This document shows, piece by piece, positions 1 to 53,577 of a DNA stretch of 53,577 nucleotides (positions are counted from its first letter, which is position 1; each line of letters starts with the position of its first letter). The stretch comes from Clostridiaceae bacterium (lineage in GTDB: Bacteria; Bacillota; Clostridia; Saccharofermentanales; Saccharofermentanaceae). The stretch spans positions 1 through 53,577 of the forward strand of contig DUPM01000051.1 of assembly GCA_012838315.1 (NCBI GenBank), written 5' to 3'. The position numbers and the translations under genes are program-made. The notes beneath the pieces were generated by a model. That model was not told the origin of the DNA. It worked only from the letters and a program-made list of their open reading frames with translations, and did no database searches.

Positions 1-4
1 ACCA

Positions 5-121
5 TTCCGGCGGCTATGACAAAGAGGCCACACCTGTTCCCATCCCGAACACAGCCGTTAAGCTCTTTAGTGTCGACAATACTTGGCTGGTAACGGCCCG
101 GGAAGATAGATCGCTGCCGGA
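5..121 (+). rRNA. rrf: 5S ribosomal RNA
   Basis: The segment has the 5S rRNA core (CCCATCCCGAACAC near 40-53) and ends that pair (TCCGGC at 6-11 with GCCGGA at 116-121). Its length of about 117 nt fits the family. It is presumably the last gene of an rRNA operon whose 16S and 23S lie before the window. Confidence 0.93.
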
Positions 122-127
122 TTATAT

Positions 128-166
128 GAAGGTCTTTTGCGAGTAAGCAAAAGACCTTCTTTTTTT
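128..166 (+). terminator. Rho-independent terminator of the rRNA operon
   Basis: A perfect 13-bp stem (GAAGGTCTTTTGC with GCAAAAGACCTTC) with a 6-nt loop is followed directly by seven T residues. It ends the 5S transcript just before the walR promoter. Confidence 0.92.
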
Positions 167-169
167 CGT

Positions 170-197
170 TTGGACTTTTACGTATAAATGTTATAAT
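170..197 (+). promoter_or_regulatory. Probable sigma-A promoter of the walR operon
   Basis: TTGGAC (170-175) and TATAAT (192-197) are 16 nt apart, and a TG one base before the -10 makes it an extended -10 promoter. It lies between the 5S terminator and the response regulator gene. Confidence 0.6.
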
Positions 198-271
198 TAC
201 TCTAGTTGAGTTTCTTTTATAACATTGTTATATTTGTGGCGATATTTATATCGCAGAATGGAGAGTCATAT

Positions 272-973
272 ATGTGCGCTAAAATCCTCATCGTTGATGA
301 TGAACCCAATATTGTCGATATTCTTAAGGTGAATCTTGAGAGAGAGGGTTATACCACGATTACAGCGACTGATGGCGCAGCCGGTCTTGAGATGGGTCTC
401 ACAATGAAGCCGGATCTTATTCTTCTGGATTGCATGCTTCCCAAAATGGACGGTTTTGACGTTTGTCGTAAGCTTCGTACGCAATCGAGTGTTCCTATTT
501 TAATGTTAACAGCCAAGAGCGAAGAGATTGATAAGGTTCTAGGTCTAGAACTTGGAGCGGATGACTACATTACAAAGCCATTCAGCGTTCGCGAAGTACT
601 TGCCAGAGTCAAAGCACAGCTCAGGCGTGTCGCCCTTTCCGATGTTGATAACGCATCAGATTCCAAGCATTTGACTTTTGGAGATTTACAAATTGATACG
701 GATGCCTATCAGGTCATGCGTAATGGTCGTGTGCTTGAGTTGACTTTAAGAGAGTATGAACTGGTGCTATTTTTGGCTCAGAATGCCGGTCAGGTTTTTT
801 CTCGTGAGCAACTCCTTGAGAAGGTCTGGGGCTATGAGTATTTTGGTGATGTCAGGACTGTAGATGTGACCGTTCGTCGTACTCGTGAAAAACTTGAACC
901 TGACCAGAGTAATTATCGATATATTCTGACCAAGCGCGGGGTCGGTTACTATTTTGACAAAATCCAGGCTTGA
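272..973 (+). CDS. walR: OmpR/PhoB-family response regulator, WalR-like
   Basis: A 233-residue two-component response regulator. The receiver domain (about 3-115) has the acidic pair D9/D10, phosphoacceptor D53 in LILLDCMLPKMDG, T80 and K102 (ITKPF). A winged-helix DNA-binding domain of OmpR type fills about 130-230 and ends with YILTKRGVGYYF. The reading frame is open further upstream to a TTG at 206, but I start at ATG 272 because it has a GGAGAG site at 260-265 and begins exactly at the receiver fold. The kinase, murA, walJ and rlmH follow in the same direction, which is the walRK neighbourhood of Bacillota, where the pair controls cell-wall turnover. The family is certain; the WalR name rests on context and could be PhoP-like. 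Confidence 0.88.
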   Translation: MCAKILIVDDEPNIVDILKVNLEREGYTTITATDGAAGLEMGLTMKPDLILLDCMLPKMDGFDVCRKLRTQSSVPILMLTAKSEEIDKVLGLELGADDYITKPFSVREVLARVKAQLRRVALSDVDNASDSKHLTFGDLQIDTDAYQVMRNGRVLELTLREYELVLFLAQNAGQVFSREQLLEKVWGYEYFGDVRTVDVTVRRTREKLEPDQSNYRYILTKRGVGYYFDKIQA

Positions 974-986
974 GGTTGCGTGAATC

Positions 987-3266
987 ATGGCAATATCTGA
1001 CGTGAAACGCTCTTTTTCTCTTGCTCAGTTCGCAGATATTTTCAGCAATACATATTTCTGGATTGCATTGCTTGCACTCGTTTCTATTCTTCTAGTGTTT
1101 ATCTTGTGCGTCATATATTTGAGATATAAGACGGGACAGTTTTCTGAAGCTGCAGATGAGCGAATTGCATCAATTATCAGTGATTTTAAGACTGAAAAAA
1201 GCACATCCGATACCATTCTTCGAAAGCTGGATGTCGGTGTTCTTGCTTATGGATCTGACGGTAAACTAATTAGCGCAAATCCTTCAACAAAGATTCTCTT
1301 GGGTATGGATAGTATGCCTCGAACGTTTCAGTCGTTTTTGGATGCTTACGGTAAGGACAACGGAATTACTTTGGATTTGATGCTCCAATCGACAGATAAC
1401 GTTTCCGGAAATATTTCTGTAGCAGATCGAATCATCAAGATTCAGATGACTCGATCGCAGTTTTCGTCATCTGAGAGCCCCGGCTGGATTATTATCATTC
1501 AGGATATCACGGAGCAGGAGCGCGAAGAGAAGCAGCGCAAAGAATTTGTAGCGAATGTATCACACGAGCTCAAAACCCCGCTTACAACTATTTCTGCCTA
1601 TTCCGAAACTCTTTTGGATTGGGGGTTGGAAGGAAAGTCACTGCACGATATCAAGAGTGACGTGCAGCGAATTCACGATGATTGCGAACGAATGGACAAT
1701 CTGGTCCAGAATCTTTTGCTTCTATCGTCAATTGACAGCAAGGGTGTTCGTCCGCGTATGGTTCAATATGATATTGCGGCATTGATGAAGCAGGTCGTTT
1801 CAAGGTTTAACTTACAGGCGGATGAGAAGAATATTACGTTGAGTGCCTCCGTCCTGTCAAACATGTCGCCCGTATACGGGGATCCGACGTCATTTGATCG
1901 AATTCTGACAAACTTAGTGTCCAATGCGATAAAGTACACCGAAGTGAACGGAAAGGTTCAAGTTTTCGTTCATGCGACAAACAACTACATTTCACTAAAA
2001 GTCTCGGATAATGGAATGGGTGTCTCAAAGGAGAATTTGCCGAGATTATTTGATCGATTTTATCGCGTAGATGCGACCGGATCGAGAAAATATGGAGGAA
2101 CCGGACTGGGCCTGTCGATTGCCAAGGAGTTAACAGAACTTCAAGGGGGAACGATATCGGCAAACAGCACATTGGGCAAGGGAACGGAGTTTATCATTAC
2201 ACTTCCTAAGGCGGAGACAACGTACCGAGAAGCTCTAGATGCAATCCTTGCCGGATCACCCAGAACGGAGATTCTTTTTGAAAATGCTTGTCAATATCTT
2301 TTATCAGCTGCGGATGAATTGGACATGCAACTATACTCGTTGTCGCAGATTACTAAAGAGCAAAAAGATAGCCTGCTTCATTATCTGTTGGCGGACCCGG
2401 AGGATGATTTCTTTTTTGCAGCTCCCGTGAACATGAAAACAAATCTCCCTCCAAGAAAAGAGCCTTCGACCGTTTTGGCGATGACCACAGACACACCTCT
2501 CGTGAATGAGCCGGCAGTTCAATCGATGGTTTCATCCGAAATGCAGCCGGTTGTTCTTGAAGAGAGTCTGAAGTCGGATGATGACGTTATCGTTTACGCA
2601 AAGAATTTGAAACCAGAGCCTCCTGTCACGAAGGACATTAAGTCTATGAATATTAAGCCGTCGGCACCATCGAGCGACAATATCAAAGCCGTTCAAGCCA
2701 TCCGAGCAGAACAAGGAGAAGGGCAGATAAAAGGCATCACTGAGGTTCAAGAAAGTGTCGAAGAGGTTATTCCACCACATCCATATATTGCTTTAGCCAA
2801 GGCGGCGAAAATGAATCGCCCCGATCCCGAACCGATGGCGTCGGTGCCTTTGTCGCAACTCAATATCCAATCCAGGGCGATGCTGGTTCAGAACAAGCCG
2901 GTCCATGCATCAACTTCGGCGCCACCATCTGAAGCGGCGAAGAGATCGAATATTGCTGAAAAGGATAATCCGATCGTCGAAACGCCTCATAAACAGAGGG
3001 ATAAGGTGATTTCAAATCAGAAAAAGATGATAAAGGATGCTCAAGTATCGACCGCTGATGCAAAATCGGATAAAATGCTTAAGAAAGCTGAACCGGAGAT
3101 TAATCTTTCCAAGAAGACATCCGATCGGTTAACAAAATCAAAGATACACCCGGACAATAAACAGCGAGCTTCATTGTCTACGAAGGGAACCAAATCGGGT
3201 GAGCGCAAAAGTCTTGAGAACATGACTCTTGATGATCTGCAAAAAGACAAGCGCAGGGGGAAATAG
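987..3266 (+). CDS. walK: WalK-like sensor histidine kinase with a long C-terminal extension
   Basis: A 759-residue membrane histidine kinase. It has one transmembrane helix (about 24-46), a PAS-like region (about 75-175), HisKA with phosphoacceptor H193 in VSHELKTP, then the HATPase with N313 (NAIKYT), D341-G343 (DNGMG) and GGTGLGL at 370-376. The catalytic core ends near 408. Two features differ from classical WalK: there is no second transmembrane helix or extracellular sensor, and about 350 residues follow the ATPase. Residues 412-485 look folded and helical; the rest is rich in Pro, Lys, Ser and Glu and probably disordered. The start lies 13 nt after walR. The stop is one base before the murA ATG, so translation is probably coupled. 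It should phosphorylate the adjacent regulator. Confidence 0.87.
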   Translation: MAISDVKRSFSLAQFADIFSNTYFWIALLALVSILLVFILCVIYLRYKTGQFSEAADERIASIISDFKTEKSTSDTILRKLDVGVLAYGSDGKLISANPSTKILLGMDSMPRTFQSFLDAYGKDNGITLDLMLQSTDNVSGNISVADRIIKIQMTRSQFSSSESPGWIIIIQDITEQEREEKQRKEFVANVSHELKTPLTTISAYSETLLDWGLEGKSLHDIKSDVQRIHDDCERMDNLVQNLLLLSSIDSKGVRPRMVQYDIAALMKQVVSRFNLQADEKNITLSASVLSNMSPVYGDPTSFDRILTNLVSNAIKYTEVNGKVQVFVHATNNYISLKVSDNGMGVSKENLPRLFDRFYRVDATGSRKYGGTGLGLSIAKELTELQGGTISANSTLGKGTEFIITLPKAETTYREALDAILAGSPRTEILFENACQYLLSAADELDMQLYSLSQITKEQKDSLLHYLLADPEDDFFFAAPVNMKTNLPPRKEPSTVLAMTTDTPLVNEPAVQSMVSSEMQPVVLEESLKSDDDVIVYAKNLKPEPPVTKDIKSMNIKPSAPSSDNIKAVQAIRAEQGEGQIKGITEVQESVEEVIPPHPYIALAKAAKMNRPDPEPMASVPLSQLNIQSRAMLVQNKPVHASTSAPPSEAAKRSNIAEKDNPIVETPHKQRDKVISNQKKMIKDAQVSTADAKSDKMLKKAEPEINLSKKTSDRLTKSKIHPDNKQRASLSTKGTKSGERKSLENMTLDDLQKDKRRGK

Positions 3267-3267
3267 A

Positions 3268-4581
3268 ATGTCAGTTTATAAGATACGTGGCGGAACTCCG
3301 CTTCAAGGCGAAGTTTCAGTAAGTGGCAGCAAGAACGCCGTTTTGGGAATTTTAGCTGCCTCCATGCTTCTTGATGGAGCCTGTATTTTAGAAAATGTAC
3401 CAGATATTGCCGATGTTCAGGCCATGCTTGAAATCTGTGAGACATTAGGTGCGGTTATTACTCCGCTTGGCGGAGGTACATATAAAATTGATCCGACGAA
3501 TATTTCAACATACGAAGCGACGCATGCAAAAGTTAAAAATATTCGTGCGTCATATTATCTGCTCGGCGCACTACTGTCTCGATTTAAGAGGGCAACGATG
3601 CATATGCCGGGCGGATGTAATTTCGGAACGCGCCCGATTGATTTGCACTTGAAAGGTTTTTCGAAATTGGGCGCTCGTGGCACGGACGTTTCAGATTTAC
3701 GAGATGGCACGATTCGAATCATTGCAGATCGGCTTCGAGGATCACACATTTTTCTGGATGTGGTCAGCGTCGGCGCTACGATTAATATTATGTTGGCAGC
3801 GACTCGCGCAGAGGGTTTGACGACGATAGAGAATGCCGCAAAGGAACCTCATATAGTTGACGTAGCGAACTTTTTGAATGCGATGGGCGCTAACATAAAG
3901 GGTGCAGGTACCGATACCATTCGAATTAAGGGTGTTCCGGTCTTACCCGGTGGTTATTCGTACTCCATCATTCCGGACCAGATTGAGGCCGGAACCTATA
4001 TGATAGCAGCGGCGATGACGCGCGGTGATGTGACGGTGAAAAATTTGATTCCGAAGCATATGGAGCCGCTGACAGCAAAGCTGATGGAAATGGGTTTTGA
4101 TATATTGGAAGGCGACGATTCTATTCGAGTCAGTATAGAGGAGTGTAGGCCTATCGAACCGGTTAATTTTAAAACTATGCCGTATCCCGGTTTTCCGACG
4201 GATTTGCAGCCACAGGCAACAGCATTACTTTGTTTGGCGAAGGGGATGGGTCGTATGCATGAAAATGTATGGGACAATCGTTTTCAATATATCAGCGAGC
4301 TTCAGACGATGGGTGCGAATATTTCTGTGATTGGTCGAGTGGCATTGGTCAGCGGCCCGAGTTTTCTGCATGGTGCGAATGTCGTCGCGATGGATTTGAG
4401 AGCTGGAGCGGCAATGGTATTAGCAGGTTTAGTTGCGACTGGAGAGACGGTCATTTCGTCGGCCTACCGCATTGATCGTGGTTACGAGCATATCGTCGAA
4501 AAACTGACAGCAATGGGCGCTAAGATTGAGCGTGTTGAAGAAGATGAGTCTTCTTGCCAGAGACCCTTAGTCGAAGTGTGA
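3268..4581 (+). CDS. murA: UDP-N-acetylglucosamine 1-carboxyvinyltransferase
   Basis: MurA transfers enolpyruvate from PEP to UDP-GlcNAc, the first committed step of peptidoglycan synthesis, in the cytoplasm. The 437-residue protein has the normal length. It shows K22/N23 (GSKNAVLG), R93 (NIRASYYLLG) and the catalytic Cys C117 in MPGGCNFGTRPIDLH, the residue attacked by fosfomycin. The frame is open back to 3229 inside walK, but ATG 3268 has an AGGGGG site at 3255-3260 and begins with the canonical family N terminus. Its place directly after a WalK-like kinase, where Bacilli have yycH/yycI, is unusual and puts a cell-wall enzyme under the same transcript as its likely regulator. Confidence 0.95.
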   Translation: MSVYKIRGGTPLQGEVSVSGSKNAVLGILAASMLLDGACILENVPDIADVQAMLEICETLGAVITPLGGGTYKIDPTNISTYEATHAKVKNIRASYYLLGALLSRFKRATMHMPGGCNFGTRPIDLHLKGFSKLGARGTDVSDLRDGTIRIIADRLRGSHIFLDVVSVGATINIMLAATRAEGLTTIENAAKEPHIVDVANFLNAMGANIKGAGTDTIRIKGVPVLPGGYSYSIIPDQIEAGTYMIAAAMTRGDVTVKNLIPKHMEPLTAKLMEMGFDILEGDDSIRVSIEECRPIEPVNFKTMPYPGFPTDLQPQATALLCLAKGMGRMHENVWDNRFQYISELQTMGANISVIGRVALVSGPSFLHGANVVAMDLRAGAAMVLAGLVATGETVISSAYRIDRGYEHIVEKLTAMGAKIERVEEDESSCQRPLVEV

Positions 4582-4585
4582 TGAC

Positions 4586-5494
4586 ATGCAGATGGATTTA
4601 TGTGATATGAGTTCTGATGTATTTCGTATTATCCCGCTATTCAGCGGAAGTAGCGGCAACGCTGTATTTATCAATTTCGCCGGCACGAAAATACTTATCG
4701 ATGCCGGACGCTCTTGCAAGCAACTTAGTGAAGCTTTAGGCCAAGTCGGCGAATCCGCCGAGCGGTTGGATGCGATTTTTATCACACACGATCATTCGGA
4801 TCATTTGAGTGGGTTGGATGTTTTGGTTCGCAAGTTTAATCATCATACCTATGCGACGCCCATGACCTGGCGCGGGATTCGGAATTCGCAAAAAAAACCA
4901 CATTCGCAAGATTTGGATCATGAAATAGAGCCATGGAAAACGTTGCGAGTGGGTTGCGTTGATGTCACCCCGTTTCCAACACCTCACGATGCGGAAGGCT
5001 CGGTCGGATATCGATTCGAATCCATGGGGCGTTCTTTTGCACTTGTGACAGACATCGGTCATTTCAGCGAAGATGTGAAGCGTGCGGTGACGGGAACGGA
5101 AGCGGTGCTGATTGAGGCCAACTACAACAAAGACATGTTGTTCAGTGGTCCTTACCCGTGGATGCTCAAGAAGCGCGTGGACAGTGATTATGGACACTTG
5201 TGTAACACGGATTGCGCGAAGGCTGTAGCCTATCTTCTCGAAAACGGAACACAGCACATTATTCTCGGACATTTAAGTCAGGAGAATAATTCGCCATCGG
5301 TCGCCAGACGCGAAGTGATGGATTATTTACTCGATCAAGGCTTTCTGAATGCGCCTCCTTTTTCACTCACTTTAGCAAATCGTCACTATCCTTCTACCCC
5401 TATTCTATTAGGGCAGGATTCATTTGAGACGACAACTCTTTCACCGTCGATAGCACCGTGTCGGATAATCACCGAGGCCGGGTCAACGACATGA
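4586..5494 (+). CDS. walJ: Metallo-beta-lactamase-fold hydrolase, WalJ/YycJ family
   Basis: A 302-residue cytoplasmic MBL-fold protein with the dinuclear-metal motif H68-x-H70-x-D72-H73 in FITHDHSDHLSG and a later LGHLSQENNSP segment typical of YycJ. WalJ proteins are companions of walRK, linked to nuclease-type activity and coordination of cell-wall and DNA events; the substrate is not visible here. I use the first ATG, four bases after the murA stop. ATG 4607 (MSSDVF) is an alternative only seven residues inside. The 3' end overlaps rlmH by four bases (ATGA). Confidence 0.87.
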   Translation: MQMDLCDMSSDVFRIIPLFSGSSGNAVFINFAGTKILIDAGRSCKQLSEALGQVGESAERLDAIFITHDHSDHLSGLDVLVRKFNHHTYATPMTWRGIRNSQKKPHSQDLDHEIEPWKTLRVGCVDVTPFPTPHDAEGSVGYRFESMGRSFALVTDIGHFSEDVKRAVTGTEAVLIEANYNKDMLFSGPYPWMLKKRVDSDYGHLCNTDCAKAVAYLLENGTQHIILGHLSQENNSPSVARREVMDYLLDQGFLNAPPFSLTLANRHYPSTPILLGQDSFETTTLSPSIAPCRIITEAGSTT

Positions 5495-5955
5495 AACTTC
5501 AGCTGATTTGTGCCGGCAAGGTCAAGGACGCGTGGCTTCGTGATGCGATTTCTGAGTACACGAAGCGATTGTCGCGTTTTTGCACCGTTTCAATTGTCGA
5601 AGTACCGGATGCGCCGGATCATTTGCCGCGAGAGCAGGCTTTGAAAAAAGAAGGCGACGCGATGCTTTCTAAGATTAAACCATCATCGTTACTGTGGTTA
5701 ATGGATTTGGCAGGGGTGACGATGAATTCGGAGCAATTTTCTGAGATACTGATGAAAGGATTTGATCAGGGGGGCTCAGAACTGACGATAATGATTGGCG
5801 GGTCTAACGGGTTTGCTAAAGATGTTTTGGATCGTGCAAGTTTCAGGATTCGCTTTTCGGATATGACGATGACGCATACTATGGCTCGGTTGTTTTTAAT
5901 AGAGCAGTGTTATCGCGCGTTCAAAATTGATAAAAACGAATCGTATCACAAATGA
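5491..5955 (+). CDS. rlmH: 23S rRNA (pseudouridine1915-N3)-methyltransferase RlmH
   Basis: A SPOUT-fold methyltransferase that uses SAM to methylate pseudouridine 1915 in helix 69 of 23S rRNA on assembled ribosomes. The 154-residue length fits. It has the family IGGSNG glycine loop, the MTMTHTMARLFLIEQ segment and the C-terminal YRAFKIDKNESYHK. ATG 5491 overlaps the walJ stop as ATGA, and the protein begins MKLQLICAGK, as in the family; an upstream extension to 5458 lies inside walJ and is rejected. It is the last gene of the walR cluster. Confidence 0.94.
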   Translation: MKLQLICAGKVKDAWLRDAISEYTKRLSRFCTVSIVEVPDAPDHLPREQALKKEGDAMLSKIKPSSLLWLMDLAGVTMNSEQFSEILMKGFDQGGSELTIMIGGSNGFAKDVLDRASFRIRFSDMTMTHTMARLFLIEQCYRAFKIDKNESYHK

Positions 5956-6053
5956 ATATGCCGACTATCATTCCCGAGAGAATAATTCATTGACTCGGAA
6001 ATAATAGAGCGGCAGATGGATTAATCAATTGACTTGCGTTATGCATTGTCGTT

Positions 6054-6647
6054 TTATGCGCGTTGTGAAAGAAAATTTCTCATGATGGTTTCTCCAACTG
6101 TGGTTAATATAGACTCCGGGTGGAATTGGATACCGAATACCGGAGCCGTCTTGTGATGAACGGCCATGATGGTCTGATCGGGCGCGAGTGCAGTGACCAC
6201 TAATTCATCCGGCATTTTTTGAGTGTTTGCGGCAAGAGAGTGATAACGTGCGACTTCGATAATCTCAGGAAGTCCGTGAAACAGGGGACAAAGGCTTTCC
6301 GCTCTCTCTTCATCCATTAAGATATGTACCGGGCGCTTCTTTCCGTGGACCAATTCAAGCGCGTGAATGATTTCTCCTCCGAAGGCCTCAACAATGGCTT
6401 GGTGTCCGAGGCAGATTCCAAGTATCGGTATTTTGCCGGATAAGCGCTTTATAAGGTCGATGGACACTCCGGCATCACGGGGGTAACCCGGTCCGGGAGA
6501 AATGATGATATGAGACGGAGAGAGTGCCTCAATATCTTCGATACTCAGTGCATCATTTCGAATGACTTTAATGTTTGGGTCAATACTTCCGACCAACTGG
6601 TAAACGTTGTATACAAATGAATCGTAATTATCAATCAGTAAGATCAT
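6054..6647 (-). CDS. trpG: Anthranilate synthase component II (glutamine amidotransferase)
   Basis: Supplies ammonia from glutamine to TrpE for anthranilate synthesis. The class I amidotransferase fold of 197 residues shows SPGPGYPRDAG, the nucleophile C79 in LGICLGHQAI and the His-Glu pair in FHPESI. The start overlaps the trpE stop (ATGA), which fits a 1:1 complex made by coupled translation. It is the last gene of the trp operon and converges on rlmH, with about 100 bases between and no clear U-tract terminator. A role shared with 4-amino-4-deoxychorismate synthesis (PabA) is possible, since some bacteria use one amidotransferase for both. Confidence 0.93.
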   Translation of the reverse strand: MILLIDNYDSFVYNVYQLVGSIDPNIKVIRNDALSIEDIEALSPSHIIISPGPGYPRDAGVSIDLIKRLSGKIPILGICLGHQAIVEAFGGEIIHALELVHGKKRPVHILMDEERAESLCPLFHGLPEIIEVARYHSLAANTQKMPDELVVTALAPDQTIMAVHHKTAPVFGIQFHPESILTTVGETIMRNFLSQRA

Positions 6648-8116
6648 CGCATACCTCCGGATTTTTCAAGTGCTGCGAAAAGTGCGCGCGCTTTATTCAT
6701 TGATTCCTCGTATTCCTTCTCGGCATCGGAGTCGGCAACAATACCTGCTCCGGCCTGAACGTGAATTTTTTGATCGCGAATTAACGCGGTTCTGATCGTT
6801 ATACATGTGTCCATATCGCCATCAAATCCGAAGTAGCCAACCGCACCGCCGTAAAGGCCGCGTCGCAAGGGCTCGAGTTCGTCAATAATCTCCATAGCTC
6901 GGATTTTGGGTGCGCCTGAAAGCGTTCCGGCGGGGAGTAGTGATGAGAGGACATCCACCGGACTGAAAGGCTCGCGCAGTTTTCCAAAAACGTTCGTGAC
7001 GATATGCATGACATGCGAGTACTTTTCGACGTGACCGATATTTTTGGCCTCAACGGTTCCGATTTCGGAGACTTTACCGACATCGTTTCTGGCCAAGTCG
7101 ACTAACATGTAATGCTCAGAAATTTCTTTTTCATCGCGGAGCAACTCTTCCTCGAGTGCTTGATCTTCTTCTGCGGTTTTGCCGCGCGGGCGTGTTCCCG
7201 CGATGGGGCAGGTCTCGATGATGTCGTTATTGATTCGAACGAGCATTTCCGGAGAAGAGCCGACAATTGCGGCGTCTTCGAGTTGGAAGTAGAACATGTA
7301 CGGGGACGGGTTTACGGTACGAAGCGCACGATAGACCGGCAGGGCATCTCCGAAATAATCGGAGCTGAATCGCTGAGACAAGACAACCTGAAAGATGTCC
7401 CCATCGCGGATGTATGCCTTGGCGCGTTCAACGCTCTCACAATAGCGATCATGTCCGCTGTGTGATTGAAAGTCTAACTCGGTCGGATGGACGCGAGCGG
7501 GCTTGATGGGTGACGTATCGTGGATACGAGCGATGATCTCAGAAATCTTCGATACCGCCTTGGTATAACCATCCACACCCTCTTCAGAAAATACGTTGAC
7601 AATCACTGCGGCCTCGTTCTTTAAGTGGTCGAAAACGATCACTTGCTCCGGAGCCATCAAGTGACAGTCCGGCATATCAATATTATCCGGATTGTTGTCC
7701 GGGAGGTTCTCGGCGTAACGAACGAAGTCGTATCCAAAGTAACCGACCAGCCCACAATAGAAATGATCAATGTAATCAAAGCGACCGGAAACTGATCGCG
7801 CTAAGATGTTTTTTAGTTGCTCGATTGGTTGATTCCCGAGGTTCTCTGCGGGGTAGTCGCGACTGCCGACACGGTAGTTGGAGACCCCTTTTTTGACGGT
7901 GTATTCAATCATCGGATTGGAGCCCATAATGGAGTACCTGGCCCAGCGTTGGCCATTTACGACACTCTCAAGAAGAAAGCTTTTAGCGCCGGTAGCAAAA
8001 CGTCTGAAAAGCGAAATAGGCGTGAATAAATCCGCAGGAATGCGCTGAACAATCGGGATGATACGCTTCTCTTGAAGCATTGCTGAAAACTGAGAATATG
8101 ATGGTTCAATCAACAT
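6644..8116 (-). CDS. trpE: Anthranilate synthase component I
   Basis: Converts chorismate and ammonia to anthranilate, the entry step of tryptophan synthesis. The 490-residue protein has the N-terminal FLLES motif associated with tryptophan feedback binding and the C-terminal chorismate-binding core, including LLPAGTLSGAPKIRAMEI and AGAGIVADSDAEKEYEE. Its start overlaps the end of trpA by seven bases, so it is clearly part of the same transcript. Its place near the end of the operon, after trpBA, is unusual: in most Bacillota trpE leads. The FLLES motif argues for TrpE rather than PabB. Confidence 0.95.
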   Translation of the reverse strand: MLIEPSYSQFSAMLQEKRIIPIVQRIPADLFTPISLFRRFATGAKSFLLESVVNGQRWARYSIMGSNPMIEYTVKKGVSNYRVGSRDYPAENLGNQPIEQLKNILARSVSGRFDYIDHFYCGLVGYFGYDFVRYAENLPDNNPDNIDMPDCHLMAPEQVIVFDHLKNEAAVIVNVFSEEGVDGYTKAVSKISEIIARIHDTSPIKPARVHPTELDFQSHSGHDRYCESVERAKAYIRDGDIFQVVLSQRFSSDYFGDALPVYRALRTVNPSPYMFYFQLEDAAIVGSSPEMLVRINNDIIETCPIAGTRPRGKTAEEDQALEEELLRDEKEISEHYMLVDLARNDVGKVSEIGTVEAKNIGHVEKYSHVMHIVTNVFGKLREPFSPVDVLSSLLPAGTLSGAPKIRAMEIIDELEPLRRGLYGGAVGYFGFDGDMDTCITIRTALIRDQKIHVQAGAGIVADSDAEKEYEESMNKARALFAALEKSGGMR

Positions 8117-8925
8117 ATAAAATCCTCTGTAAAGGTCTTCACTACGGCACCGAGCTTTTCGGCGATCTCAGTTTCACTGAGATGATCATGAACGGCCGAC
8201 TCAATCTGTTTAACCAGAGCTGAGCCGACGATGATACCGTCGCAGCATTTTTCCATAGCTCTTTTTTGCTCCGGAGTCGATATCCCGAATCCGAGACATT
8301 TAGGAATATCTGAATAATTGTTGAGCGAGTTCATATATTCTTGAAAATGTGTTTCAAATGTTTGCCTCTCGCCGGTGACTCCTGATGTGGATACGCAATA
8401 GAGGAAGCCTTTGGCTTCGGGAACAATCGTGCGAATTCGATCAAAAGATGTTGGAGTGACCATTGAGATAAGATAGATGCCGTACCGGTCTGCTGTTGGT
8501 TCAAGTTCGTCTCTTTCTTCAAACGGGAGATCTGGAATAATAAGTCCGGAAATGCCATTATCCTTACAGGCGGATAAAAACTTATCCTTGCCGTAAACAA
8601 AGACGGAGTTGTAGTAGAGCAAAAGCAGCACAGGAATATCCGGATAATCTGTCGTGACCTTACGACAAACATCGAAAACGTCCGTTAAGCGCGTGCCGGC
8701 GGCAAGCGCGCGTTCGTCCGCTCGCATAATCACAGGACCGTCAGCGGATGGGTCGGAGTAGGGGACACCAAATTCAATGACATCGGCGCCGTTTTCGATC
8801 ATTGCCTTTGCTATTAGGTATGTTGCGTTTGTCGAAGGGTCGCCGGCTGTAATAAATGGAATAAAGGCTTTCTTATTATCGGCGCGCAATTTCTGAAAGC
8901 GTATGTCAATCGGATTATTATTCAC
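8110..8925 (-). CDS. trpA: Tryptophan synthase alpha subunit
   Basis: Cleaves indole-3-glycerol phosphate to indole and glyceraldehyde 3-phosphate and channels indole to TrpB. The 271-residue TIM barrel has both catalytic acids, E51 in [11 protein letters not shown] and D62 in SADGPVI, and the phosphate-binding GFGISTPEQ segment. It overlaps the trpB end by eight bases and the trpE start by seven, the tight packing expected of an alpha2-beta2 complex made from one mRNA. Confidence 0.96.
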
Positions 8926-10114
8926 TTTGCATACCTCCTACCTTCAATCGACCGCGATACTGGCCGATGGCCTCCACATCTTTATCGCCACGACCGGATA
9001 CGGTGACGACGACGAGATCGTCTTTTTTGAATTGATCCTTGAGTTTCAGGAGTAATGCGACCGCATGAGCACTCTCAATCGCCGGAATGATTCCTTCGAT
9101 GCGGCTGAGATACTCAAATGCATCCACTGCTTCGTCATCGGTCACGGGAAGATATTCTGCGCGTCCGATATCGTGAAGGTGCGCGTGCTCCGGCCCAATG
9201 CCCGGGTAGTCGAGACCGGCAGAGATGGAGTATACCGGGGCAATCTGTCCTTCGTCGTCTTGAAGGAAAATGGACTTCATACCGTGAAAAACGCCGACGG
9301 TTCCGCCGCTGATAGAAGCGGCGTGCGTCTCGGTATCCATACCGCGGCCGGCGGCCTCAGATGCAATCAATCGAACACCTTTGTCATCAATAAATGGATA
9401 AAACGTTCCCATGGCATTGCTGCCGCCACCGACACAAGCAATCAGCGCAGTCGGAAGGCGGTTATAGCGTTCCAGAGTCTCACTTCGAATTTCATCGCCG
9501 ATGACACGTTGGAAATTTCGAACAATTTCTGGATAAGGATGTGGGCCGACTACTGATCCAATGACATAAAACGTGTCCGATACTCTTCGAGACCATTCAC
9601 GAAGGGCTTCGCTGGTTGCGTCCTTAAGCGTTGCCGTTCCGTCAGTCACTGCATGGACTTGTGCGCCCAAAAGCTCCATCCGGTAAACGTTGAGTGATTG
9701 GCGGCGCATATCTTCTTGTCCCATAAACACGTCGCATGATAGACCAAGATAGGCTGCTGCGGTTGCGGTCGCGACCCCGTGCTGACCGGCACCGGTCTCG
9801 GCAATCAAACGTTTTTTACCCATCCGAACCGCCAACAGTGCTTGGCCGAGAACGTTGTTGATCTTATGGGCACCGGTGTGGTTTAAGTCTTCGCGCTTAA
9901 GGAGCACAGTAAAGCCCAGAGCGTTGGAAAGACGCTCAGCGTAATACAAAAGTGAAGGCCTGCCGGCGTACTCTCTTAAGAAACGCTTGTATTCCGCGGC
10001 AAATTTCGGATCGCTCTGTGCTTGTCTGTATGCCGTTTCAAGTTCGTCTAACGCATACATCAAAGTCTCAGCAGCGTATTGACCGCCATATGGCCCGTAT
10101 CTTCCTTTTTTCAT
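8918..10114 (-). CDS. trpB: Tryptophan synthase beta subunit
   Basis: A PLP enzyme that joins indole and serine to give tryptophan. The 398-residue protein has the PLP lysine K84 in [15 protein letters not shown], the glycine-rich phosphate cup [10 protein letters not shown] and the [12 protein letters not shown] segment. It is of the TrpB1 type that pairs with TrpA. The start has AGAGGGA six bases upstream. The gap to trpC is about 50 bases, the longest but one in the operon. Confidence 0.97.
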
Positions 10115-10162
10115 TAAAATCCCTCTTTTCTGAAATGTGTATATGTATGGATGTCGATTGAC

Positions 10163-11029
10163 TTATCTTCCGGCTCTGCCCGGGATATCGTTAAACAAAT
10201 TCGAAATGGCTGATTCTACAGCGTTCTCGGTCTCTGCGTGTCGCATCAGGCTTTCCCCGACGAGCACGGCGCGAACGCCACTACGATAGCAACGAGAGAT
10301 GTCTGTCGCTGTGAATATTCCACTCTCGGAAACGATTGTTTTTCCTGCCGGAATCATAGGAGCGAGTCGCTCTGTCGTCGCCAAGTCAACATGAAACGTA
10401 TGTAAATCGCGATTATTGATTCCGATAATGCGTACGTTGAGATCCAATGCCCGCATCAACTCCTGCATGGTATGGACCTCGAAAAGAACCGAAAGTCCCA
10501 GGCTGTGCGCGATGTCTATGAACTCTTTGAGGGCTTCATCGGGCAGTATGGCTGCAATCAATAATACTGCAGATGCACCAAGAATTCTTGCTTCATAAAT
10601 CTGGCCGGCGTCGATTGTAAAATCCTTGCGCAGGATTGGCAAGCTAACACTGTCACGCACATCGGTCAGGTAGCGATCACTTCCGAGGAAGAAATCCTGC
10701 TCGGTTAGAACGGAGATGGCTTGGGCACCACCTTTGGCATACGCGCGAGCCTGTGTGACGGGATTGAAATTCTCGCAAATGACGCCTTTAGAAGGTGAAG
10801 CCTTTTTTATTTCGGCGATTAATGATAGCGGGGTCGACTGCAAGGCGGCCTCAAAATCTGCGCGCGGCTTCGGGCTGCTTTCTGCCAACTTAACAAGCTC
10901 ATTGAGTGACCGGTGCTCCATACGAGCGATAATTCGCTCTTTTTTTTGAGCAACAATTCGGTCGAGTATTGTATGGGTCTCGACGGTCTTGATTTTGTCT
11001 TTTTCAGCGTTGATAATAAATTGACTCAT
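10163..11029 (-). CDS. trpC: Indole-3-glycerol phosphate synthase
   Basis: Closes the indole ring: carboxyphenylaminodeoxyribulose phosphate to indole-3-glycerol phosphate. The TIM barrel shows EIKKASPSKG, LRKDFTID, IGINNRDLHTF and SESGI. At 288 residues it is only the TrpC domain: there is no fused TrpF domain, which matters because no trpF occurs in the operon. The N terminus to about residue 22 is longer than usual (families often begin near ILDRIVAQKKERI). AAAAGGA about 12 bases before ATG 11029 supports the longer start weakly. Confidence 0.94.
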   Translation of the reverse strand: MSQFIINAEKDKIKTVETHTILDRIVAQKKERIIARMEHRSLNELVKLAESSPKPRADFEAALQSTPLSLIAEIKKASPSKGVICENFNPVTQARAYAKGGAQAISVLTEQDFFLGSDRYLTDVRDSVSLPILRKDFTIDAGQIYEARILGASAVLLIAAILPDEALKEFIDIAHSLGLSVLFEVHTMQELMRALDLNVRIIGINNRDLHTFHVDLATTERLAPMIPAGKTIVSESGIFTATDISRCYRSGVRAVLVGESLMRHAETENAVESAISNLFNDIPGRAGR

Positions 11030-11078
11030 ATAGCATTAATTCCTTTTCTTGGTGCTACTTCAGATTCTCCATACATTA

Positions 11079-12110
11079 TTACATAGTGACAATCTCTTCG
11101 CGATTCGTGAAAACGCGAATCTGTTCAATTTTTGCTTTGACTGCACCGGAGTCCAGTGCATCCTCTGCTTTTAGAATCGCTTCCGGAAATGTCTCGGTGA
11201 GGCCTGCGACATAAATGGTTGCGGCCGCGTTGAGCACAACAATGTCTCTATGAGGTCCTTTTTCACCTTCGAAAATTCTTGCAGATATTTCTGCGTTTTC
11301 TTCCGGCGTACCGCCGACAATGTCCGATAATGAGTAAGTCGCCATTCCGAACATGTCCGGTGTAACGGTGTACTCTTCGATGTGATCCGGTCGAACTTCC
11401 ATAATATATGTCATGCCGGTATTTGTAATTTCGTCTGAACCGTCTTCGGCATGGACGACCAGGGCATGTTGCTCACCGAGGCGTTGCAAAGTCTGCGCGA
11501 TAAAAGGCATCATTGATCGGTCATAGACACCCAAAACCTGTGCTTTCGCGCCGGCAGGATTCGACAACGGCCCGAGAACATTGAAAATATTTCTAACCGC
11601 GAGTGCTCTACGCACAGGTCCTGCAAATCGCATTGCGGGATGAAAGGTCGGTGCAAACATAAATCCGAAACCCAGATCTTCAACACATTTTTCGACAGCA
11701 GCCGGGGAGAGGGTGATGTTAAACCCCATTGCTTCATAGAAGTCGGCGCTTCCGGATCGGCTGGATATAGAGCGGTTTCCGTGCTTGGCAACATTAGCGC
11801 CTGCTGCCGCAGCCACCAATGCGGCAGTTGAAGAAATATTAAAGGTATTGTTGCCGTCTCCGCCGGTCCCAACAGGATCGACACAAATTGCGACCTTGGG
11901 GTTGATTCGGTTGGCACGCTCGCAGAGTGCTTTTGCACCGCCTGTAATTTCTTCGACAGTTTCACCTTTGATGCGAAGAGCCATTAATAGTCCGGCAATC
12001 TGAATCTCGTTGGCATCCCCGGACATGACCTCGGAAATAGCCTGGTAACTTTCGTTTTCGGAGAGGTGTTGGCCGTCGGCCAGTTTTTTGATCGCGTTTG
12101 CAATATACAT
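11079..12110 (-). CDS. trpD: Anthranilate phosphoribosyltransferase
   Basis: Transfers phosphoribosyl from PRPP to anthranilate, step two of the pathway. The 343-residue protein has the PRPP site DPVGTGGDGNNTFNISS, the KHGNRSISSRSGSAD loop and the GPLSNPAGA region. An ATG at 12119 overlaps the ribosome site AAAGGATG; the next ATG at 12110 lies nine bases after the AAAGG and gives the family-like N terminus MYIANAIKKL, so I use 12110. It is the first gene behind the T-box leader, an unusual lead position for trpD. The protein is separate, not fused to TrpG. Confidence 0.94.
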   Translation of the reverse strand: MYIANAIKKLADGQHLSENESYQAISEVMSGDANEIQIAGLLMALRIKGETVEEITGGAKALCERANRINPKVAICVDPVGTGGDGNNTFNISSTAALVAAAAGANVAKHGNRSISSRSGSADFYEAMGFNITLSPAAVEKCVEDLGFGFMFAPTFHPAMRFAGPVRRALAVRNIFNVLGPLSNPAGAKAQVLGVYDRSMMPFIAQTLQRLGEQHALVVHAEDGSDEITNTGMTYIMEVRPDHIEEYTVTPDMFGMATYSLSDIVGGTPEENAEISARIFEGEKGPHRDIVVLNAAATIYVAGLTETFPEAILKAEDALDSGAVKAKIEQIRVFTNREEIVTM

Positions 12111-12140
12111 CTTCGTCATCCTTTCATTTAAAAAACATAC

Positions 12141-12177
12141 AAAAAAGCCCTTGTCCCTAAATGCAGGGACAAGAGCT
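12141..12177 (-). terminator. Regulated terminator of the trp T-box
   Basis: On the minus strand AAGCTCTTGTCCCT pairs with AGGGACAAGGGCTT around a short loop and runs into six T residues. It is 31 bases before the trpD start and is mutually exclusive with the antiterminator formed by the T-box sequence. Confidence 0.92.
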
Positions 12178-12425
12178 TACACTCCTGCGGTACCACCTTG
12201 CTTGACCGTGCGTAAAGCATGGTCCACTCTAATCTCGTACTATCATACGATTCCGCCTGATAACGGGCCGGATCCCCGTCGGTGCCTACTCGAATAAATC
12301 TTTCGGACCGCCCTCGTAAGTCCATTCGTCAGAAACCAACATGCCGCGATTCCACCATCCACGACTCTCTATAATACCAGTCACTCCGAGTACTACTCTT
12401 ACTCAACAGTTTCTTATAAATTAAC
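12141..12425 (-). ncRNA. T-box leader, tryptophan-specific (specifier UGG)
   Basis: On the minus strand the leader has a Stem I base (GTAAG near 12401 pairing with CTTAC at 12317-12321). Next to it is the specifier region GAATGGA, with UGG at 12322-12324 followed by A, as T-boxes prefer a purine there. The conserved T-box AAGGTGGTACCGC lies at 12187-12199, and a terminator follows at 12141-12177. Uncharged tRNA-Trp should pair with UGG and, through its NCCA end, with the UGGN bulge to favour the antiterminator and allow transcription of trpDCBAEG. The T-box motif and class are clear; Stem I details are read by eye. Confidence 0.93.
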
Positions 12426-12428
12426 GTC

Positions 12429-12457
12429 ATCTTATTACGCATCGCCGGCGCTGTCAA
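12429..12457 (-). promoter_or_regulatory. Sigma-A promoter of the trp operon
   Basis: On the minus strand TTGACA (12452-12457) and TAAGAT (12429-12434) are separated by 17 bases. The position gives a transcript that starts just before T-box Stem I. Confidence 0.85.
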
Positions 12458-12514
12458 TAGTTTTTTTAAAAAACGAGATACGAAAGGGAATTGATTTATA
12501 TGAAGAGAGTGGTA

Positions 12515-14734
12515 CTAATTAATGGTTTCGGCGAGATAGTTGCTAATTCGACTATGTATAATTTCTGCAGTCTCATCTGCCGATTTTTCGCCGAAAAGAT
12601 AGTGTTGAAGCTCCTCTTCTACGATAGCATATATGAACCAATCTTGGATGTAAAAACCATCTGCAGAAAGAATTATCTCACGGAATTGGCTTTCCCACGA
12701 CCCATCCGGCGGATAGGGTCGCAGAATCGCATCCGCTGAGTCGGAACTTGTCGAGCCGTGCGACGTAATTGTGTTAAGGGATTCTTCGTATCGGTTTGCT
12801 TGAAATGAATTAAGTACTGAATCCAGAGCACTGAGTCGAACCGGAAGTTCGCCCATCGACAGGGCCTCTCCCATATTCTGAGCAATGTCGGAGAGTAAAA
12901 AATCGATATATGCTTTGCCTCCATCCGGATAATATGTGTTCTTGTGGACACCAAAGCCCATCGATGCGGATAGAACTGCAGGCGTACGCTCACCTAGAGG
13001 ATAACCGATAACCGCGAAATTCTCGCTCATCATTTCTGCAGTTTGAACATAATAATCGATATTACTGAAGGTATCAAATTTGAGCAAACGTTCTCGCTTC
13101 ATAGTATCTGAACTAAGGGAAAACGAGTTGAAAATGGAGCGAAGTTCATCGGAATCAAAATGAGAAATGCCATTCTCACGATCGATAAAAAAGAACTGTG
13201 CAATATCGGAAAAGGAGTGTTTGTAGATATCTCCGAATAGAGATAATTGGAAGCTGTCAGCATATATCTTGAAACCATCGAGTGTGAAATCATCGATTTC
13301 AGAAAGATGACTTTCGTAGATTATGAAGCCCGAGACACTGACAAAAGGCGTGAGAAAGTATTGGCTTTCCCCTTCGCGAGTCGCAGTAAGAGCATTTGTC
13401 GCGAAGGTGTCGGGTTCATTATCAATCGCAGAATCAATAATCGGGGCAATATTCATCAAAATATCGCTGTCAGCAAGATTCGATAATTCGCCGACAGGGA
13501 GATAGAAGAGGTCAGGAGGGCTTTCGCCGAGAACATCCAAGAGCATTTTATTGCGCGCATTACTGATAAAAACCGAAAATGATTCATTCTCGGTTTGTTC
13601 GGCCATGTAGTCTTCATAGTAAACGATCTGTATTTCGTAATCAGACTGGCTTTGATTGAAAAGAAATGCCAGAAACTCAGGATCTGACGAAGAATCATTG
13701 ATAGCGACACCCATTTGTAATACTTTGCGATCCGTTGTCTTGTTGCCTAATGATATTTCAATAAGCCCTTCAACCGAATTATAGCTGTAATTGTACTCTC
13801 CCCATACAAGAAATGAGTCATCAGAAATAAGTGTCAACTCGTTGATAAGCATTAGGTTAGTTTCGGCCGTGTCTAGTAATTGCTCGAATTTTGATTCGGA
13901 AGGTATATATCGAGAGATACTATTTGAAGAAATAAGGTAGATTGCCCGACTCTCAGAAGAAGATGAGCTAACAATGCTCTCAGGGAAAATTTCCTCATCT
14001 GGAGAAAAGGTCGCAATGACATGTCGCGTATTTTCGGAGAGATTGATTTGGCTGAATGTTCGTTGATTGTTCTTTCTAGCTTCGAGTGCAAATATCTTTC
14101 CGTCAGGTGAATAGGCGACGCAATAAATACCCGAGTTGTCGGCTTTTTGGCTGATAATTTCACCGGTATTCATATCCAAATCCAGGATGGCATTATCAAT
14201 GAATATTTTCGCCGTGAATTCCGAAGTGGCAACTGCATCTATCAGGTTATGATCCTGAGCCGCATCTATCTTTCCGGAAGTGATGACACTGGAGCTTCCG
14301 GAAATGGCGTAATATATGTATTTGTATCGAAGGCTCTCCTTATCTAAAACCTCTGAAATCAGCAATAGATTTGTCCCGCTATAAGAGCTTGATAATAGTG
14401 GTGTGCCCTCCACACCTTCGATTAGAATTGTCGAGGTGACTTTTCCGGAGAGGTCAAGAGAAGAGATAAACACAGAGTTTTGGGTATACCAGATGATAGC
14501 AATGCCATTATCTGTAGCATGAACCGATAGGAGATTCGGCGAACCGGGAGAGGCTTGAAGAAGGCTTGGATCGATACTCTGAAAAATGGATTGGCCCGTA
14601 ATAATAAGTCGGTCTTGTGCTGGCAATTCGGATTTCAAAATCTCTGCTTTAGGTATCTTGCCACATGCAAAGAGAGGTGAAATGACGAGGAGAATAGCAA
14701 GAACGATGGTGGCGAAGGAACGGTAGCTTTTCAT
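12515..14734 (-). CDS. Large lipoprotein with a solute-binding-protein-like C-terminal half
   Basis: A 739-residue exported lipoprotein. The N terminus has a signal peptide with lipobox LFAC and lipidated C24. Residues about 45-380 are made of repeating short beta-rich units (values, timestamps-like YSPDGKIFAL segments) that resemble a beta-propeller. Residues about 385-739 read like a family 1 extracellular solute-binding protein: SPPDLFYLPVGELSNLADSD, then FLTPFVSVSGFIIYES. It overlaps the ATPase gene by four bases (ATGA), so it belongs to the transporter cassette. No usual importer permeases (MalFG type) are nearby, so it more likely senses or binds a ligand at the membrane for the FtsX-type transporter. 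Function unknown; the domain readings are by eye. Confidence 0.75.
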   Translation of the reverse strand: MKSYRSFATIVLAILLVISPLFACGKIPKAEILKSELPAQDRLIITGQSIFQSIDPSLLQASPGSPNLLSVHATDNGIAIIWYTQNSVFISSLDLSGKVTSTILIEGVEGTPLLSSSYSGTNLLLISEVLDKESLRYKYIYYAISGSSSVITSGKIDAAQDHNLIDAVATSEFTAKIFIDNAILDLDMNTGEIISQKADNSGIYCVAYSPDGKIFALEARKNNQRTFSQINLSENTRHVIATFSPDEEIFPESIVSSSSSESRAIYLISSNSISRYIPSESKFEQLLDTAETNLMLINELTLISDDSFLVWGEYNYSYNSVEGLIEISLGNKTTDRKVLQMGVAINDSSSDPEFLAFLFNQSQSDYEIQIVYYEDYMAEQTENESFSVFISNARNKMLLDVLGESPPDLFYLPVGELSNLADSDILMNIAPIIDSAIDNEPDTFATNALTATREGESQYFLTPFVSVSGFIIYESHLSEIDDFTLDGFKIYADSFQLSLFGDIYKHSFSDIAQFFFIDRENGISHFDSDELRSIFNSFSLSSDTMKRERLLKFDTFSNIDYYVQTAEMMSENFAVIGYPLGERTPAVLSASMGFGVHKNTYYPDGGKAYIDFLLSDIAQNMGEALSMGELPVRLSALDSVLNSFQANRYEESLNTITSHGSTSSDSADAILRPYPPDGSWESQFREIILSADGFYIQDWFIYAIVEEELQHYLFGEKSADETAEIIHSRISNYLAETIN

Positions 14735-15420
14735 AATTTACAAACTCCATATTCGATGGTGCCATCATCAATGTGCAATTGGCGGTCGGCGAGCTCGGCG
14801 ACTTCGGGATCGTGTGTCACGATGACGATGGTCTTGCCTTCTTCGTGTATGCTCTTTATCAAAGCCATGACGTCATGCTTTGTCTTACGATCAAGTGCGC
14901 CGGTGGGCTCGTCAGCCAGAATGAGTTCCGGGTCATTTATTAGCGCCCGGGCTATGGCGACGCGCTGCTTTTGACCGCCTGACATCTGATTGACCTTGCG
15001 GCGAAGAAGATCCTTTATGCCTAATTTCTCGCTGAGCACACGAATACGATTTCGGCGATCCTTTCTCGGTACTTTCGCAAAAATTAATGGCAGCTCGATA
15101 TTCTCATACGCGGAGCGATACGGAATTAAGGCGAAGTCTTGCATGATAAAACCGATTTTTTGATTTCGCATCTTGGCCATCTCAGTTGCACTTAGTTTAT
15201 GAGAAATCGCTGTCTCGAAAAACATAGATCCTTCTGAGTAGTGTTCAAGAAAACCAAGTATATGCAACAGCGTGGATTTTCCGGATCCCGATACGCCGGT
15301 GATGGCGATCATTTCTCCCTTTTTTATCTCAAGGTCAACGCTGCGAAGCGCTTCGACGGAAACTTTTCGAGCTGGATGATACGTTTTTCGGATGCCTTTG
15401 AGTTCGATGTATGTCGTCAT
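14731..15420 (-). CDS. ABC transporter ATP-binding protein, LolD/MacB type
   Basis: A 229-residue ATPase with Walker A G42-S49 (GVSGSGKS), a Q-loop in GFIMQDFALI, signature [15 protein letters not shown], Walker B LILADEP and the H-loop VTHD. The sequence type (LolD/MacB/lactococcin-972-group) serves FtsX-like permeases, not classical importers. The frame extends upstream to 15513 into the permease gene, but ATG 15420 has AGAAAGGA nine bases before it and begins MTTYIELKGIRKTY. It follows permease 2 by four bases and overlaps the lipoprotein gene. Confidence 0.93.
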   Translation of the reverse strand: MTTYIELKGIRKTYHPARKVSVEALRSVDLEIKKGEMIAITGVSGSGKSTLLHILGFLEHYSEGSMFFETAISHKLSATEMAKMRNQKIGFIMQDFALIPYRSAYENIELPLIFAKVPRKDRRNRIRVLSEKLGIKDLLRRKVNQMSGGQKQRVAIARALINDPELILADEPTGALDRKTKHDVMALIKSIHEEGKTIVIVTHDPEVAELADRQLHIDDGTIEYGVCKL

Positions 15421-15424
15421 ATTA

Positions 15425-16606
15425 TTAGTCCTTTCTAAACAGTTCGACCGGAGACTTGCGTATAGAAGAAACATAAAAAGGCAGAACACCGACAAGGAAT
15501 ACGGCGGCAACAAAACCGAAAGTGATTAGAACATAACTCCAGCGAAAACTAACGTCGATCATATAGTTAATTTCAGTGCCGATTTGACGGTAAAGCCAGA
15601 TCATCGCACAAGAAAAACCAAAAAGCAAAGCGAAGAATTTTGGAAAAACAACGGCTTGGACGCAATTCTTCCATGGGATACCGGAAAGATACCAGACCGA
15701 CATTTCTTTTCTGCGGCTGATCAGGGACAAGTATGTGCCTGCCAAGAGAACGGATAGAGAGAGAAAGGTGACGGCTAATGCGTCTGCGAAGATGTCGAAG
15801 AGCACTTTGTCGTTTTCGACCCAATAACGTTCGACTAGCGCCTCTCCGCTATGCACATATGATTTCGATCTGACGATATCGACGAGCGCATCGTTAATTT
15901 CGTTCTGAGAATAGTTGTCTTCGGGTGTGATAACAAGGGTGCTCGAAAGTTCGCCAATTGCCTTGTTACCATCAATATCGACTAGGTTGTAAAGAATGCC
16001 GGTGTTTGGGGTCGCTGTAAATAAGTGTCCCAAAGAGAATTTCGCATAGGAGGTTGGGAAAGCAAGCACGTTTGGATCTTTAAGAAACCCGGCTACTCTG
16101 ATTTGAACGGTTCGAACTTCAGTTAAATTGTCGAACACGAGGTCGAAGTTGCTAAAACTCATCGTAATTTCATCACCCACATCAAAAATCAAATCGTATT
16201 CGATGGGTAATAGAATTTCGTTTGTTCCTGACGGATTTGGTTGCGAGCCTTTTGCAAGATCGTAACGGATTGATTTTAGAGAGGGGGTGTCATAAATAAC
16301 GGCAGTGCACGATACTTTATCACTGCTTAGTGATCCGATTCGATACTGCTCGACGTCCTTTACTCCCTCTAAATTCTGGACTACAGCAAGCTCAGACATT
16401 AGCCCCGGAACATCATCTTCTTGATATATGTAAAAAACCTTCTCGTTGAGACCGCTTTCAAAAAAAACACGACTTAAGTATGTAATGCGGTCGACACCGC
16501 GAATAAATTGATAGGCCGTCGTGCAAATAACAAATGAAAAGAGAGTTAGAATGATGGTCGAAAGCCAGTCGCGTCGAATATTCCGCAAGACAAATGAATC
16601 AAACAT
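15425..16606 (-). CDS. FtsX/MacB-type ABC permease (second of a pair)
   Basis: A 393-residue membrane protein with MacB topology: transmembrane helix about 14-34, an extracellular region of about 220 residues, then three helices (near 280-305, 325-345 and 357-380). The segment RRKEMSVWYLSGIPW before the third helix matches the cytoplasmic coupling region of FtsX-family permeases. It overlaps the first permease by eight bases and precedes the ATPase by four, so the two permeases and the ATPase should form one heterodimeric transporter. Such transporters act in peptide export, lipoprotein handling or mechanotransmission rather than simple uptake. Confidence 0.85.
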   Translation of the reverse strand: MFDSFVLRNIRRDWLSTIILTLFSFVICTTAYQFIRGVDRITYLSRVFFESGLNEKVFYIYQEDDVPGLMSELAVVQNLEGVKDVEQYRIGSLSSDKVSCTAVIYDTPSLKSIRYDLAKGSQPNPSGTNEILLPIEYDLIFDVGDEITMSFSNFDLVFDNLTEVRTVQIRVAGFLKDPNVLAFPTSYAKFSLGHLFTATPNTGILYNLVDIDGNKAIGELSSTLVITPEDNYSQNEINDALVDIVRSKSYVHSGEALVERYWVENDKVLFDIFADALAVTFLSLSVLLAGTYLSLISRRKEMSVWYLSGIPWKNCVQAVVFPKFFALLFGFSCAMIWLYRQIGTEINYMIDVSFRWSYVLITFGFVAAVFLVGVLPFYVSSIRKSPVELFRKD

Positions 16607-17762
16607 TACTAATATGCCCCCTTGTTTGAATGAATTGACTTGCTTTGTTGTACGTCAAATTGAGAACTACGCATAAACACAGAATGCCTACAAATTGAGC
16701 ACCGGAAAGAGCAAAATCTGAAAATGTTAATTTTGATAGCCATCGGTTGGCTTGAGGAAATAATCTTGAGAAAAATATTAGTCCTAATCCAACAAGAAAA
16801 GATGTAATAATTGAAAAGAAAAGTAGGCACATCGATTGAGTGACGACATATAAAGGAGTAGCTCCAACCATTCTCGAGACGGACATTTCATGATTTCGAG
16901 ATTGGAGAAGATATTGATACAAAAAGGCAATACTTAAGGCGCACGCGAAGAGAATCGTATTATTTATTTGCACGGAGTCTCGATGGCTCTGAATATCGCT
17001 CTCACTACAAACGTAAGGCATCTCGAGATCTCGCACGTGAAGGCATTGACCGACGATTTTCAAAAACGAATCTTCTTGACTTTTATTCAAAGGCTCAGAG
17101 AATTGAATCGAGAGGTACTCACAAGATGAGGTTAATTCAAAAAAGCGTTCGTAAGCGACAATCACGCCTGCATGAGAGTAAGAGGTAAAGTAAACTGAGC
17201 TTATCGGGGTTAATGGGGTTGAGCCATTTACGATAATTTCACCAATAATTTCTCGTGTAGATAATTGCCTCCTTATTTGCGCCGAATTTGATATGCTGTT
17301 TACGACAGAGGTACTCAACATATTTGCAGTAGTAAATGTAAGCATACACTCGTTCTGAGTATCAACGATAACAGTATTGCCATCTTTTACCCGTAAATTG
17401 TCTTCCAGACTTGGCAAATCTGGATAGAAGGTCATCATAGTGACCGGTTCTTCTATGTTATTTGGCAATAGTTCTCCGTATTCAATGTCAACGGTGTCCG
17501 TCAGAAAACACTCTTGCATGGGTAATTGCAGAAGATTCAGTTCGATGATAAGTGAATTCAGTTGCTGCTCTGAAGCGTTTTCAGGATAAAAAACATAGCG
17601 AGACTGGGTAAAGTTTTGGGATTCGAATCCCAAATTGACACCAGATTGATATTGAAGAATGATAGAAGTAAAAAATAAGCCGCCACATGCTATACAAAGG
17701 ACAAGAAATGAGACGATTCGATAGCGAATAAACTGAGTCGTTGCTTTTATCCCGTCTCTCAT
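16599..17762 (-). CDS. FtsX/MacB-type ABC permease (first of a pair)
   Basis: A 387-residue membrane protein with the same layout as its partner: helix about 16-37, a large extracellular domain, then three C-terminal helices near 275-290, 305-335 and 355-375. NHEMSVSRMVGATPLYV is the FtsX-family coupling segment. The longest frame begins with GTG 17768, but that codon overlaps the AGGGG ribosome site; ATG 17762 is five bases after it and is chosen. The two permeases together (about 780 residues, eight helices) resemble a split version of the single integral membrane protein of lactococcin 972-type loci; that comparison is inference. Confidence 0.82.
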   Translation of the reverse strand: MRDGIKATTQFIRYRIVSFLVLCIACGGLFFTSIILQYQSGVNLGFESQNFTQSRYVFYPENASEQQLNSLIIELNLLQLPMQECFLTDTVDIEYGELLPNNIEEPVTMMTFYPDLPSLEDNLRVKDGNTVIVDTQNECMLTFTTANMLSTSVVNSISNSAQIRRQLSTREIIGEIIVNGSTPLTPISSVYFTSYSHAGVIVAYERFFELTSSCEYLSIQFSEPLNKSQEDSFLKIVGQCLHVRDLEMPYVCSESDIQSHRDSVQINNTILFACALSIAFLYQYLLQSRNHEMSVSRMVGATPLYVVTQSMCLLFFSIITSFLVGLGLIFFSRLFPQANRWLSKLTFSDFALSGAQFVGILCLCVVLNLTYNKASQFIQTRGHISNV

Positions 17763-17850
17763 GGTCACCCCTGGATATTTTAAATATAGTTAATTTAATA
17801 TAGAATATTAATAGAGAAAGAGCAAATATATTAATGCCCTGAGTCTTTTA

Positions 17851-17876
17851 GGGCGCATCAAATATTTGACGCGCCC
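17851..17876. repeat. 26-bp near-perfect palindrome between secreted-protein and permease genes
   Basis: Arms GGGCGC and GCGCCC surround TCAAATATTTGA with one G.T-type mismatch pair, giving a long hairpin in the cassette mRNA. No T-run follows on either strand, so it is not a standard terminator. The 3' arm can also pair with AGGGCAT just downstream on the minus strand (17837-17843), an alternative fold. It probably sets the ratio of secreted protein to transporter by processing or attenuation. Confidence 0.7.
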
Positions 17877-17916
17877 GTGGATCAGAGTTTTAGAAACGAA
17901 TGCTTTTGATCATAAA

Positions 17917-18369
17917 CTATTTATAATCCGGATTGGTGACTGTTTGAGTTATAGTACCTGTGTAATATCTATTACCATGAATACCCATAGATCTCCAACC
18001 ATCATTGCAATCGGTGTAGTGATATGTAGTAATTTGACCGGTACTGTCCGATGTCTTTGATATTTTGTAATCAGGGAAACTGAGTGCATATGCTTTCGTC
18101 TCAGTTTTTGATTTAGTTGACGCCGAGAGCCATTCCCCGTCTGCATTTTGCACATTGACGCTAACGGTTATGACTCTTTTTTTCAATTTGCCGTTGATAT
18201 CTGTAATTATTGATTCTCCCGAACTTTTTCCGGCTATAGGGTTCTTGTTTTTCAAACAGCTGACAATGTTTTTTGTGTAAGCGATTGTTGTGTCTGCGGC
18301 GAGAACCGTTGCAAATGAAAGTCCGGCCATCAGCACAATACCCAAAAGAACCGATGTAATTCTCTTCAT
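17917..18369 (-). CDS. Small secreted protein heading the ABC cassette
   Basis: A 150-residue protein with a clear Sec signal peptide (basic MKR, hydrophobic 6-22, cleavage after A24 or A25). The mature part of about 125 residues is polar and Thr/Ser/Lys-rich, with two cysteines (C38, C121) that could form one disulfide, and ends in an aromatic stretch with YHYTDCNDGW and NRYYTGTITQT. No family was recognised. TTG 18384 overlaps the GGAGGT site; ATG 18369 lies seven bases after it and is used. It is transcribed first, 154 bases before the FtsX-type permeases. Together these suggest a Sec-exported bacteriocin-like or signal protein served by the transporter; that role is inference. Confidence 0.75.
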   Translation of the reverse strand: MKRITSVLLGIVLMAGLSFATVLAADTTIAYTKNIVSCLKNKNPIAGKSSGESIITDINGKLKKRVITVSVNVQNADGEWLSASTKSKTETKAYALSFPDYKISKTSDSTGQITTYHYTDCNDGWRSMGIHGNRYYTGTITQTVTNPDYK

Positions 18370-18394
18370 GATAAATACCTCCAATATAATAATT

Positions 18395-18424
18395 AGTAAA
18401 ATTTTACAAAAAAAACAAAGTCAA
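18395..18424 (-). promoter_or_regulatory. Probable promoter of the secreted-protein cassette, with a palindromic operator-like site
   Basis: On the minus strand TTGACT (18419-18424) and TTTACT (18395-18400) are 18 bases apart. A perfect 12-bp palindrome GTAAAATTTTAC (18396-18407) covers the -10 side, so a regulator bound there would block transcription. The -10 is imperfect. Confidence 0.5.
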
Positions 18425-18590
18425 GAGAAATTGAAAAAAACGGTTTATTGACCATTGCACTTATAGCGATGCAGTTAGTTTCAGGCTATAATTATTAGTA
18501 GAAATAATAACTTTTTTGTTGAGGTCGATACAGAATCGCGAGAATGAAAACTGTGATCTGTAGAGCTCTTTTTCGGAGGCGAGAATACTC

Positions 18591-19781
18591 ATGGGGAACA
18601 TTATTGACTATGTCAGAAACGAATTGCGTACCTTTGAGGTCGCGCCTTTTAATGATGTAGACAGCCTCGTCCTTTCACAATTCGCGTACTTGGATTTATC
18701 GGATCAAGTGGGTGACCCCTTCGAAGACTTGCCGTCCGTACGACTGGGAGATTTATATCGAGCGGAGTGCTTTTCGATGTTTATTAATGGTACTTTTGAG
18801 CCGGACCTAAATTTGCGGCTCCTGGAGGCGCTTTGTGCCAGTCCTCGTTTTCGAAATATCAGGGTCAACTATCATATAAGCGAATTAGATACCGAAGCGC
18901 AAATGCAATTTTCGGCAACTTCATTTATTTTGAATGACGAGTCCTGTTATATTGCATTTCGAGGTACGGACGGGACGATTGTCGGATGGAAAGAGGATTT
19001 CAATATGGCGTTTACGTATCCTCTTCCTTCGCAAGAGGCAGCATTGTTATATATCAACGCGGTTTCGGGATTTTTACCGGGCACGAGTTCTTTGTTTGTC
19101 GGTGGGCATTCGAAGGGCGGCAATTTGGCAGTATATGCGGCGATGAATACGGAGAACCGTACCAGAGAGAGAATTGCGTACATTTTTAATCATGACGGAC
19201 CCGGTTTTTCAGAAGAAATTGTACGGAGTGACCTTTACCTAGGCATTGCAGATCGCATTCGAAAGACACTTCCGGCGTCTTCTTTGATTGGCATTCTCTT
19301 GCACCATCATAGCAATTATCGAGTGGTCGACAGTACTGCTAAGGGACTGATGCAACACGACCCATTCACATGGAACGTTGAGGGTGATGATTTTGTTTGG
19401 ACCGATGAACTCCGGGGGGAGTCCGTTCATACGCACCGTACAATCAATCTCTGGTTGTCCAAATTATCACCCGAGAAACGCCGCATGTTTGTGGATACAC
19501 TTTATTCTGTTGTTGAGTCCACGTCTGCTAAGACGCTCTTTGATTTGACCGACGATTGGATGAAGGGAGCGGGGATGGTCATTGCGGCGTTCAAGGAACT
19601 TGATCCTGAGTCGCGCAAATTTTTGCAAGATACATTTGCTGAATTGGTGAAACTCTCGATTAAAAACCGACGTCCTGCTAAGAAAATTGCGAGTGTCAAC
19701 GCAGGCAAGCTGCCCGCGATCGGGAGCGTCACAGCCGGTCAAATCGGCATGGAACCACCGGAGCATTTCCCGGAAATTTGA
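18591..19781 (+). CDS. DUF2974 (Mbeg1-like) alpha/beta hydrolase
   Basis: A 396-residue cytoplasmic protein of the DUF2974 family common in Clostridia. It begins with the family-typical NIIDYVRNEL and DSLVLSQFAYLDL, has an AFRGTDGTIVGWKEDF block and a lipase-like nucleophile elbow GGHSKGGNLA with S174. A following NHDGPGFS supplies a likely acid-bearing loop. Members are predicted lipases or esterases of unknown substrate. GGAGG lies 11 bases before ATG 18591. A TATAAT at 18487-18492 is the best -10 candidate but no good -35 was found. It diverges from the secreted-protein cassette. Confidence 0.88.
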   Translation: MGNIIDYVRNELRTFEVAPFNDVDSLVLSQFAYLDLSDQVGDPFEDLPSVRLGDLYRAECFSMFINGTFEPDLNLRLLEALCASPRFRNIRVNYHISELDTEAQMQFSATSFILNDESCYIAFRGTDGTIVGWKEDFNMAFTYPLPSQEAALLYINAVSGFLPGTSSLFVGGHSKGGNLAVYAAMNTENRTRERIAYIFNHDGPGFSEEIVRSDLYLGIADRIRKTLPASSLIGILLHHHSNYRVVDSTAKGLMQHDPFTWNVEGDDFVWTDELRGESVHTHRTINLWLSKLSPEKRRMFVDTLYSVVESTSAKTLFDLTDDWMKGAGMVIAAFKELDPESRKFLQDTFAELVKLSIKNRRPAKKIASVNAGKLPAIGSVTAGQIGMEPPEHFPEI

Positions 19782-19815
19782 ACGATACACATCTTCAGTC
19801 AAGCCGTTTACGCTA

Positions 19816-19841
19816 TGGTATAATACGTTGCCCGAACGGGC
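19816..19841 (+). promoter_or_regulatory. Extended -10 promoter with inverted repeat at the start site
   Basis: TGGTATAAT (19816-19824) is an extended -10. The inverted repeat GCCCGAACGGGC (19830-19841) sits at the expected transcription start, ahead of the DUF1275 gene, and could be an operator or a 5' hairpin. Confidence 0.5.
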
Positions 19842-19868
19842 GATATGATAAATTGAAGGATGGTCTAA

Positions 19869-20573
19869 ATGAGCTTAAATAAAAAACCATATATCGCACA
19901 CACGCTCTGGCTCGGCATTCCTTTGGCCATCGTCGGCGGATATCTTGATGCTTATACGTATTTTTATCATGGTGGCGTTTTCGCGAATGCACAGACCGGC
20001 AACATGGTGTTCCTCGGTTTGTCATTGGCACGAGGGGCGTTCTCCGATGCGATTTCATATTTGGTTCCGATATTGGCTTTTGCGGCGGGCGTGTTTCTGA
20101 CAGAGCGTATGCGAAAGAAGAAGTCTGCCTTTTGGTTTTTCCAGTGGCGCCATATTGTGTTGGCGGTTGAAGCCACGTTGCTGTTTATTATCGGCTTGTT
20201 GCCGCATACGATTCCTGACAACGTCGTGAATGTTGTGGTGTCTTTTATTTGCGCGATGCAAGTGAATTCGTTTGCGAAATTGCATGATAGTAATTATGCG
20301 ACGACGATGTGTACAGGTAATTTGAAAAGTGCGACGCAAGCTTTGGCAGATTCAATATACGGCTACGATCCGGAATCATTTCCCGTTTTTTTGCGTTATA
20401 TCGCAGTCCTATTGGCTTTTTGCGGCGGGGCCGCGCTTGGGGCAGTGATGACAAAGGTTCTAGCGGCAAGATCGGCGTGGTTTTGTACGTTGATTCTTGT
20501 CGGGTGTATTGTATTGCTTTATTCCGATCGATTTTCGAGTCCGGCCAGACGTTCCGCTAAGCAAGGAGGATGA
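19869..20573 (+). CDS. DUF1275 (YoaK-type) integral membrane protein
   Basis: A 234-residue multi-helix membrane protein. The start has the family signature: GGYLDAYTYFYHGGVFANAQTGNMV is reduced here to the key elements G-x-LDAY and QTGN near 25-45, and a second family block NSFAKLHDSNYATTMCTGNL-like segment lies near 137-156. About six membrane helices are visible. The family has no firm function. AAGGA lies eight bases before the ATG. The next gene starts immediately after the stop. Confidence 0.9.
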   Translation: MSLNKKPYIAHTLWLGIPLAIVGGYLDAYTYFYHGGVFANAQTGNMVFLGLSLARGAFSDAISYLVPILAFAAGVFLTERMRKKKSAFWFFQWRHIVLAVEATLLFIIGLLPHTIPDNVVNVVVSFICAMQVNSFAKLHDSNYATTMCTGNLKSATQALADSIYGYDPESFPVFLRYIAVLLAFCGGAALGAVMTKVLAARSAWFCTLILVGCIVLLYSDRFSSPARRSAKQGG

Positions 20574-21353
20574 ATGCGTATTTTTTCGGTTACTAATATT
20601 TTGAGATTTCTATTTCTTATACTCAGCTTGTATGGTTTTATCGTCTTTCTAAGACCTGTATTTATCGGCATTCTCAATTTTGGGAACGCGGTTGGCATGC
20701 TCTTTTTCGCAGTTTCGGCATTGGTTTGTATATTCTGGCCGAGTTTCACGCGCCTGATTTCGAGACTGATGTCCAAGCGAATGGGGAAAATTGGCGTTAT
20801 TGGATTTTTGATTCTCGTCGTTGTTTGTTTCGTCTGGGCGACGGTTCTGTCAGTGATTATGATTCGCAATATTCGAAGCGAAGCGTTACAGAGATCTACA
20901 GTCATCGTCTTGGGGTGCAAGGTAAACGGTGAAGAGCCGTCATTGGCACTGGCACGACGCATTGATGCAGCGATTGAATATTTAGAAAAATATCCGGAGA
21001 GCGTCGTTATCGTTTCCGGTGGCCAGGGTCCGGATGAGGGGATTAGCGAGGCCGAGGCGATGCGGCGTCGTATGACGGTTCAAGGCATCGCACCTGAGCG
21101 GATTTTCATGGAAGATCAATCCACTTCGACATACGAAAACCTCACATTTTCAATGCAGATCATGAAGGATATGAATCTTAGGGACGATACAATAATTATC
21201 ACTGAGGGATATCACTTGACTCGAGCGCTATACATGGCAGAATCACTGGGTATGGATGCGCAAGGGCTCTCAGCCAAGACGGTGCGGTGGCTGTTGCCCA
21301 CCGCTTGGGTGCGCGAGTGGTTTGCGCTGACGGCTTCCTATTTATCGATTTGA
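20574..21353 (+). CDS. YdcF/SanA-like DUF218 membrane-anchored protein
   Basis: A 259-residue protein with about three N-terminal membrane helices (to about residue 100) followed by a DUF218 domain: TVIVLGCKVNGEEPSLALARR is present as VIVLGCKVNG..SLALARRI, then VVIVSGGQGPDEGISEAEAM and STSTYENLTFS. These Rossmann-like domains are linked to envelope processes and SAM binding in YdcF, but the reaction is unknown. An AAGGAGG site overlaps the end of the DUF1275 gene, so translation is coupled. Confidence 0.85.
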   Translation: MRIFSVTNILRFLFLILSLYGFIVFLRPVFIGILNFGNAVGMLFFAVSALVCIFWPSFTRLISRLMSKRMGKIGVIGFLILVVVCFVWATVLSVIMIRNIRSEALQRSTVIVLGCKVNGEEPSLALARRIDAAIEYLEKYPESVVIVSGGQGPDEGISEAEAMRRRMTVQGIAPERIFMEDQSTSTYENLTFSMQIMKDMNLRDDTIIITEGYHLTRALYMAESLGMDAQGLSAKTVRWLLPTAWVREWFALTASYLSI

Positions 21354-21500
21354 AATTAGCGGTTTCTCCCGAAGAATAGACACTAGATAGTGGTGTTTAA
21401 TTGACATCACTTCAATCAGAACGGACGGTCGCGGAAATTCTGTGATTATCCAGAGGTCATTATTGCGGTATACATAGAAACCGCATGTGACGGCCGAGCG

Positions 21501-21509
21501 TGTTATAAT
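21501..21509 (+). promoter_or_regulatory. Extended -10 element before the AmmeMemoRadiSam genes
   Basis: TGTTATAAT matches an extended -10 (TGn then TATAAT). The region 17 bases upstream has no good -35. It lies 45 bases before the protein A start, in a 200-base gap that holds only a small inverted repeat CACTAGATAGTG at 21381-21392. Confidence 0.5.
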
Positions 21510-21553
21510 GAAATCGAAAGCGTTGCAGTTTGTGATAGAAAGAGGTGGTAGTT

Positions 21554-22942
21554 ATGCCGCTGTCTGCTGTTTATACCGTTCCTCATCCGCCGCTTTTGAT
21601 TCCGGAAGTCGGGCACGGGGATGAGCTCGTTATTCGAGACACACTGATGTCAATGGACCGCGTTGGCCAAGAAATTGCTGAAATCGCGCCGGATACTATC
21701 GTTGTCATTTCTCCTCATGCCCCACACTTTAATGATCGATTCGTGCTCTCTGCTGATAAGTCATTGTATGGTGATATGAGACGTTTTCGCGCGCCCGCTG
21801 TATCCGTTCGGAAGGATGTAGATATTTTTCTAGCAACTAAGATATACACGGAGTCTCTTTGCAAGTCGGTTCCCGTACTACTATATGAAGAGAATGATTT
21901 GTTTGTTGATCACGGCGCATTAGTGCCGCTCTATTTTATCGACAAATTTTATCGTGATTATAAACTTGTTCTCATCTCGCTTTCCGGTCTGTCAAACGAA
22001 GCGCATTTTTTGTTTGGACAGAGCATTGCCAAAGCGGCATCTGCCTCTGAGGGTAAAGTCGTCATAGTCGCCAGCGGAGACCTTTCTCACAGACTGACTC
22101 AAGATGGTCCATACGGATTTGCTCCGGAGGGGCCGGTTTTCGATCAAATAATAACTGATTTTCTTCGCGAGGGTCGTGTGGATGAAATTCAAAAGATTGA
22201 TCCTATACTTGCAGAGAACGCGGCTGAGTGCGGGCTCCGATCGCTAATCATTATGTCAGGTGCTCTTTCGGGACAAGACTTCACATCTGAATTTATGTCC
22301 TATGAAGGGCCGTTTGGTGTGGGTTATGCTATTTGTAGTTTTCACCTGTCAGAAGACGGACAGGGTGATGTTTCGCATTTGTTCTCGAGTGACGAGACGA
22401 ATCATAATATGCCGGTCGTTGAAGATATCATCGAAGATCCGTATGTCGCTCTTGCTCAAAATGCTTTGGAGGAATATGTTAGGAACGGTAGGATCATTGA
22501 AGTACCCACCGGATTACCGTATGACTTGTATAAGTCAAGAGCCGGAGCTTTTGTGTCCTTGAAGATTAATGGGCAGCTTCGTGGTTGCATTGGGACGATA
22601 TCCGCAACGACTGAGTCTATCGCGGAGGAAATCATTCGCAATGCGATTGAAGCCGGTACCGCAGACCCTCGGTTTGTAGCTGTAACCACGGATGAACTCG
22701 CGAGCCTTCATTATAGTGTTGATGTCCTCGGTCCTTCGGAGCCGGTTCGCAACATATCCGATCTCGACCCCATTCGTTATGGGGTGATTGTATCGTATAA
22801 AGGTCGTCGCGGACTGTTGCTTCCCAATTTAGAGGGGGTAGATACCGTCGACAGTCAGTTATCCATCGCGCTTTCCAAAGCCGGAATTTCTCCGGATGCC
22901 GATTATTCAATCCTGCGATTCGAGGTCATTCGTCACATATGA
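21554..22942 (+). CDS. AmmeMemoRadiSam protein: LigB/Memo-like dioxygenase domain fused to AMMECR1
   Basis: A 462-residue two-domain protein. Residues about 1-265 are a class III extradiol-dioxygenase/Memo-like fold with likely metal histidines in VPHPPLL, SPHAPHFNDR and GDLSHRL. Residues about 295-462 are AMMECR1, with LRGCIGTISATT and DPRFVAVTTDEL. The radical SAM gene overlaps by four bases (ATGA). The three modules co-occur widely in bacteria and archaea, and their joint reaction is not established. The longest frame starts at GTG 21545 within the AGAGGTGG site, so ATG 21554 is used. Confidence 0.9.
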   Translation: MPLSAVYTVPHPPLLIPEVGHGDELVIRDTLMSMDRVGQEIAEIAPDTIVVISPHAPHFNDRFVLSADKSLYGDMRRFRAPAVSVRKDVDIFLATKIYTESLCKSVPVLLYEENDLFVDHGALVPLYFIDKFYRDYKLVLISLSGLSNEAHFLFGQSIAKAASASEGKVVIVASGDLSHRLTQDGPYGFAPEGPVFDQIITDFLREGRVDEIQKIDPILAENAAECGLRSLIIMSGALSGQDFTSEFMSYEGPFGVGYAICSFHLSEDGQGDVSHLFSSDETNHNMPVVEDIIEDPYVALAQNALEEYVRNGRIIEVPTGLPYDLYKSRAGAFVSLKINGQLRGCIGTISATTESIAEEIIRNAIEAGTADPRFVAVTTDELASLHYSVDVLGPSEPVRNISDLDPIRYGVIVSYKGRRGLLLPNLEGVDTVDSQLSIALSKAGISPDADYSILRFEVIRHI

Positions 22943-23757
22943 ACGCGATATGTCATATTTGCCCTCATCATTGTCAATTGCAAGACGGACAGGTCGGTTT
23001 TTGTCGTGCTCGGCAAAATGTGGATGGCTTCATCAAATGCATCAATTATGGAAAACTGACCTCAATAGCAATCGATCCGATTGAAAAGAAACCCCTCAAT
23101 CGATTTTTTCCCGGCAGCCGAATTCTTTCTGTCGGCAGTTTTGGATGCAATTTGAGATGCCCGTTTTGCCAGAACTATGAAATTTCGATGGCTGATGAGC
23201 AATCCTCGACGACATCGTATTATGCACCGGAAAGACTTGTAGAACTCGCCATGCGCACACGCGTAGAGGGGAACATTGGCATTGCATTTACTTACAATGA
23301 GCCATTAATTGGACATGAATACGTCAAGGATACGTCGCTTCTTGCCAGAGATAAAGGCTTGGAAACAGTTCTGGTAACTAATGGTTATATTAATGAAGAG
23401 CCGTTGCGGGAACTGTTGCCGAGCATCCGCGCTCTGAATATCGACCTAAAGGCATTTTCTACCGAATTCTACTCGCACATTCATGGTGACTTGGAAACGG
23501 TGAAGAGAAGCATTGAGATAGCGTCGCTTCAAGCGCATGTTGAGGTCACGACACTAATTATCCCCGGTGAAAATGACTCGGATGAAGAAATGCGCGCACT
23601 TTCACTGTGGCTTGGTCGTGTCAATCCGGAGATACCTTATCACATCACGTCGTTTTATCCGAGATATAGAATGACCGATCGAGGACGTCCGACGGCAGAC
23701 ACGATTGACCGACTCGCCGGCATTGCATCCATGTCTCTTCGACATGTCTATGCGTAA
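22939..23757 (+). CDS. AmmeMemoRadiSam system radical SAM enzyme
   Basis: A 272-residue radical SAM protein related to pyruvate formate-lyase activating enzymes. C70, C74 and C77 in GCNLRCPFCQNYE bind the [4Fe-4S] cluster that cleaves SAM. Four extra N-terminal cysteines (C5, C8, C12, C22) form the second metal or cluster site seen in this subgroup. FTYNEPLIGHEY and LVTNGYINEEPL are also typical. It is coupled to the AMMECR1 fusion gene. The substrate is unknown, and activation of a glycyl radical enzyme is less likely because none is adjacent. Confidence 0.92.
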   Translation: MNAICHICPHHCQLQDGQVGFCRARQNVDGFIKCINYGKLTSIAIDPIEKKPLNRFFPGSRILSVGSFGCNLRCPFCQNYEISMADEQSSTTSYYAPERLVELAMRTRVEGNIGIAFTYNEPLIGHEYVKDTSLLARDKGLETVLVTNGYINEEPLRELLPSIRALNIDLKAFSTEFYSHIHGDLETVKRSIEIASLQAHVEVTTLIIPGENDSDEEMRALSLWLGRVNPEIPYHITSFYPRYRMTDRGRPTADTIDRLAGIASMSLRHVYA

Positions 23758-23848
23758 TCGCGCCATTGACGTCTGTTGTGCGCTGACGCGAAAAAATATG
23801 TCAGGGCAAGCAGAAAATCTTCTCGAACAGAATCAATCATCGTGCAAA

Positions 23849-23871
23849 CGGCACCGCGAGTAACGGTGCCG
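23849..23871. terminator. Hairpin between convergent genes, probable bidirectional terminator
   Basis: CGGCACCG and CGGTGCCG form an eight-bp GC-rich stem around a 7-nt loop, between the radical SAM gene and the end of hcp. T-runs are weak on both sides (TTTG on the minus strand), so termination may be inefficient. Confidence 0.5.
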
Positions 23872-23921
23872 CATAAGCAGTAATAACAGATTATTGTGGC
23901 ATAAATCCAGAGGACAGAAGG

Positions 23922-25541
23922 CTATTGTCCCATAAATAGGGCGACGTCATCTTCAACGGTTCCAATCGGTGCTATGCCGAATTTTTCGACGAGGACCGTT
24001 GCGACATTCGGGGACAAGAATGCAGGCAACGTTGGTCCAAGGTGAATGTTTTTGATTCCCAGAGACAAAAGAGCCAGGAGAACGATGATGGCTTTTTGCT
24101 CGTACCAAGCGATATTGAATGCGATTGGCAGATCGTTGATATCTTCAAACTCAAACAATTCTTTAAGCTTGAGCGCGATAACTGCGAGTGAATAGGAGTC
24201 ATTGCATTGGCCGGCATCTAATACCCTGGGAATTCCACCGATATCACCGAGTGGCAACTTGTTGTAACGATACTTGGCACAGCCTGCGGTAAGGATAACG
24301 GTGTCCGGAGGTAGCGCCTGTGCAAAATTGGTGTAGTATTCACGGGACTTCATGCGACCGTCGCATCCGCCCATGACAAAAAACTTTTTAATGGCACCGG
24401 ACTTAACGGCTTCGACGATTTTGTCAGCGAGCATAATCACTTGGTTGTGAGCAAATCCGCCGACAATAGTGCCGCTCTCAATCTGCTCCGGTGGCGCTAA
24501 AGTCTTGGCAAGTTCAATGATTTCCGAAAAGTCCTTTAGGCCCTTATCGTCGGACAATATGTGCTTGCACCCCGGGAATCCCGCAGCACCGGTCGTGAAA
24601 ATGCGCGCCTGAATCTCGGGATTTCTGGGCGGTACGATGCAGTTTGTAGTAAATAGAATCGGCCCATGGAAAGATTCGAACTCTTCAAGTTGCTTCCACC
24701 AAGCATTACCATAGTTTCCAACTAAATGTTCATATTTATTGAGTACCGGGTAATAGTGAGCCGGAAGCATTTCGCTGTGAGTATAAACGTCGACGCCTTG
24801 ATCTTTGGTCTGCTCAAGCAATTGCTCCAAGTCGACTAAATCATGACCCGAAATCAGAATCGCCGGGTTCTCGCGAACACCGAGATTAACCGTGGTGATC
24901 TCCGGATTGCCGAAACGTGTCGTATTGGCCTGGTCGAGGAGAGCCATCGCATTTACGCCGTATTCGCCGGTCTTTATGGTCAGTGCCACGAGATCATCAA
25001 CACTGAGTTGATCATTGAGCGTCGCCGCTAGCGCCTCGTATACGAATGAGAATATGTCACTGTCTCTAAAGCCGATTCTCTCGGCATGCTCGGTGTAAGC
25101 CGCCATGCCCTTAAGCCCATAGATGATTAATTGACGTAAAGAGCGGATGTCTTCGTTATCTGTGGATAAAACCCCGACAGACTGAGCCTTTTCGATCATC
25201 GACTCTCTCGAAGAAACCCTGAAAGTAGCCGCGTCCGATAATCCGTCGCGGGATTGTCGAATGCCGTCACGTGCGACAATCATCTTCTTGATCTGAGATT
25301 CGAACGCTTCTTCATCAAAATTCGCATTGGTGATTGTCATGAATAAACTCTCAATGACATCGATGTTGAGTGAGCCGCAAAGTTCGGTTGCAACATGGTC
25401 TTTGATAACAATCTCAGAAATGCCCTTGAGGGTATAGATGAGCAAATCCTGTAGCGCTGCGACGTTTTCGACTTTTCCGCATACGCCTCTTACGGTACAT
25501 CCGGTATTTCTTGCAGTCTCCTGACATTGATAACAAAACAT
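23922..25541 (-). CDS. hcp: Hybrid cluster protein (hydroxylamine reductase)
   Basis: A 539-residue cytoplasmic iron-sulfur protein linked to nitric oxide and hydroxylamine detoxification. The N-terminal cubane motif is C3-x2-C6-x8-C15-x5-C21, the spacing of strict-anaerobe Hcp. Later hybrid-cluster ligand segments include [33 protein letters not shown] and [17 protein letters not shown] lies seven bases before ATG 25541. It is transcribed alone, with no hcr reductase beside it. Expression probably responds to nitrosative stress, but no known operator was recognised. Confidence 0.96.
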
Positions 25542-25801
25542 AGCTTATCTCCTTTGCTGATGTCATCACACCGACGACTTCCGATATTTCCGATATGATA
25601 TAGAGAATAAGAAGATTGTCGTGTGAGACATTGAAATAAAAGTACTATTCTCACTTATTCTTATGCTAGCCCTGATGTATTTGTAAAGCAATGCTACTGC
25701 TGGATTGTTCGGAAAATGTTTGCAATTTTTCGGTAGATTGTAGTGCATATGCGCCGCCGAATAACTTTTGATATCGCTCCGACTTTTCGTACAGAGGTCA
25801 C
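25542..25801 (-). promoter_or_regulatory. hcp upstream region with weak promoter and nested inverted repeats
   Basis: On the minus strand TTTACA (25682-25687) and TAAGAA (25658-25663) are 18 bases apart, a weak promoter candidate. Inverted repeats lie between it and the gene: GAATAAG/CTTATTC (25605-25611 and 25654-25660) enclosing GTGAGA/TCTCAC (25623-25628 and 25649-25654). They could form a hairpin in the 5' leader or an operator. No gene is seen here. Confidence 0.35.
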
Positions 25802-25830
25802 TTGACAAGGATAGAATCATTATTTATAAT
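25802..25830 (+). promoter_or_regulatory. Consensus sigma-A promoter of the his operon
   Basis: TTGACA (25802-25807) and TATAAT (25825-25830) are separated by exactly 17 bases, a full consensus match. It lies 123 bases before hisZ. Confidence 0.92.
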
Positions 25831-25833
25831 ACG

Positions 25834-25875
25834 AAATGCTTTACCACTTTATCCAAGTAAAGCGATAAAGCATTT
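25834..25875 (+). promoter_or_regulatory. Inverted repeat at the his operon start site
   Basis: AAATGCTTTA (25834-25843) and TAAAGCATTT (25866-25875) are a perfect 10-bp inverted repeat enclosing a second one, CTTTA/TAAAG. It begins at the expected transcription start, so it is either an operator that blocks the strong promoter or a hairpin at the mRNA 5' end. It is not T-box-like. Confidence 0.65.
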
Positions 25876-25952
25876 GCAACTAATCTATTGCAATGTTGAG
25901 CAAAATGAATCACAATGATGATCAAAAATGAAAGTATTACTGGGGAGGTTTC

Positions 25953-27176
25953 ATGGGTACGTATAGATTTCACACGCCGGACGGATTGAGCGACATGCTT
26001 CCGGAGGACTGCGCAGCCAAAAGAGGGATAGAAGGAAAACTTCGCCAGTTGTTCTCCTGTGGGGGATATCGGGAGATCGAGACTCCGGGCATCGAGTTTT
26101 TTGATGTGTATGCCGGTGGAGATTTTGTCGCCCCGGAAAATCTATATAAGCTCACCGACCAGGAGGGCCGCATTCTTTCATTGAGATATGATGGTACCGT
26201 GCCCGTCGCACGTTTGGCGGCGACTATATATAAGGAAGAAGAACCGCCGCTCAGGTTCTGTTATATCGGGAATATGTATCGTTTTCGCGAGTCCGGCGGC
26301 GGAAAGCAAAGAGAATTTGCACAGGCCGGCGTAGAACTATTGGGTGCCGGCGGCGCGCAGGCCGATGCAGAAGTCATTGCGTTGTCGATTGCGTCGGCAT
26401 TGGAGCTCGGCCTGACAGATCTTCAAATCTCGATTGGGCAAGTTGATTTTTTCAGAGGCCTGATGGATGACTTTGGCATCAACGGTGAAGATGCAGTTCT
26501 TCTTTCGCAATTGGTCGACCGCAAGGATTCGGTTATGCTCGAAAAAATGGCTGCACGGTTTAATTTGTCTGAAGAGGATCAGAAGACATTGTCGATGATT
26601 CCGACACTTTTTGGCAAATTCGAAATATTGGAGCTGTTGGCGTCGAGAGTTAAGAGCCCTAAGGCAACTGCGGCAATTGAAAATCTTCGAGAAATCCTAA
26701 GTGCCCTCGATGATTACGGCTACTTGAAATATGTTTCCGTTGATTTGGGAATGCTTCGCGGCCTGGATTACTACACTGGAATGATTTTCAAGGGATATAC
26801 ACATGAAGTCGGGTTTCCAATCATTTCCGGTGGTCGTTATGATAAGGTTGTGTCTGTTTTTGGCCGAGATCTTTCTGCAGTCGGATTTTCGATCGGCATC
26901 ACACTATGTATCGCGGCGCTTCATCGTCAAGGCAAGGCATTTTCTAACACACCGATCGATGTCATCGTCGGTTTCGAGGATGAGAACGGCTTAAGAAAAA
27001 AAGCCATTGATGCGGTTCGACTGCTGAGAAAGAAAAAGATGACGGTTATATTAGACGTATCAAACAAGCAAGAACAGGCGCTTTTCGAGTATGCGAAAAA
27101 ACGAAAGATCCAGCAGGTCATATTCCTAAATAAATGTGACTGCGGTAAAGACATAGAGGAGATTTTGAGAAAATGA
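25953..27176 (+). CDS. hisZ: ATP phosphoribosyltransferase regulatory subunit
   Basis: A paralogue of histidyl-tRNA synthetase that lacks tRNA charging and activates the short HisG. The 407-residue protein keeps the class II core ([42 protein letters not shown]) and [13 protein letters not shown]. Its pairing with a 217-residue HisG directly downstream favours HisZ over HisRS. GGGGAGGT stands before ATG 25953. It leads the his operon, and its end overlaps hisG by four bases. Confidence 0.93.
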
Positions 27177-27826
27177 TAACAATTGCACTTTCTAAGGGAC
27201 GACTGGCGGATAAGGCCATAGAACTTCTGGAATCTGCCGGATACAATTGCGCTGCGGCTAAACAACAGACGCGCAAGCTCATTTTGGAGGATAAGGAAGC
27301 CGGTTTACGGTTCATTATGGCCAAGCCTGCCGACGTGCCGACATATGTCGAGTATGGAGCGGCGGATATCGGTGTCGTCGGAAAAGATACACTGATGGAA
27401 GAAAACCGACAACTCTATGAGGTGATAGATCTTCGTTTCGGTGCCTGTCGAATTTGCGTTTGTGGTCCCGAGAATTTGAAAGGGCGTCTCGATCGAATTC
27501 CGAACAAGCGTGTGGGGACCAAATACCCCAATATTACGCGAGAATATTTTGAAAAGACCAAGCGTGAGAGCGTGGAAATTATCAAGCTCAACGGATCAGT
27601 CGAACTCGCGCCATTAATTGGATTGGCCGAGGTAATTGTCGACATAGTCGAATCCGGACGCACACTTCGTGAAAACGGCCTTGACGTCTTGGAGACTATC
27701 GCAGATGTATCCGCTCGCATGGTCGTGAATCGTGTATCAATGAAGATGAAGGCGGCTGAAATTGTCCCGATGCTGGATGCTTTGCGCGAGAAGCTTGCCG
27801 AAAAAAGTGCGGAGGACGAATTATGA
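27173..27826 (+). CDS. hisG: ATP phosphoribosyltransferase, short form
   Basis: Joins ATP and PRPP to give N1-phosphoribosyl-ATP, the committed and feedback-controlled step of histidine synthesis. At 217 residues it lacks the C-terminal regulatory domain of long HisG and needs HisZ, the gene before it. Visible motifs include [14 protein letters not shown], the [12 protein letters not shown] segment and the PRPP loop [17 protein letters not shown]. It overlaps hisZ and hisD by four bases each. Confidence 0.96.
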
Positions 27827-29118
27827 AGTGCCGATACATTGACGGTTCAAAGGAGTCGTTAAAAAAGGTATCTGAAGCGCTGGGCATGCGCGGAAAAATG
27901 TCTCTTGAGCCGATAATCAAAACGGTACAGGATATTATTGAACAGGTCAGGACGCGAGGAGATGAGGCGGTTCTGGAGTATACGAGTCGGTTTGATGGCG
28001 CAGATCTTTCTGAGAACCTTTTTCGCGTCACAGAAGAAGAAATGCGAGTCGGGCTATCGCAAGTAGACGAGAAATTAATCGGAATAATGCAGAAGGCAGC
28101 CGATAATATTCGAATTTTTCACGATAAACAAAAAGAAGAAGGCTATCGCATAAGTGTCGGTGAGCACGCCGAGGTGGGCATGCTTGTCCGACCGCTCTCG
28201 GTGGTGGGTGTGTATGTTCCTGCCGGTACGGCGCCGCTTCCGTCAACCGTTCTGATGGACACGATACCTGCGAAAGTCGCCGGTGTGCCACGCGTGATAC
28301 TGTGTTCTCCGCCACGTAAGGACGGGACCCTGGACCCAACGATTTTGGCTGCAGCTAAGCTCGCTGGCGTTGATGAGATATATAAAATTGGCGGAGCACA
28401 AGCGATTGCCGCAATGGCTTACGGCACCGCGACTGTGCCTAGAGTTGATAAAGTATGCGGCCCCGGAAACATTTATGTTAATACAGCGAAAAGACTTCTT
28501 TTCGGGCAGATTGATATCGATATGTTTGCCGGTCCGAGTGAGATATTGATTATTGCAGATGACAGCGCCAGGCCTGAGTTTGTCGCAGCGGATATGCTAT
28601 CGCAAGCCGAGCATGATAAGCTCGCGTCAGCCGTATTGCTAACCACCAGCGCGACTTTGGCGGATGCTGTTATGGAAGCGGTTGATCGACGTTCTGAGAA
28701 ATCACCGCGGAAAAGTATTCTAAGCGAATCACTGAAGAATTATTGCGCGATTGTCAACGTTCCGACACTTGAGGACGCGCTTGCGTTTTCTGAAGAAATT
28801 GCGCCGGAACATTTGGAACTTTGCATCAGTAATCCCGATGTTTGGATCAGTAAGGTTAAGAATGCCGGCGCCATTTTTGTCGGAAACTTTACTCCGGAAT
28901 CCGTCGGTGATTATTTTGCCGGTCCAAATCACACGTTGCCGACGTCCGGCACGGCCCGATTCTTTTCGCCATTGAATGTCGGAGATTTTACGAAAAAAAT
29001 CAGTTTGATCCGCTACGATGAAGCAACACTGAAATCGTGCTATGAAGATATTGCTTATTTTGCAAGGGCGGAGGGTCTTGAAGCACACGCGCAAGCGGTT
29101 ACTGTTCGTTTTGAGTAA
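27823..29118 (+). CDS. hisD: Histidinol dehydrogenase
   Basis: Zinc-dependent, NAD-linked four-electron oxidation of histidinol to histidine, the last two steps. The 431-residue protein has [42 protein letters not shown] and [13 protein letters not shown]. The length is normal. ATGA overlap with hisG; a 70-base gap follows before hisC, with no promoter or terminator seen. Confidence 0.97.
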
Positions 29119-29188
29119 ATTGGAGATCGGTGAACACCTTTTAACGGGATTTGGCTATTTAATGGCAAAAGTGTAAGCGAGGAAATAT

Positions 29189-30283
29189 ATGAGTCGTTTT
29201 TGGAATAAAAAAACTCAAGAGTTAACGCCCTATGTCGCCGGTGAGCAACCGCGAGAGGGGCAAAAGGTCATCAAACTGAATACCAATGAGAATCCGTACC
29301 CGCCGTCACCAAGTATTCGCTCGACGATGGATTGCTTCGACCCGGTATCGTTGCGCCTTTATCCGGATCCCCAGAGCCTTGACTTGAGGATGGCGATGTC
29401 CGACTATTTTAACGTTCCGGTCGGTAATATTTTCTGTGGTAATGGCTCGGACGAGGTTTTGGCATTTGCGTTTCAGGCGTTTTTTGAATCAGGAGCGGAA
29501 GCAAGGCCGCTTTTGTTGCCGGATATCTCATATAGTTTTTATCCGGTTTATGCCAAGCTTTACGACATTCCTTGCAAGAACATTCCGTTGCGAGAAGATA
29601 TGCGAATTGATGTTGCAGCGTTTTGCGACAAAGAATGCGGCGGGGTGGTTATTGCCAATCCCAACGCGCCGACCGGTATTTCAATGCCTCTGGGCGAAGT
29701 TGAATCGATTCTCAAGGCCAATCCGAATCGTGTGGTCCTGATTGACGAGGCTTATGTCGTTTTTGGTGGGGAGTCGGCAATCGCACTGATTGATCGTTAT
29801 CCAAATCTGCTGGTGGTTGGTACGCTCTCAAAATCGCACGCATTGGCTGGGCTGCGATTGGGATATGCCATCGCCTCAGAAGAATTAATAGAAGGCCTTT
29901 GCCGTATAAGAGACTCATTTAATTCGTATCCTCTGGACCGTTTTGCACAGAAAATAGCTGAGATAGCTGTGCGCGACCGCTTGTGGACGGAAGAGAGCAC
30001 GAGGAAAATCCTTGCGACTCGCGAGAGGATGCAAGTGGCATTTTTGAAGATGGGCTTGGACGTTTTGCCATCATCTGCGAATTTTTTGTTCGTGAATGTC
30101 GGCGAAAATCGAGCGGAGTATGTATACAATTATCTGAAAAATGAAGGTATACTGGTTAGGTATTTCAAAAAATTGAGGATCAGTGGGTACCTGAGAATTT
30201 CCGTGGGTACGGATAATGAGGTTAATGCCTTGCTGACGGCAATGAGTGCGGCAATCAATTCCATAGAAGAGGGCGAGAAATGA
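29189..30283 (+). CDS. hisC: Histidinol-phosphate aminotransferase
   Basis: A PLP aminotransferase (fold type I) that converts imidazole acetol phosphate to histidinol phosphate using glutamate. The 364-residue protein has [43 protein letters not shown] and the PLP-lysine region [23 protein letters not shown] lies before ATG 29189. The end overlaps hisB by four bases. Confidence 0.95.
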
Positions 30284-30891
30284 TTAATAATTCCGAATCC
30301 GTTTTACGAACGGCCAGCATCAAAAGAGACACCAAAGAGACGCAAATTGAAGTGCGCGTGACCATAGATGGTCGCGGTCAAAGTGATATTTCAACCGGCA
30401 TCGGTTTTTTTGATCACATGTTGACTTTATTGGCGCGTCACTCCGGTATGGATCTTATTGTTAAAGCCGTCGGCGATATTCAGGTGGACGGTCATCACAC
30501 GGTAGAAGACGTCGGCATCGTCATCGGGAAGGCCATTGGGGAAGCACTGTCTGACAAGACAGGCATCAACCGCTACGGTTTTTTTACGGTTCCGATGGAT
30601 GAGACCTTGGCCAACTGTGCATTGGACATTTCTGGGCGCGCTTTTTTAGTTTTTCGAGCATCGTTTTCCGGTGACCGTGTGGGTGAATTTGACACCGAGT
30701 TGGCCGAGGAGTTTTTTCGAGCGCTAGCATTTCAGGCGGGCATGACATTGCATCTGTCTTGCGAATACGGCGGCAACGACCACCACAAGATTGAGGCATT
30801 ATTCAAATCCTTTGCACGAGCACTTCGCATCGCAGTGGCGATAGACCCGAAGTTCTCGGATGAGATTCCGTCAACTAAGGGCGTGCTTTGA
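30280..30891 (+). CDS. hisB: Imidazoleglycerol-phosphate dehydratase
   Basis: Manganese enzyme that dehydrates imidazoleglycerol phosphate. The 203-residue protein is the single-domain form with [28 protein letters not shown] and the second metal repeat [15 protein letters not shown]. No phosphatase domain is attached, and no hisN/hisJ phosphatase is in the operon, so histidinol-phosphatase must be encoded elsewhere. purC follows after 46 bases. Confidence 0.96.
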
Positions 30892-30937
30892 TTTTTTCCG
30901 GGCAGCCTTTGAATATAAAAATTAAAGGAGACACAAT

Positions 30938-31825
30938 ATGACCACACAACGCGACACAGATTATATTGATTTGCCTCTACTGATTAAGGGAAAGGTTCGC
31001 GATGTCTACGACCTCGGCGATTCTATGCTCATGATTGTCACCGATCGCATTTCTGCATTTGATGTTGTTTTTGACGAGTGTATTCCGGATAAAGGGAAGG
31101 TTCTTAACAGTATATCCGCATTCTGGTTTGAATTCACGAAGGGCATCGTTGCAAACCACGTCATTTCAACGAATCCCGAGGCGTATCCGATGGGTCTCGA
31201 CCAGCATGCCGACAAGCTTCGTGGCCGATCTATGTGGGTTAAGAAGGCCAAGATGTTTCCTGCGGAGTGCATTGTTCGAGGATATCTTGAAGGTTCTGCG
31301 CTCAAGGAATACAATGCAACAGGAACCGTAAGCGGTGTCCAAATGCCGAAGGGGCTTCGTCAGGGCGATCGTCTTCCGGAGCCGATGTTCTCTCCGTCGA
31401 CCAAGGCCGATGAGGGTCATGATATCAATATCACGATGAGCCAGCTCGAAGAACTAATCGGTGGAGAGGATGCCAATCGCCTCAAAGACGCAAGTCTTGC
31501 TTTATACAAAGCCGGCGCCGATTATGCTCTCGATAAGGGATTAATTCTTGCAGATACCAAGTTTGAGTTCGGCACCATTGATGGACAGCTGATTATTGCC
31601 GACGAGATGTTGACTCCTGACTCGTCTCGTTTTTGGGACTTATCCGATTACGAACCCGGCCGGCCACAAAAGAGTTTTGACAAGCAGTATTTGCGTGAAT
31701 GGCTTGAAAGTACCGATTGGGACAAGACTTATCCGGCGCCGACTTTGCCGGAGGAGGTCATCATGAAGACTTCCGAGAAGTATAAAGAAGCGTATAGTCT
31801 ATTGACCGGAAAGGTGCTCGAATGA
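30938..31825 (+). CDS. purC: Phosphoribosylaminoimidazole-succinocarboxamide synthase inside the his operon
   Basis: Joins CAIR and aspartate with ATP to make SAICAR in purine synthesis. The 295-residue protein is of the longer SAICAR synthetase type, with GKVRDVYDLGD, DRISAFDV, ECIVRGYLEGSALKEYN, FSPSTKADEGHD and the late LADTKFEFG, DEMLTPDSSRFW and SFDKQYLREWL blocks. AAAGGAG lies before ATG 30938, and the end overlaps hisH by four bases, so it is truly within the operon. The logical link is AICAR: HisHF releases it, and PurC product is turned into it by PurB. Confidence 0.96.
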   Translation: MTTQRDTDYIDLPLLIKGKVRDVYDLGDSMLMIVTDRISAFDVVFDECIPDKGKVLNSISAFWFEFTKGIVANHVISTNPEAYPMGLDQHADKLRGRSMWVKKAKMFPAECIVRGYLEGSALKEYNATGTVSGVQMPKGLRQGDRLPEPMFSPSTKADEGHDINITMSQLEELIGGEDANRLKDASLALYKAGADYALDKGLILADTKFEFGTIDGQLIIADEMLTPDSSRFWDLSDYEPGRPQKSFDKQYLREWLESTDWDKTYPAPTLPEEVIMKTSEKYKEAYSLLTGKVLE

Positions 31826-32418
31826 TTGCAATCGTCGACTATGGGATGGGTAATTTGGGCTCGGTCCAAAAGGCCCTAAACTATTTAGGTTATGATAGCA
31901 TCATTACACGCGATTCGGAGCAGGTCTTGACTGCATCTGGCGTCATATTGCCGGGTGTCGGCGCTTTTGATCCTGCCATGGAGGCTCTTTCGAAGCTCGG
32001 GTTGGATCAGACGGTTTGCGATTACGTGTCGTCGGGACGTCCGTTTCTCGGGGTATGCCTAGGGATGCAACTTTTGTTCGATGGTTCTGACGAAGGAGCG
32101 AATAAAGGATTGGGTATAATCAAGGGCAAGGTCAGGCGTTTGCCGAAACCTGAAGGCCAAAAGATCCCGCACATGGGCTGGAACGACTTGATCTCGGCCA
32201 ATGATCATGTCTTTCGCTCAGGCGATTACGTCTATTTTGTACATTCGTATTATTGTGATCCGGAAGATCGATCACATGTTGCTGCAGAAGCGTTTTTCGG
32301 GATCCCGTTTGCTTGTGCGGTTAGCAAAGATAATATTCTGGCAACTCAGTTTCACCCTGAAAAAAGTGGAGAAGTGGGTTTGGCGATTCTGAATCGATGG
32401 GCGAGGAGGACGAGATGA
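31822..32418 (+). CDS. hisH: Imidazole glycerol phosphate synthase, glutaminase subunit
   Basis: Class I glutamine amidotransferase that feeds ammonia to HisF. The 198-residue protein has IVDYGMGNLGSVQKAL, the nucleophile Cys in FLGVCLGMQLLF and the His-Glu pair in TQFHPEKSG. It overlaps purC and hisA by four bases each. Confidence 0.96.
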   Translation: MIAIVDYGMGNLGSVQKALNYLGYDSIITRDSEQVLTASGVILPGVGAFDPAMEALSKLGLDQTVCDYVSSGRPFLGVCLGMQLLFDGSDEGANKGLGIIKGKVRRLPKPEGQKIPHMGWNDLISANDHVFRSGDYVYFVHSYYCDPEDRSHVAAEAFFGIPFACAVSKDNILATQFHPEKSGEVGLAILNRWARRTR

Positions 32419-33128
32419 TTATTTACCCGGCGATAGACCTATTGGACGGCAAGTGTGTTCGTCTGAAGCAAGGACTTTATGATCAAGTCACGAGATATTC
32501 GGATCAGCCCGAGGATGTGGCACAGGATTTTAAGTCCCAAGGAGCAAAGTGGATTCACATAGTGGATCTCAATGCGGCGAAGACCGGGGTGCCGACCAAT
32601 CACGACATAATTGGAAGAATTGCTGCAAATACCGGTCTTAAAATACAGACCGGCGGCGGTATTCGGAATATGGAGACACTCACTCGACTCATTGAGGATT
32701 ACGGAGTATCAAGATGTGTGTTAGGAACGTCTGCAATGCGTGATCGCGCTTTTACTGAGGCGGCATTGGCGAAGTATGCCAATCAAATCGCCATTGGTAT
32801 CGATGCTCATGACGGCGATGTCGCAGTTGACGGATGGACAAACCGCTCCGGCATTAGGGCAACGGTATTTGCGCTTCAAATGAAGTCTCTCGGTGCTCAG
32901 ATCGTCATTTATACAGACATTTCGCGTGATGGCATGTTGATCGGTCCGGCTACGGCGCAAACAGCCGAAATGGTTGCAGTGACGGGAATGGATGTCATTG
33001 CATCCGGTGGGATTGGCTCACCGGAAGATATTATCGATATCAAAAAAACGGGTTGTGTCGGTGTTATCGTCGGCAAAGCGATCTATGAAGGGAAAGTGAG
33101 GTTGTCCGAATGCATGCAAAACGAATAA
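32415..33128 (+). CDS. hisA: ProFAR isomerase HisA, possible HisA/TrpF bifunctional enzyme
   Basis: A (beta/alpha)8 barrel of 237 residues that performs the Amadori isomerisation of ProFAR. It has D8 in [17 protein letters not shown], the phosphate loop QTGGGIRN, the second acid in [14 protein letters not shown], and [16 protein letters not shown] 32415 forms ATGA with the hisH stop; the frame open to 32397 is rejected. The trp operon here lacks trpF, whose reaction is chemically identical. Some bacteria, notably actinobacterial PriA, use one HisA-type enzyme for both. Whether this one does cannot be decided from the sequence alone. Confidence 0.95.
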
Positions 33129-34246
33129 TTCCATGTCTTGACGTCAAAGACGGGCGTGTCGTCAAAGGAGTCAATTTTGTATCTCTAAGAGACGCAGGAG
33201 ACCCGGTCGAAATTGCGAAGGTTTATAATCTCTCGGGTGCGGATGAGTTGGTTTTTTTGGACATTTCGGCGACCCTCGAAGGACGCGGTACAATGATTGA
33301 TATGGTGACGCGTGTTGCCAACGAAGTCTTTATTCCTTTCACTGTCGGCGGCGGTATACGCACGACAGAGGATATTCGTGAGATACTGAATGCCGGAGCG
33401 GACAAGGTATCTCTAAATTCTGCTGCGGTAAATGATCGATCGCTGGTTAAGACGGCCTCTGATAAGTTTGGAGCGCAGTGCATTGTCGTTGCGATCGATG
33501 TCAAGAAGAGAGAAGTAACCTCTGAGTTTCCCAGCGGTTATGAAGTGGTTATTGCAGGAGGCACCAAACCGACTGGTTTGGATGCCGTTGAATGGGCGAG
33601 AGAAGCAGAGATGCTTGGAGCCGGAGAAATTCTTTTGACCAGTATGGATCGCGATGGAACGAAAAGTGGCTTTGACAATGTCATCACGGCGTTGATTTCA
33701 GAAGCGGTCGGAATACCTGTCATTGCATCGGGTGGTGCAGGAAAGATGTCCGATTTTTATGACGGAATCGTCGACGGTAAAGCAGACGCGGTTTTAGCGG
33801 CTAGCCTTTTTCACTTCGGGGAGATTGAGATTTCTGAATTAAAGAATTATCTGCAATCTCGAGGCGTTCCTGTGCGGCATGTCGGCAAAGCAAACGCTTT
33901 GTGGCAACGCTTTAAGAAAGACCACGACGGCTTGGTTCCGGCGATTGTCGTTGACGGAGATAAAAAGGACGTCTTGATGCTGGCATATATGGATTACGAA
34001 GCGTTTGACTTGACGCTCTCTACGGGCTTCATGCATTATCACTCCCGAAGTCGCGGGCGCCTTTGGAAAAAGGGAGAGACATCCGGACACACCCAAAAGG
34101 TCATCGATTACAAAATCGATTGTGACCGTGATACACTACTTTTTTATATAGAACAGAAAGGCGTGGCGTGCCATACCGGAAATCGGACCTGTTTCTTTTC
34201 GGGGCCGGACGACGTTTTATCTGATTCTCAAACTGAGGAGGAATAA
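33110..34246 (+). CDS. hisF: HisF-HisI fusion: IGP synthase cyclase with PRA-CH
   Basis: A 378-residue fusion. Residues 1 to about 250 are HisF, which makes imidazole glycerol phosphate and AICAR: D11 in [47 protein letters not shown] and ASGGAGK. Residues about 265-372 are HisI, the phosphoribosyl-AMP cyclohydrolase: [34 protein letters not shown], and the zinc-binding DCDRDTLLF...[12 protein letters not shown] region. The frame is continuous across the join. HisI is normally separate or fused to HisE; fusion to HisF is uncommon. The start overlaps hisA by 19 bases, with GAGG 10 bases upstream. Confidence 0.95.
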
Positions 34247-34250
34247 CAAA

Positions 34251-34547
34251 ATGGATCCAAACACATCAAATGCCGCAGTTGTTCAAGAACTCTACGAGGT
34301 CATCACTGATCGAAAGAAAAACCCGGTTGAGGGCTCGTATACCAACTATCTATTTTCGAAGGGCATCGATAAAATTTTGAAAAAGATTGGTGAGGAATCT
34401 GTCGAAGTCGTGATTTCTTCTCTTTCCGGCGAAAAGAGCGCAATTATTTACGAAATTGCAGATTTACAGTATCACTTGATGGTTCTGATGGCAGAGAAGG
34501 ATATTACTCCTGAAGACATATATAATGAGCTTAAGAAGCGGCGCTGA
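34251..34547 (+). CDS. hisE: Phosphoribosyl-ATP pyrophosphohydrolase
   Basis: Hydrolyses phosphoribosyl-ATP to phosphoribosyl-AMP, the second step. The 98-residue all-alpha MazG-like protein has PVEGSYTNYLF, KILKKIGEESVEVVIS and the metal-binding EIADLQYHLMVLMAE. A GAGGAGG site lies before the ATG, four bases after the HisF-HisI stop. It closes the his operon; no clear terminator was seen in the next 100 bases. Confidence 0.95.
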   Translation: MDPNTSNAAVVQELYEVITDRKKNPVEGSYTNYLFSKGIDKILKKIGEESVEVVISSLSGEKSAIIYEIADLQYHLMVLMAEKDITPEDIYNELKKRR

Positions 34548-34654
34548 GCGATGCTCGCAATAGTTGGTTTTGGCTTCACAGGGAGACTAAGCAACCGAAT
34601 TTTTGTGTTTCAACAAAGGCAATCGCAACATTTCACAAAAAACGCTCGATTTGT

Positions 34655-34683
34655 TTGACTCTCATCGCTATCTATGTTAGAAT
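34655..34683 (+). promoter_or_regulatory. Sigma-A promoter of the rpmG-secE-nusG-ribosomal protein cluster
   Basis: TTGACT (34655-34660) and TAGAAT (34678-34683) are separated by 17 bases, 80 bases before rpmG. Confidence 0.82.
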
Positions 34684-34763
34684 TTCGTTTGCTATCGCTG
34701 AAGCGGTTTATTTTTTTTGTGCGATAAAGCATCCTGGAGATGCTTATTTTGGAGGTGTTCGAC

Positions 34764-34931
34764 ATGGCAACCAAGGCAGGTGCACGAGACAAGCTTACAT
34801 TGGCTTGTGAAGAGTGCAAACAGAGAAATTATCAGACATACAAGAACAAGAAAAACAATCCGGACAGAATGACGCTCAACAAGTATTGTCCATTTTGCCG
34901 CAAGCACACTGCACACAAGGAAACCAAGTAA
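34764..34931 (+). CDS. rpmG: 50S ribosomal protein L33
   Basis: A 55-residue ribosomal protein. It keeps both CxxC pairs (CEEC and CPFC), so it is the zinc-binding C+ paralogue. The start is ATG 34764 after GGAGGTG; an upstream in-frame ATG at 34740 overlaps the ribosome site and is rejected. It lies before secE-nusG, as in most Bacillota. Confidence 0.95.
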
Positions 34932-34966
34932 TTTCCATGTTGGAATATTGCGGAGAGGGTTAACCG

Positions 34967-35302
34967 ATGAGTGAAAAAAAGAAGAGCAAGAATATTTTCA
35001 AGTGGCTAACACGTTTTTTCAGTTCAATTGTAGCTGAATTGCGGAGAGTCATTTGGCCGACGAAGGAGAAGCTGATGCAGACTTCTGCTGTCGTTTTGGT
35101 GGTTATTGGCATCGCTATTGTCATTCTCACCGGCATTAGCAAAGGCGCCGGATTCCTCTTGACTAAGGCTGGTTTTTACGAGCAGGTGCCGGCCAAGGTG
35201 ACAACGCTAGCCGATGAAGCATCCTCGAGTGCTGAGACTTCAGTTCAGGAGACCACGGCCTCAGAGACACCAGAAGAGACCACTGCGTCTTCGGCGCAGT
35301 AA
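34967..35302 (+). CDS. secE: Preprotein translocase subunit SecE with extended acidic tail
   Basis: SecE clamps SecY in the membrane translocon. The conserved cytoplasmic amphipathic helix (VAELRRVIWPTKEKLMQTS) and one transmembrane helix (about 45-68) are present. At 111 residues it is longer than the usual 60-70 because of a C-terminal tail of about 40 residues rich in Ser, Thr, Glu and Ala (from about residue 72), predicted to be outside the membrane. GGAGAGG precedes ATG 34967. Confidence 0.93.
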   Translation: MSEKKKSKNIFKWLTRFFSSIVAELRRVIWPTKEKLMQTSAVVLVVIGIAIVILTGISKGAGFLLTKAGFYEQVPAKVTTLADEASSSAETSVQETTASETPEETTASSAQ

Positions 35303-35337
35303 TTGCGTTAATCGCATAACCAGTTAGGAGCATATAC

Positions 35338-35877
35338 ATGGCGGACGAAAACCAATTAAATGAAGCCAAGTGGTATGTCATTCACACTTATTCCGGTTAC
35401 GAGAATAAGGTTAAGACAACACTGGAAACCGTTATCGAGAATCGCGGACTTCAAGAGATGATTCAAGAAGTGTCGGTCCCGATGGAGGAGCAGATCGAAG
35501 TCAAGGACGGTAAGAAAAAGACCGTTATGAAGAAGATCTATCCCGGCTATGTTTTGGTCAAGATGGTTTATACGGAGGAAGTCTGGTACATTGTGCGAAA
35601 CACCAGAGGTGTGACGGGCTTTGTTGGCCCTAGTTCAAGCAAGCCGGTTCCTTTGTCCGATGAAGAACTCATGATTATGGGGCTCGAGTCCAATTGGGTA
35701 CCGACTGTTGACTATTCTGTCGGTGATTCTGTTCGATTGGTATCCGGACCGTTTTCGGATTGTATCGGTGTTGTAGAAGAAATCAACCACGAGAAGCATT
35801 CCGTACGTGTTCGCATTTCGATGTTCGGACGCGAAACGCCGATTGAGCTCGACTTTGCACAGGTAATCAGAACCTGA
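35338..35877 (+). CDS. nusG: Transcription termination/antitermination protein NusG
   Basis: A 179-residue elongation factor that binds RNA polymerase and links it to the ribosome or Rho. The NGN domain (about 8-115) has WYVIHTYSGYENKV and KIYPGYVLVKM, and the C-terminal KOW domain has GDSVRLVSGPFSDCIGVVEEI. AGGAG precedes the ATG. The following 143-base gap before rplK holds a small GTCAC/GTGAC hairpin. Confidence 0.97.
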   Translation: MADENQLNEAKWYVIHTYSGYENKVKTTLETVIENRGLQEMIQEVSVPMEEQIEVKDGKKKTVMKKIYPGYVLVKMVYTEEVWYIVRNTRGVTGFVGPSSSKPVPLSDEELMIMGLESNWVPTVDYSVGDSVRLVSGPFSDCIGVVEEINHEKHSVRVRISMFGRETPIELDFAQVIRT

Positions 35878-36020
35878 CGCAATGTCTTTAACCGCTTTGC
35901 TGAGCATGATTCAATCGCTCATTGAAGCAACACAAATGCTTATCCCGTCACTTTGTGTGACGTGAAGAACAGACGAGAGAGGATAAGACTTTCGTCAATA
36001 TATTTGGGAGGTGGCCAATT

Positions 36021-36449
36021 ATGGCAAAGAAAGTCACAGGGTATATCAAGCTTCAGATACCCGCAGGCAAAGCGACGCCAGCGCCGCCGGTCGGACCAGC
36101 CCTTGGTCAACATAGCGTTAATATCGCTCAGTTTGTCAAGGAATTTAATGAAAGAACCGCAAAGGACGCCGGATTAATCATTCCTGTTGTCATTACGGTT
36201 TATGCGGACAGAACGTATACTTTCATTACCAAGACTCCGCCGGTACCGGTGTTGCTAAAGAAAGCAGCAAACATAGAAAGTGGATCGGGCAAACCGAACA
36301 GTGATAAGGTCGCTAAGCTTCCTTTTTCAGAGTGTCGTAAAATTGCCGAGATCAAGATGCCGGATACAAATGCATCCGATATCGAATCATGCGCTCGCAT
36401 GGTAGCCGGAACTGCACGCAGCATGGGCATCGTTATAATCGATGACTAA
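36021..36449 (+). CDS. rplK: 50S ribosomal protein L11
   Basis: A 142-residue protein of the GTPase-associated centre. The N terminus [20 protein letters not shown] and C-terminal RNA-binding part ending [10 protein letters not shown] are canonical. GGGAGGTGG precedes ATG 36021. It is co-transcribed with rplA after 23 bases. Confidence 0.98.
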
Positions 36450-36472
36450 GTCTTCACAAGGAGAGTAAAGTA

Positions 36473-37162
36473 ATGAAAAGAGGCAAGAGATATAATGAGC
36501 TCGTTAAGCTCGTAGACAGATCAGTCGCCTACGATCCTTCGGAAGCGATTCGTCTGGTTCAGGAGACCGCGAAAGCGAAGTTTGACGAGATGGTCGAACT
36601 GCACGTTCGTTTGGGTGTCGATGCACGTCATGCGGACCAACAAGTCCGTGGTGCGGTCGTTTTACCTCACGGAACCGGTCGTTCCAAGAAGGTATTGGTT
36701 TTCGCTAAGGGTCCGAAGGCTGATGAAGCCAAAGAAAGCGGCGCAGATTTCGTCGGCGCTGAGGATCTTGTAGAGAAGATTACCAAAGAGAATTGGTTTG
36801 ATTTTGATGTTATCGTTGCGACTCCGGATATGATGGGCGTCGTCGGTCGTCTCGGTAAGGTTCTCGGCCCAAAGGGCTTGATGCCGAACCCGAAGTCCGG
36901 TACCGTTACTATGGATGTGACCAAGGCAATCAATGACATCAAGGCCGGTAAAATCGAGTACCGTTTGGACAAGAGCAATATCATTCACTGTCCAATCGGC
37001 AAGGTATCTTTCGGCCAGGAGAAGCTCGAGGAGAATTTCAAGGTAATCATGGAAGCCATTATCAAGGCGAAGCCTTCGGCGTCCAAGGGTCAATACCTTA
37101 AGAACGTATCCATCGCTTCAACCATGGGCCCTGGAATCCGTGTCAACGCCGTCAGAATTTAG
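36473..37162 (+). CDS. rplA: 50S ribosomal protein L1
   Basis: A 229-residue protein of the L1 stalk, and an autogenous repressor of the L11-L1 mRNA in many bacteria. It has the family segments [35 protein letters not shown] and the C-terminal [15 protein letters not shown] precedes the ATG. Confidence 0.98.
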
Positions 37163-37174
37163 TTCTGACCAATG

Positions 37175-37348
37175 GTATGGTACCGCCTAAGGACCGCAAC
37201 AACTGAATAAATAGCCAAGCCAAAGACAGCAGGAAGCCCTATGGGCTGTAAACGATTCGGTCGTCCCGCCGAGGATTCAGGCAAAACACATATCTTTGAT
37301 TGTGATTTTGTACCCCTCGACCGTCACGGCGAGGGGTATTTATATATT
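37175..37348 (+). ncRNA. Ribosomal protein L10 leader with attenuator hairpin
   Basis: The region holds the conserved L10-binding elements (AGCCAAGCCAAAGACAGCAG near 37214-37233, then a GCCCTATGGGC hairpin and CCGAGGATTCAGGC near 37269-37282). A strong stem follows at 37311-37338 (TACCCCTCG with CGAGGGGTA) and runs into TTTATATATT. L10(L12)4 complex binding should reduce rplJL expression. Boundaries are approximate. Confidence 0.87.
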
Positions 37349-37367
37349 AGTCAAGGAGGTGCACATT

Positions 37368-38045
37368 ATGCCAAGCCAAAGAATTCTCGAGGCGAAGCAA
37401 AAAGTCGTCGCTGACCTGGTGTCGGATTACAAACAGGCGAAGTCGTTCGTATTTACGGATGCTCGTGGTTTGACTGTACTCCAGGATACGCAAATGCGCG
37501 CTGACCTCAGAAAAAACAACGTGACCTACAAGGTTGTTAAGAACTCTACTGCAAAGTTGGTTTTTGATGAACTTGGTGTTTCAGGTCTCGATGATGTTTT
37601 CAAGGGTCCGACCGCTATTGCTTACTCCAACGAGGACTTGATCGCCCCCGCGAAGATCATCAAGGAATATGCAGACAAGTACAGCAAGCTCGACATTAAG
37701 GGTGGTATCATTGAAGGTGCCGCTGCGACTGTTGAGCAAGTGAACACTCTTGCCAAGATTCCTACAAAAGAAGTTCTTTGCGGACAAATTGCTTACGGAT
37801 TGCTTTTCCCACTTACCAAGCTCGCAATGTTGCTTAAGGCTGCTGCCGAAAAGCTTCAAGAAGAGAGTGGCGTAGTCGTTTCCGAAGAGCCTGCCGAAGT
37901 AGTTGCAGAAGTAACAGAAAAAGAGACTGCCGAAGCGGCTGCTCCAGAAGCAACTGAAGAAGCATCACAAGAAGAAACTGCTGAAGCGGCTGCTCCAGAA
38001 GCAACCGAAGAAGTGGCAGATCCAACCGCAGACGCTGCCGAGTAA
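37368..38045 (+). CDS. rplJ: 50S ribosomal protein L10 with repeated acidic C-terminal extension
   Basis: Anchors the L7/L12 dimers on the ribosome stalk. Residues 1 to about 170 are normal L10 (QAKSFVFTDARGLTVLQ, FKGPTAIAYSNEDL, KLAMLLKAAAEKLQ). About 50 residues follow, made of Ala, Glu, Pro and Thr, with a 17-residue unit (ETAEAAAPEATEEASQE) repeated once. L10 is usually 165-175 residues; this one has 225. An upstream in-frame start at 37296 lies within the leader. ATG 37368 has AAGGAGG before it and starts MPSQRILEAKQ. Confidence 0.95.
   Translation: MPSQRILEAKQKVVADLVSDYKQAKSFVFTDARGLTVLQDTQMRADLRKNNVTYKVVKNSTAKLVFDELGVSGLDDVFKGPTAIAYSNEDLIAPAKIIKEYADKYSKLDIKGGIIEGAAATVEQVNTLAKIPTKEVLCGQIAYGLLFPLTKLAMLLKAAAEKLQEESGVVVSEEPAEVVAEVTEKETAEAAAPEATEEASQEETAEAAAPEATEEVADPTADAAE
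37926..38013 (+). repeat. 51-bp period direct repeat inside rplJ
   Basis: The 37 bases from 37926 recur from 37977 with two silent changes (GCC to GCT, ACT to ACC). The period of 51 bases keeps the frame and gives the 17-residue repeat in the L10 tail. The few silent differences point to a recent duplication. Confidence 0.9.
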
Positions 38046-38096
38046 TCGGTAACAACAAATGATGCCGATTCGGCAATATAATTGGAGGTAACAATC

Positions 38097-38474
38097 ATGG
38101 CCAGTGAGAAAGTAACAAAGATTCTCGAAGATGTGAAGACCCTGACCGTTATGGAGCTTTTTGAGCTTGAGAAGGGCATTGAAGAAGAGTTCGGCGTATC
38201 CGCTGCTGCTCTTGCTGTTGCAGCTCCTGCTGCCGGTGGCGAAGCTGCTGCAGTTGCTGAACAAACAGAGTTCACCGTTGTTCTTAAGAGCGCCGGTGCA
38301 GCGAAAATTGCTGTTATCAAGGTTGTCCGTGAGATCACGGGCTTGGGCCTCAAGGAAGCCAAAGATTTGGTCGATGGCGCTCCGAAGCCGGTTAAAGAGA
38401 ATGTTTCCAAAGAAGATGCTGATGCAGCCGCTGCTAAGCTGAAGGATGCCGGAGCAGACGTCGAGATTAAGTAA
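38097..38474 (+). CDS. rplL: 50S ribosomal protein L7/L12
   Basis: The 125-residue stalk protein that recruits translation GTPases. It has an N-terminal dimerisation helix ([19 protein letters not shown]), an Ala-rich hinge and the C-terminal [29 protein letters not shown]. An upstream in-frame start overlaps the GGAGGT site; ATG 38097 is used. It is followed by a strong terminator instead of rpoB. Confidence 0.98.
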
Positions 38475-38491
38475 TCTTGGCGCTCCTATTT

Positions 38492-39178
38492 CTATTCCTT
38501 TGAAACCAAGCAGGCTTTCGCCGATAGTATCGGTTGGAAGCCTGCTTTTTCATGCCCGGATAACACATAGGCTTCAAATTGCATTGATGGGCGAACTCGG
38601 AATAGTATCATCGTGTCCGGTTTATGGGAATCATATATGTCTCCGCCAAGAAAACGAGTTGAAGCTGACAGAGGCTGTAATCGCGCGCGCTTGGTCGGGT
38701 CGGAACAACCGGGAGACGAAGATTGGGCCTTTTGTGAAGGCTGTGAATTTATCTGCTTTGCAATCGTATCTCTCCACAGCGGCGGCAAACGAATTATATA
38801 CTGATGGCTTTCGGAATTGTTTGCAGATTGTGTTGAGGCGAGCAACGCAAAAGTGATAACGGAATCGTAATGGTCAATATAAAGATCCAGAGACTTTTGG
38901 ACATAGATGTCAGATAAAACTCTTTGCTGAAAGAGGATTGCCGTTGAGGATGGCTTGAATGATGTTCCGAAGTGCAATCGCAAATAGGATAAATGATAGT
39001 ATATTCGCAGTTCTGACGCTATGGTGTGAACAACATGGGCTAACTGCGAGCCGTTGGCCTTTATGACTCTGGAGTTGGAGTACGTAGAACAATGATCAAT
39101 CTGCAAACTCGAAGGGGTTATGTGAGATAATTCGAGATGGGAGGGACTCACTGTTGAGCATGTGCAATAAGCATTCAT
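38492..39178 (-). CDS. Uncertain ORF convergent on rplL
   Basis: An open frame of 228 codons that fills almost all of the gap between rplL and the amino acid transporter. ATG 39178 has AAAGGATG about 10 bases upstream, which supports real translation, and a segment such as LRIYYHLSYLRLHFG reads like protein. Against it: the product is unusually rich in Ser, His and Gln, codon choice differs from neighbours, no family is recognised, and its last 20 codons run back through the rplL terminator. If real, it overlaps the 3' end of the rplL transcript in antisense. Confidence 0.4.
   Translation of the reverse strand: MNAYCTCSTVSPSHLELSHITPSSLQIDHCSTYSNSRVIKANGSQLAHVVHTIASELRIYYHLSYLRLHFGTSFKPSSTAILFQQRVLSDIYVQKSLDLYIDHYDSVITFALLASTQSANNSESHQYIIRLPPLWRDTIAKQINSQPSQKAQSSSPGCSDPTKRARLQPLSASTRFLGGDIYDSHKPDTMILFRVRPSMQFEAYVLSGHEKAGFQPILSAKACLVSKE
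38508..38550 (+). terminator. Rho-independent terminator after rplL
   Basis: AAGCAGGCTT (38508-38517) pairs perfectly with AAGCCTGCTT (38538-38547), followed by T residues. An inner CCGA/TCGG stem sits in the loop. It separates rplJL from the genes downstream. Confidence 0.9.
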
Positions 39179-39291
39179 AAACAAACATCCTTTTTTATTG
39201 ATCATAATCAATCGCAAAAGATTAATTGAAGCAAAGATGCGACAATATCAACGGAAATCGACAATGACGACATAATGTAAAAAATACTCAA

Positions 39292-39320
39292 TTGACAAAG
39301 AGATGCATTGTTTGTAGTGT
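39292..39320 (+). promoter_or_regulatory. Probable promoter of the amino acid ABC operon
   Basis: TTGACA (39292-39297) is a perfect -35; TAGTGT (39315-39320) at 17 bases is a weak -10. The pair lies 48 bases before the binding-protein gene. Confidence 0.5.
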
Positions 39321-39367
39321 AATTGTGTAATATCTGACGGAAACATTAATGGCATAGGGGTAATATT

Positions 39368-40129
39368 ATGAAGAAAATAAAGTTGGTGGCTATTATTCTG
39401 GTTATTACCGGACTTTTGACCGGTCTTGTATCTTGTGCTAAGGAAAAGAATGATACGGGGACAAAGGATCCTAAAGTTTTAGTTATGGGAACGAACGCGG
39501 CGTTTCCGCCGTTCGAATATATGGAGGGTGGCCAAGTGGTCGGTGTAGATGCCGATATGATGGCTTTGATTGCAGCTGAAATGGGAGTAGAACTCAAAAT
39601 CGTAGATATGGATTTTGATTCTCTTCCGACCGCACTTGCAAACGGACAGATTGATATTATCGCCGCCGGTTTGACAGTTCGTCCGGATCGCGAGGAGTCC
39701 ATGGACTTTTCACAATCCTATTACACAGCGGCGCAGACGGTCATCGTTCTTGATGATTCGGGTTATACGGGCATAGAAGACTTGGCCGATAAATTAATTG
39801 GCGTTCAGACCGGAACGACCGGTATGTTCTGCGCAGAGGAATTTGTAAATGATTTGTCTCAGATTAAGAACTTCCAGAATGGAATGCTCGCCGTTGAAGC
39901 GCTGAAGAACGGCCAGGTTGATGCTGTCATCATCGATAATAATCCTGCGAAGGAATATGCTGAAATCAATGATGGCCTGCTTTTGATCGAGGGTGAGTTT
40001 GAGAACGAAATGTATGCCATGGCTGTTGCAAAGGGCAATAAAGTTTTGCTCGATCAGGTCAACGCTGCACTCACGAAGATTAGAGAAAACGGTGAGTTTG
40101 ATAAGGTTATTGATAAATACGTGAAATGA
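39368..40129 (+). CDS. Polar amino acid ABC transporter, substrate-binding lipoprotein
   Basis: A 253-residue family 3 solute-binding protein. Signal peptide with lipobox LVSC and lipidated C23. The binding fold shows GTNAAFPPFEYMEGGQVVG, GVDADMMALIAAEMG, the conserved AAGLTVRPDREESMDFSQSY and GVQTGTTG. It starts an operon with a matching permease and ATPase, so it delivers a polar amino acid to them. The ligand (glutamine, cystine, arginine or similar) cannot be told by eye. Confidence 0.93.
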   Translation: MKKIKLVAIILVITGLLTGLVSCAKEKNDTGTKDPKVLVMGTNAAFPPFEYMEGGQVVGVDADMMALIAAEMGVELKIVDMDFDSLPTALANGQIDIIAAGLTVRPDREESMDFSQSYYTAAQTVIVLDDSGYTGIEDLADKLIGVQTGTTGMFCAEEFVNDLSQIKNFQNGMLAVEALKNGQVDAVIIDNNPAKEYAEINDGLLLIEGEFENEMYAMAVAKGNKVLLDQVNAALTKIRENGEFDKVIDKYVK

Positions 40130-40194
40130 GCCTGGAGCATACCTTAAGCTTTTGCGTACGATGTGGCACACGACTCATTTGGGAGTAATGAATA

Positions 40195-40881
40195 GTGTTT
40201 GATGAGCTGATACGATCCTTTTCGGATATGATATATTTGGCCTTGATTAAGGAAGATCGTTTTAATTTCCTTGTCAACGGCTTTGTAGTGTCTGTTCAGC
40301 TGACCTTAAGTGCTGCGCTCATCGGTGTGGCTCTCGGGCTGATAATCGCCATTTTCAAAATTCGTAATAAGGGTGCGACTGCATCTTTTGCAAATGCCTA
40401 TATTACCGTCATCAGAGGCACGCCCGCAGTGGTTCAGTTAACTGTCATTTATTTCGTAGTGTTGGCTAAGTCGGGATTGCCGGCGATGCTGATTGCCGCA
40501 ATCGCTTTTGGGCTGAACAGTGCCGCATATGTTGCGGAAATTGTTCGCGGCGGCATCATGGCTGTGGATAAAGGGCAGACGGAAGCTGGTCGATCGCTTG
40601 GGTTGTCGTCATTCCAAACGATGCGCTACATTGTTATTCCACAGGCCGTCAAAAATGTACTCCCAGCTTTGGGAAATGAGTTTATTGTGCTACTCAAGGA
40701 GACATCGATTGCCGGTTATATTAGCATAGTTGACTTAAATAAGGGCGGGCAGCACATTTCAAGCATTACTTACAACGGTATGGTCGCACCGCTTTGTGTC
40801 GCATACATTTATTTGCTTATGACAACAACAATGGCATCCGCATTGGATCGTCTCGAACGGAGGATGAGGGCCGGTGATTAG
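40195..40881 (+). CDS. Polar amino acid ABC transporter permease
   Basis: A 228-residue HisM/GlnP-family permease with about five membrane helices, including [20 protein letters not shown] and [18 protein letters not shown]. The EAA coupling loop is [22 protein letters not shown]-like (positions about 126-146). The start is GTG 40195: GGGAG lies nine bases upstream, and the nearby ATG at 40188 is out of frame. It overlaps the ATPase gene by eight bases. Confidence 0.92.
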
Positions 40882-41596
40882 TGTTACAAATCTCTACAAG
40901 TCATTCGGGAAACTCGATGTCCTCAAGGGAATTGATGCGGAGATTCGTCGCGGTGAAGTGGTTTGTGTCATTGGTCCGTCGGGCTCGGGTAAAAGTACAT
41001 TTCTTCGATGTTTGAATTTTCTGGAAGAGCCGGACAAAGGGGATATTGTTCTTGACGGCGTCTCAATGACTGAACATAAAAAGGACATTGACCGACTTCG
41101 GCAGAAGGCGGGCATGGTATTTCAGCAATTCAATCTTTTCCCGAATTTGACGGTGATTGACAATATTACGTTGGCGCCGATGAAGGCACTTCGCATGAGT
41201 GCAAAGCAAGCAGAAGAGAATGCGATGCGGTTATTGTCTCGGGTCGGTCTTGAAGAAAAGGCTACGGCTTATCCGAATCGCTTGTCCGGTGGTCAGAAGC
41301 AACGCGTGGCTATTGCCAGGGCACTGGCAATGAATCCGGAAATAATGCTTTTTGATGAGCCGACGTCTGCGCTTGATCCTGAAATGGTCGGAGAGGTGCT
41401 CGATGTCATGAAGGAACTGGCAAAGTCCGGAATGACTATGGTCGTTGTGACTCATGAAATGGGTTTTGCTCGTGAAGCTGCGGATAGAGTCCTATATATG
41501 GACGAAGGTATTATCTATGAACAAGGCACACCCGCTGAAGTTTTTCTGAATCCGAAAAAGCCCCGAACCAAAGAATTTTTGAGTAAAGTGTTATAG
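40874..41596 (+). CDS. Polar amino acid ABC transporter ATP-binding protein
   Basis: A 240-residue GlnQ-type ATPase with Walker [11 protein letters not shown]-loop [13 protein letters not shown], signature [15 protein letters not shown], Walker [17 protein letters not shown] and H-loop [14 protein letters not shown]. The start is GTG 40874 inside the end of the permease gene. The FFLNP-type end ([18 protein letters not shown]) is typical of the group. Confidence 0.95.
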
Positions 41597-41605
41597 GAGT
41601 AAAGA

Positions 41606-42253
41606 ATGCAAACAGCAGTTTTCGTATATGCGGTCATGTGGGTATTGTTTATTGGTCCGCTATTGGGATTCAATATCAAGCGCGTATACGAAAGTCAGCC
41701 GAACGGTCGAAAAAAGATGAGGTGGCCGCAACTCATCGCGTTGTTCGTGGTCGCAGTATCAATCACCGTGCTGCTTTCTGCATCGCTACAGTCTACGCTG
41801 GTCTCTCGCTACGAAATCGCATCTGAAAGATATGCACGTGTCTATGCGGAGTACCTTGCGGGGGAGATTGATAAAGACGAGTATATCAGGCAGTCAAATA
41901 AGCTAGCCGATCCGGGCGGCGAAGAGAATTTTGAAAAATGGGCGGATGCCATGGCGTTAAGTCAGAATGGAAAAGCTCGATTTCAGATTAGTGATTGGAT
42001 TATCCCCAAATACTACCAGGATAGCGAGTGGTTTCCTGATACAAATGTTTTGAGTGAAAACAATCCAGTATTTGTTGTTCTGCTTTTCGACAACGGAAGT
42101 GAACAAGAATATTTTCTAATTCGAATGATCTCGGACGAAACCGGCGCAAACTGGAAGGTCGATTACGCCGAGCCTGCGACAGAAGAGCAATTAAAGCAGG
42201 TGAACTATGCGGTGCCGAGTCAGAAGACGGGCAAATGGTTTACCGTCGGCTGA
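41606..42253 (+). CDS. Membrane protein of unknown function
   Basis: A 215-residue protein, not recognised. Two membrane helices (about 3-22 and 40-61) are followed by a soluble region of about 150 residues. That region has an acidic helix (SERYARVYAEYLAGEIDKDEY) and a beta-rich end (VFVVLLFDNGSEQEYFLIRM, WKVDYAEPA). GGAG lies before the ATG, only nine bases after the ATPase gene, so it is probably in the same operon. No link to transport is visible in the sequence. Confidence 0.78.
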   Translation: MQTAVFVYAVMWVLFIGPLLGFNIKRVYESQPNGRKKMRWPQLIALFVVAVSITVLLSASLQSTLVSRYEIASERYARVYAEYLAGEIDKDEYIRQSNKLADPGGEENFEKWADAMALSQNGKARFQISDWIIPKYYQDSEWFPDTNVLSENNPVFVVLLFDNGSEQEYFLIRMISDETGANWKVDYAEPATEEQLKQVNYAVPSQKTGKWFTVG

Positions 42254-42357
42254 TCATTTGACGTCAGATAATTTCTTGGATTCCGATGCCTTAGCATTTT
42301 TTCAAGTTTCGGTATTTGACGGCCGAAGTTAACTGTGTTTTTTCGAAAAAAAGGCTG

Positions 42358-42386
42358 TTGACAAGATCATAGTCTGCTGTTAGAAT
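42358..42386 (+). promoter_or_regulatory. Sigma-A promoter of the tRNA-Met/tRNA-Glu pair
   Basis: TTGACA (42358-42363) and TAGAAT (42381-42386) are 17 bases apart, 32 bases before the first tRNA. Confidence 0.85.
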
Positions 42387-42418
42387 CGTAAAGCGTTGAA
42401 AATCTGGTGTTTCAATGT

Positions 42419-42495
42419 GGCGGCATAGCTCAGTTGGCCAGAGCGTCCGGTTCATACCCGGCAGGTCGTAGGTTCAAATCCCACTGCCGCTACCA
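42419..42495 (+). tRNA. tRNA with CAT anticodon (Met, elongator; or Ile2)
   Basis: The cloverleaf has acceptor GGCGGCA with TGCCGCT (first pair G.U), the anticodon loop TTCATAC and an encoded CCA. It lacks the three G-C anticodon-stem pairs of an initiator tRNA. A CAT anticodon can also mark an isoleucine tRNA modified to lysidine, so the amino acid is not fully certain. Confidence 0.9.
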
Positions 42496-42498
42496 TAT

Positions 42499-42573
42499 GG
42501 CCCGTTGGTCAAGAGGTTAAGACATCGCCCTTTCACGGCGAAAACAGGAGTTCGATTCTCCTACGGGTCACCA
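42499..42573 (+). tRNA. tRNA-Glu (anticodon TTC)
   Basis: Acceptor GGCCCGT pairs with ACGGGTC, the anticodon loop is CTTTCAC with TTC, the T arm is AGGAGTTCGATTCTCCT and CCA is encoded. It starts three bases after the previous tRNA and shares its promoter and terminator. Confidence 0.95.
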
Positions 42574-42578
42574 AGCAG

Positions 42579-42610
42579 GAAGTCCGAGTATGCTCGGGCT
42601 TCTTTTTTTT
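42579..42610 (+). terminator. Rho-independent terminator of the tRNA pair
   Basis: GAAGTCCGAG pairs with CTCGGGCTTC around a TATG loop, followed by eight T residues. Confidence 0.93.
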
Positions 42611-42707
42611 GCCGATTGTTGTTAGGAAAAGAGAATATATAATTATTATTGAGCATTTTTACTGTGCATATGACAATAACAAATTGTGTGCGTTTTCCTA
42701 GCAAAAC

Positions 42708-42722
42708 AGTATAATTAATACT
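42708..42722 (+). promoter_or_regulatory. -10 region with inverted repeat before the second ABC importer
   Basis: TATAAT (42710-42715) lies inside the inverted repeat AGTAT-AATTA-ATACT. No good -35 is at the right distance, which fits a regulated promoter. The gene starts about 50 bases downstream. Confidence 0.45.
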
Positions 42723-42769
42723 AAAGCAATCTTATAATTGTTTTAAAACAGCATTCGGAGGAAATATAC

Positions 42770-43741
42770 ATGAAAAAAGTGATTGCACTACTGCTCGCTG
42801 TCGGTCTTTCTATGGCAATAATTGCCGGTTGTTCTGAAAAGCAAAAGGAAGACGTGACCATTCGAGTGGCCGGACTCAAGGGTCCGACATCCATGGGCAT
42901 GGTCGGTCTGATGGACGCTTCCGACAAGGGGACATCTAAGAACAAATATGAATTTTCGATACATGGAACTGCTGATGAAGTGACACCTAAACTAATTAAC
43001 GGTGAGCTTGATGTGGCGGCAATTCCGGCTAATTTGGCGTCCGTACTTTTCAACAATACGGAAGGCAAAATTCAAGTCCTCGCGGTCAATACATTAGGCG
43101 TCAATTATATCGTTGATATGGGTGATGATGTTAACACTTTTGCTGACCTTAAGGGAAAGACGATTTTTGCATCGGGCAAGGGCTCTTCTCCTGAGTATGC
43201 GTTAAGATATCTCTTGACTCAAAATGGCATTGACCCCGATAATGATGTCACTATTGAATTTAAGTCAGAGGCCTCAGAGGTGGTTGCGTTGATGGCCGAA
43301 AATCAATCCGGCATTGCCATGTTGCCGCAACCCTATGTGTTTGTCGCAAAAGCAACGCTTCCTGAGCTTCGAGTCGCAATTGACATGAATCAAGAGTGGG
43401 CCAACCTCGACAATGGAAGTTTGATGATTACCGGTGTTGTTGTAGCACGAGCAGATTTTGTTAAAGAAAATCCGGATGCGGTTAAGGCGTTTCTGGAAGA
43501 GTATAAAACCTCAACCGAATATGTGAATGCAAACCCAGCGGATGCTGCAGTATTGATCGAAAAGTATGATATCTTTAAAGCAGCGATAGCCGAAAAGGCC
43601 ATTCCGTTCTGTAACATCACCTACATAGCCGGTGGAGAGATGAAGGCCGCCATGGAGGGGTATTTGAATGTTCTTTACAATGAAAACCCAAAAGCGGTCG
43701 GAGGAAAACTCCCGGAGTCCGGCTTCTACTACGGCGCGTAA
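42770..43741 (+). CDS. NMT1/SsuA-type ABC transporter substrate-binding lipoprotein
   Basis: A 323-residue lipoprotein with lipobox IIAGC and lipidated C21. The fold resembles NMT1/THI5/SsuA binding proteins: ELDVAAIPANLASVLFNN, VNTFADLKGKTIFASGKGSSPEYALRYLL and SGIAMLPQPYVFVA. Such proteins bind sulfonates, thiamine precursors or other small aromatic or anionic ligands; none is indicated here. GGAGGAAA precedes the ATG. Its last 74 bases overlap the permease gene in another frame. Confidence 0.9.
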   Translation: MKKVIALLLAVGLSMAIIAGCSEKQKEDVTIRVAGLKGPTSMGMVGLMDASDKGTSKNKYEFSIHGTADEVTPKLINGELDVAAIPANLASVLFNNTEGKIQVLAVNTLGVNYIVDMGDDVNTFADLKGKTIFASGKGSSPEYALRYLLTQNGIDPDNDVTIEFKSEASEVVALMAENQSGIAMLPQPYVFVAKATLPELRVAIDMNQEWANLDNGSLMITGVVVARADFVKENPDAVKAFLEEYKTSTEYVNANPADAAVLIEKYDIFKAAIAEKAIPFCNITYIAGGEMKAAMEGYLNVLYNENPKAVGGKLPESGFYYGA

Positions 43742-44483
43742 TCGCCTTTTTGAAAAACTAATTGCTGTCGTTGCCGCACTTGCCGTTTGGCAGGTTGCGG
43801 CAATGCTAGTTGACCAGAGTATTATTCTTGTTACTCCGGTTCGAGTTCTTGAAAAATTATTTATTTTGGTTCAGACTGCCGATTTCTGGTCGACTGTTCT
43901 ATATTCTTTGATTCGCATGAGTCTCGGATTTTTTGCGGCGCTGATTGCAGGTGTTTTGTTGGCTTTTTTTGCATCCCGCTTTCGGCCCATTGAGATCCTG
44001 TTATGGCCATACATGGCTGCGGTCAAATCGACGCCTGTTGCATCGTTTGTTATACTTTGCCTCCTGTGGCTCGGTGCGGCTCGTTTATCGGTGTTTATCT
44101 CATTTCTGATGGTTTTGCCCGTCATCTATACAAATGTGCTTCAGGGCATCAAGAGTACCGATAAGAAGCTTTTGGAGATGGCCTTTGTATTCCGGATGCC
44201 GATTCGAAGGCGACTCTTTTTTATTTATTTGCCGGGTGTGAAAAACTACTTTCTTTCTGCGGCAGGCGTAGCGATTGGCTTTGCCTGGAAAGCGGGAATA
44301 GCAGCCGAAGTGATTGGCATTCCCAAAGGTTCAATCGGTGAACGACTCTATGAGGCAAAGATTTACTTGAATTCAGCGGAGCTCTTTGCATGGACTTTGG
44401 TCATTGTCGTAATCAGTGTGGTTTTCGAAAAGCTCTTTTTGACTGCGGTTAAACGCGTTTACGAGAGAATGGAGAAGGTGTGA
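43668..44483 (+). CDS. SsuC/TauC-type ABC transporter permease
   Basis: A 271-residue permease with about six membrane helices and the binding-protein-dependent coupling loop near 165-195 (LLEMAFVFRMPIRRRLFFIYLP). The start lies inside the binding-protein gene: GGAGGGG at 43654-43660 is seven bases before ATG 43668, so the start is well supported despite the 74-base overlap. It works with the ATPase that overlaps its stop. Confidence 0.9.
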   Translation: MFFTMKTQKRSEENSRSPASTTARNRLFEKLIAVVAALAVWQVAAMLVDQSIILVTPVRVLEKLFILVQTADFWSTVLYSLIRMSLGFFAALIAGVLLAFFASRFRPIEILLWPYMAAVKSTPVASFVILCLLWLGAARLSVFISFLMVLPVIYTNVLQGIKSTDKKLLEMAFVFRMPIRRRLFFIYLPGVKNYFLSAAGVAIGFAWKAGIAAEVIGIPKGSIGERLYEAKIYLNSAELFAWTLVIVVISVVFEKLFLTAVKRVYERMEKV

Positions 44484-45052
44484 TGAATATACTTTTAGAG
44501 AACGTTGACAAACGTTTCGGGGAGAAGGTTGTTTTTGCGGATTTTTCGTTGCGTATGGTCAACGGGTCTTTAACGGTCATAATGGGGCCTTCCGGTTGCG
44601 GGAAAACAACTCTATTAAATATGCTCATGGGTCTAACCGAGCCGGACAACGGTCGGATAGAGGGGGTTCCGTCACGCAAGGCAGCGGTTTTTCAAGAAGA
44701 TCGGCTCTGCGAACCATTTAATGCATTGGCAAATGTTCGAATGGTGTGTGCGCCCAATGTGGATGATTCGCTAATCCAATCTCATCTCACGCAACTCGGA
44801 CTTGCGGAAAGACTCTCCGTTCCGGTCAAAAATCTGAGTGGGGGGATGCGTCGACGTGTCGCAATCGCAAGGGCGATGCTCGCGGATGCTGAGATTATTC
44901 TGATGGACGAACCATTTAAGGGGCTCGATGATAAACTGAAATTTGAGACAATGGATTATGTTAAGCAGCACCGCAATCACCGCACATTGATCATGGTCAC
45001 TCACGACCGAGAGGAGTCTTTGTATATGGATGGTGAATTGATGATTTTATAA
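44483..45052 (+). CDS. SsuB/TauB-type ABC transporter ATP-binding protein, short
   Basis: A 189-residue ATPase with Walker A GPSGCGKTT, Q-loop AVFQEDRLCEPFNAL, signature LSGGMRRRVAIARAM, Walker B IILMDEPFKGLDD and H-loop MVTHD. It ends 15 residues after the H-loop, shorter than the usual 240-260, so the C-terminal part is missing but all catalytic motifs are present. GTG 44480 is possible, but ATG 44483, eight bases after GGAG, is preferred. Confidence 0.9.
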   Translation: MNILLENVDKRFGEKVVFADFSLRMVNGSLTVIMGPSGCGKTTLLNMLMGLTEPDNGRIEGVPSRKAAVFQEDRLCEPFNALANVRMVCAPNVDDSLIQSHLTQLGLAERLSVPVKNLSGGMRRRVAIARAMLADAEIILMDEPFKGLDDKLKFETMDYVKQHRNHRTLIMVTHDREESLYMDGELMIL

Positions 45053-45100
45053 TTTAGTCTTGTCAAATCTCATTTTCATCGTTATATTACCCGTATAAGC

Positions 45101-45263
45101 CATCGGTGCTTGTTAATTCAAGATAATAGGGAATGCGGTTTAAATCCGCAGCAGCCCCCGCTACTGTGAAGGGGACGAAATTCGTCAATTGCCATTGAGT
45201 CTTGATTGAGATTTGAGAAGGCGCGAAGAATAGGTTGACCCGAAGCCAGGAGACCTGCCGATG
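45101..45263 (+). ncRNA. Cobalamin (B12) riboswitch
   Basis: The region has the B12 riboswitch core GCAGCAGCCCCCGCTACTGT (45148-45167) and the B12 box GAAGCCAGGAGACCTGCC (45242-45259). CATCGG (45101-45106) and CCGATG (45258-45263) close the P1 stem. It lies just before the btuFCD-type genes and should lower their expression when cobalamin is abundant. Confidence 0.94.
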
Positions 45264-45300
45264 AGTTCGTTTTTTGTGTTTTCTTCGGAGGGAAGATAGG

Positions 45301-45320
45301 CACAGAAGGAGATTCCTGTG
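45301..45320 (+). promoter_or_regulatory. Hairpin holding the ribosome site and GTG start of btuF
   Basis: CACAG (45301-45305) and CTGTG (45316-45320) can pair, with the AAGGAG site in the loop and the GTG start in the 3' arm. It is a candidate expression platform for the riboswitch acting on translation. Confidence 0.5.
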
Positions 45321-46334
45321 TTTAAGAAACTATACGTCTTTTTGTTGTCGGCATTGATGATGCTGTCGTTGTTCGCGTGCTCAACGCCCGAAGTACAGAG
45401 CGCCTCATCGCCGGTGACTACGTCAGCTGCTCAAGTCGCGGTATCAGAGGAGACTACCGTTGTCGAAGAGTCCGAGGCGATTTCTACAACGATTCCAACT
45501 GAAGTTTTAACTGTGCCTGAAACAGAGTATCCGTTAACGTTTACGGATTCTTACGGTAATGAGACAACGCTCGAGTCAGAGCCGCAGAGAATTATCTCGT
45601 GTGCTCCGAATATGACGGAACTCATTTTTCAACTGGGCGCTGAGAATCGTCTTGTTGGCCGCACCGATTATTGCGACTATCCTGATGCCGCTTTTTCAAT
45701 TGACTCTGTGGGGGCCATTGACTCTCCGAATGTTGAAATGATTGTCTCGATGGAGCCTGACCTAGTCCTTGCATCGTCAATTTTCACGGAAGATAGTTTC
45801 AACCAGCTCACAGAAATGGGCATTAATGTCATCGTAATCCACGAAGAATATGACGTTGACGGTGTTCGCAATATGATATTGTCTGTGGGAGAAATAATAA
45901 ATTGCAACAGTCAAGCCATAGATATTACAAGTGCGATGGACACTTTGATTTCGGAGACGCAAGCGATTATCGAAGGACTCGACAAGCCCAAAGTCTATTA
46001 TGCCGTTTCTTTCGGTGAATATGGAGATTACACTGTGGGTGGAGATACATATCTTCACCAACTGATCGAAGCGGCCGGCGGTGAGAATGTTGCAGAAGAC
46101 GTTGTCGGATGGTCATTCTCGCTGGAGGCACTGGTTGAGGCGGATCCCGATATCATTATTGTGAGTCAGTATATGCTGGATGCGTTCATTTCGACCGCGC
46201 CGTATTCTGATTTGAGAGCGGTGAAGGAAGGGCATGTCTACGGGATTGATTCCAATCTTGTTGATAGGCAGGGCTTCAGGAATGCGGAAGGCATACTGAT
46301 GTTGGCCGCGCTTTTCCATCCGGAGGCCTTTTAG
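45318..46334 (+). CDS. btuF: Cobalamin ABC transporter substrate-binding lipoprotein
   Basis: A 338-residue class III binding protein. Lipobox LFAC with lipidated C21, then a Thr/Ser/Glu linker to about 70, then the TroA/BtuF fold: RIISCAPNMTELIFQLGAENRLVGRTDYC is abbreviated by its key elements APNMTE and RTDYCDYP. GTG 45318 is the start, six bases after GGAG. The riboswitch upstream makes cobalamin (or a corrinoid precursor) the likely ligand rather than a siderophore. Confidence 0.92.
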   Translation: MFKKLYVFLLSALMMLSLFACSTPEVQSASSPVTTSAAQVAVSEETTVVEESEAISTTIPTEVLTVPETEYPLTFTDSYGNETTLESEPQRIISCAPNMTELIFQLGAENRLVGRTDYCDYPDAAFSIDSVGAIDSPNVEMIVSMEPDLVLASSIFTEDSFNQLTEMGINVIVIHEEYDVDGVRNMILSVGEIINCNSQAIDITSAMDTLISETQAIIEGLDKPKVYYAVSFGEYGDYTVGGDTYLHQLIEAAGGENVAEDVVGWSFSLEALVEADPDIIIVSQYMLDAFISTAPYSDLRAVKEGHVYGIDSNLVDRQGFRNAEGILMLAALFHPEAF

Positions 46335-46352
46335 TGAAGAGAGCGTGGCGCA

Positions 46353-47396
46353 ATGAAGAGTAAACCGGTGGTGTTGGCTATTTTACTTACGGCATTACTT
46401 GCAATAATGGTTGCCGTCGCACTATCGGTGGGTGCCGTTCACGTCCAAATACGTGATATCATCCGCATTCTTATGTCATACATTCCGTTCTTTGATCAAC
46501 AGGTTTCTACAGCGTATATTCCGAAATCGCACGAGACCATTATTATGGCCATTCGATTACCACGGATTCTGTTGGCCGGATTAGTCGGATGCGGTTTATC
46601 ACTTTCCGGGGCGGTGCTTCAGGGGGTACTACGCAATCCGCTTGCCGATCCTCAAGTGCTCGGTATTTCATCCGGTGCGGCTTTCGGAGCTGCGGTGGCT
46701 ATATCTTTTGGATTCACTTACTCGGCGTTTGGACTTGGCGGCATTGCCGGCGCTGCTTTCGTCGGCGCGCTCGCAACCATATTTTGTGTCTTGAAAATAT
46801 CGTTTTCGGAGGGAAAATCTTCCTTGATTGGCATTTTACTTGCCGGCATTGCGATTAGCTCTCTTTTGACATCCGCGATAACGATGATTATGGTACTAGA
46901 TCGCGAAAAGCTCGAGAAGGTCTATATGTGGATGCTCGGTAGTTTTTCAGCCGCCAGTGAGATGCGAGTCATATTTATGCTTATATTCGTTGTGCTTGGG
47001 CTTCTGGCTATTTTACCGCTTTCAAGAGCCTTAGATTTGATGATGACCGGAGACGACTCTGCTCAGAGCATGGGTGTTGATGTTGAAGCTCTGCGCAAGT
47101 GGATGATACTCGTATCGTCACTTATGGTAGCGGCATGTGTTTCTGTCAGCGGAATAATTGGATTTGTAGGGCTAATCATCCCGCATGTTGTACGTCTGAT
47201 TGCCGGTCCGAGGCACACGCGTCTTTTGCCGTTGTCTTGTGTTGTCGGTGCGATATTTATGATCATCTGTGATACGCTGGCTCGGACCATGGCTGCGCCG
47301 TCTGAGATACCGGTCGGAGCTATTACGGCCATTCTCGGAGCACCCTATTTCTTATTTTTGTTGGCTCGCTCTGCGCGGAAGGGGGCAATCCGATGA
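46353..47396 (+). CDS. btuC: Cobalamin ABC transporter permease
   Basis: A 347-residue FecCD/BtuC-family permease with about ten helices. Typical segments: RLPRILLAGLVGCGLSLSGAVLQGVLRNPLADPQ is present around 70-103, seen as LSGAVLQGVLRNPLADP. GLIIPHVVRLIAGPRHTRLLP near 275-295 is also typical. It follows btuF by 18 bases and overlaps btuD by four. Confidence 0.94.
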   Translation: MKSKPVVLAILLTALLAIMVAVALSVGAVHVQIRDIIRILMSYIPFFDQQVSTAYIPKSHETIIMAIRLPRILLAGLVGCGLSLSGAVLQGVLRNPLADPQVLGISSGAAFGAAVAISFGFTYSAFGLGGIAGAAFVGALATIFCVLKISFSEGKSSLIGILLAGIAISSLLTSAITMIMVLDREKLEKVYMWMLGSFSAASEMRVIFMLIFVVLGLLAILPLSRALDLMMTGDDSAQSMGVDVEALRKWMILVSSLMVAACVSVSGIIGFVGLIIPHVVRLIAGPRHTRLLPLSCVVGAIFMIICDTLARTMAAPSEIPVGAITAILGAPYFLFLLARSARKGAIR

Positions 47397-48226
47397 ACAG
47401 GATTTCTTCGAAAATTATGCGTGTGAATTCTGTTGATGTTAGCGGTTTGTCTTGGCAACCGTCAACGGCACCTAGATTGCTGCTTGATCATATTAATTGT
47501 CGTTTGGAAGAGGGTCATTTCTACGGCATAATCGGTCCGAACGGCTCTGGAAAGACCAGCTTAATTCGTCATCTTCTTGCACTTCAGTCGATCCAGAGCG
47601 GCTCGATTGAGATTGAGGGTGTTCCGATCGGGTTGTTTTCAAAAAAGCAACTCGCGAGACATTTTGCATACGTCGCTCAAAAAATACCTTCTAACTATTC
47701 TTTTACGGTATTTGAGACGGTCGCGATGGGACTTTTTGCCAGAAGCCGTTTTTTTGAAGCACCTTCAATTCAGATGATTGAGCAGGTGAATGAGGCTTTG
47801 CTTGCGACGCAGACTCTTCAATACAAAGATCTTCCGTTTGCAGTTCTCAGTGGTGGCGAGTCACAGCGTGTTTTGCTCGCTCGCGCTCTCGTGCAGTCTG
47901 CGGAGTGGCTTTTTCTCGACGAGCCGGTATCCAATCTAGATGTGTCGCATCAAGTGGAGATGATGGAAAAACTATCTTCGCTGCGACGCGAAAAGGGTAA
48001 GACTGTGGTTTGTGTACTTCATGATATTAACCTCGCAGCGCGCTATTGCGACTCGATTTTGATGATGAAGGCTGGTCGACTACTGTATAACGGGTCGACA
48101 AAAGAGTATCTTAACCGAGAGCACCTGCGAGACGTTTTTGATATCTCATTTGCGGTGCTGGCTCACCCGGTGACATCGGATATTATCTATGTACCGGATT
48201 ATGGACCGACGACTCGAAACGATTGA
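47393..48226 (+). CDS. btuD: Cobalamin ABC transporter ATP-binding protein
   Basis: A 277-residue FepC/BtuD-type ATPase with Walker A GPNGSGKTS, Q-loop YVAQKIPSNYSFTVFETV, signature LSGGESQRVLLARAL, Walker B WLFLDEPVSNLDVSHQ and H-loop LHDINLAARYCDS. GGAAGGGGG lies seven bases before ATG 47393. It completes the BtuFCD importer. Confidence 0.94.
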   Translation: MNRISSKIMRVNSVDVSGLSWQPSTAPRLLLDHINCRLEEGHFYGIIGPNGSGKTSLIRHLLALQSIQSGSIEIEGVPIGLFSKKQLARHFAYVAQKIPSNYSFTVFETVAMGLFARSRFFEAPSIQMIEQVNEALLATQTLQYKDLPFAVLSGGESQRVLLARALVQSAEWLFLDEPVSNLDVSHQVEMMEKLSSLRREKGKTVVCVLHDINLAARYCDSILMMKAGRLLYNGSTKEYLNREHLRDVFDISFAVLAHPVTSDIIYVPDYGPTTRND

Positions 48227-48314
48227 AAATCAAGATGTTTTGCTAATCAAAGAAAGACGTTTCGGACTATGATACAATTCAGATATACATGACTACAGAG
48301 AGAGAGAGTAGCAA

Positions 48315-48980
48315 ATGATATATACCATGAAGTCTCCAAATATCAGTGCATATCTTGAAGCGTCGGAGTTCATTGATTTCGATCATCCAAAGGTGCGCAT
48401 TATTGCGGACTATTTACAAGAGCGCTTAATGCAACGTGTATCACTAGAACCTAATAAAATCCTCTATGATCCTGAACTCGAGCTTGCGCGATTAACATAT
48501 CTCCTTGTTCGAGATGAGGTGGCGTTCACATACGATATCGGCAAACAAGACGTGACAATCAAAGCGTCAGATGTTCTTACGAAAAAACACAGTGGTTGTT
48601 TTGGAAAATCGCATTTGCTTGCGGCACTGATGCGCGCCAACGGTATTCCGGCGGCGGTGTGTTACCAATATCTTCGCCTAGATGACGGAGATAATGCTCC
48701 GCTTATTCTTCATGCGTTGAACGCGATTTGCCCCGAGTCTGTCGGTAGTTGGTTTCGATTAGATGCTCGAGGTAATAATGATTCTGTTTCGGCGGAATTC
48801 TGCATTGACGAGGAGCGTATTGCATATCCTGTCGACCCGGGTCGTGGTGAGACCGACTTAAGCCTTCTTTTCGCAAAGCCGGATTACTCTGTCATTCGTG
48901 TATTGAATCAATACACTGATGCTAGTGTTCTGCGATTGCATTTGCCGGACAAAATTGCTGGTCGATATTGGGAGTCGTGA
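48315..48980 (+). CDS. Transglutaminase-like cysteine protease-fold protein
   Basis: A 221-residue cytoplasmic protein with the transglutaminase-core triad in the right order: C95 in HSGCFGKSHLLAALMRANGIP, H133 in LILHALNAI and D150 in WFRLDARGNN. Bacterial members are usually proteases or amidases of unknown substrate. The ribosome site is a plain GAGAG run. It is 67 bases before the AMP-binding gene, so both may share a transcript. Confidence 0.85.
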   Translation: MIYTMKSPNISAYLEASEFIDFDHPKVRIIADYLQERLMQRVSLEPNKILYDPELELARLTYLLVRDEVAFTYDIGKQDVTIKASDVLTKKHSGCFGKSHLLAALMRANGIPAAVCYQYLRLDDGDNAPLILHALNAICPESVGSWFRLDARGNNDSVSAEFCIDEERIAYPVDPGRGETDLSLLFAKPDYSVIRVLNQYTDASVLRLHLPDKIAGRYWES

Positions 48981-49046
48981 GGATGAACGCGACGAGTTTG
49001 GGTTGTCTTTTAGCCATAGTTGAAAATGTCAGTCGAGGGAAGATTG

Positions 49047-50888
49047 ATGCAGATCGTTGAAGGAAAAGGATTCTATAACGCGAGGTTGTTCTCGAATCTC
49101 AAAGAAATGCTGGCACAAAGCGTCTCTTTGTATGCGCGACACGTTGCTTTTCGGCACAGGCGGTCACCTGAGGCCAAAATCACATCATGTACGTATACAG
49201 AATTGGACTCAGACATTAGTGCGCTGGGCGAGGCGATGCTGAGATTGGGGTTGTCTGATTGTCGCATTGCAATTATTGGCAAGAACAGTTACTCCTGGGC
49301 GCTAGCACACTTAACTATTATCACCGGTGTCGGTACATCAATACCACTTGATCCGTCGCTCTCAGAGAAAGAACTGATGGTTTTATTAGACCGAGCGGAA
49401 GTGACGGCCGTTTTTTTTGATTCAAATTTTGCACCACTCATGGCATTGCGCTCGACTATTGACTCAGGTATAAAGTATTACGTTGAAATGAATGATACGG
49501 ACACGTCTGAAGTGTTCGAGAGCGGCATGCATATCCAATTTGACGCGCTTCTCAACCTAGGAAGAATTCCGGGGTCGACTCTTTCGATTGCGAATCGTGA
49601 GGATATTTCGCTTGCGGAGCCTGTCTCGTTCGAAGAGATAATAATCAATCCAGAGTTGCCGGCAACGATATTTTTCACCGCGGGTACGGCTACGACGACG
49701 AAAGGGGTGATATTATCACACGCCAATGTCGCTTCTAATATAAGCTCGATTGCTCGCAGTTTTCACTTTTCATCCGGTATCAGAATGCTTTCGGTCTTGC
49801 CGATGCATCATGCGCTTGAAAATGTGTGCGGGTTGCTTTTCGGACTTTACTCCGGAGCATGTATATGTATTTCTGACGATGTATCGCTCATTCGGAAAAA
49901 TATGATTGAGCACAAGATAAGTCTTATTGTCGGCGTTCCGGCCATTTACGAGTGTTTTTACAAGAATGCGAAAGCAGCGATTGAGCGAAATGGGACAGGT
50001 GTTGCGGTACGGCGACTGGGACATTTGAGCAAGCGGTTGTTTGAGGCGAATGTCGACGTGCGCAGATTATTATTTGTGCCCATGCAACGAGCCTTCGGTG
50101 GGCGATTTCGATATGGTATATGCGGTGCGGCTACGCTCAATTCAGATATAGTGCGTTTTTTTGATAGCGTTGGCATTCGCATTTATCAGATATATGGATT
50201 AACGGAGACATCATCGATCGTCTCTGCATGCACAGAAGCGGTTTTTCAACCGGGAACGGTCGGTCTCCCTTTAGCTGGTGTAAAAATGGCTATTGCGAGT
50301 GAAAAAGAGGGTGAGGACGGGGAAATTCTTGTCAAAGGACCGATGGTCACGAAAGGTTATTTCGATGATGATTTGGCAACGGCTTCTGCTTATGACGATT
50401 CTGACTGGTTTCATACCAGAGATATCGGACGCGTTTACGCTGACGGCACAATCGGAATCGTTGGCAACATGAATTCTGTCATCCGATCGAAAAGCAATAC
50501 GGCGGTATATCCTGAACAATTGGAGATACTACTTTCTAAGCACAGATGCATCAAAGAATCATTTGTTTTCGGAGACGTAGATGCCGGTGGGGAAGTAGCG
50601 ATTAATGTGAAATTCGTGCTGGACACGGCATTTCTTAAACCTTCAGAAATAAGCGAAGCGCAGATTACGCAAAAACTTGATCAAGTGGTTCTTGAGGTTA
50701 ATATGCAAATGGCTGATCACCAGTGTATAAAGAATTACGTCTACAGTTTCCAGCCATTAAAAAAGACGACTACGTTACGTATTAAGAGGCCGTCAGAAAT
50801 TCGTGCTCTGCAGGCGGTGCTAGATTCGCGAAATCTTCAATTCAGCGACCTCAATCGTCAAAACATAGATATCGATCCGGATCGCTAG
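49047..50888 (+). CDS. AMP-binding (acyl-CoA synthetase-like) protein with altered catalytic motifs
   Basis: A 613-residue ANL-superfamily protein related to long-chain acyl-CoA synthetases. The adenylate motif YGLTE (383-387) is intact. Others are changed: the P-loop reads TAGTATTTKG (211-220) instead of TSGTTGxPKG. The usual TGD is TRD (457-459), the GR of the hinge region is GN (473-474), and the A10 lysine before the final IKR is Arg (R578 in TLRIKR). Several in-frame starts exist; ATG 49047 is six bases after GAGGGA. It may be a divergent ligase or a non-catalytic relative. Confidence 0.82.
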   Translation: MQIVEGKGFYNARLFSNLKEMLAQSVSLYARHVAFRHRRSPEAKITSCTYTELDSDISALGEAMLRLGLSDCRIAIIGKNSYSWALAHLTIITGVGTSIPLDPSLSEKELMVLLDRAEVTAVFFDSNFAPLMALRSTIDSGIKYYVEMNDTDTSEVFESGMHIQFDALLNLGRIPGSTLSIANREDISLAEPVSFEEIIINPELPATIFFTAGTATTTKGVILSHANVASNISSIARSFHFSSGIRMLSVLPMHHALENVCGLLFGLYSGACICISDDVSLIRKNMIEHKISLIVGVPAIYECFYKNAKAAIERNGTGVAVRRLGHLSKRLFEANVDVRRLLFVPMQRAFGGRFRYGICGAATLNSDIVRFFDSVGIRIYQIYGLTETSSIVSACTEAVFQPGTVGLPLAGVKMAIASEKEGEDGEILVKGPMVTKGYFDDDLATASAYDDSDWFHTRDIGRVYADGTIGIVGNMNSVIRSKSNTAVYPEQLEILLSKHRCIKESFVFGDVDAGGEVAINVKFVLDTAFLKPSEISEAQITQKLDQVVLEVNMQMADHQCIKNYVYSFQPLKKTTTLRIKRPSEIRALQAVLDSRNLQFSDLNRQNIDIDPDR

Positions 50889-50976
50889 TTTCATTTGTAC
50901 GCGATCTTTTGCGTCGAGTTATACGTGGTTGCGGTTCGTTAACTGGGTTGGATTTTGGTTTTCTGACATCTTTCGG

Positions 50977-51006
50977 TTGACTTCATCTTACATTTGATGA
51001 TATTAT
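50977..51006 (+). promoter_or_regulatory. Probable promoter of tRNA-Cys
   Basis: TTGACT (50977-50982) and TATTAT (51001-51006) with an 18-base spacer, 31 bases before the tRNA. Confidence 0.7.
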
Positions 51007-51037
51007 TCAATCCGTCGATTGAACTCGTCGACAAAAT

Positions 51038-51112
51038 GGCGCCATAGCCAAGTGGTAAGGCAAGGGTCTGCAAAACCTTTACTCCCCAGTTCAAATCTGG
51101 GTGGCGCCTCCA
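51038..51112 (+). tRNA. tRNA-Cys (anticodon GCA)
   Basis: Acceptor GGCGCCA pairs with TGGCGCC, the anticodon loop is TCTGCAAA with GCA, the T arm is CCCAGTTCAAATCTGGG and TCCA ends the gene. Confidence 0.95.
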
Positions 51113-51117
51113 GTCTT

Positions 51118-51152
51118 AAGCCCGAAGCGAGCAAAGCCGTTTCGGGCTTTTC
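51118..51152 (+). terminator. Rho-independent terminator of tRNA-Cys
   Basis: AAGCCCGAA pairs with TTCGGGCTT around a 14-nt loop and is followed by T-rich sequence. Confidence 0.87.
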
Positions 51153-51245
51153 ATTTTCAAAAGATGGTTCATCGATTCGAGGATGCGGCGCATTTTTTTG
51201 ATTCGGGCGCTATTCTAAGGACCGTGAGTAACCGTAAGCAGAAAC

Positions 51246-51274
51246 TTGTTAGAGTCAGGGTGTTCGAGTATAGT
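51246..51274 (+). promoter_or_regulatory. Probable promoter of the helical-repeat protein gene
   Basis: TTGTTA (51246-51251) and TATAGT (51269-51274) are 17 bases apart, 31 bases before the ATG. Confidence 0.6.
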
Positions 51275-51305
51275 AATAGTATAAAAAATGACATGAGGGA
51301 TACAT

Positions 51306-52220
51306 ATGGCAATGCAAGAGACCATTCGTCAACTTTTCGAATCTTATAATGAATATATTGAAGCGGAAAGTGAAAGAATACTAACTTCGACTTCGCAACG
51401 TGTTGATTTGTATTCCAAAGAATATCACGATTATTTCCAAGGACTTCTGAACGAAAAAACAGAGGCGTTCTTTGATCGACCGCTTGCTTCCATTGGAGAC
51501 ATGAGTCCCAACACGTATTTCAAATCGCTCACGAGCGTAGAAGAGTGTGTTGAGGCCTTTATGATCGGAGCTGATGTATGTGATGATGTCGTTCCCAAAG
51601 GTCTGTTAGAGCGCTTGCTGTCTTTCGGAGAAAAAGCGGTCGTCAGCCTCTTAGATATTTCTTTGGCCGAGGATTGGCGAATAGAAGAGGCGAAGGACAC
51701 GATGGATGCCAGGGAGGCACTTTCCGGGTCGATGTCTGCAATTCGCGTCCTCGGAAGAATTGGAGCCATTGAGGCTGTCGAACCGATACTTGAGCGCTAT
51801 GGGACACTTGAAGGTCCGGATGAATATATAGCCGACGTCATTCAGTCTTTTCTCCAGAATATCGGAGAGCCTGCGGTTGCTTCTCTGTTGATGAGAATCA
51901 ACAACGCTTCTCAAATTCCGGCCCATTCTGCTGAAGAAGACTACGTTGTTGCCCTGTCACAAATTGGTGCGCGAGTTCCTGACGAGAGCATCTATCAGGC
52001 ACTTCGAGGTGCCTTCAGAAAACTTGAGCGTAAGCTCATCGGGGTGTTGTGTTTTGGCGATTACGGGGACACTCGTGCTGTGATATTGCTGAAAAATTAT
52101 TTAGATCGTAACCAACATGCGTTAACTCGAGATATTTTTTACGAAGCGATGTCTGTTATTCAAAAGCTTGGAGGAGATATCAACGATATTCGAGATCCGT
52201 TTAAAGATTTCACAAAATGA
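51306..52220 (+). CDS. HEAT-like helical-repeat protein of unknown function
   Basis: A 304-residue, acidic, all-helical cytoplasmic protein. The middle and C-terminal parts (about 95-290) contain repeated helix pairs of HEAT type: AIRVLGRIGAIEAVEPILERY, then IQSFLQNIGEPAVASLLMRI and CFGDYGDTRAVILLKNYLD. HEAT repeats act as binding scaffolds; no enzyme motif is seen. GAGGG precedes ATG 51306. It overlaps the YqxD-type gene by four bases. Confidence 0.78.
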   Translation: MAMQETIRQLFESYNEYIEAESERILTSTSQRVDLYSKEYHDYFQGLLNEKTEAFFDRPLASIGDMSPNTYFKSLTSVEECVEAFMIGADVCDDVVPKGLLERLLSFGEKAVVSLLDISLAEDWRIEEAKDTMDAREALSGSMSAIRVLGRIGAIEAVEPILERYGTLEGPDEYIADVIQSFLQNIGEPAVASLLMRINNASQIPAHSAEEDYVVALSQIGARVPDESIYQALRGAFRKLERKLIGVLCFGDYGDTRAVILLKNYLDRNQHALTRDIFYEAMSVIQKLGGDINDIRDPFKDFTK

Positions 52221-52723
52221 GTCCGGGAAATTTAAATTGTGGAAGGGATCTCGAACAGATGGCGGGAGATGAAGATAACAAACCAAGAATACTGGTGGAT
52301 GCAGACGGATGTCCGGTGGTGGACGCTGCCATTTCCCTTGCGGCAAGGCATCAACTGTCGTGCGTATTATTCTGTGACACTTCTCATGAGTTAGAAAAAA
52401 TTGGAGCAAAAACAATCGTTGTTGACCAAGGCGCGGATAGTGCGGACTTTGCGCTTGCAAATCATATAAGACATGGGGACATTGTGGTTACGCAAGACTA
52501 CGGTCTGGCGGCAATGGCGCTAGCGAAAAAAGCATGCGTTTTTAATCAAGACGGTCGGCAGTATACGGCAGATAATATTGATATGCTATTGAACGTACGC
52601 TACGAGAGAAGTAAGCAGAGACGAAAGACCGGACGTGGATCTCGAATTCCAAAGAGAACGCAAGAGCAGGATAAATCATTCTATCAATCACTACATGGTC
52701 ACATTTGCCAAAGAGATATTTAA
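52217..52723 (+). CDS. YaiI/YqxD family (UPF0178, DUF188) protein
   Basis: A 168-residue protein of the DUF188 family, with a PIN-like fold suggested for relatives. Core motifs: ILVDADGCPVVDAA, VVDQGADSADFALAN, GDIVVTQDYGLAAMALAKKA and RGSRIPKRTQEQD. ATG 52217 overlaps the upstream stop (ATGA). ATG 52259, after GGAAGGG, would remove a 14-residue non-conserved N terminus and is an equally possible start. Function unknown. Confidence 0.88.
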   Translation: MSPGNLNCGRDLEQMAGDEDNKPRILVDADGCPVVDAAISLAARHQLSCVLFCDTSHELEKIGAKTIVVDQGADSADFALANHIRHGDIVVTQDYGLAAMALAKKACVFNQDGRQYTADNIDMLLNVRYERSKQRRKTGRGSRIPKRTQEQDKSFYQSLHGHICQRDI

Positions 52724-52782
52724 GAACGCATCGAGTTAAGTATGCATAATAAATATGAGCACAGGCATAAATAGCGAACGAA

Positions 52783-52827
52783 GAACGCCGGGGAATCGCC
52801 CGGCGTTCTCTTGCGGCTAATGCCGCA
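52783..52827 (+). terminator. Tandem hairpins after the YqxD-type gene
   Basis: GAACGCCGGG pairs with CCCGGCGTTC (52783-52810), and TGCGGC/GCCGCA follows (52812-52827). The T-run is short, but the first stem is very strong, so it probably ends the transcript. Confidence 0.7.
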
Positions 52828-53163
52828 CGGTTGATGATTGAAGGAGAGTCAGGGTTCCAATTAAGAGTCCGTCACTGTCAAGCTGTCTGAACCTCTGAAC
52901 GATTGTGATGAAAGAAGAGAGAAATAACGCCCTTAACATCTCCTATCGTGTTTTTATTATATCAAAGGCGATGGTGATAAGGCATGACCGAACTGTATCG
53001 GAAATGTTTCGAAACAGATAAATCATTGAGAAAATCACACAATAAACCTGATACTGAGCGACTGACTCAAGAGTCAGATGGCTATCGTTTGGTGCAATTC
53101 TTTATGCTTCGGTACGTCTTGTCTCTGCCGCTCAGATGAATCATAACATTCTCAAAAATAACC
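52828..53163. other. Gap without a recognised gene
   Basis: Between the hairpins and the tRNA-Gly promoter I see only a 51-codon open frame at 52984-53139 on the plus strand. It has no convincing ribosome site and no family. No RNA motif was recognised. Confidence 0.5.
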
Positions 53164-53192
53164 TTGACATCGTTGCTGTGGCTAGATATAAT
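53164..53192 (+). promoter_or_regulatory. Consensus promoter of tRNA-Gly
   Basis: TTGACA (53164-53169) and TATAAT (53187-53192) are exactly 17 bases apart, 11 bases before the tRNA. Confidence 0.93.
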
Positions 53193-53203
53193 TTATCGTG
53201 CAT

Positions 53204-53278
53204 GCGGGATTAACTCAGTGGTAGAGTGTCACCTTGCCAAGGTGAAAGTCGCGAGTTCGAATCTCGTATCCCGCTCCA
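53204..53278 (+). tRNA. tRNA-Gly (anticodon GCC)
   Basis: Acceptor GCGGGAT pairs with ATCCCGC (C-terminal pair order fits), the anticodon loop is CTTGCCAA with GCC, the T arm is GCGAGTTCGAATCTCGT and TCCA ends the gene. Confidence 0.96.
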
Positions 53279-53281
53279 CAT

Positions 53282-53316
53282 AACACCCTTTACGAAGACG
53301 TATCGGGTGTTTTTTT
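53282..53316 (+). terminator. Rho-independent terminator of tRNA-Gly
   Basis: AACACCC pairs with GGGTGTT, with an inner ACG/CGT, followed by a T-run. Confidence 0.9.
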
Positions 53317-53356
53317 GTATACACTCTTGGATTTATAGTTGACGTCATTTCTTTTG

Positions 53357-53386
53357 TTGACCGACACGAGCATTATCGTGTACGAT
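53357..53386 (+). promoter_or_regulatory. Probable promoter with inverted repeat in the spacer
   Basis: TTGACC (53357-53362) and TACGAT (53381-53386) have an 18-base spacer. CACGA-GCATTA-TCGTG (53365-53380) fills the spacer almost exactly, an operator-like arrangement ahead of the last gene. Confidence 0.5.
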
Positions 53387-53445
53387 TAGTTAAGTAAGTG
53401 GGGGGATACGCCATTGTTCTCTATCAGAAGGTGGGATATCAACTT

Positions 53446-53577
53446 ATGAAGAAGTCACGTAGCATATTAGTTGCGGTTGCGTTACTCTCTGTTTTTTTGT
53501 GCTTTCTTGTAGTGTTTATAGTTATTCGTATTCATTCTGATGCATTGTCTGCTTCTTCGAGTCATGTTGAAATGGAC
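53446..53577 (+). CDS. N terminus of a membrane-anchored or exported protein (cut by window end)
   Basis: Only the first 44 codons are present. The sequence starts MKKSRSILVAVALLSVFLCF and continues with a long hydrophobic segment to about residue 28, then a Ser-rich stretch. This is a signal anchor or signal peptide. AAGGTGG lies about 12 bases before ATG 53446, and a promoter is at 53357-53386. The family cannot be judged. Confidence 0.65.
   Translation, partial: MKKSRSILVAVALLSVFLCFLVVFIVIRIHSDALSASSSHVEMD

Follow-up and report, generated by a model that had tools for sequence, protein, structure and literature searches.

Lactococcin 972 (Lcn972) loci, among them the lcl operon and scbABC, begin with a gene for a small Sec-exported protein, followed in the same operon by an FtsX-like permease, made of two 4-TM halves, and an ATPase. 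The streptococcin B locus is Lcn972-like and has the same layout, any role of its B and C genes being putative (PMC11796350). A second system, the four-component MacB-type pump YknWXYZ, shields Bacillus against its self-made SDP toxin (PMC4887032). The five-gene cassette analyzed here resembles Lcn972 loci in gene layout and in its two 4-TM permease units, and differs from them in having two permease genes, an ATPase of another clade, a small protein without detectable similarity and an extra lipoprotein with a propeller and a solute-binding protein (SBP) domain. With YknWXYZ it has in common a MacB-group ATPase, FtsX-type permeases, an extracellular accessory and, if the reading preferred below is right, the guarding of the cell against a self-made secreted toxin. 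In contrast, YknWXYZ uses the membrane-fusion adaptor YknX, the Yip1 protein YknW and one permease, and SDP is a processed 42-aa peptide encoded away from the pump. The C-terminal domain of the lipoprotein belongs to the same SBP family as CbpC (7x0o) and Lmo0181 (5f7v), from which the cassette protein is set apart by its N-terminal six-bladed propeller, its FtsX-type ABC partner and the lack of sugar permeases.

The cassette lies in a 53,577-nucleotide stretch of DNA (contig DUPM01000051.1, the whole of which is called the window here) from a bacterium of the Mageeibacillus group (Clostridia), where the five-gene unit occupies positions 12515-18369 of the minus strand (Table 1). The sequence-only reading had described a single operon of five ORFs with the last four tightly packed. 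All five were present on the minus strand and the junctions were confirmed: permease 1 and permease 2 overlap by 8 bases, a 4-base gap separates permease 2 from the ATPase gene, the ATPase and lipoprotein genes overlap by 4 bases and the small gene is separated from permease 1 by 148 bases containing a strong hairpin. The operon is flanked at 18591 by a divergent Mbeg1-like gene and on the other side by the T-box leader of a trp operon (12162-12415). PADLOC returned nothing on the locus beyond generic ATPase matches, and no description of this five-gene cassette was found in the literature. The cassette is genuine and conserved, and apparently undescribed.

Table 1 Features of the five-gene cassette and its control regions (positions in the window)
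Feature	Position	Strand	Description
Operon promoter region and ribosome-binding site	18370..18590	-	RBS remnant persists in sister species
Small Sec-exported protein	17917..18369	-	150 aa, no known family, candidate bacteriocin
Intercistronic hairpin, small gene/permease 1	17851..17876	-	11 bp stem, 4-nt loop
Permease 1	16599..17768	-	389 aa, GTG start, FtsX-type, 4 TM, large extracellular domain
Permease 2	15425..16606	-	393 aa, FtsX-type, 4 TM; diagnostic member of cassette family
ABC ATPase, MacB/LolD group	14731..15420	-	229 aa counted from its ATG
Lipoprotein	12515..14734	-	739 aa; lipobox Cys24, six-bladed beta-propeller, SBP_bac_1-type domain

The ABC components were assigned by family profiles and phylogeny. 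Both permeases carry a large extracellular domain between TM1 and TM2, a feature of type VII ABC systems, and profile comparison showed them to be homologous; the proposed arrangement, in which two split 4-TM permeases go with an ATPase encoded separately, was confirmed. The FtsX domain of permease 1 is weak, at 21.4 bits (below the cut-off) in one scan and 25.9 bits (over the cut-off) in another. Pfam detected FtsX in four of eight permease-2 relatives and not in the permease 2 of the window. Among NCBIfam models, the ATPase scored 225 bits with MacB, 220.6 with L_ocin_972_ABC (TIGR03608; second best, and below the cut-off of 254.85) and 210 with LolD, reaching neither the MacB nor the LolD equivalog cut-off. 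Its 284 bits on a MacB-group profile, versus 202 on an Lcn972 profile, place it in the MacB (type VII) group, in agreement with the LolD/MacB type first ascribed to it. In the ATPase tree a 100/100 branch cuts off the Lcn972 ATPases from those of the cassettes; with MacB-group references included, the cassette ATPases formed one group with weak support (66/71), its main body at 94/99. The operon contains no membrane-fusion adaptor (MacA/YknX), its fifth gene encoding the propeller/SBP lipoprotein, and no 6-TM MalF/MalG-type permease, both permeases being of the 4-TM FtsX type.

The cassette was filed with the MacB group and not with Lcn972 because the ATPase tree separates the two. The suggestion that it is a split-permease relative of lactococcin 972 was upheld for the layout and the permease halves, but not for membership, against which both the family models and the ATPase tree speak. 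None of the cassette small proteins scanned matched PF09683 or TIGR01653, a PF09683 scan of the 115 genomes of the host's family gave no match at the cassette, and profile comparison of the small-protein clusters with Lcn972 yielded nothing below E 0.02. The permeases of the window (389 and 393 aa, not one fused protein of ~700 aa) did not match TIGR01654/DUF1430; permease 2 of one relative gave a weak TIGR01654 match (4e-4). When aligned with the two 4-TM halves of a fused Lcn972-type permease, permease 1 scored better with the N half (47.1 versus 36.1 with the C half) and permease 2 with the C half (50.5 versus 40.4 with the N half), with reversed controls at 17-24, which makes 'split permease' a fitting structural comparison. 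Both Lcn972 permease halves and both cassette permeases are related FtsX folds. The genome of the window also carries a separate locus, G000:C41 (L116), that combines a TIGR01654-like permease with a TIGR03608 ATPase scoring 266.7 (above the cut-off) and a frame-shifted gene that is lactococcin 972-like by eye and without a Pfam match; the Lcn972 type and the cassette can thus be compared in one organism.

The signal peptide of the small protein ends, by inspection, between TVLA and ADT, leaving a mature part of about 126 aa. No convincing match was found in Pfam or NCBIfam, which bears out the initial description of a Sec-exported protein outside known families. In L028 and L029, genes for homologues precede the same set of ABC genes, and across cassettes the small proteins form several clusters joined only partly by sequence comparison. 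An AlphaFold prediction for the mature protein with two homologues gave no usable fold (pLDDT 38). A likeness of the small proteins of L090, L126 and L034 to the Lcn972 core motif, noted by eye, was unsupported by profile comparison, and a suspected likeness to geobacillin 26 of a second secreted protein beside L090/L096 found no support in any search.

The lipobox cysteine of the lipoprotein is invariant across ten relatives. Its C-terminal region, at about residues 350-739, matches SBP_bac_1 (PF01547) at 31.5 bits (cut-off 26), as do SBPs of carbohydrate importers, and the nearest solved relative is the sugar-binding CbpC (profile match 1.3e-13). The structural model (mean pLDDT 67) contains the propeller at residues 31-331, with an NHL propeller as best structural match (Z 19.0, rmsd 3.3 over 256 residues), and has pLDDT below 50 in about one-fifth of its length (468-586 and 645-676); the rows of the VIA-align comparison span the propeller only, the SBP domain being assigned by sequence and Foldseek. 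The propeller/SBP family is greatly expanded in these genomes, with matches in 55 of 98, and the lipoprotein was probably recruited from it. The lipoprotein had been listed as a part of the cassette; it is present in the window and relatives, but is not constant. As it is missing from several otherwise complete cassettes (L077, L083, L085 and L117), the core consists of the small protein, the two permeases and the ATPase.

Genome-neighborhood comparison answered whether the five genes, first seen together in one genome, travel together in others: in related genomes they do. The order small Sec protein, permease 1, permease 2, ATPase and lipoprotein recurs in L028, L029, L030, L033 and L042, with L030 containing the cassette twice in tandem as two different copies. 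The same gene order is found in L031, with the small gene interrupted by a stop, and the second copy in the genome of the window (L035, at a contig edge) shows only the four downstream genes from permease 1 to the lipoprotein. In 19 of 36 distinct cassettes (37 rows less one, a second L030 fragment), an automated rule identified a small Sec-type ORF immediately upstream; inspection by eye added L029, L093 and L126. Under the same signal-peptide rule, none of 16 other FtsX-type ABC operons from the genome of the window and its relatives has such an ORF. The linkage of the five genes is not chance. With a permease-2 profile (A1), 29 of the 115 genomes in the host's family contained members at E <= 1e-6. 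Among 391 genomes sampled from the class, only two from outside the family had a member at the stricter threshold of E <= 1e-20. Named carriers include the Clostridiaceae MAGs AS06rmzACSIP_487 and _271 and Mageeibacillus sp. UBA6976. Permease 2 had no match among plasmid and phage records and so gave no hint of the mobility that bacteriocins usually show. An ABC match on a Eubacterium eligens plasmid was rejected as a cassette, being a two-component-linked system with a single permease.

In the sister species G001 the flanks are the same and the stretch matching 12811-18375 of the window is missing. Of the small gene only the RBS and the opening codons are left there, and of the lipoprotein gene roughly the final 96 codons; the unit was lost in one deletion. 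The second cassette of G001 (G001:C97) has a stop in the small gene, and ABC genes without a recognizable small gene occur in L079, L080 and L087. In each of the two closest complete pairs the small protein is the least conserved component, with 53% identity between L033 and L042 (73, 73, 92 and 81% for the other parts) and 48% between L091 and L092 (79, 80, 84 and 66%). More distant pairs lack this pattern, as between the window and L028, where the small protein is 45% identical and the permeases 31-35%. Fast divergence is a common trait of small secreted proteins.

The region of the intercistronic hairpin in the window folds at -31.7 kcal/mol (z -4.5), and hairpins of unrelated sequence stand at the same place in L028, L030, L033 and L042, making five cassettes including that of the window. 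Cassettes with a short gap have no room for a hairpin between the small gene and permease 1. L033 and L042 adjoin agrB-, agrC- and agrA-like genes and AgrD-like peptides, and L080 adjoins agrB with response-regulator-like and sensor-like genes. Across 23 genomes, three of the 22 agrB genes have a cassette as neighbor, against a rough expectation of about 0.1 from lengths; the three pairings count as two events, since L033 and L042 are close paralogues. No agrB was found in the window's own genome. HTH regulators are located near several relatives. In L030, a gene for a CPBP (Rce1-like) protease overlaps the lipoprotein gene; proteases of this kind include known bacteriocin self-immunity proteins.

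On the analogy of Lcn972 loci and of YknWXYZ with SDP, we give a probability of about one-half to a Sec-secreted protein bacteriocin encoded with a MacB-group self-protection complex. The layout, the pattern of gain and loss and the rapid change of the small protein in close pairs would be expected of a bacteriocin with dedicated self-protection and lend it circumstantial support, as do a hairpin so placed that it may balance expression, the quorum-sensing neighbors of some relatives and the CPBP protease of one. The bacteriocin reading stands as the best one, but no longer as membership of lactococcin 972. The more specific proposal, of a separate class of Sec-exported protein bacteriocins centered on the Mageeibacillus-containing family, with self-protection by a heterodimeric MacB-group ABC complex and a lipoprotein derived from sugar-binding proteins, is made more tentatively. 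Counted against the bacteriocin reading were the small protein's lack of a bacteriocin family match and its pLDDT of 38, the commonness of fast divergence among small secreted proteins in general, the distant pairs that lack it, the sugar binding of the lipoprotein's best relatives, the absence of AgrB from the own genome and the lack of plasmid or phage matches.

In the proposed mechanism, Sec would export the small protein and signal peptidase would trim it to about 126 residues, and this mature protein may act on the envelopes of related bacteria. A heterodimer of the two FtsX-type permeases would be powered by the MacB-group ATPase. As a Sec signal already provides for export of the small protein, the ABC complex more likely acts on it outside the cell than exports it, and could protect the producer by removing or releasing it from the producer's own membrane or lipid target through mechanotransmission, as has been proposed for MacB-type pumps. 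The lipoprotein, for which a part as sensor or immunity component had been suggested, may serve outside as an accessory that captures the small protein, or its target-bound form, for the ABC complex; it would stand in for the adaptor that MacB-type pumps use, and some lineages do without it. With the hairpin behind the small gene, more secreted protein than transporter could be made.

Other functions were weighed against the same observations. An FtsX-type pair with a MacB/LolD-group ATPase could form an FtsEX- or LolCDE-like machine for envelope maintenance or hydrolase control, with the small protein as an extracellular partner or activator instead of an antibacterial, and several FtsX-type machines do use extracellular partners. 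This is unlikely given the patchy presence in the family, the loss of the unit in a sister species, the two different tandem copies of L030 and a partner that changes fast in close pairs. The agr modules and HTH regulators near several relatives, and the SBP domain borne by an exposed lipoprotein, would suit a secreted signal or signal precursor read by the lipoprotein and ABC complex as Bce-type transporters sense peptides; yet a cleaved product of about 90-126 residues would be a large signal, the regulators accompany only some cassettes and are absent from the operon of the window, and the lipoprotein is optional, leaving signaling quite unlikely.

Uptake of glycans or oligosaccharides, with the secreted protein binding a polysaccharide and passing it to the lipoprotein, draws on the kinship of the SBP domain to CbpC and beta-glucooligosaccharide-binding proteins and on lipoprotein relatives that adjoin 6-TM sugar-importer-type permeases (L037 and L039). 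We consider it very unlikely, as the cassette itself has no 6-TM sugar permease, some cassettes have no lipoprotein and FtsX-type ABC systems are not known to import sugars. A true but strongly diverged lactococcin 972 member with its permease split in two is equally improbable: although the layout, the preference of permease 1 for the N half and of permease 2 for the C half of the fused permease, the single TIGR01654 match and the second rank of TIGR03608 for the ATPase point that way, the ATPase falls below the cut-off, lies outside the Lcn972 clade and favors the MacB-group profile, and neither the family models nor the small-protein cluster profiles connect the small protein to Lcn972.

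The cassette joins a carbohydrate-type binding lipoprotein to an FtsX-type ABC pair, at the place where MacB-type pumps have an adaptor. If the separate bacteriocin class is real, mining with PF09683, TIGR01653 or TIGR01654 misses it. The cassette would be of interest as a reservoir of bacteriocins not yet seen and as a case on which to test what the ABC genes do in Lcn972-like loci.

Besides the five-gene cassette, the window's own genome carries a separate locus with the look of a lactococcin 972 system (L116), in which the small gene is followed by a TIGR01654-like permease gene and the gene for an ATPase scoring above the TIGR03608 cut-off. The small gene had no Pfam match, and one frameshift separates its signal peptide from the mature part, which may reflect a pseudogene or an assembly error.

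Other genes were found within or beside cassettes in related genomes. A second family of secreted proteins, for which no family match was found, is encoded upstream of the L090 and L096 cassettes, adjoining in each a helix–turn–helix protein with a transmembrane segment; L079 holds a shortened, truncated version. In L078 and L079, a leucine-rich-repeat protein separates permease 2 from the lipoprotein. The protease gene of L030 lies between two tandem cassettes and overlaps a lipoprotein gene. In L042, an AgrD-like tail (..PGCLTIYHQPKRPRK) continues the AgrB ORF in frame, an apparent AgrB–AgrD fusion.

Features of the window and of related loci
Feature	Locus	Coordinates	Strand	Match
Lactococcin-972-looking locus	L116 (G000:C41:2000-13208), window's own genome	3904-6997		
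Second secreted protein, ~205 aa	L090	7184-7798		
Second secreted protein, ~205 aa	L096	7568-8179		
BspA-type leucine-rich-repeat protein gene	L078	6364-7071		
BspA-type leucine-rich-repeat protein gene	L079	7217-7912		
CPBP (Rce1-like) intramembrane protease gene	L030 (G009:C35:24000-38375)	7559-8320		
AgrB ORF with AgrD-like tail	L042 (G024:C11)	6466-7236		
T-box leader, trp operon	Window	12162-12415	minus	RF00230, 96.8 bits
His_biosynth (HisA/HisF-type) + PRA-CH (HisI) ORF	Window	33110-34243		

The trp operon T-box leader lies immediately downstream of the window's cassette. Elsewhere in the window, a His_biosynth domain precedes PRA-CH in one ORF, apparently a fusion of histidine biosynthesis steps.

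Relatives of the window's lipoprotein (~700–900 aa) are greatly expanded in the host's family, with matches in 55 of the 98 genomes searched there and many copies per genome.

Follow-up and report, generated by a model that had tools for sequence, protein, structure and literature searches.

A probable genus-restricted pseudoenzyme paralogue of clostridial AMP-forming acyl-CoA synthetase

Adenylate-forming enzymes of class I make up a very large superfamily (ANL), of which the fatty acyl-AMP ligases (FAALs) are members without acyl transfer to CoA. The closest described relatives of the protein reported here are the long-chain acyl-CoA synthetases of this superfamily (PRK06187-like in NCBIfam, PF00501 in Pfam). 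According to PMC6122825, five residues are invariant in 374 class I adenylate-forming enzymes, a survey that took in 17 FAALs and 84 luciferases: Glu328, Gly384, Asp418, Arg433 and Lys524 in T. thermophilus LACS numbering, which was mapped onto the present protein by motif alignment, not structure. The position matched here to residue 491 is always acidic in the same survey. According to Table 2 of that source, replacement of the linker Arg with Ala leaves E. coli ACS activity "essentially abolished" and lowers that of CBL 100- to 600-fold, and replacement of the A10 Lys with Ala lowers CBL activity about 500-fold and FadD13 activity by 96%. On the other hand, a change of the A8 Gly of CBL to Leu (G409L) removes thioesterification alone. 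None of those 374 enzymes departs from the linker Arg or the A10 Lys; a member that is maintained although it has neither would reveal the capacities of the fold in the absence of its chemistry, and would caution against ligase annotation of similar genes.

In the stretch of DNA analysed here (the window, 53,577 nucleotides from a Clostridiaceae bacterium), one gene encodes a protein that shares with the long-chain acyl-CoA synthetases a full-length AMP-binding domain, the YGLTE motif, the A7 Asp and the P-loop Lys. In contrast to these enzymes, it has Asn and Arg in place of the linker Arg and A10 Lys, and it is without the hinge-position residue, the A8 Gly and the acidic residue of the C-domain. 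It also differs from the FAALs, which keep the linker Arg and A10 Lys (17 among the 374 enzymes of PMC6122825), a comparison made at these residues. Judged from its sequence, the window protein is probably a genus-restricted pseudoenzyme paralogue of clostridial AMP-forming acyl-CoA synthetase, to which we assign a probability of roughly 0.62. None of the matches listed from the openly licensed PMC literature deals with an acyl-CoA synthetase that is non-catalytic.

Family assignment and active-site residues

The gene and its motifs are located in the window as follows.

49047..50888, + strand: acyl-CoA synthetase-like pseudoenzyme candidate; ATG start, 613 aa; Pfam AMP-binding PF00501
49677..49706, + strand: P-loop (A3) TAGTATTTKG, residues 211-220; S212A and T215A relative to the subfamily TSGTT
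50193..50207, + strand: A5 YGLTE, residues 383-387, intact; the preceding Gly382 is Ile (Val in L031)
50415..50423, + strand: A7 TRD, residues 457-459; Asp459 is retained, and Gly458 is Arg in the window copy alone
50466..50519, + strand: A8 linker and C-domain loop; R474N, K476N, G484N, K485T, E491Q
50778..50780, + strand: A10 catalytic Lys replaced by Arg578, by motif alignment

Homologues were searched among 39 relatives, 115 family genomes and 188 order genomes (overlapping sets), and matches were found in 58 of the 115 family genomes at E 1e-90 or better and in 24 of the 188 order genomes at 1e-120. One close relative was found, 73% identical, in G001, the sole other genome of the genus in the searched sets (L031, record JAAYBI010000028.1, a Clostridiaceae MAG); it has the same losses and the same gene order. 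The next-best relatives are seven motif-intact copies at 45-47% identity. In the window's own genome, a motif-intact paralogue lies on a separate contig (G000:C106, hereafter L051), with a TAG directly before its open frame. A scan of viral contigs gave 4 remote relatives at 25-29% identity, which were set aside.

The start ATG at 49047 is supported by a ribosome-binding site (GAGGGAAG) directly 5' of it, which is conserved in L031, and M1 is invariant across 12 aligned rows. PF00501 matches residues 33-439 (ATG numbering), which is most of the protein, with 188.5 bits and an E value of 2.2e-55, placing it in the ANL fold family. No AMP-binding_C or other C-domain match to the window protein was found in Pfam. 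With PF23562, for which the cut-off is 20.8 bits, L031 scores 17.2; among motif-intact copies, L051 (33.8 bits) and L035 (37.4 bits) pass, and L052 (19.2 bits) falls below. The residue alignment continues through the C-domain of the window protein. Among NCBIfam models, a long-chain-fatty-acid--CoA ligase gives this protein its highest score (184 bits, where 476 are required), and none of the best 25 of 88 models reaches its cut-off; the motif-intact paralogue is likewise below (216 against 476 bits). This suggests an acyl-CoA synthetase-like subfamily that is not covered by the models listed. By homology, the gene is an acyl-CoA synthetase paralogue. AlphaFold2 run on two sequences only (the window protein and L031) gave no usable fold (mean pLDDT 34, pTM 0.24).

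In the alignment, T211, S212, T214, K219, T386, E387, G425, D459, R474, K476 (which we take to be the "hinge" position), G484, E491, E493 and K578 are each present in 84 of 84 homologues. The window protein and L031 have both lost the usual residue at positions 212 (A/A, window/L031), 474 (N/N), 476 (N/H), 484 (N/K), 491 (Q/Q) and 578 (R/R). Position 215, which is T in 81 homologues and S in 3, is A in both. On the other hand, T211, K219, T386, E387, G425, D459 and E493 are kept in both proteins, and Y383 is also kept in the window protein. Of the P-loop hydroxyls and Lys, T211, T214 and K219 are thus retained in the window protein, S212 and T215 are lost, and T214M occurs in L031 only. Of the five residues invariant in the survey, E387, G425 and D459 remain, and the linker Arg and A10 Lys are N474 and R578. 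The A8 Gly of the phosphopantetheine tunnel, G484, is gone from both proteins.

An earlier note on this DNA had described an intact YGLTE, a hinge GR changed to GN and an A10 catalytic Lys changed to Arg, and the alignment bears out all three (383-387, N474 and R578). The same note had counted a P-loop without TTGxP as a loss; that motif is indeed absent, but the missing Gly and Pro are normal in this subfamily (TSGTTSMSKG or similar), and the real losses are S212A and T215A. Its TRD in place of TGD is present, but this change is private to the window copy: position 458 is G in 83 homologues and F in 1, and the 73%-identical L031 has TGD. The four changes it named are real, but the list was incomplete, as K476N, G484N, K485T, E491Q, G382I, P390S and others are also found. 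The note had proposed alignment with homologues as a check, and changes confined to this copy, as a sign of decay, would have refuted its reading; those at 212, 215, 474, 476, 484, 491 and 578 are shared with L031, and only TRD is unique. Sequencing error was rejected as the source of the shared changes, since the two assemblies agree; it may lie behind TRD.

A slow but normal acyl-CoA synthetase, in which Arg578 itself or the nearby Lys580 or Lys572 replaces the catalytic Lys, would accord with the certain family membership (PF00501) and with the closeness of these two lysines to R578. However, the A10 alignment is free of gaps (TTTLRIKR in the window protein against TTTLKIKR), and with the linker Arg and A8 Gly missing too, a displaced Lys would not suffice; we regard this explanation as improbable. 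Two points of the same kind bear on the pseudoenzyme reading. The change from Lys to Arg is conservative and may allow weak adenylation with Arg, and the kept E387, D459 and T386, judged by alignment, may allow residual activity.

Loss at conserved columns and selection on the gene

The alignment contains the window/L031 pair and 84 fetched homologues, 44 from the first searches and 40 from the family and order searches; many weaker matches, the fragments L042, L043, L054 and L058, and loci that repeat included genes were left out of the 84. At columns at least 98% conserved in these homologues, the window protein deviates at 15 of 56 and L031 at 15 of 56, with 13 shared. In a leave-one-out control over the 84 homologues, the largest number of deviations is 5 of 58 columns, with a median of 0. 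The loss of near-invariant residues from the window protein is far above chance. Similarly, in the smaller set (44 homologues, 95% threshold), the pair deviates at 20 and 21 of 76 columns, against at most 9 of 79-85 for the others. When the columns invariant in nine near homologues were taken instead (236 in all), the pair departed from them at 72 and 75, and three distant motif-intact homologues at 71-74. This implies that the overall divergence of the pair is ordinary and that the excess lies at the most conserved sites.

At six of the 13 shared lost columns, the two species agree in the replacement residue (A212, M253, S390, N474, Q491 and R578), and this could mark a new site. The protein would then still be an enzyme with altered chemistry, in which Arg578 and the rebuilt linker serve adenylation, transfer to another acceptor (e.g., a protein or carrier, not CoA) or the reverse reaction. 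The kept Mg/AMP-side residues (E387, D459, T386, T211 and K219) also fit such an enzyme, and the loss of G484 by itself would fit the loss of the CoA tunnel, as with CBL G409L (PMC6122825). However, the remaining seven shared lost columns differ between the window protein and L031, as expected of unconstrained sites, and the survey of 374 enzymes in the same source has no exception to the linker Arg and A10 Lys, FAALs and luciferases included. An enzyme with altered chemistry thus appears unlikely.

Identity between the window gene and L031 is 79.5, 88.6 and 46.4% at the first, second and third codon positions, respectively. Their NG86 dN/dS is 0.068, with a dS of 2.5, so the synonymous divergence is saturated. 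Among neighbouring genes, six gave dN/dS estimates of 0.059-0.096 and five gave none, after two antisense frames (0.199 and 0.519) had been dropped from the comparison; the motif-intact paralogue pair has a dN/dS of 0.046. Neutral simulation to the same nucleotide identity yielded a mean of 19.7 stops per lineage (minimum 6) and 19% amino acid identity (at most 22%), against no stops and 73% amino acid identity observed. The intact frames in both species and the codon-position identities show that the gene is under purifying selection and not decaying.

A long branch leads to the pair in two trees, with 1.35 and 1.89 changes per column where the motif-intact g1 pair has 0.28 and 0.26, and this accords with the pseudoenzyme reading. 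The pair has also drifted faster than the motif-intact paralogue pair (72.9% identity, compared with 88.4%). Taken with T214M in L031 and TRD in the window copy, which look like continuing loss of the active site, this lower identity could suggest an ordinary gene on its way out, functionless after recent relaxation in one genus. However, the frame, ribosome-binding site and gene order are intact in both species at near-saturated synonymous divergence, and the codon-position identities and the simulation also stand against decay. On these comparisons, decay seems largely refuted, and we consider it highly improbable. A relaxation specific to the C-domain was also considered, with the N-domain taken up to residue 472, and was rejected as evidence: p was 0.008 against the L051/L033 control pair, but 0.11-1 against the other seven pairs.

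In the trees, the pair, L051 and the copies of genus g5 (L034, L035 and L036) fall in one nine-row clade with support of 100/99 and 100/100 (two trees). L051 and the g5 copies have the catalytic residues that the window protein lost. Within this clade, the best tree groups the pair with the motif-intact g1 copies at weak support (49/79), and three other arrangements are not rejected by AU tests: the pair with the g5 copies (p 0.435), the pair with L037 (p 0.494), and a single clade of all seven motif-intact copies (p 0.413). The trees do not place the pair within the clade, and the duplication may have occurred either inside the genus or earlier.

Possible function of the window protein

Based on the results presented above, the features expected of a pseudoenzyme are found together in this gene: catalytic residues are lost, purifying selection is seen and the gene is conserved between species, of which there are two only. 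Several needed residues are lost, yet the gene is intact in two related bacteria, so it probably has a new job without the usual chemistry. That adenylation chemistry is lost or changed, as suggested earlier, appears well supported by the changes in two species, the purifying selection and the near-dead Ala mutants of the linker Arg and A10 Lys in PMC6122825. Against the pseudoenzyme reading, it rests on two genomes, both of them draft assemblies.

The residues contributed by the linker and C-domain to both half-reactions are gone, and if the protein is a pseudoenzyme, normal adenylation or thioesterification would be impossible for it. The N-domain keeps residues predicted to face Mg2+, the alpha-phosphate, the ribose and the adenine (T211, K219, Y383, T386, E387 and D459), and its binding of a nucleotide-like or acyl-adenylate ligand is probably retained. 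The window protein would then probably act as a non-catalytic sensor or partner, its most likely partner being the motif-intact paralogue of the same genome or the operon neighbours; our choice of ligand and partner is a guess. The same genome supplies the motif-intact paralogue as a control, which makes the idea directly testable.

The cobalamin riboswitch locus

The genes and elements around the synthetase-like gene are listed below. The BtuF, BtuC and BtuD families were assigned by Pfam, and the Btu names lean on the riboswitch.

45087..45276, + strand: cobalamin riboswitch; RF00174, 118.7 bits
45318..46334, + strand: BtuF-like periplasmic binding protein; PF01497, below every equivalog cut-off, name taken from the riboswitch
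46353..47396, + strand: BtuC/FecCD-type permease; PF01032, no NCBIfam cut-off reached
47393..48226, + strand: BtuD-like ATPase; PF00005, no cut-off reached among the 25 NCBIfam matches listed
48315..48980, + strand: transglutaminase-like protein, 221 aa; PF01841
51038..51112, + strand: tRNA-Cys(GCA); also 3' of the synthetase in L032, L034, L035 and L036
51118..51149, + strand: terminator-like hairpin that follows the tRNA; from a consensus scan with 11 hits where 8.1 were expected across the region

The order in the window is thus riboswitch, BtuF-, BtuC- and BtuD-type genes, transglutaminase-like gene, synthetase-like gene, tRNA-Cys and hairpin, and it is conserved in G001 as far as the tRNA. 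The synthetase-like gene and the cobalamin-type transporter genes that follow the riboswitch are probably expressed together. In the g5 loci L034, L035 and L036, the order is riboswitch, BtuFCD, a flavodoxin-like gene, a motif-intact synthetase and tRNA-Cys; an intact enzyme therefore occupies the position of the window gene in the sister genus. The gene before the synthetase differs, being flavodoxin-like in g5 and transglutaminase-like in the window, and no transglutaminase-like match was found in the three g5 genomes at 1e-10. The flavodoxin-like gene was assigned by Pfam in L035 and by 71-74% identity to the L035 copy in L034 and L036. In G003 (L037), flavodoxin-like, transglutaminase-like and motif-intact synthetase genes stand in a row. 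The flavodoxin-like genes lie at L034:8303-8713, L035:7851-8438, L036:12321-12713 and L037:2105-2506.

The transglutaminase-like neighbour named in the earlier note is real, and its presumed triad of Cys, His and Asp is conserved in eight aligned rows. Of 35 transglutaminase-like matches, 18 were fetched (17 from g4, and L097 from G003), some of the stretches ending at contig ends. In these loci outside the window and G001, BtuD is present in 16 of 18 (all but L097 and L106) and a synthetase in 1 of 18 (L097); in genus g4, the transglutaminase-like gene accompanies BtuC/BtuD, with no synthetase in the fetched stretch. Going by gene neighbourhoods, the transglutaminase-like protein is no less a partner of the cobalamin-type transporter than of the synthetase-like protein, which suggests a role tied to cobalamin-type uptake. 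It is a repeated BtuC/BtuD neighbour in g1 and g4 (window 48315-48980; L098-L114).

A more specific proposal is that the pseudo-synthetase replaced a standard one in the cobalamin-riboswitch operon, and that it acts as a non-catalytic sensor for ligands of the adenylate type, be it AMP, acyl-AMP or the adenosyl moiety of adenosylcobalamin, and signals to the transglutaminase-like protein or the standard paralogue. We consider this scenario speculative and decidedly unlikely.

Other features of the region were observed. Directly before the riboswitch, a three-gene ABC transporter (binding protein, permease and 190-aa ATPase) spans 42770-45052; its permease has a weak SaoP-like match below the cut-off of that model, and the gene order is kept in G001, L034 and L035. 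On the 3' side of the tRNA-Cys, a HEAT-repeat-like protein is encoded at 51306-52220, with homologues downstream in G001, L035 and L036 (40-80% identity). Farther away, frames resembling tryptophan biosynthesis genes, judged by eye, lie at 6054-12415 on the minus strand, with a T-box leader ahead of them at 12162-12415.
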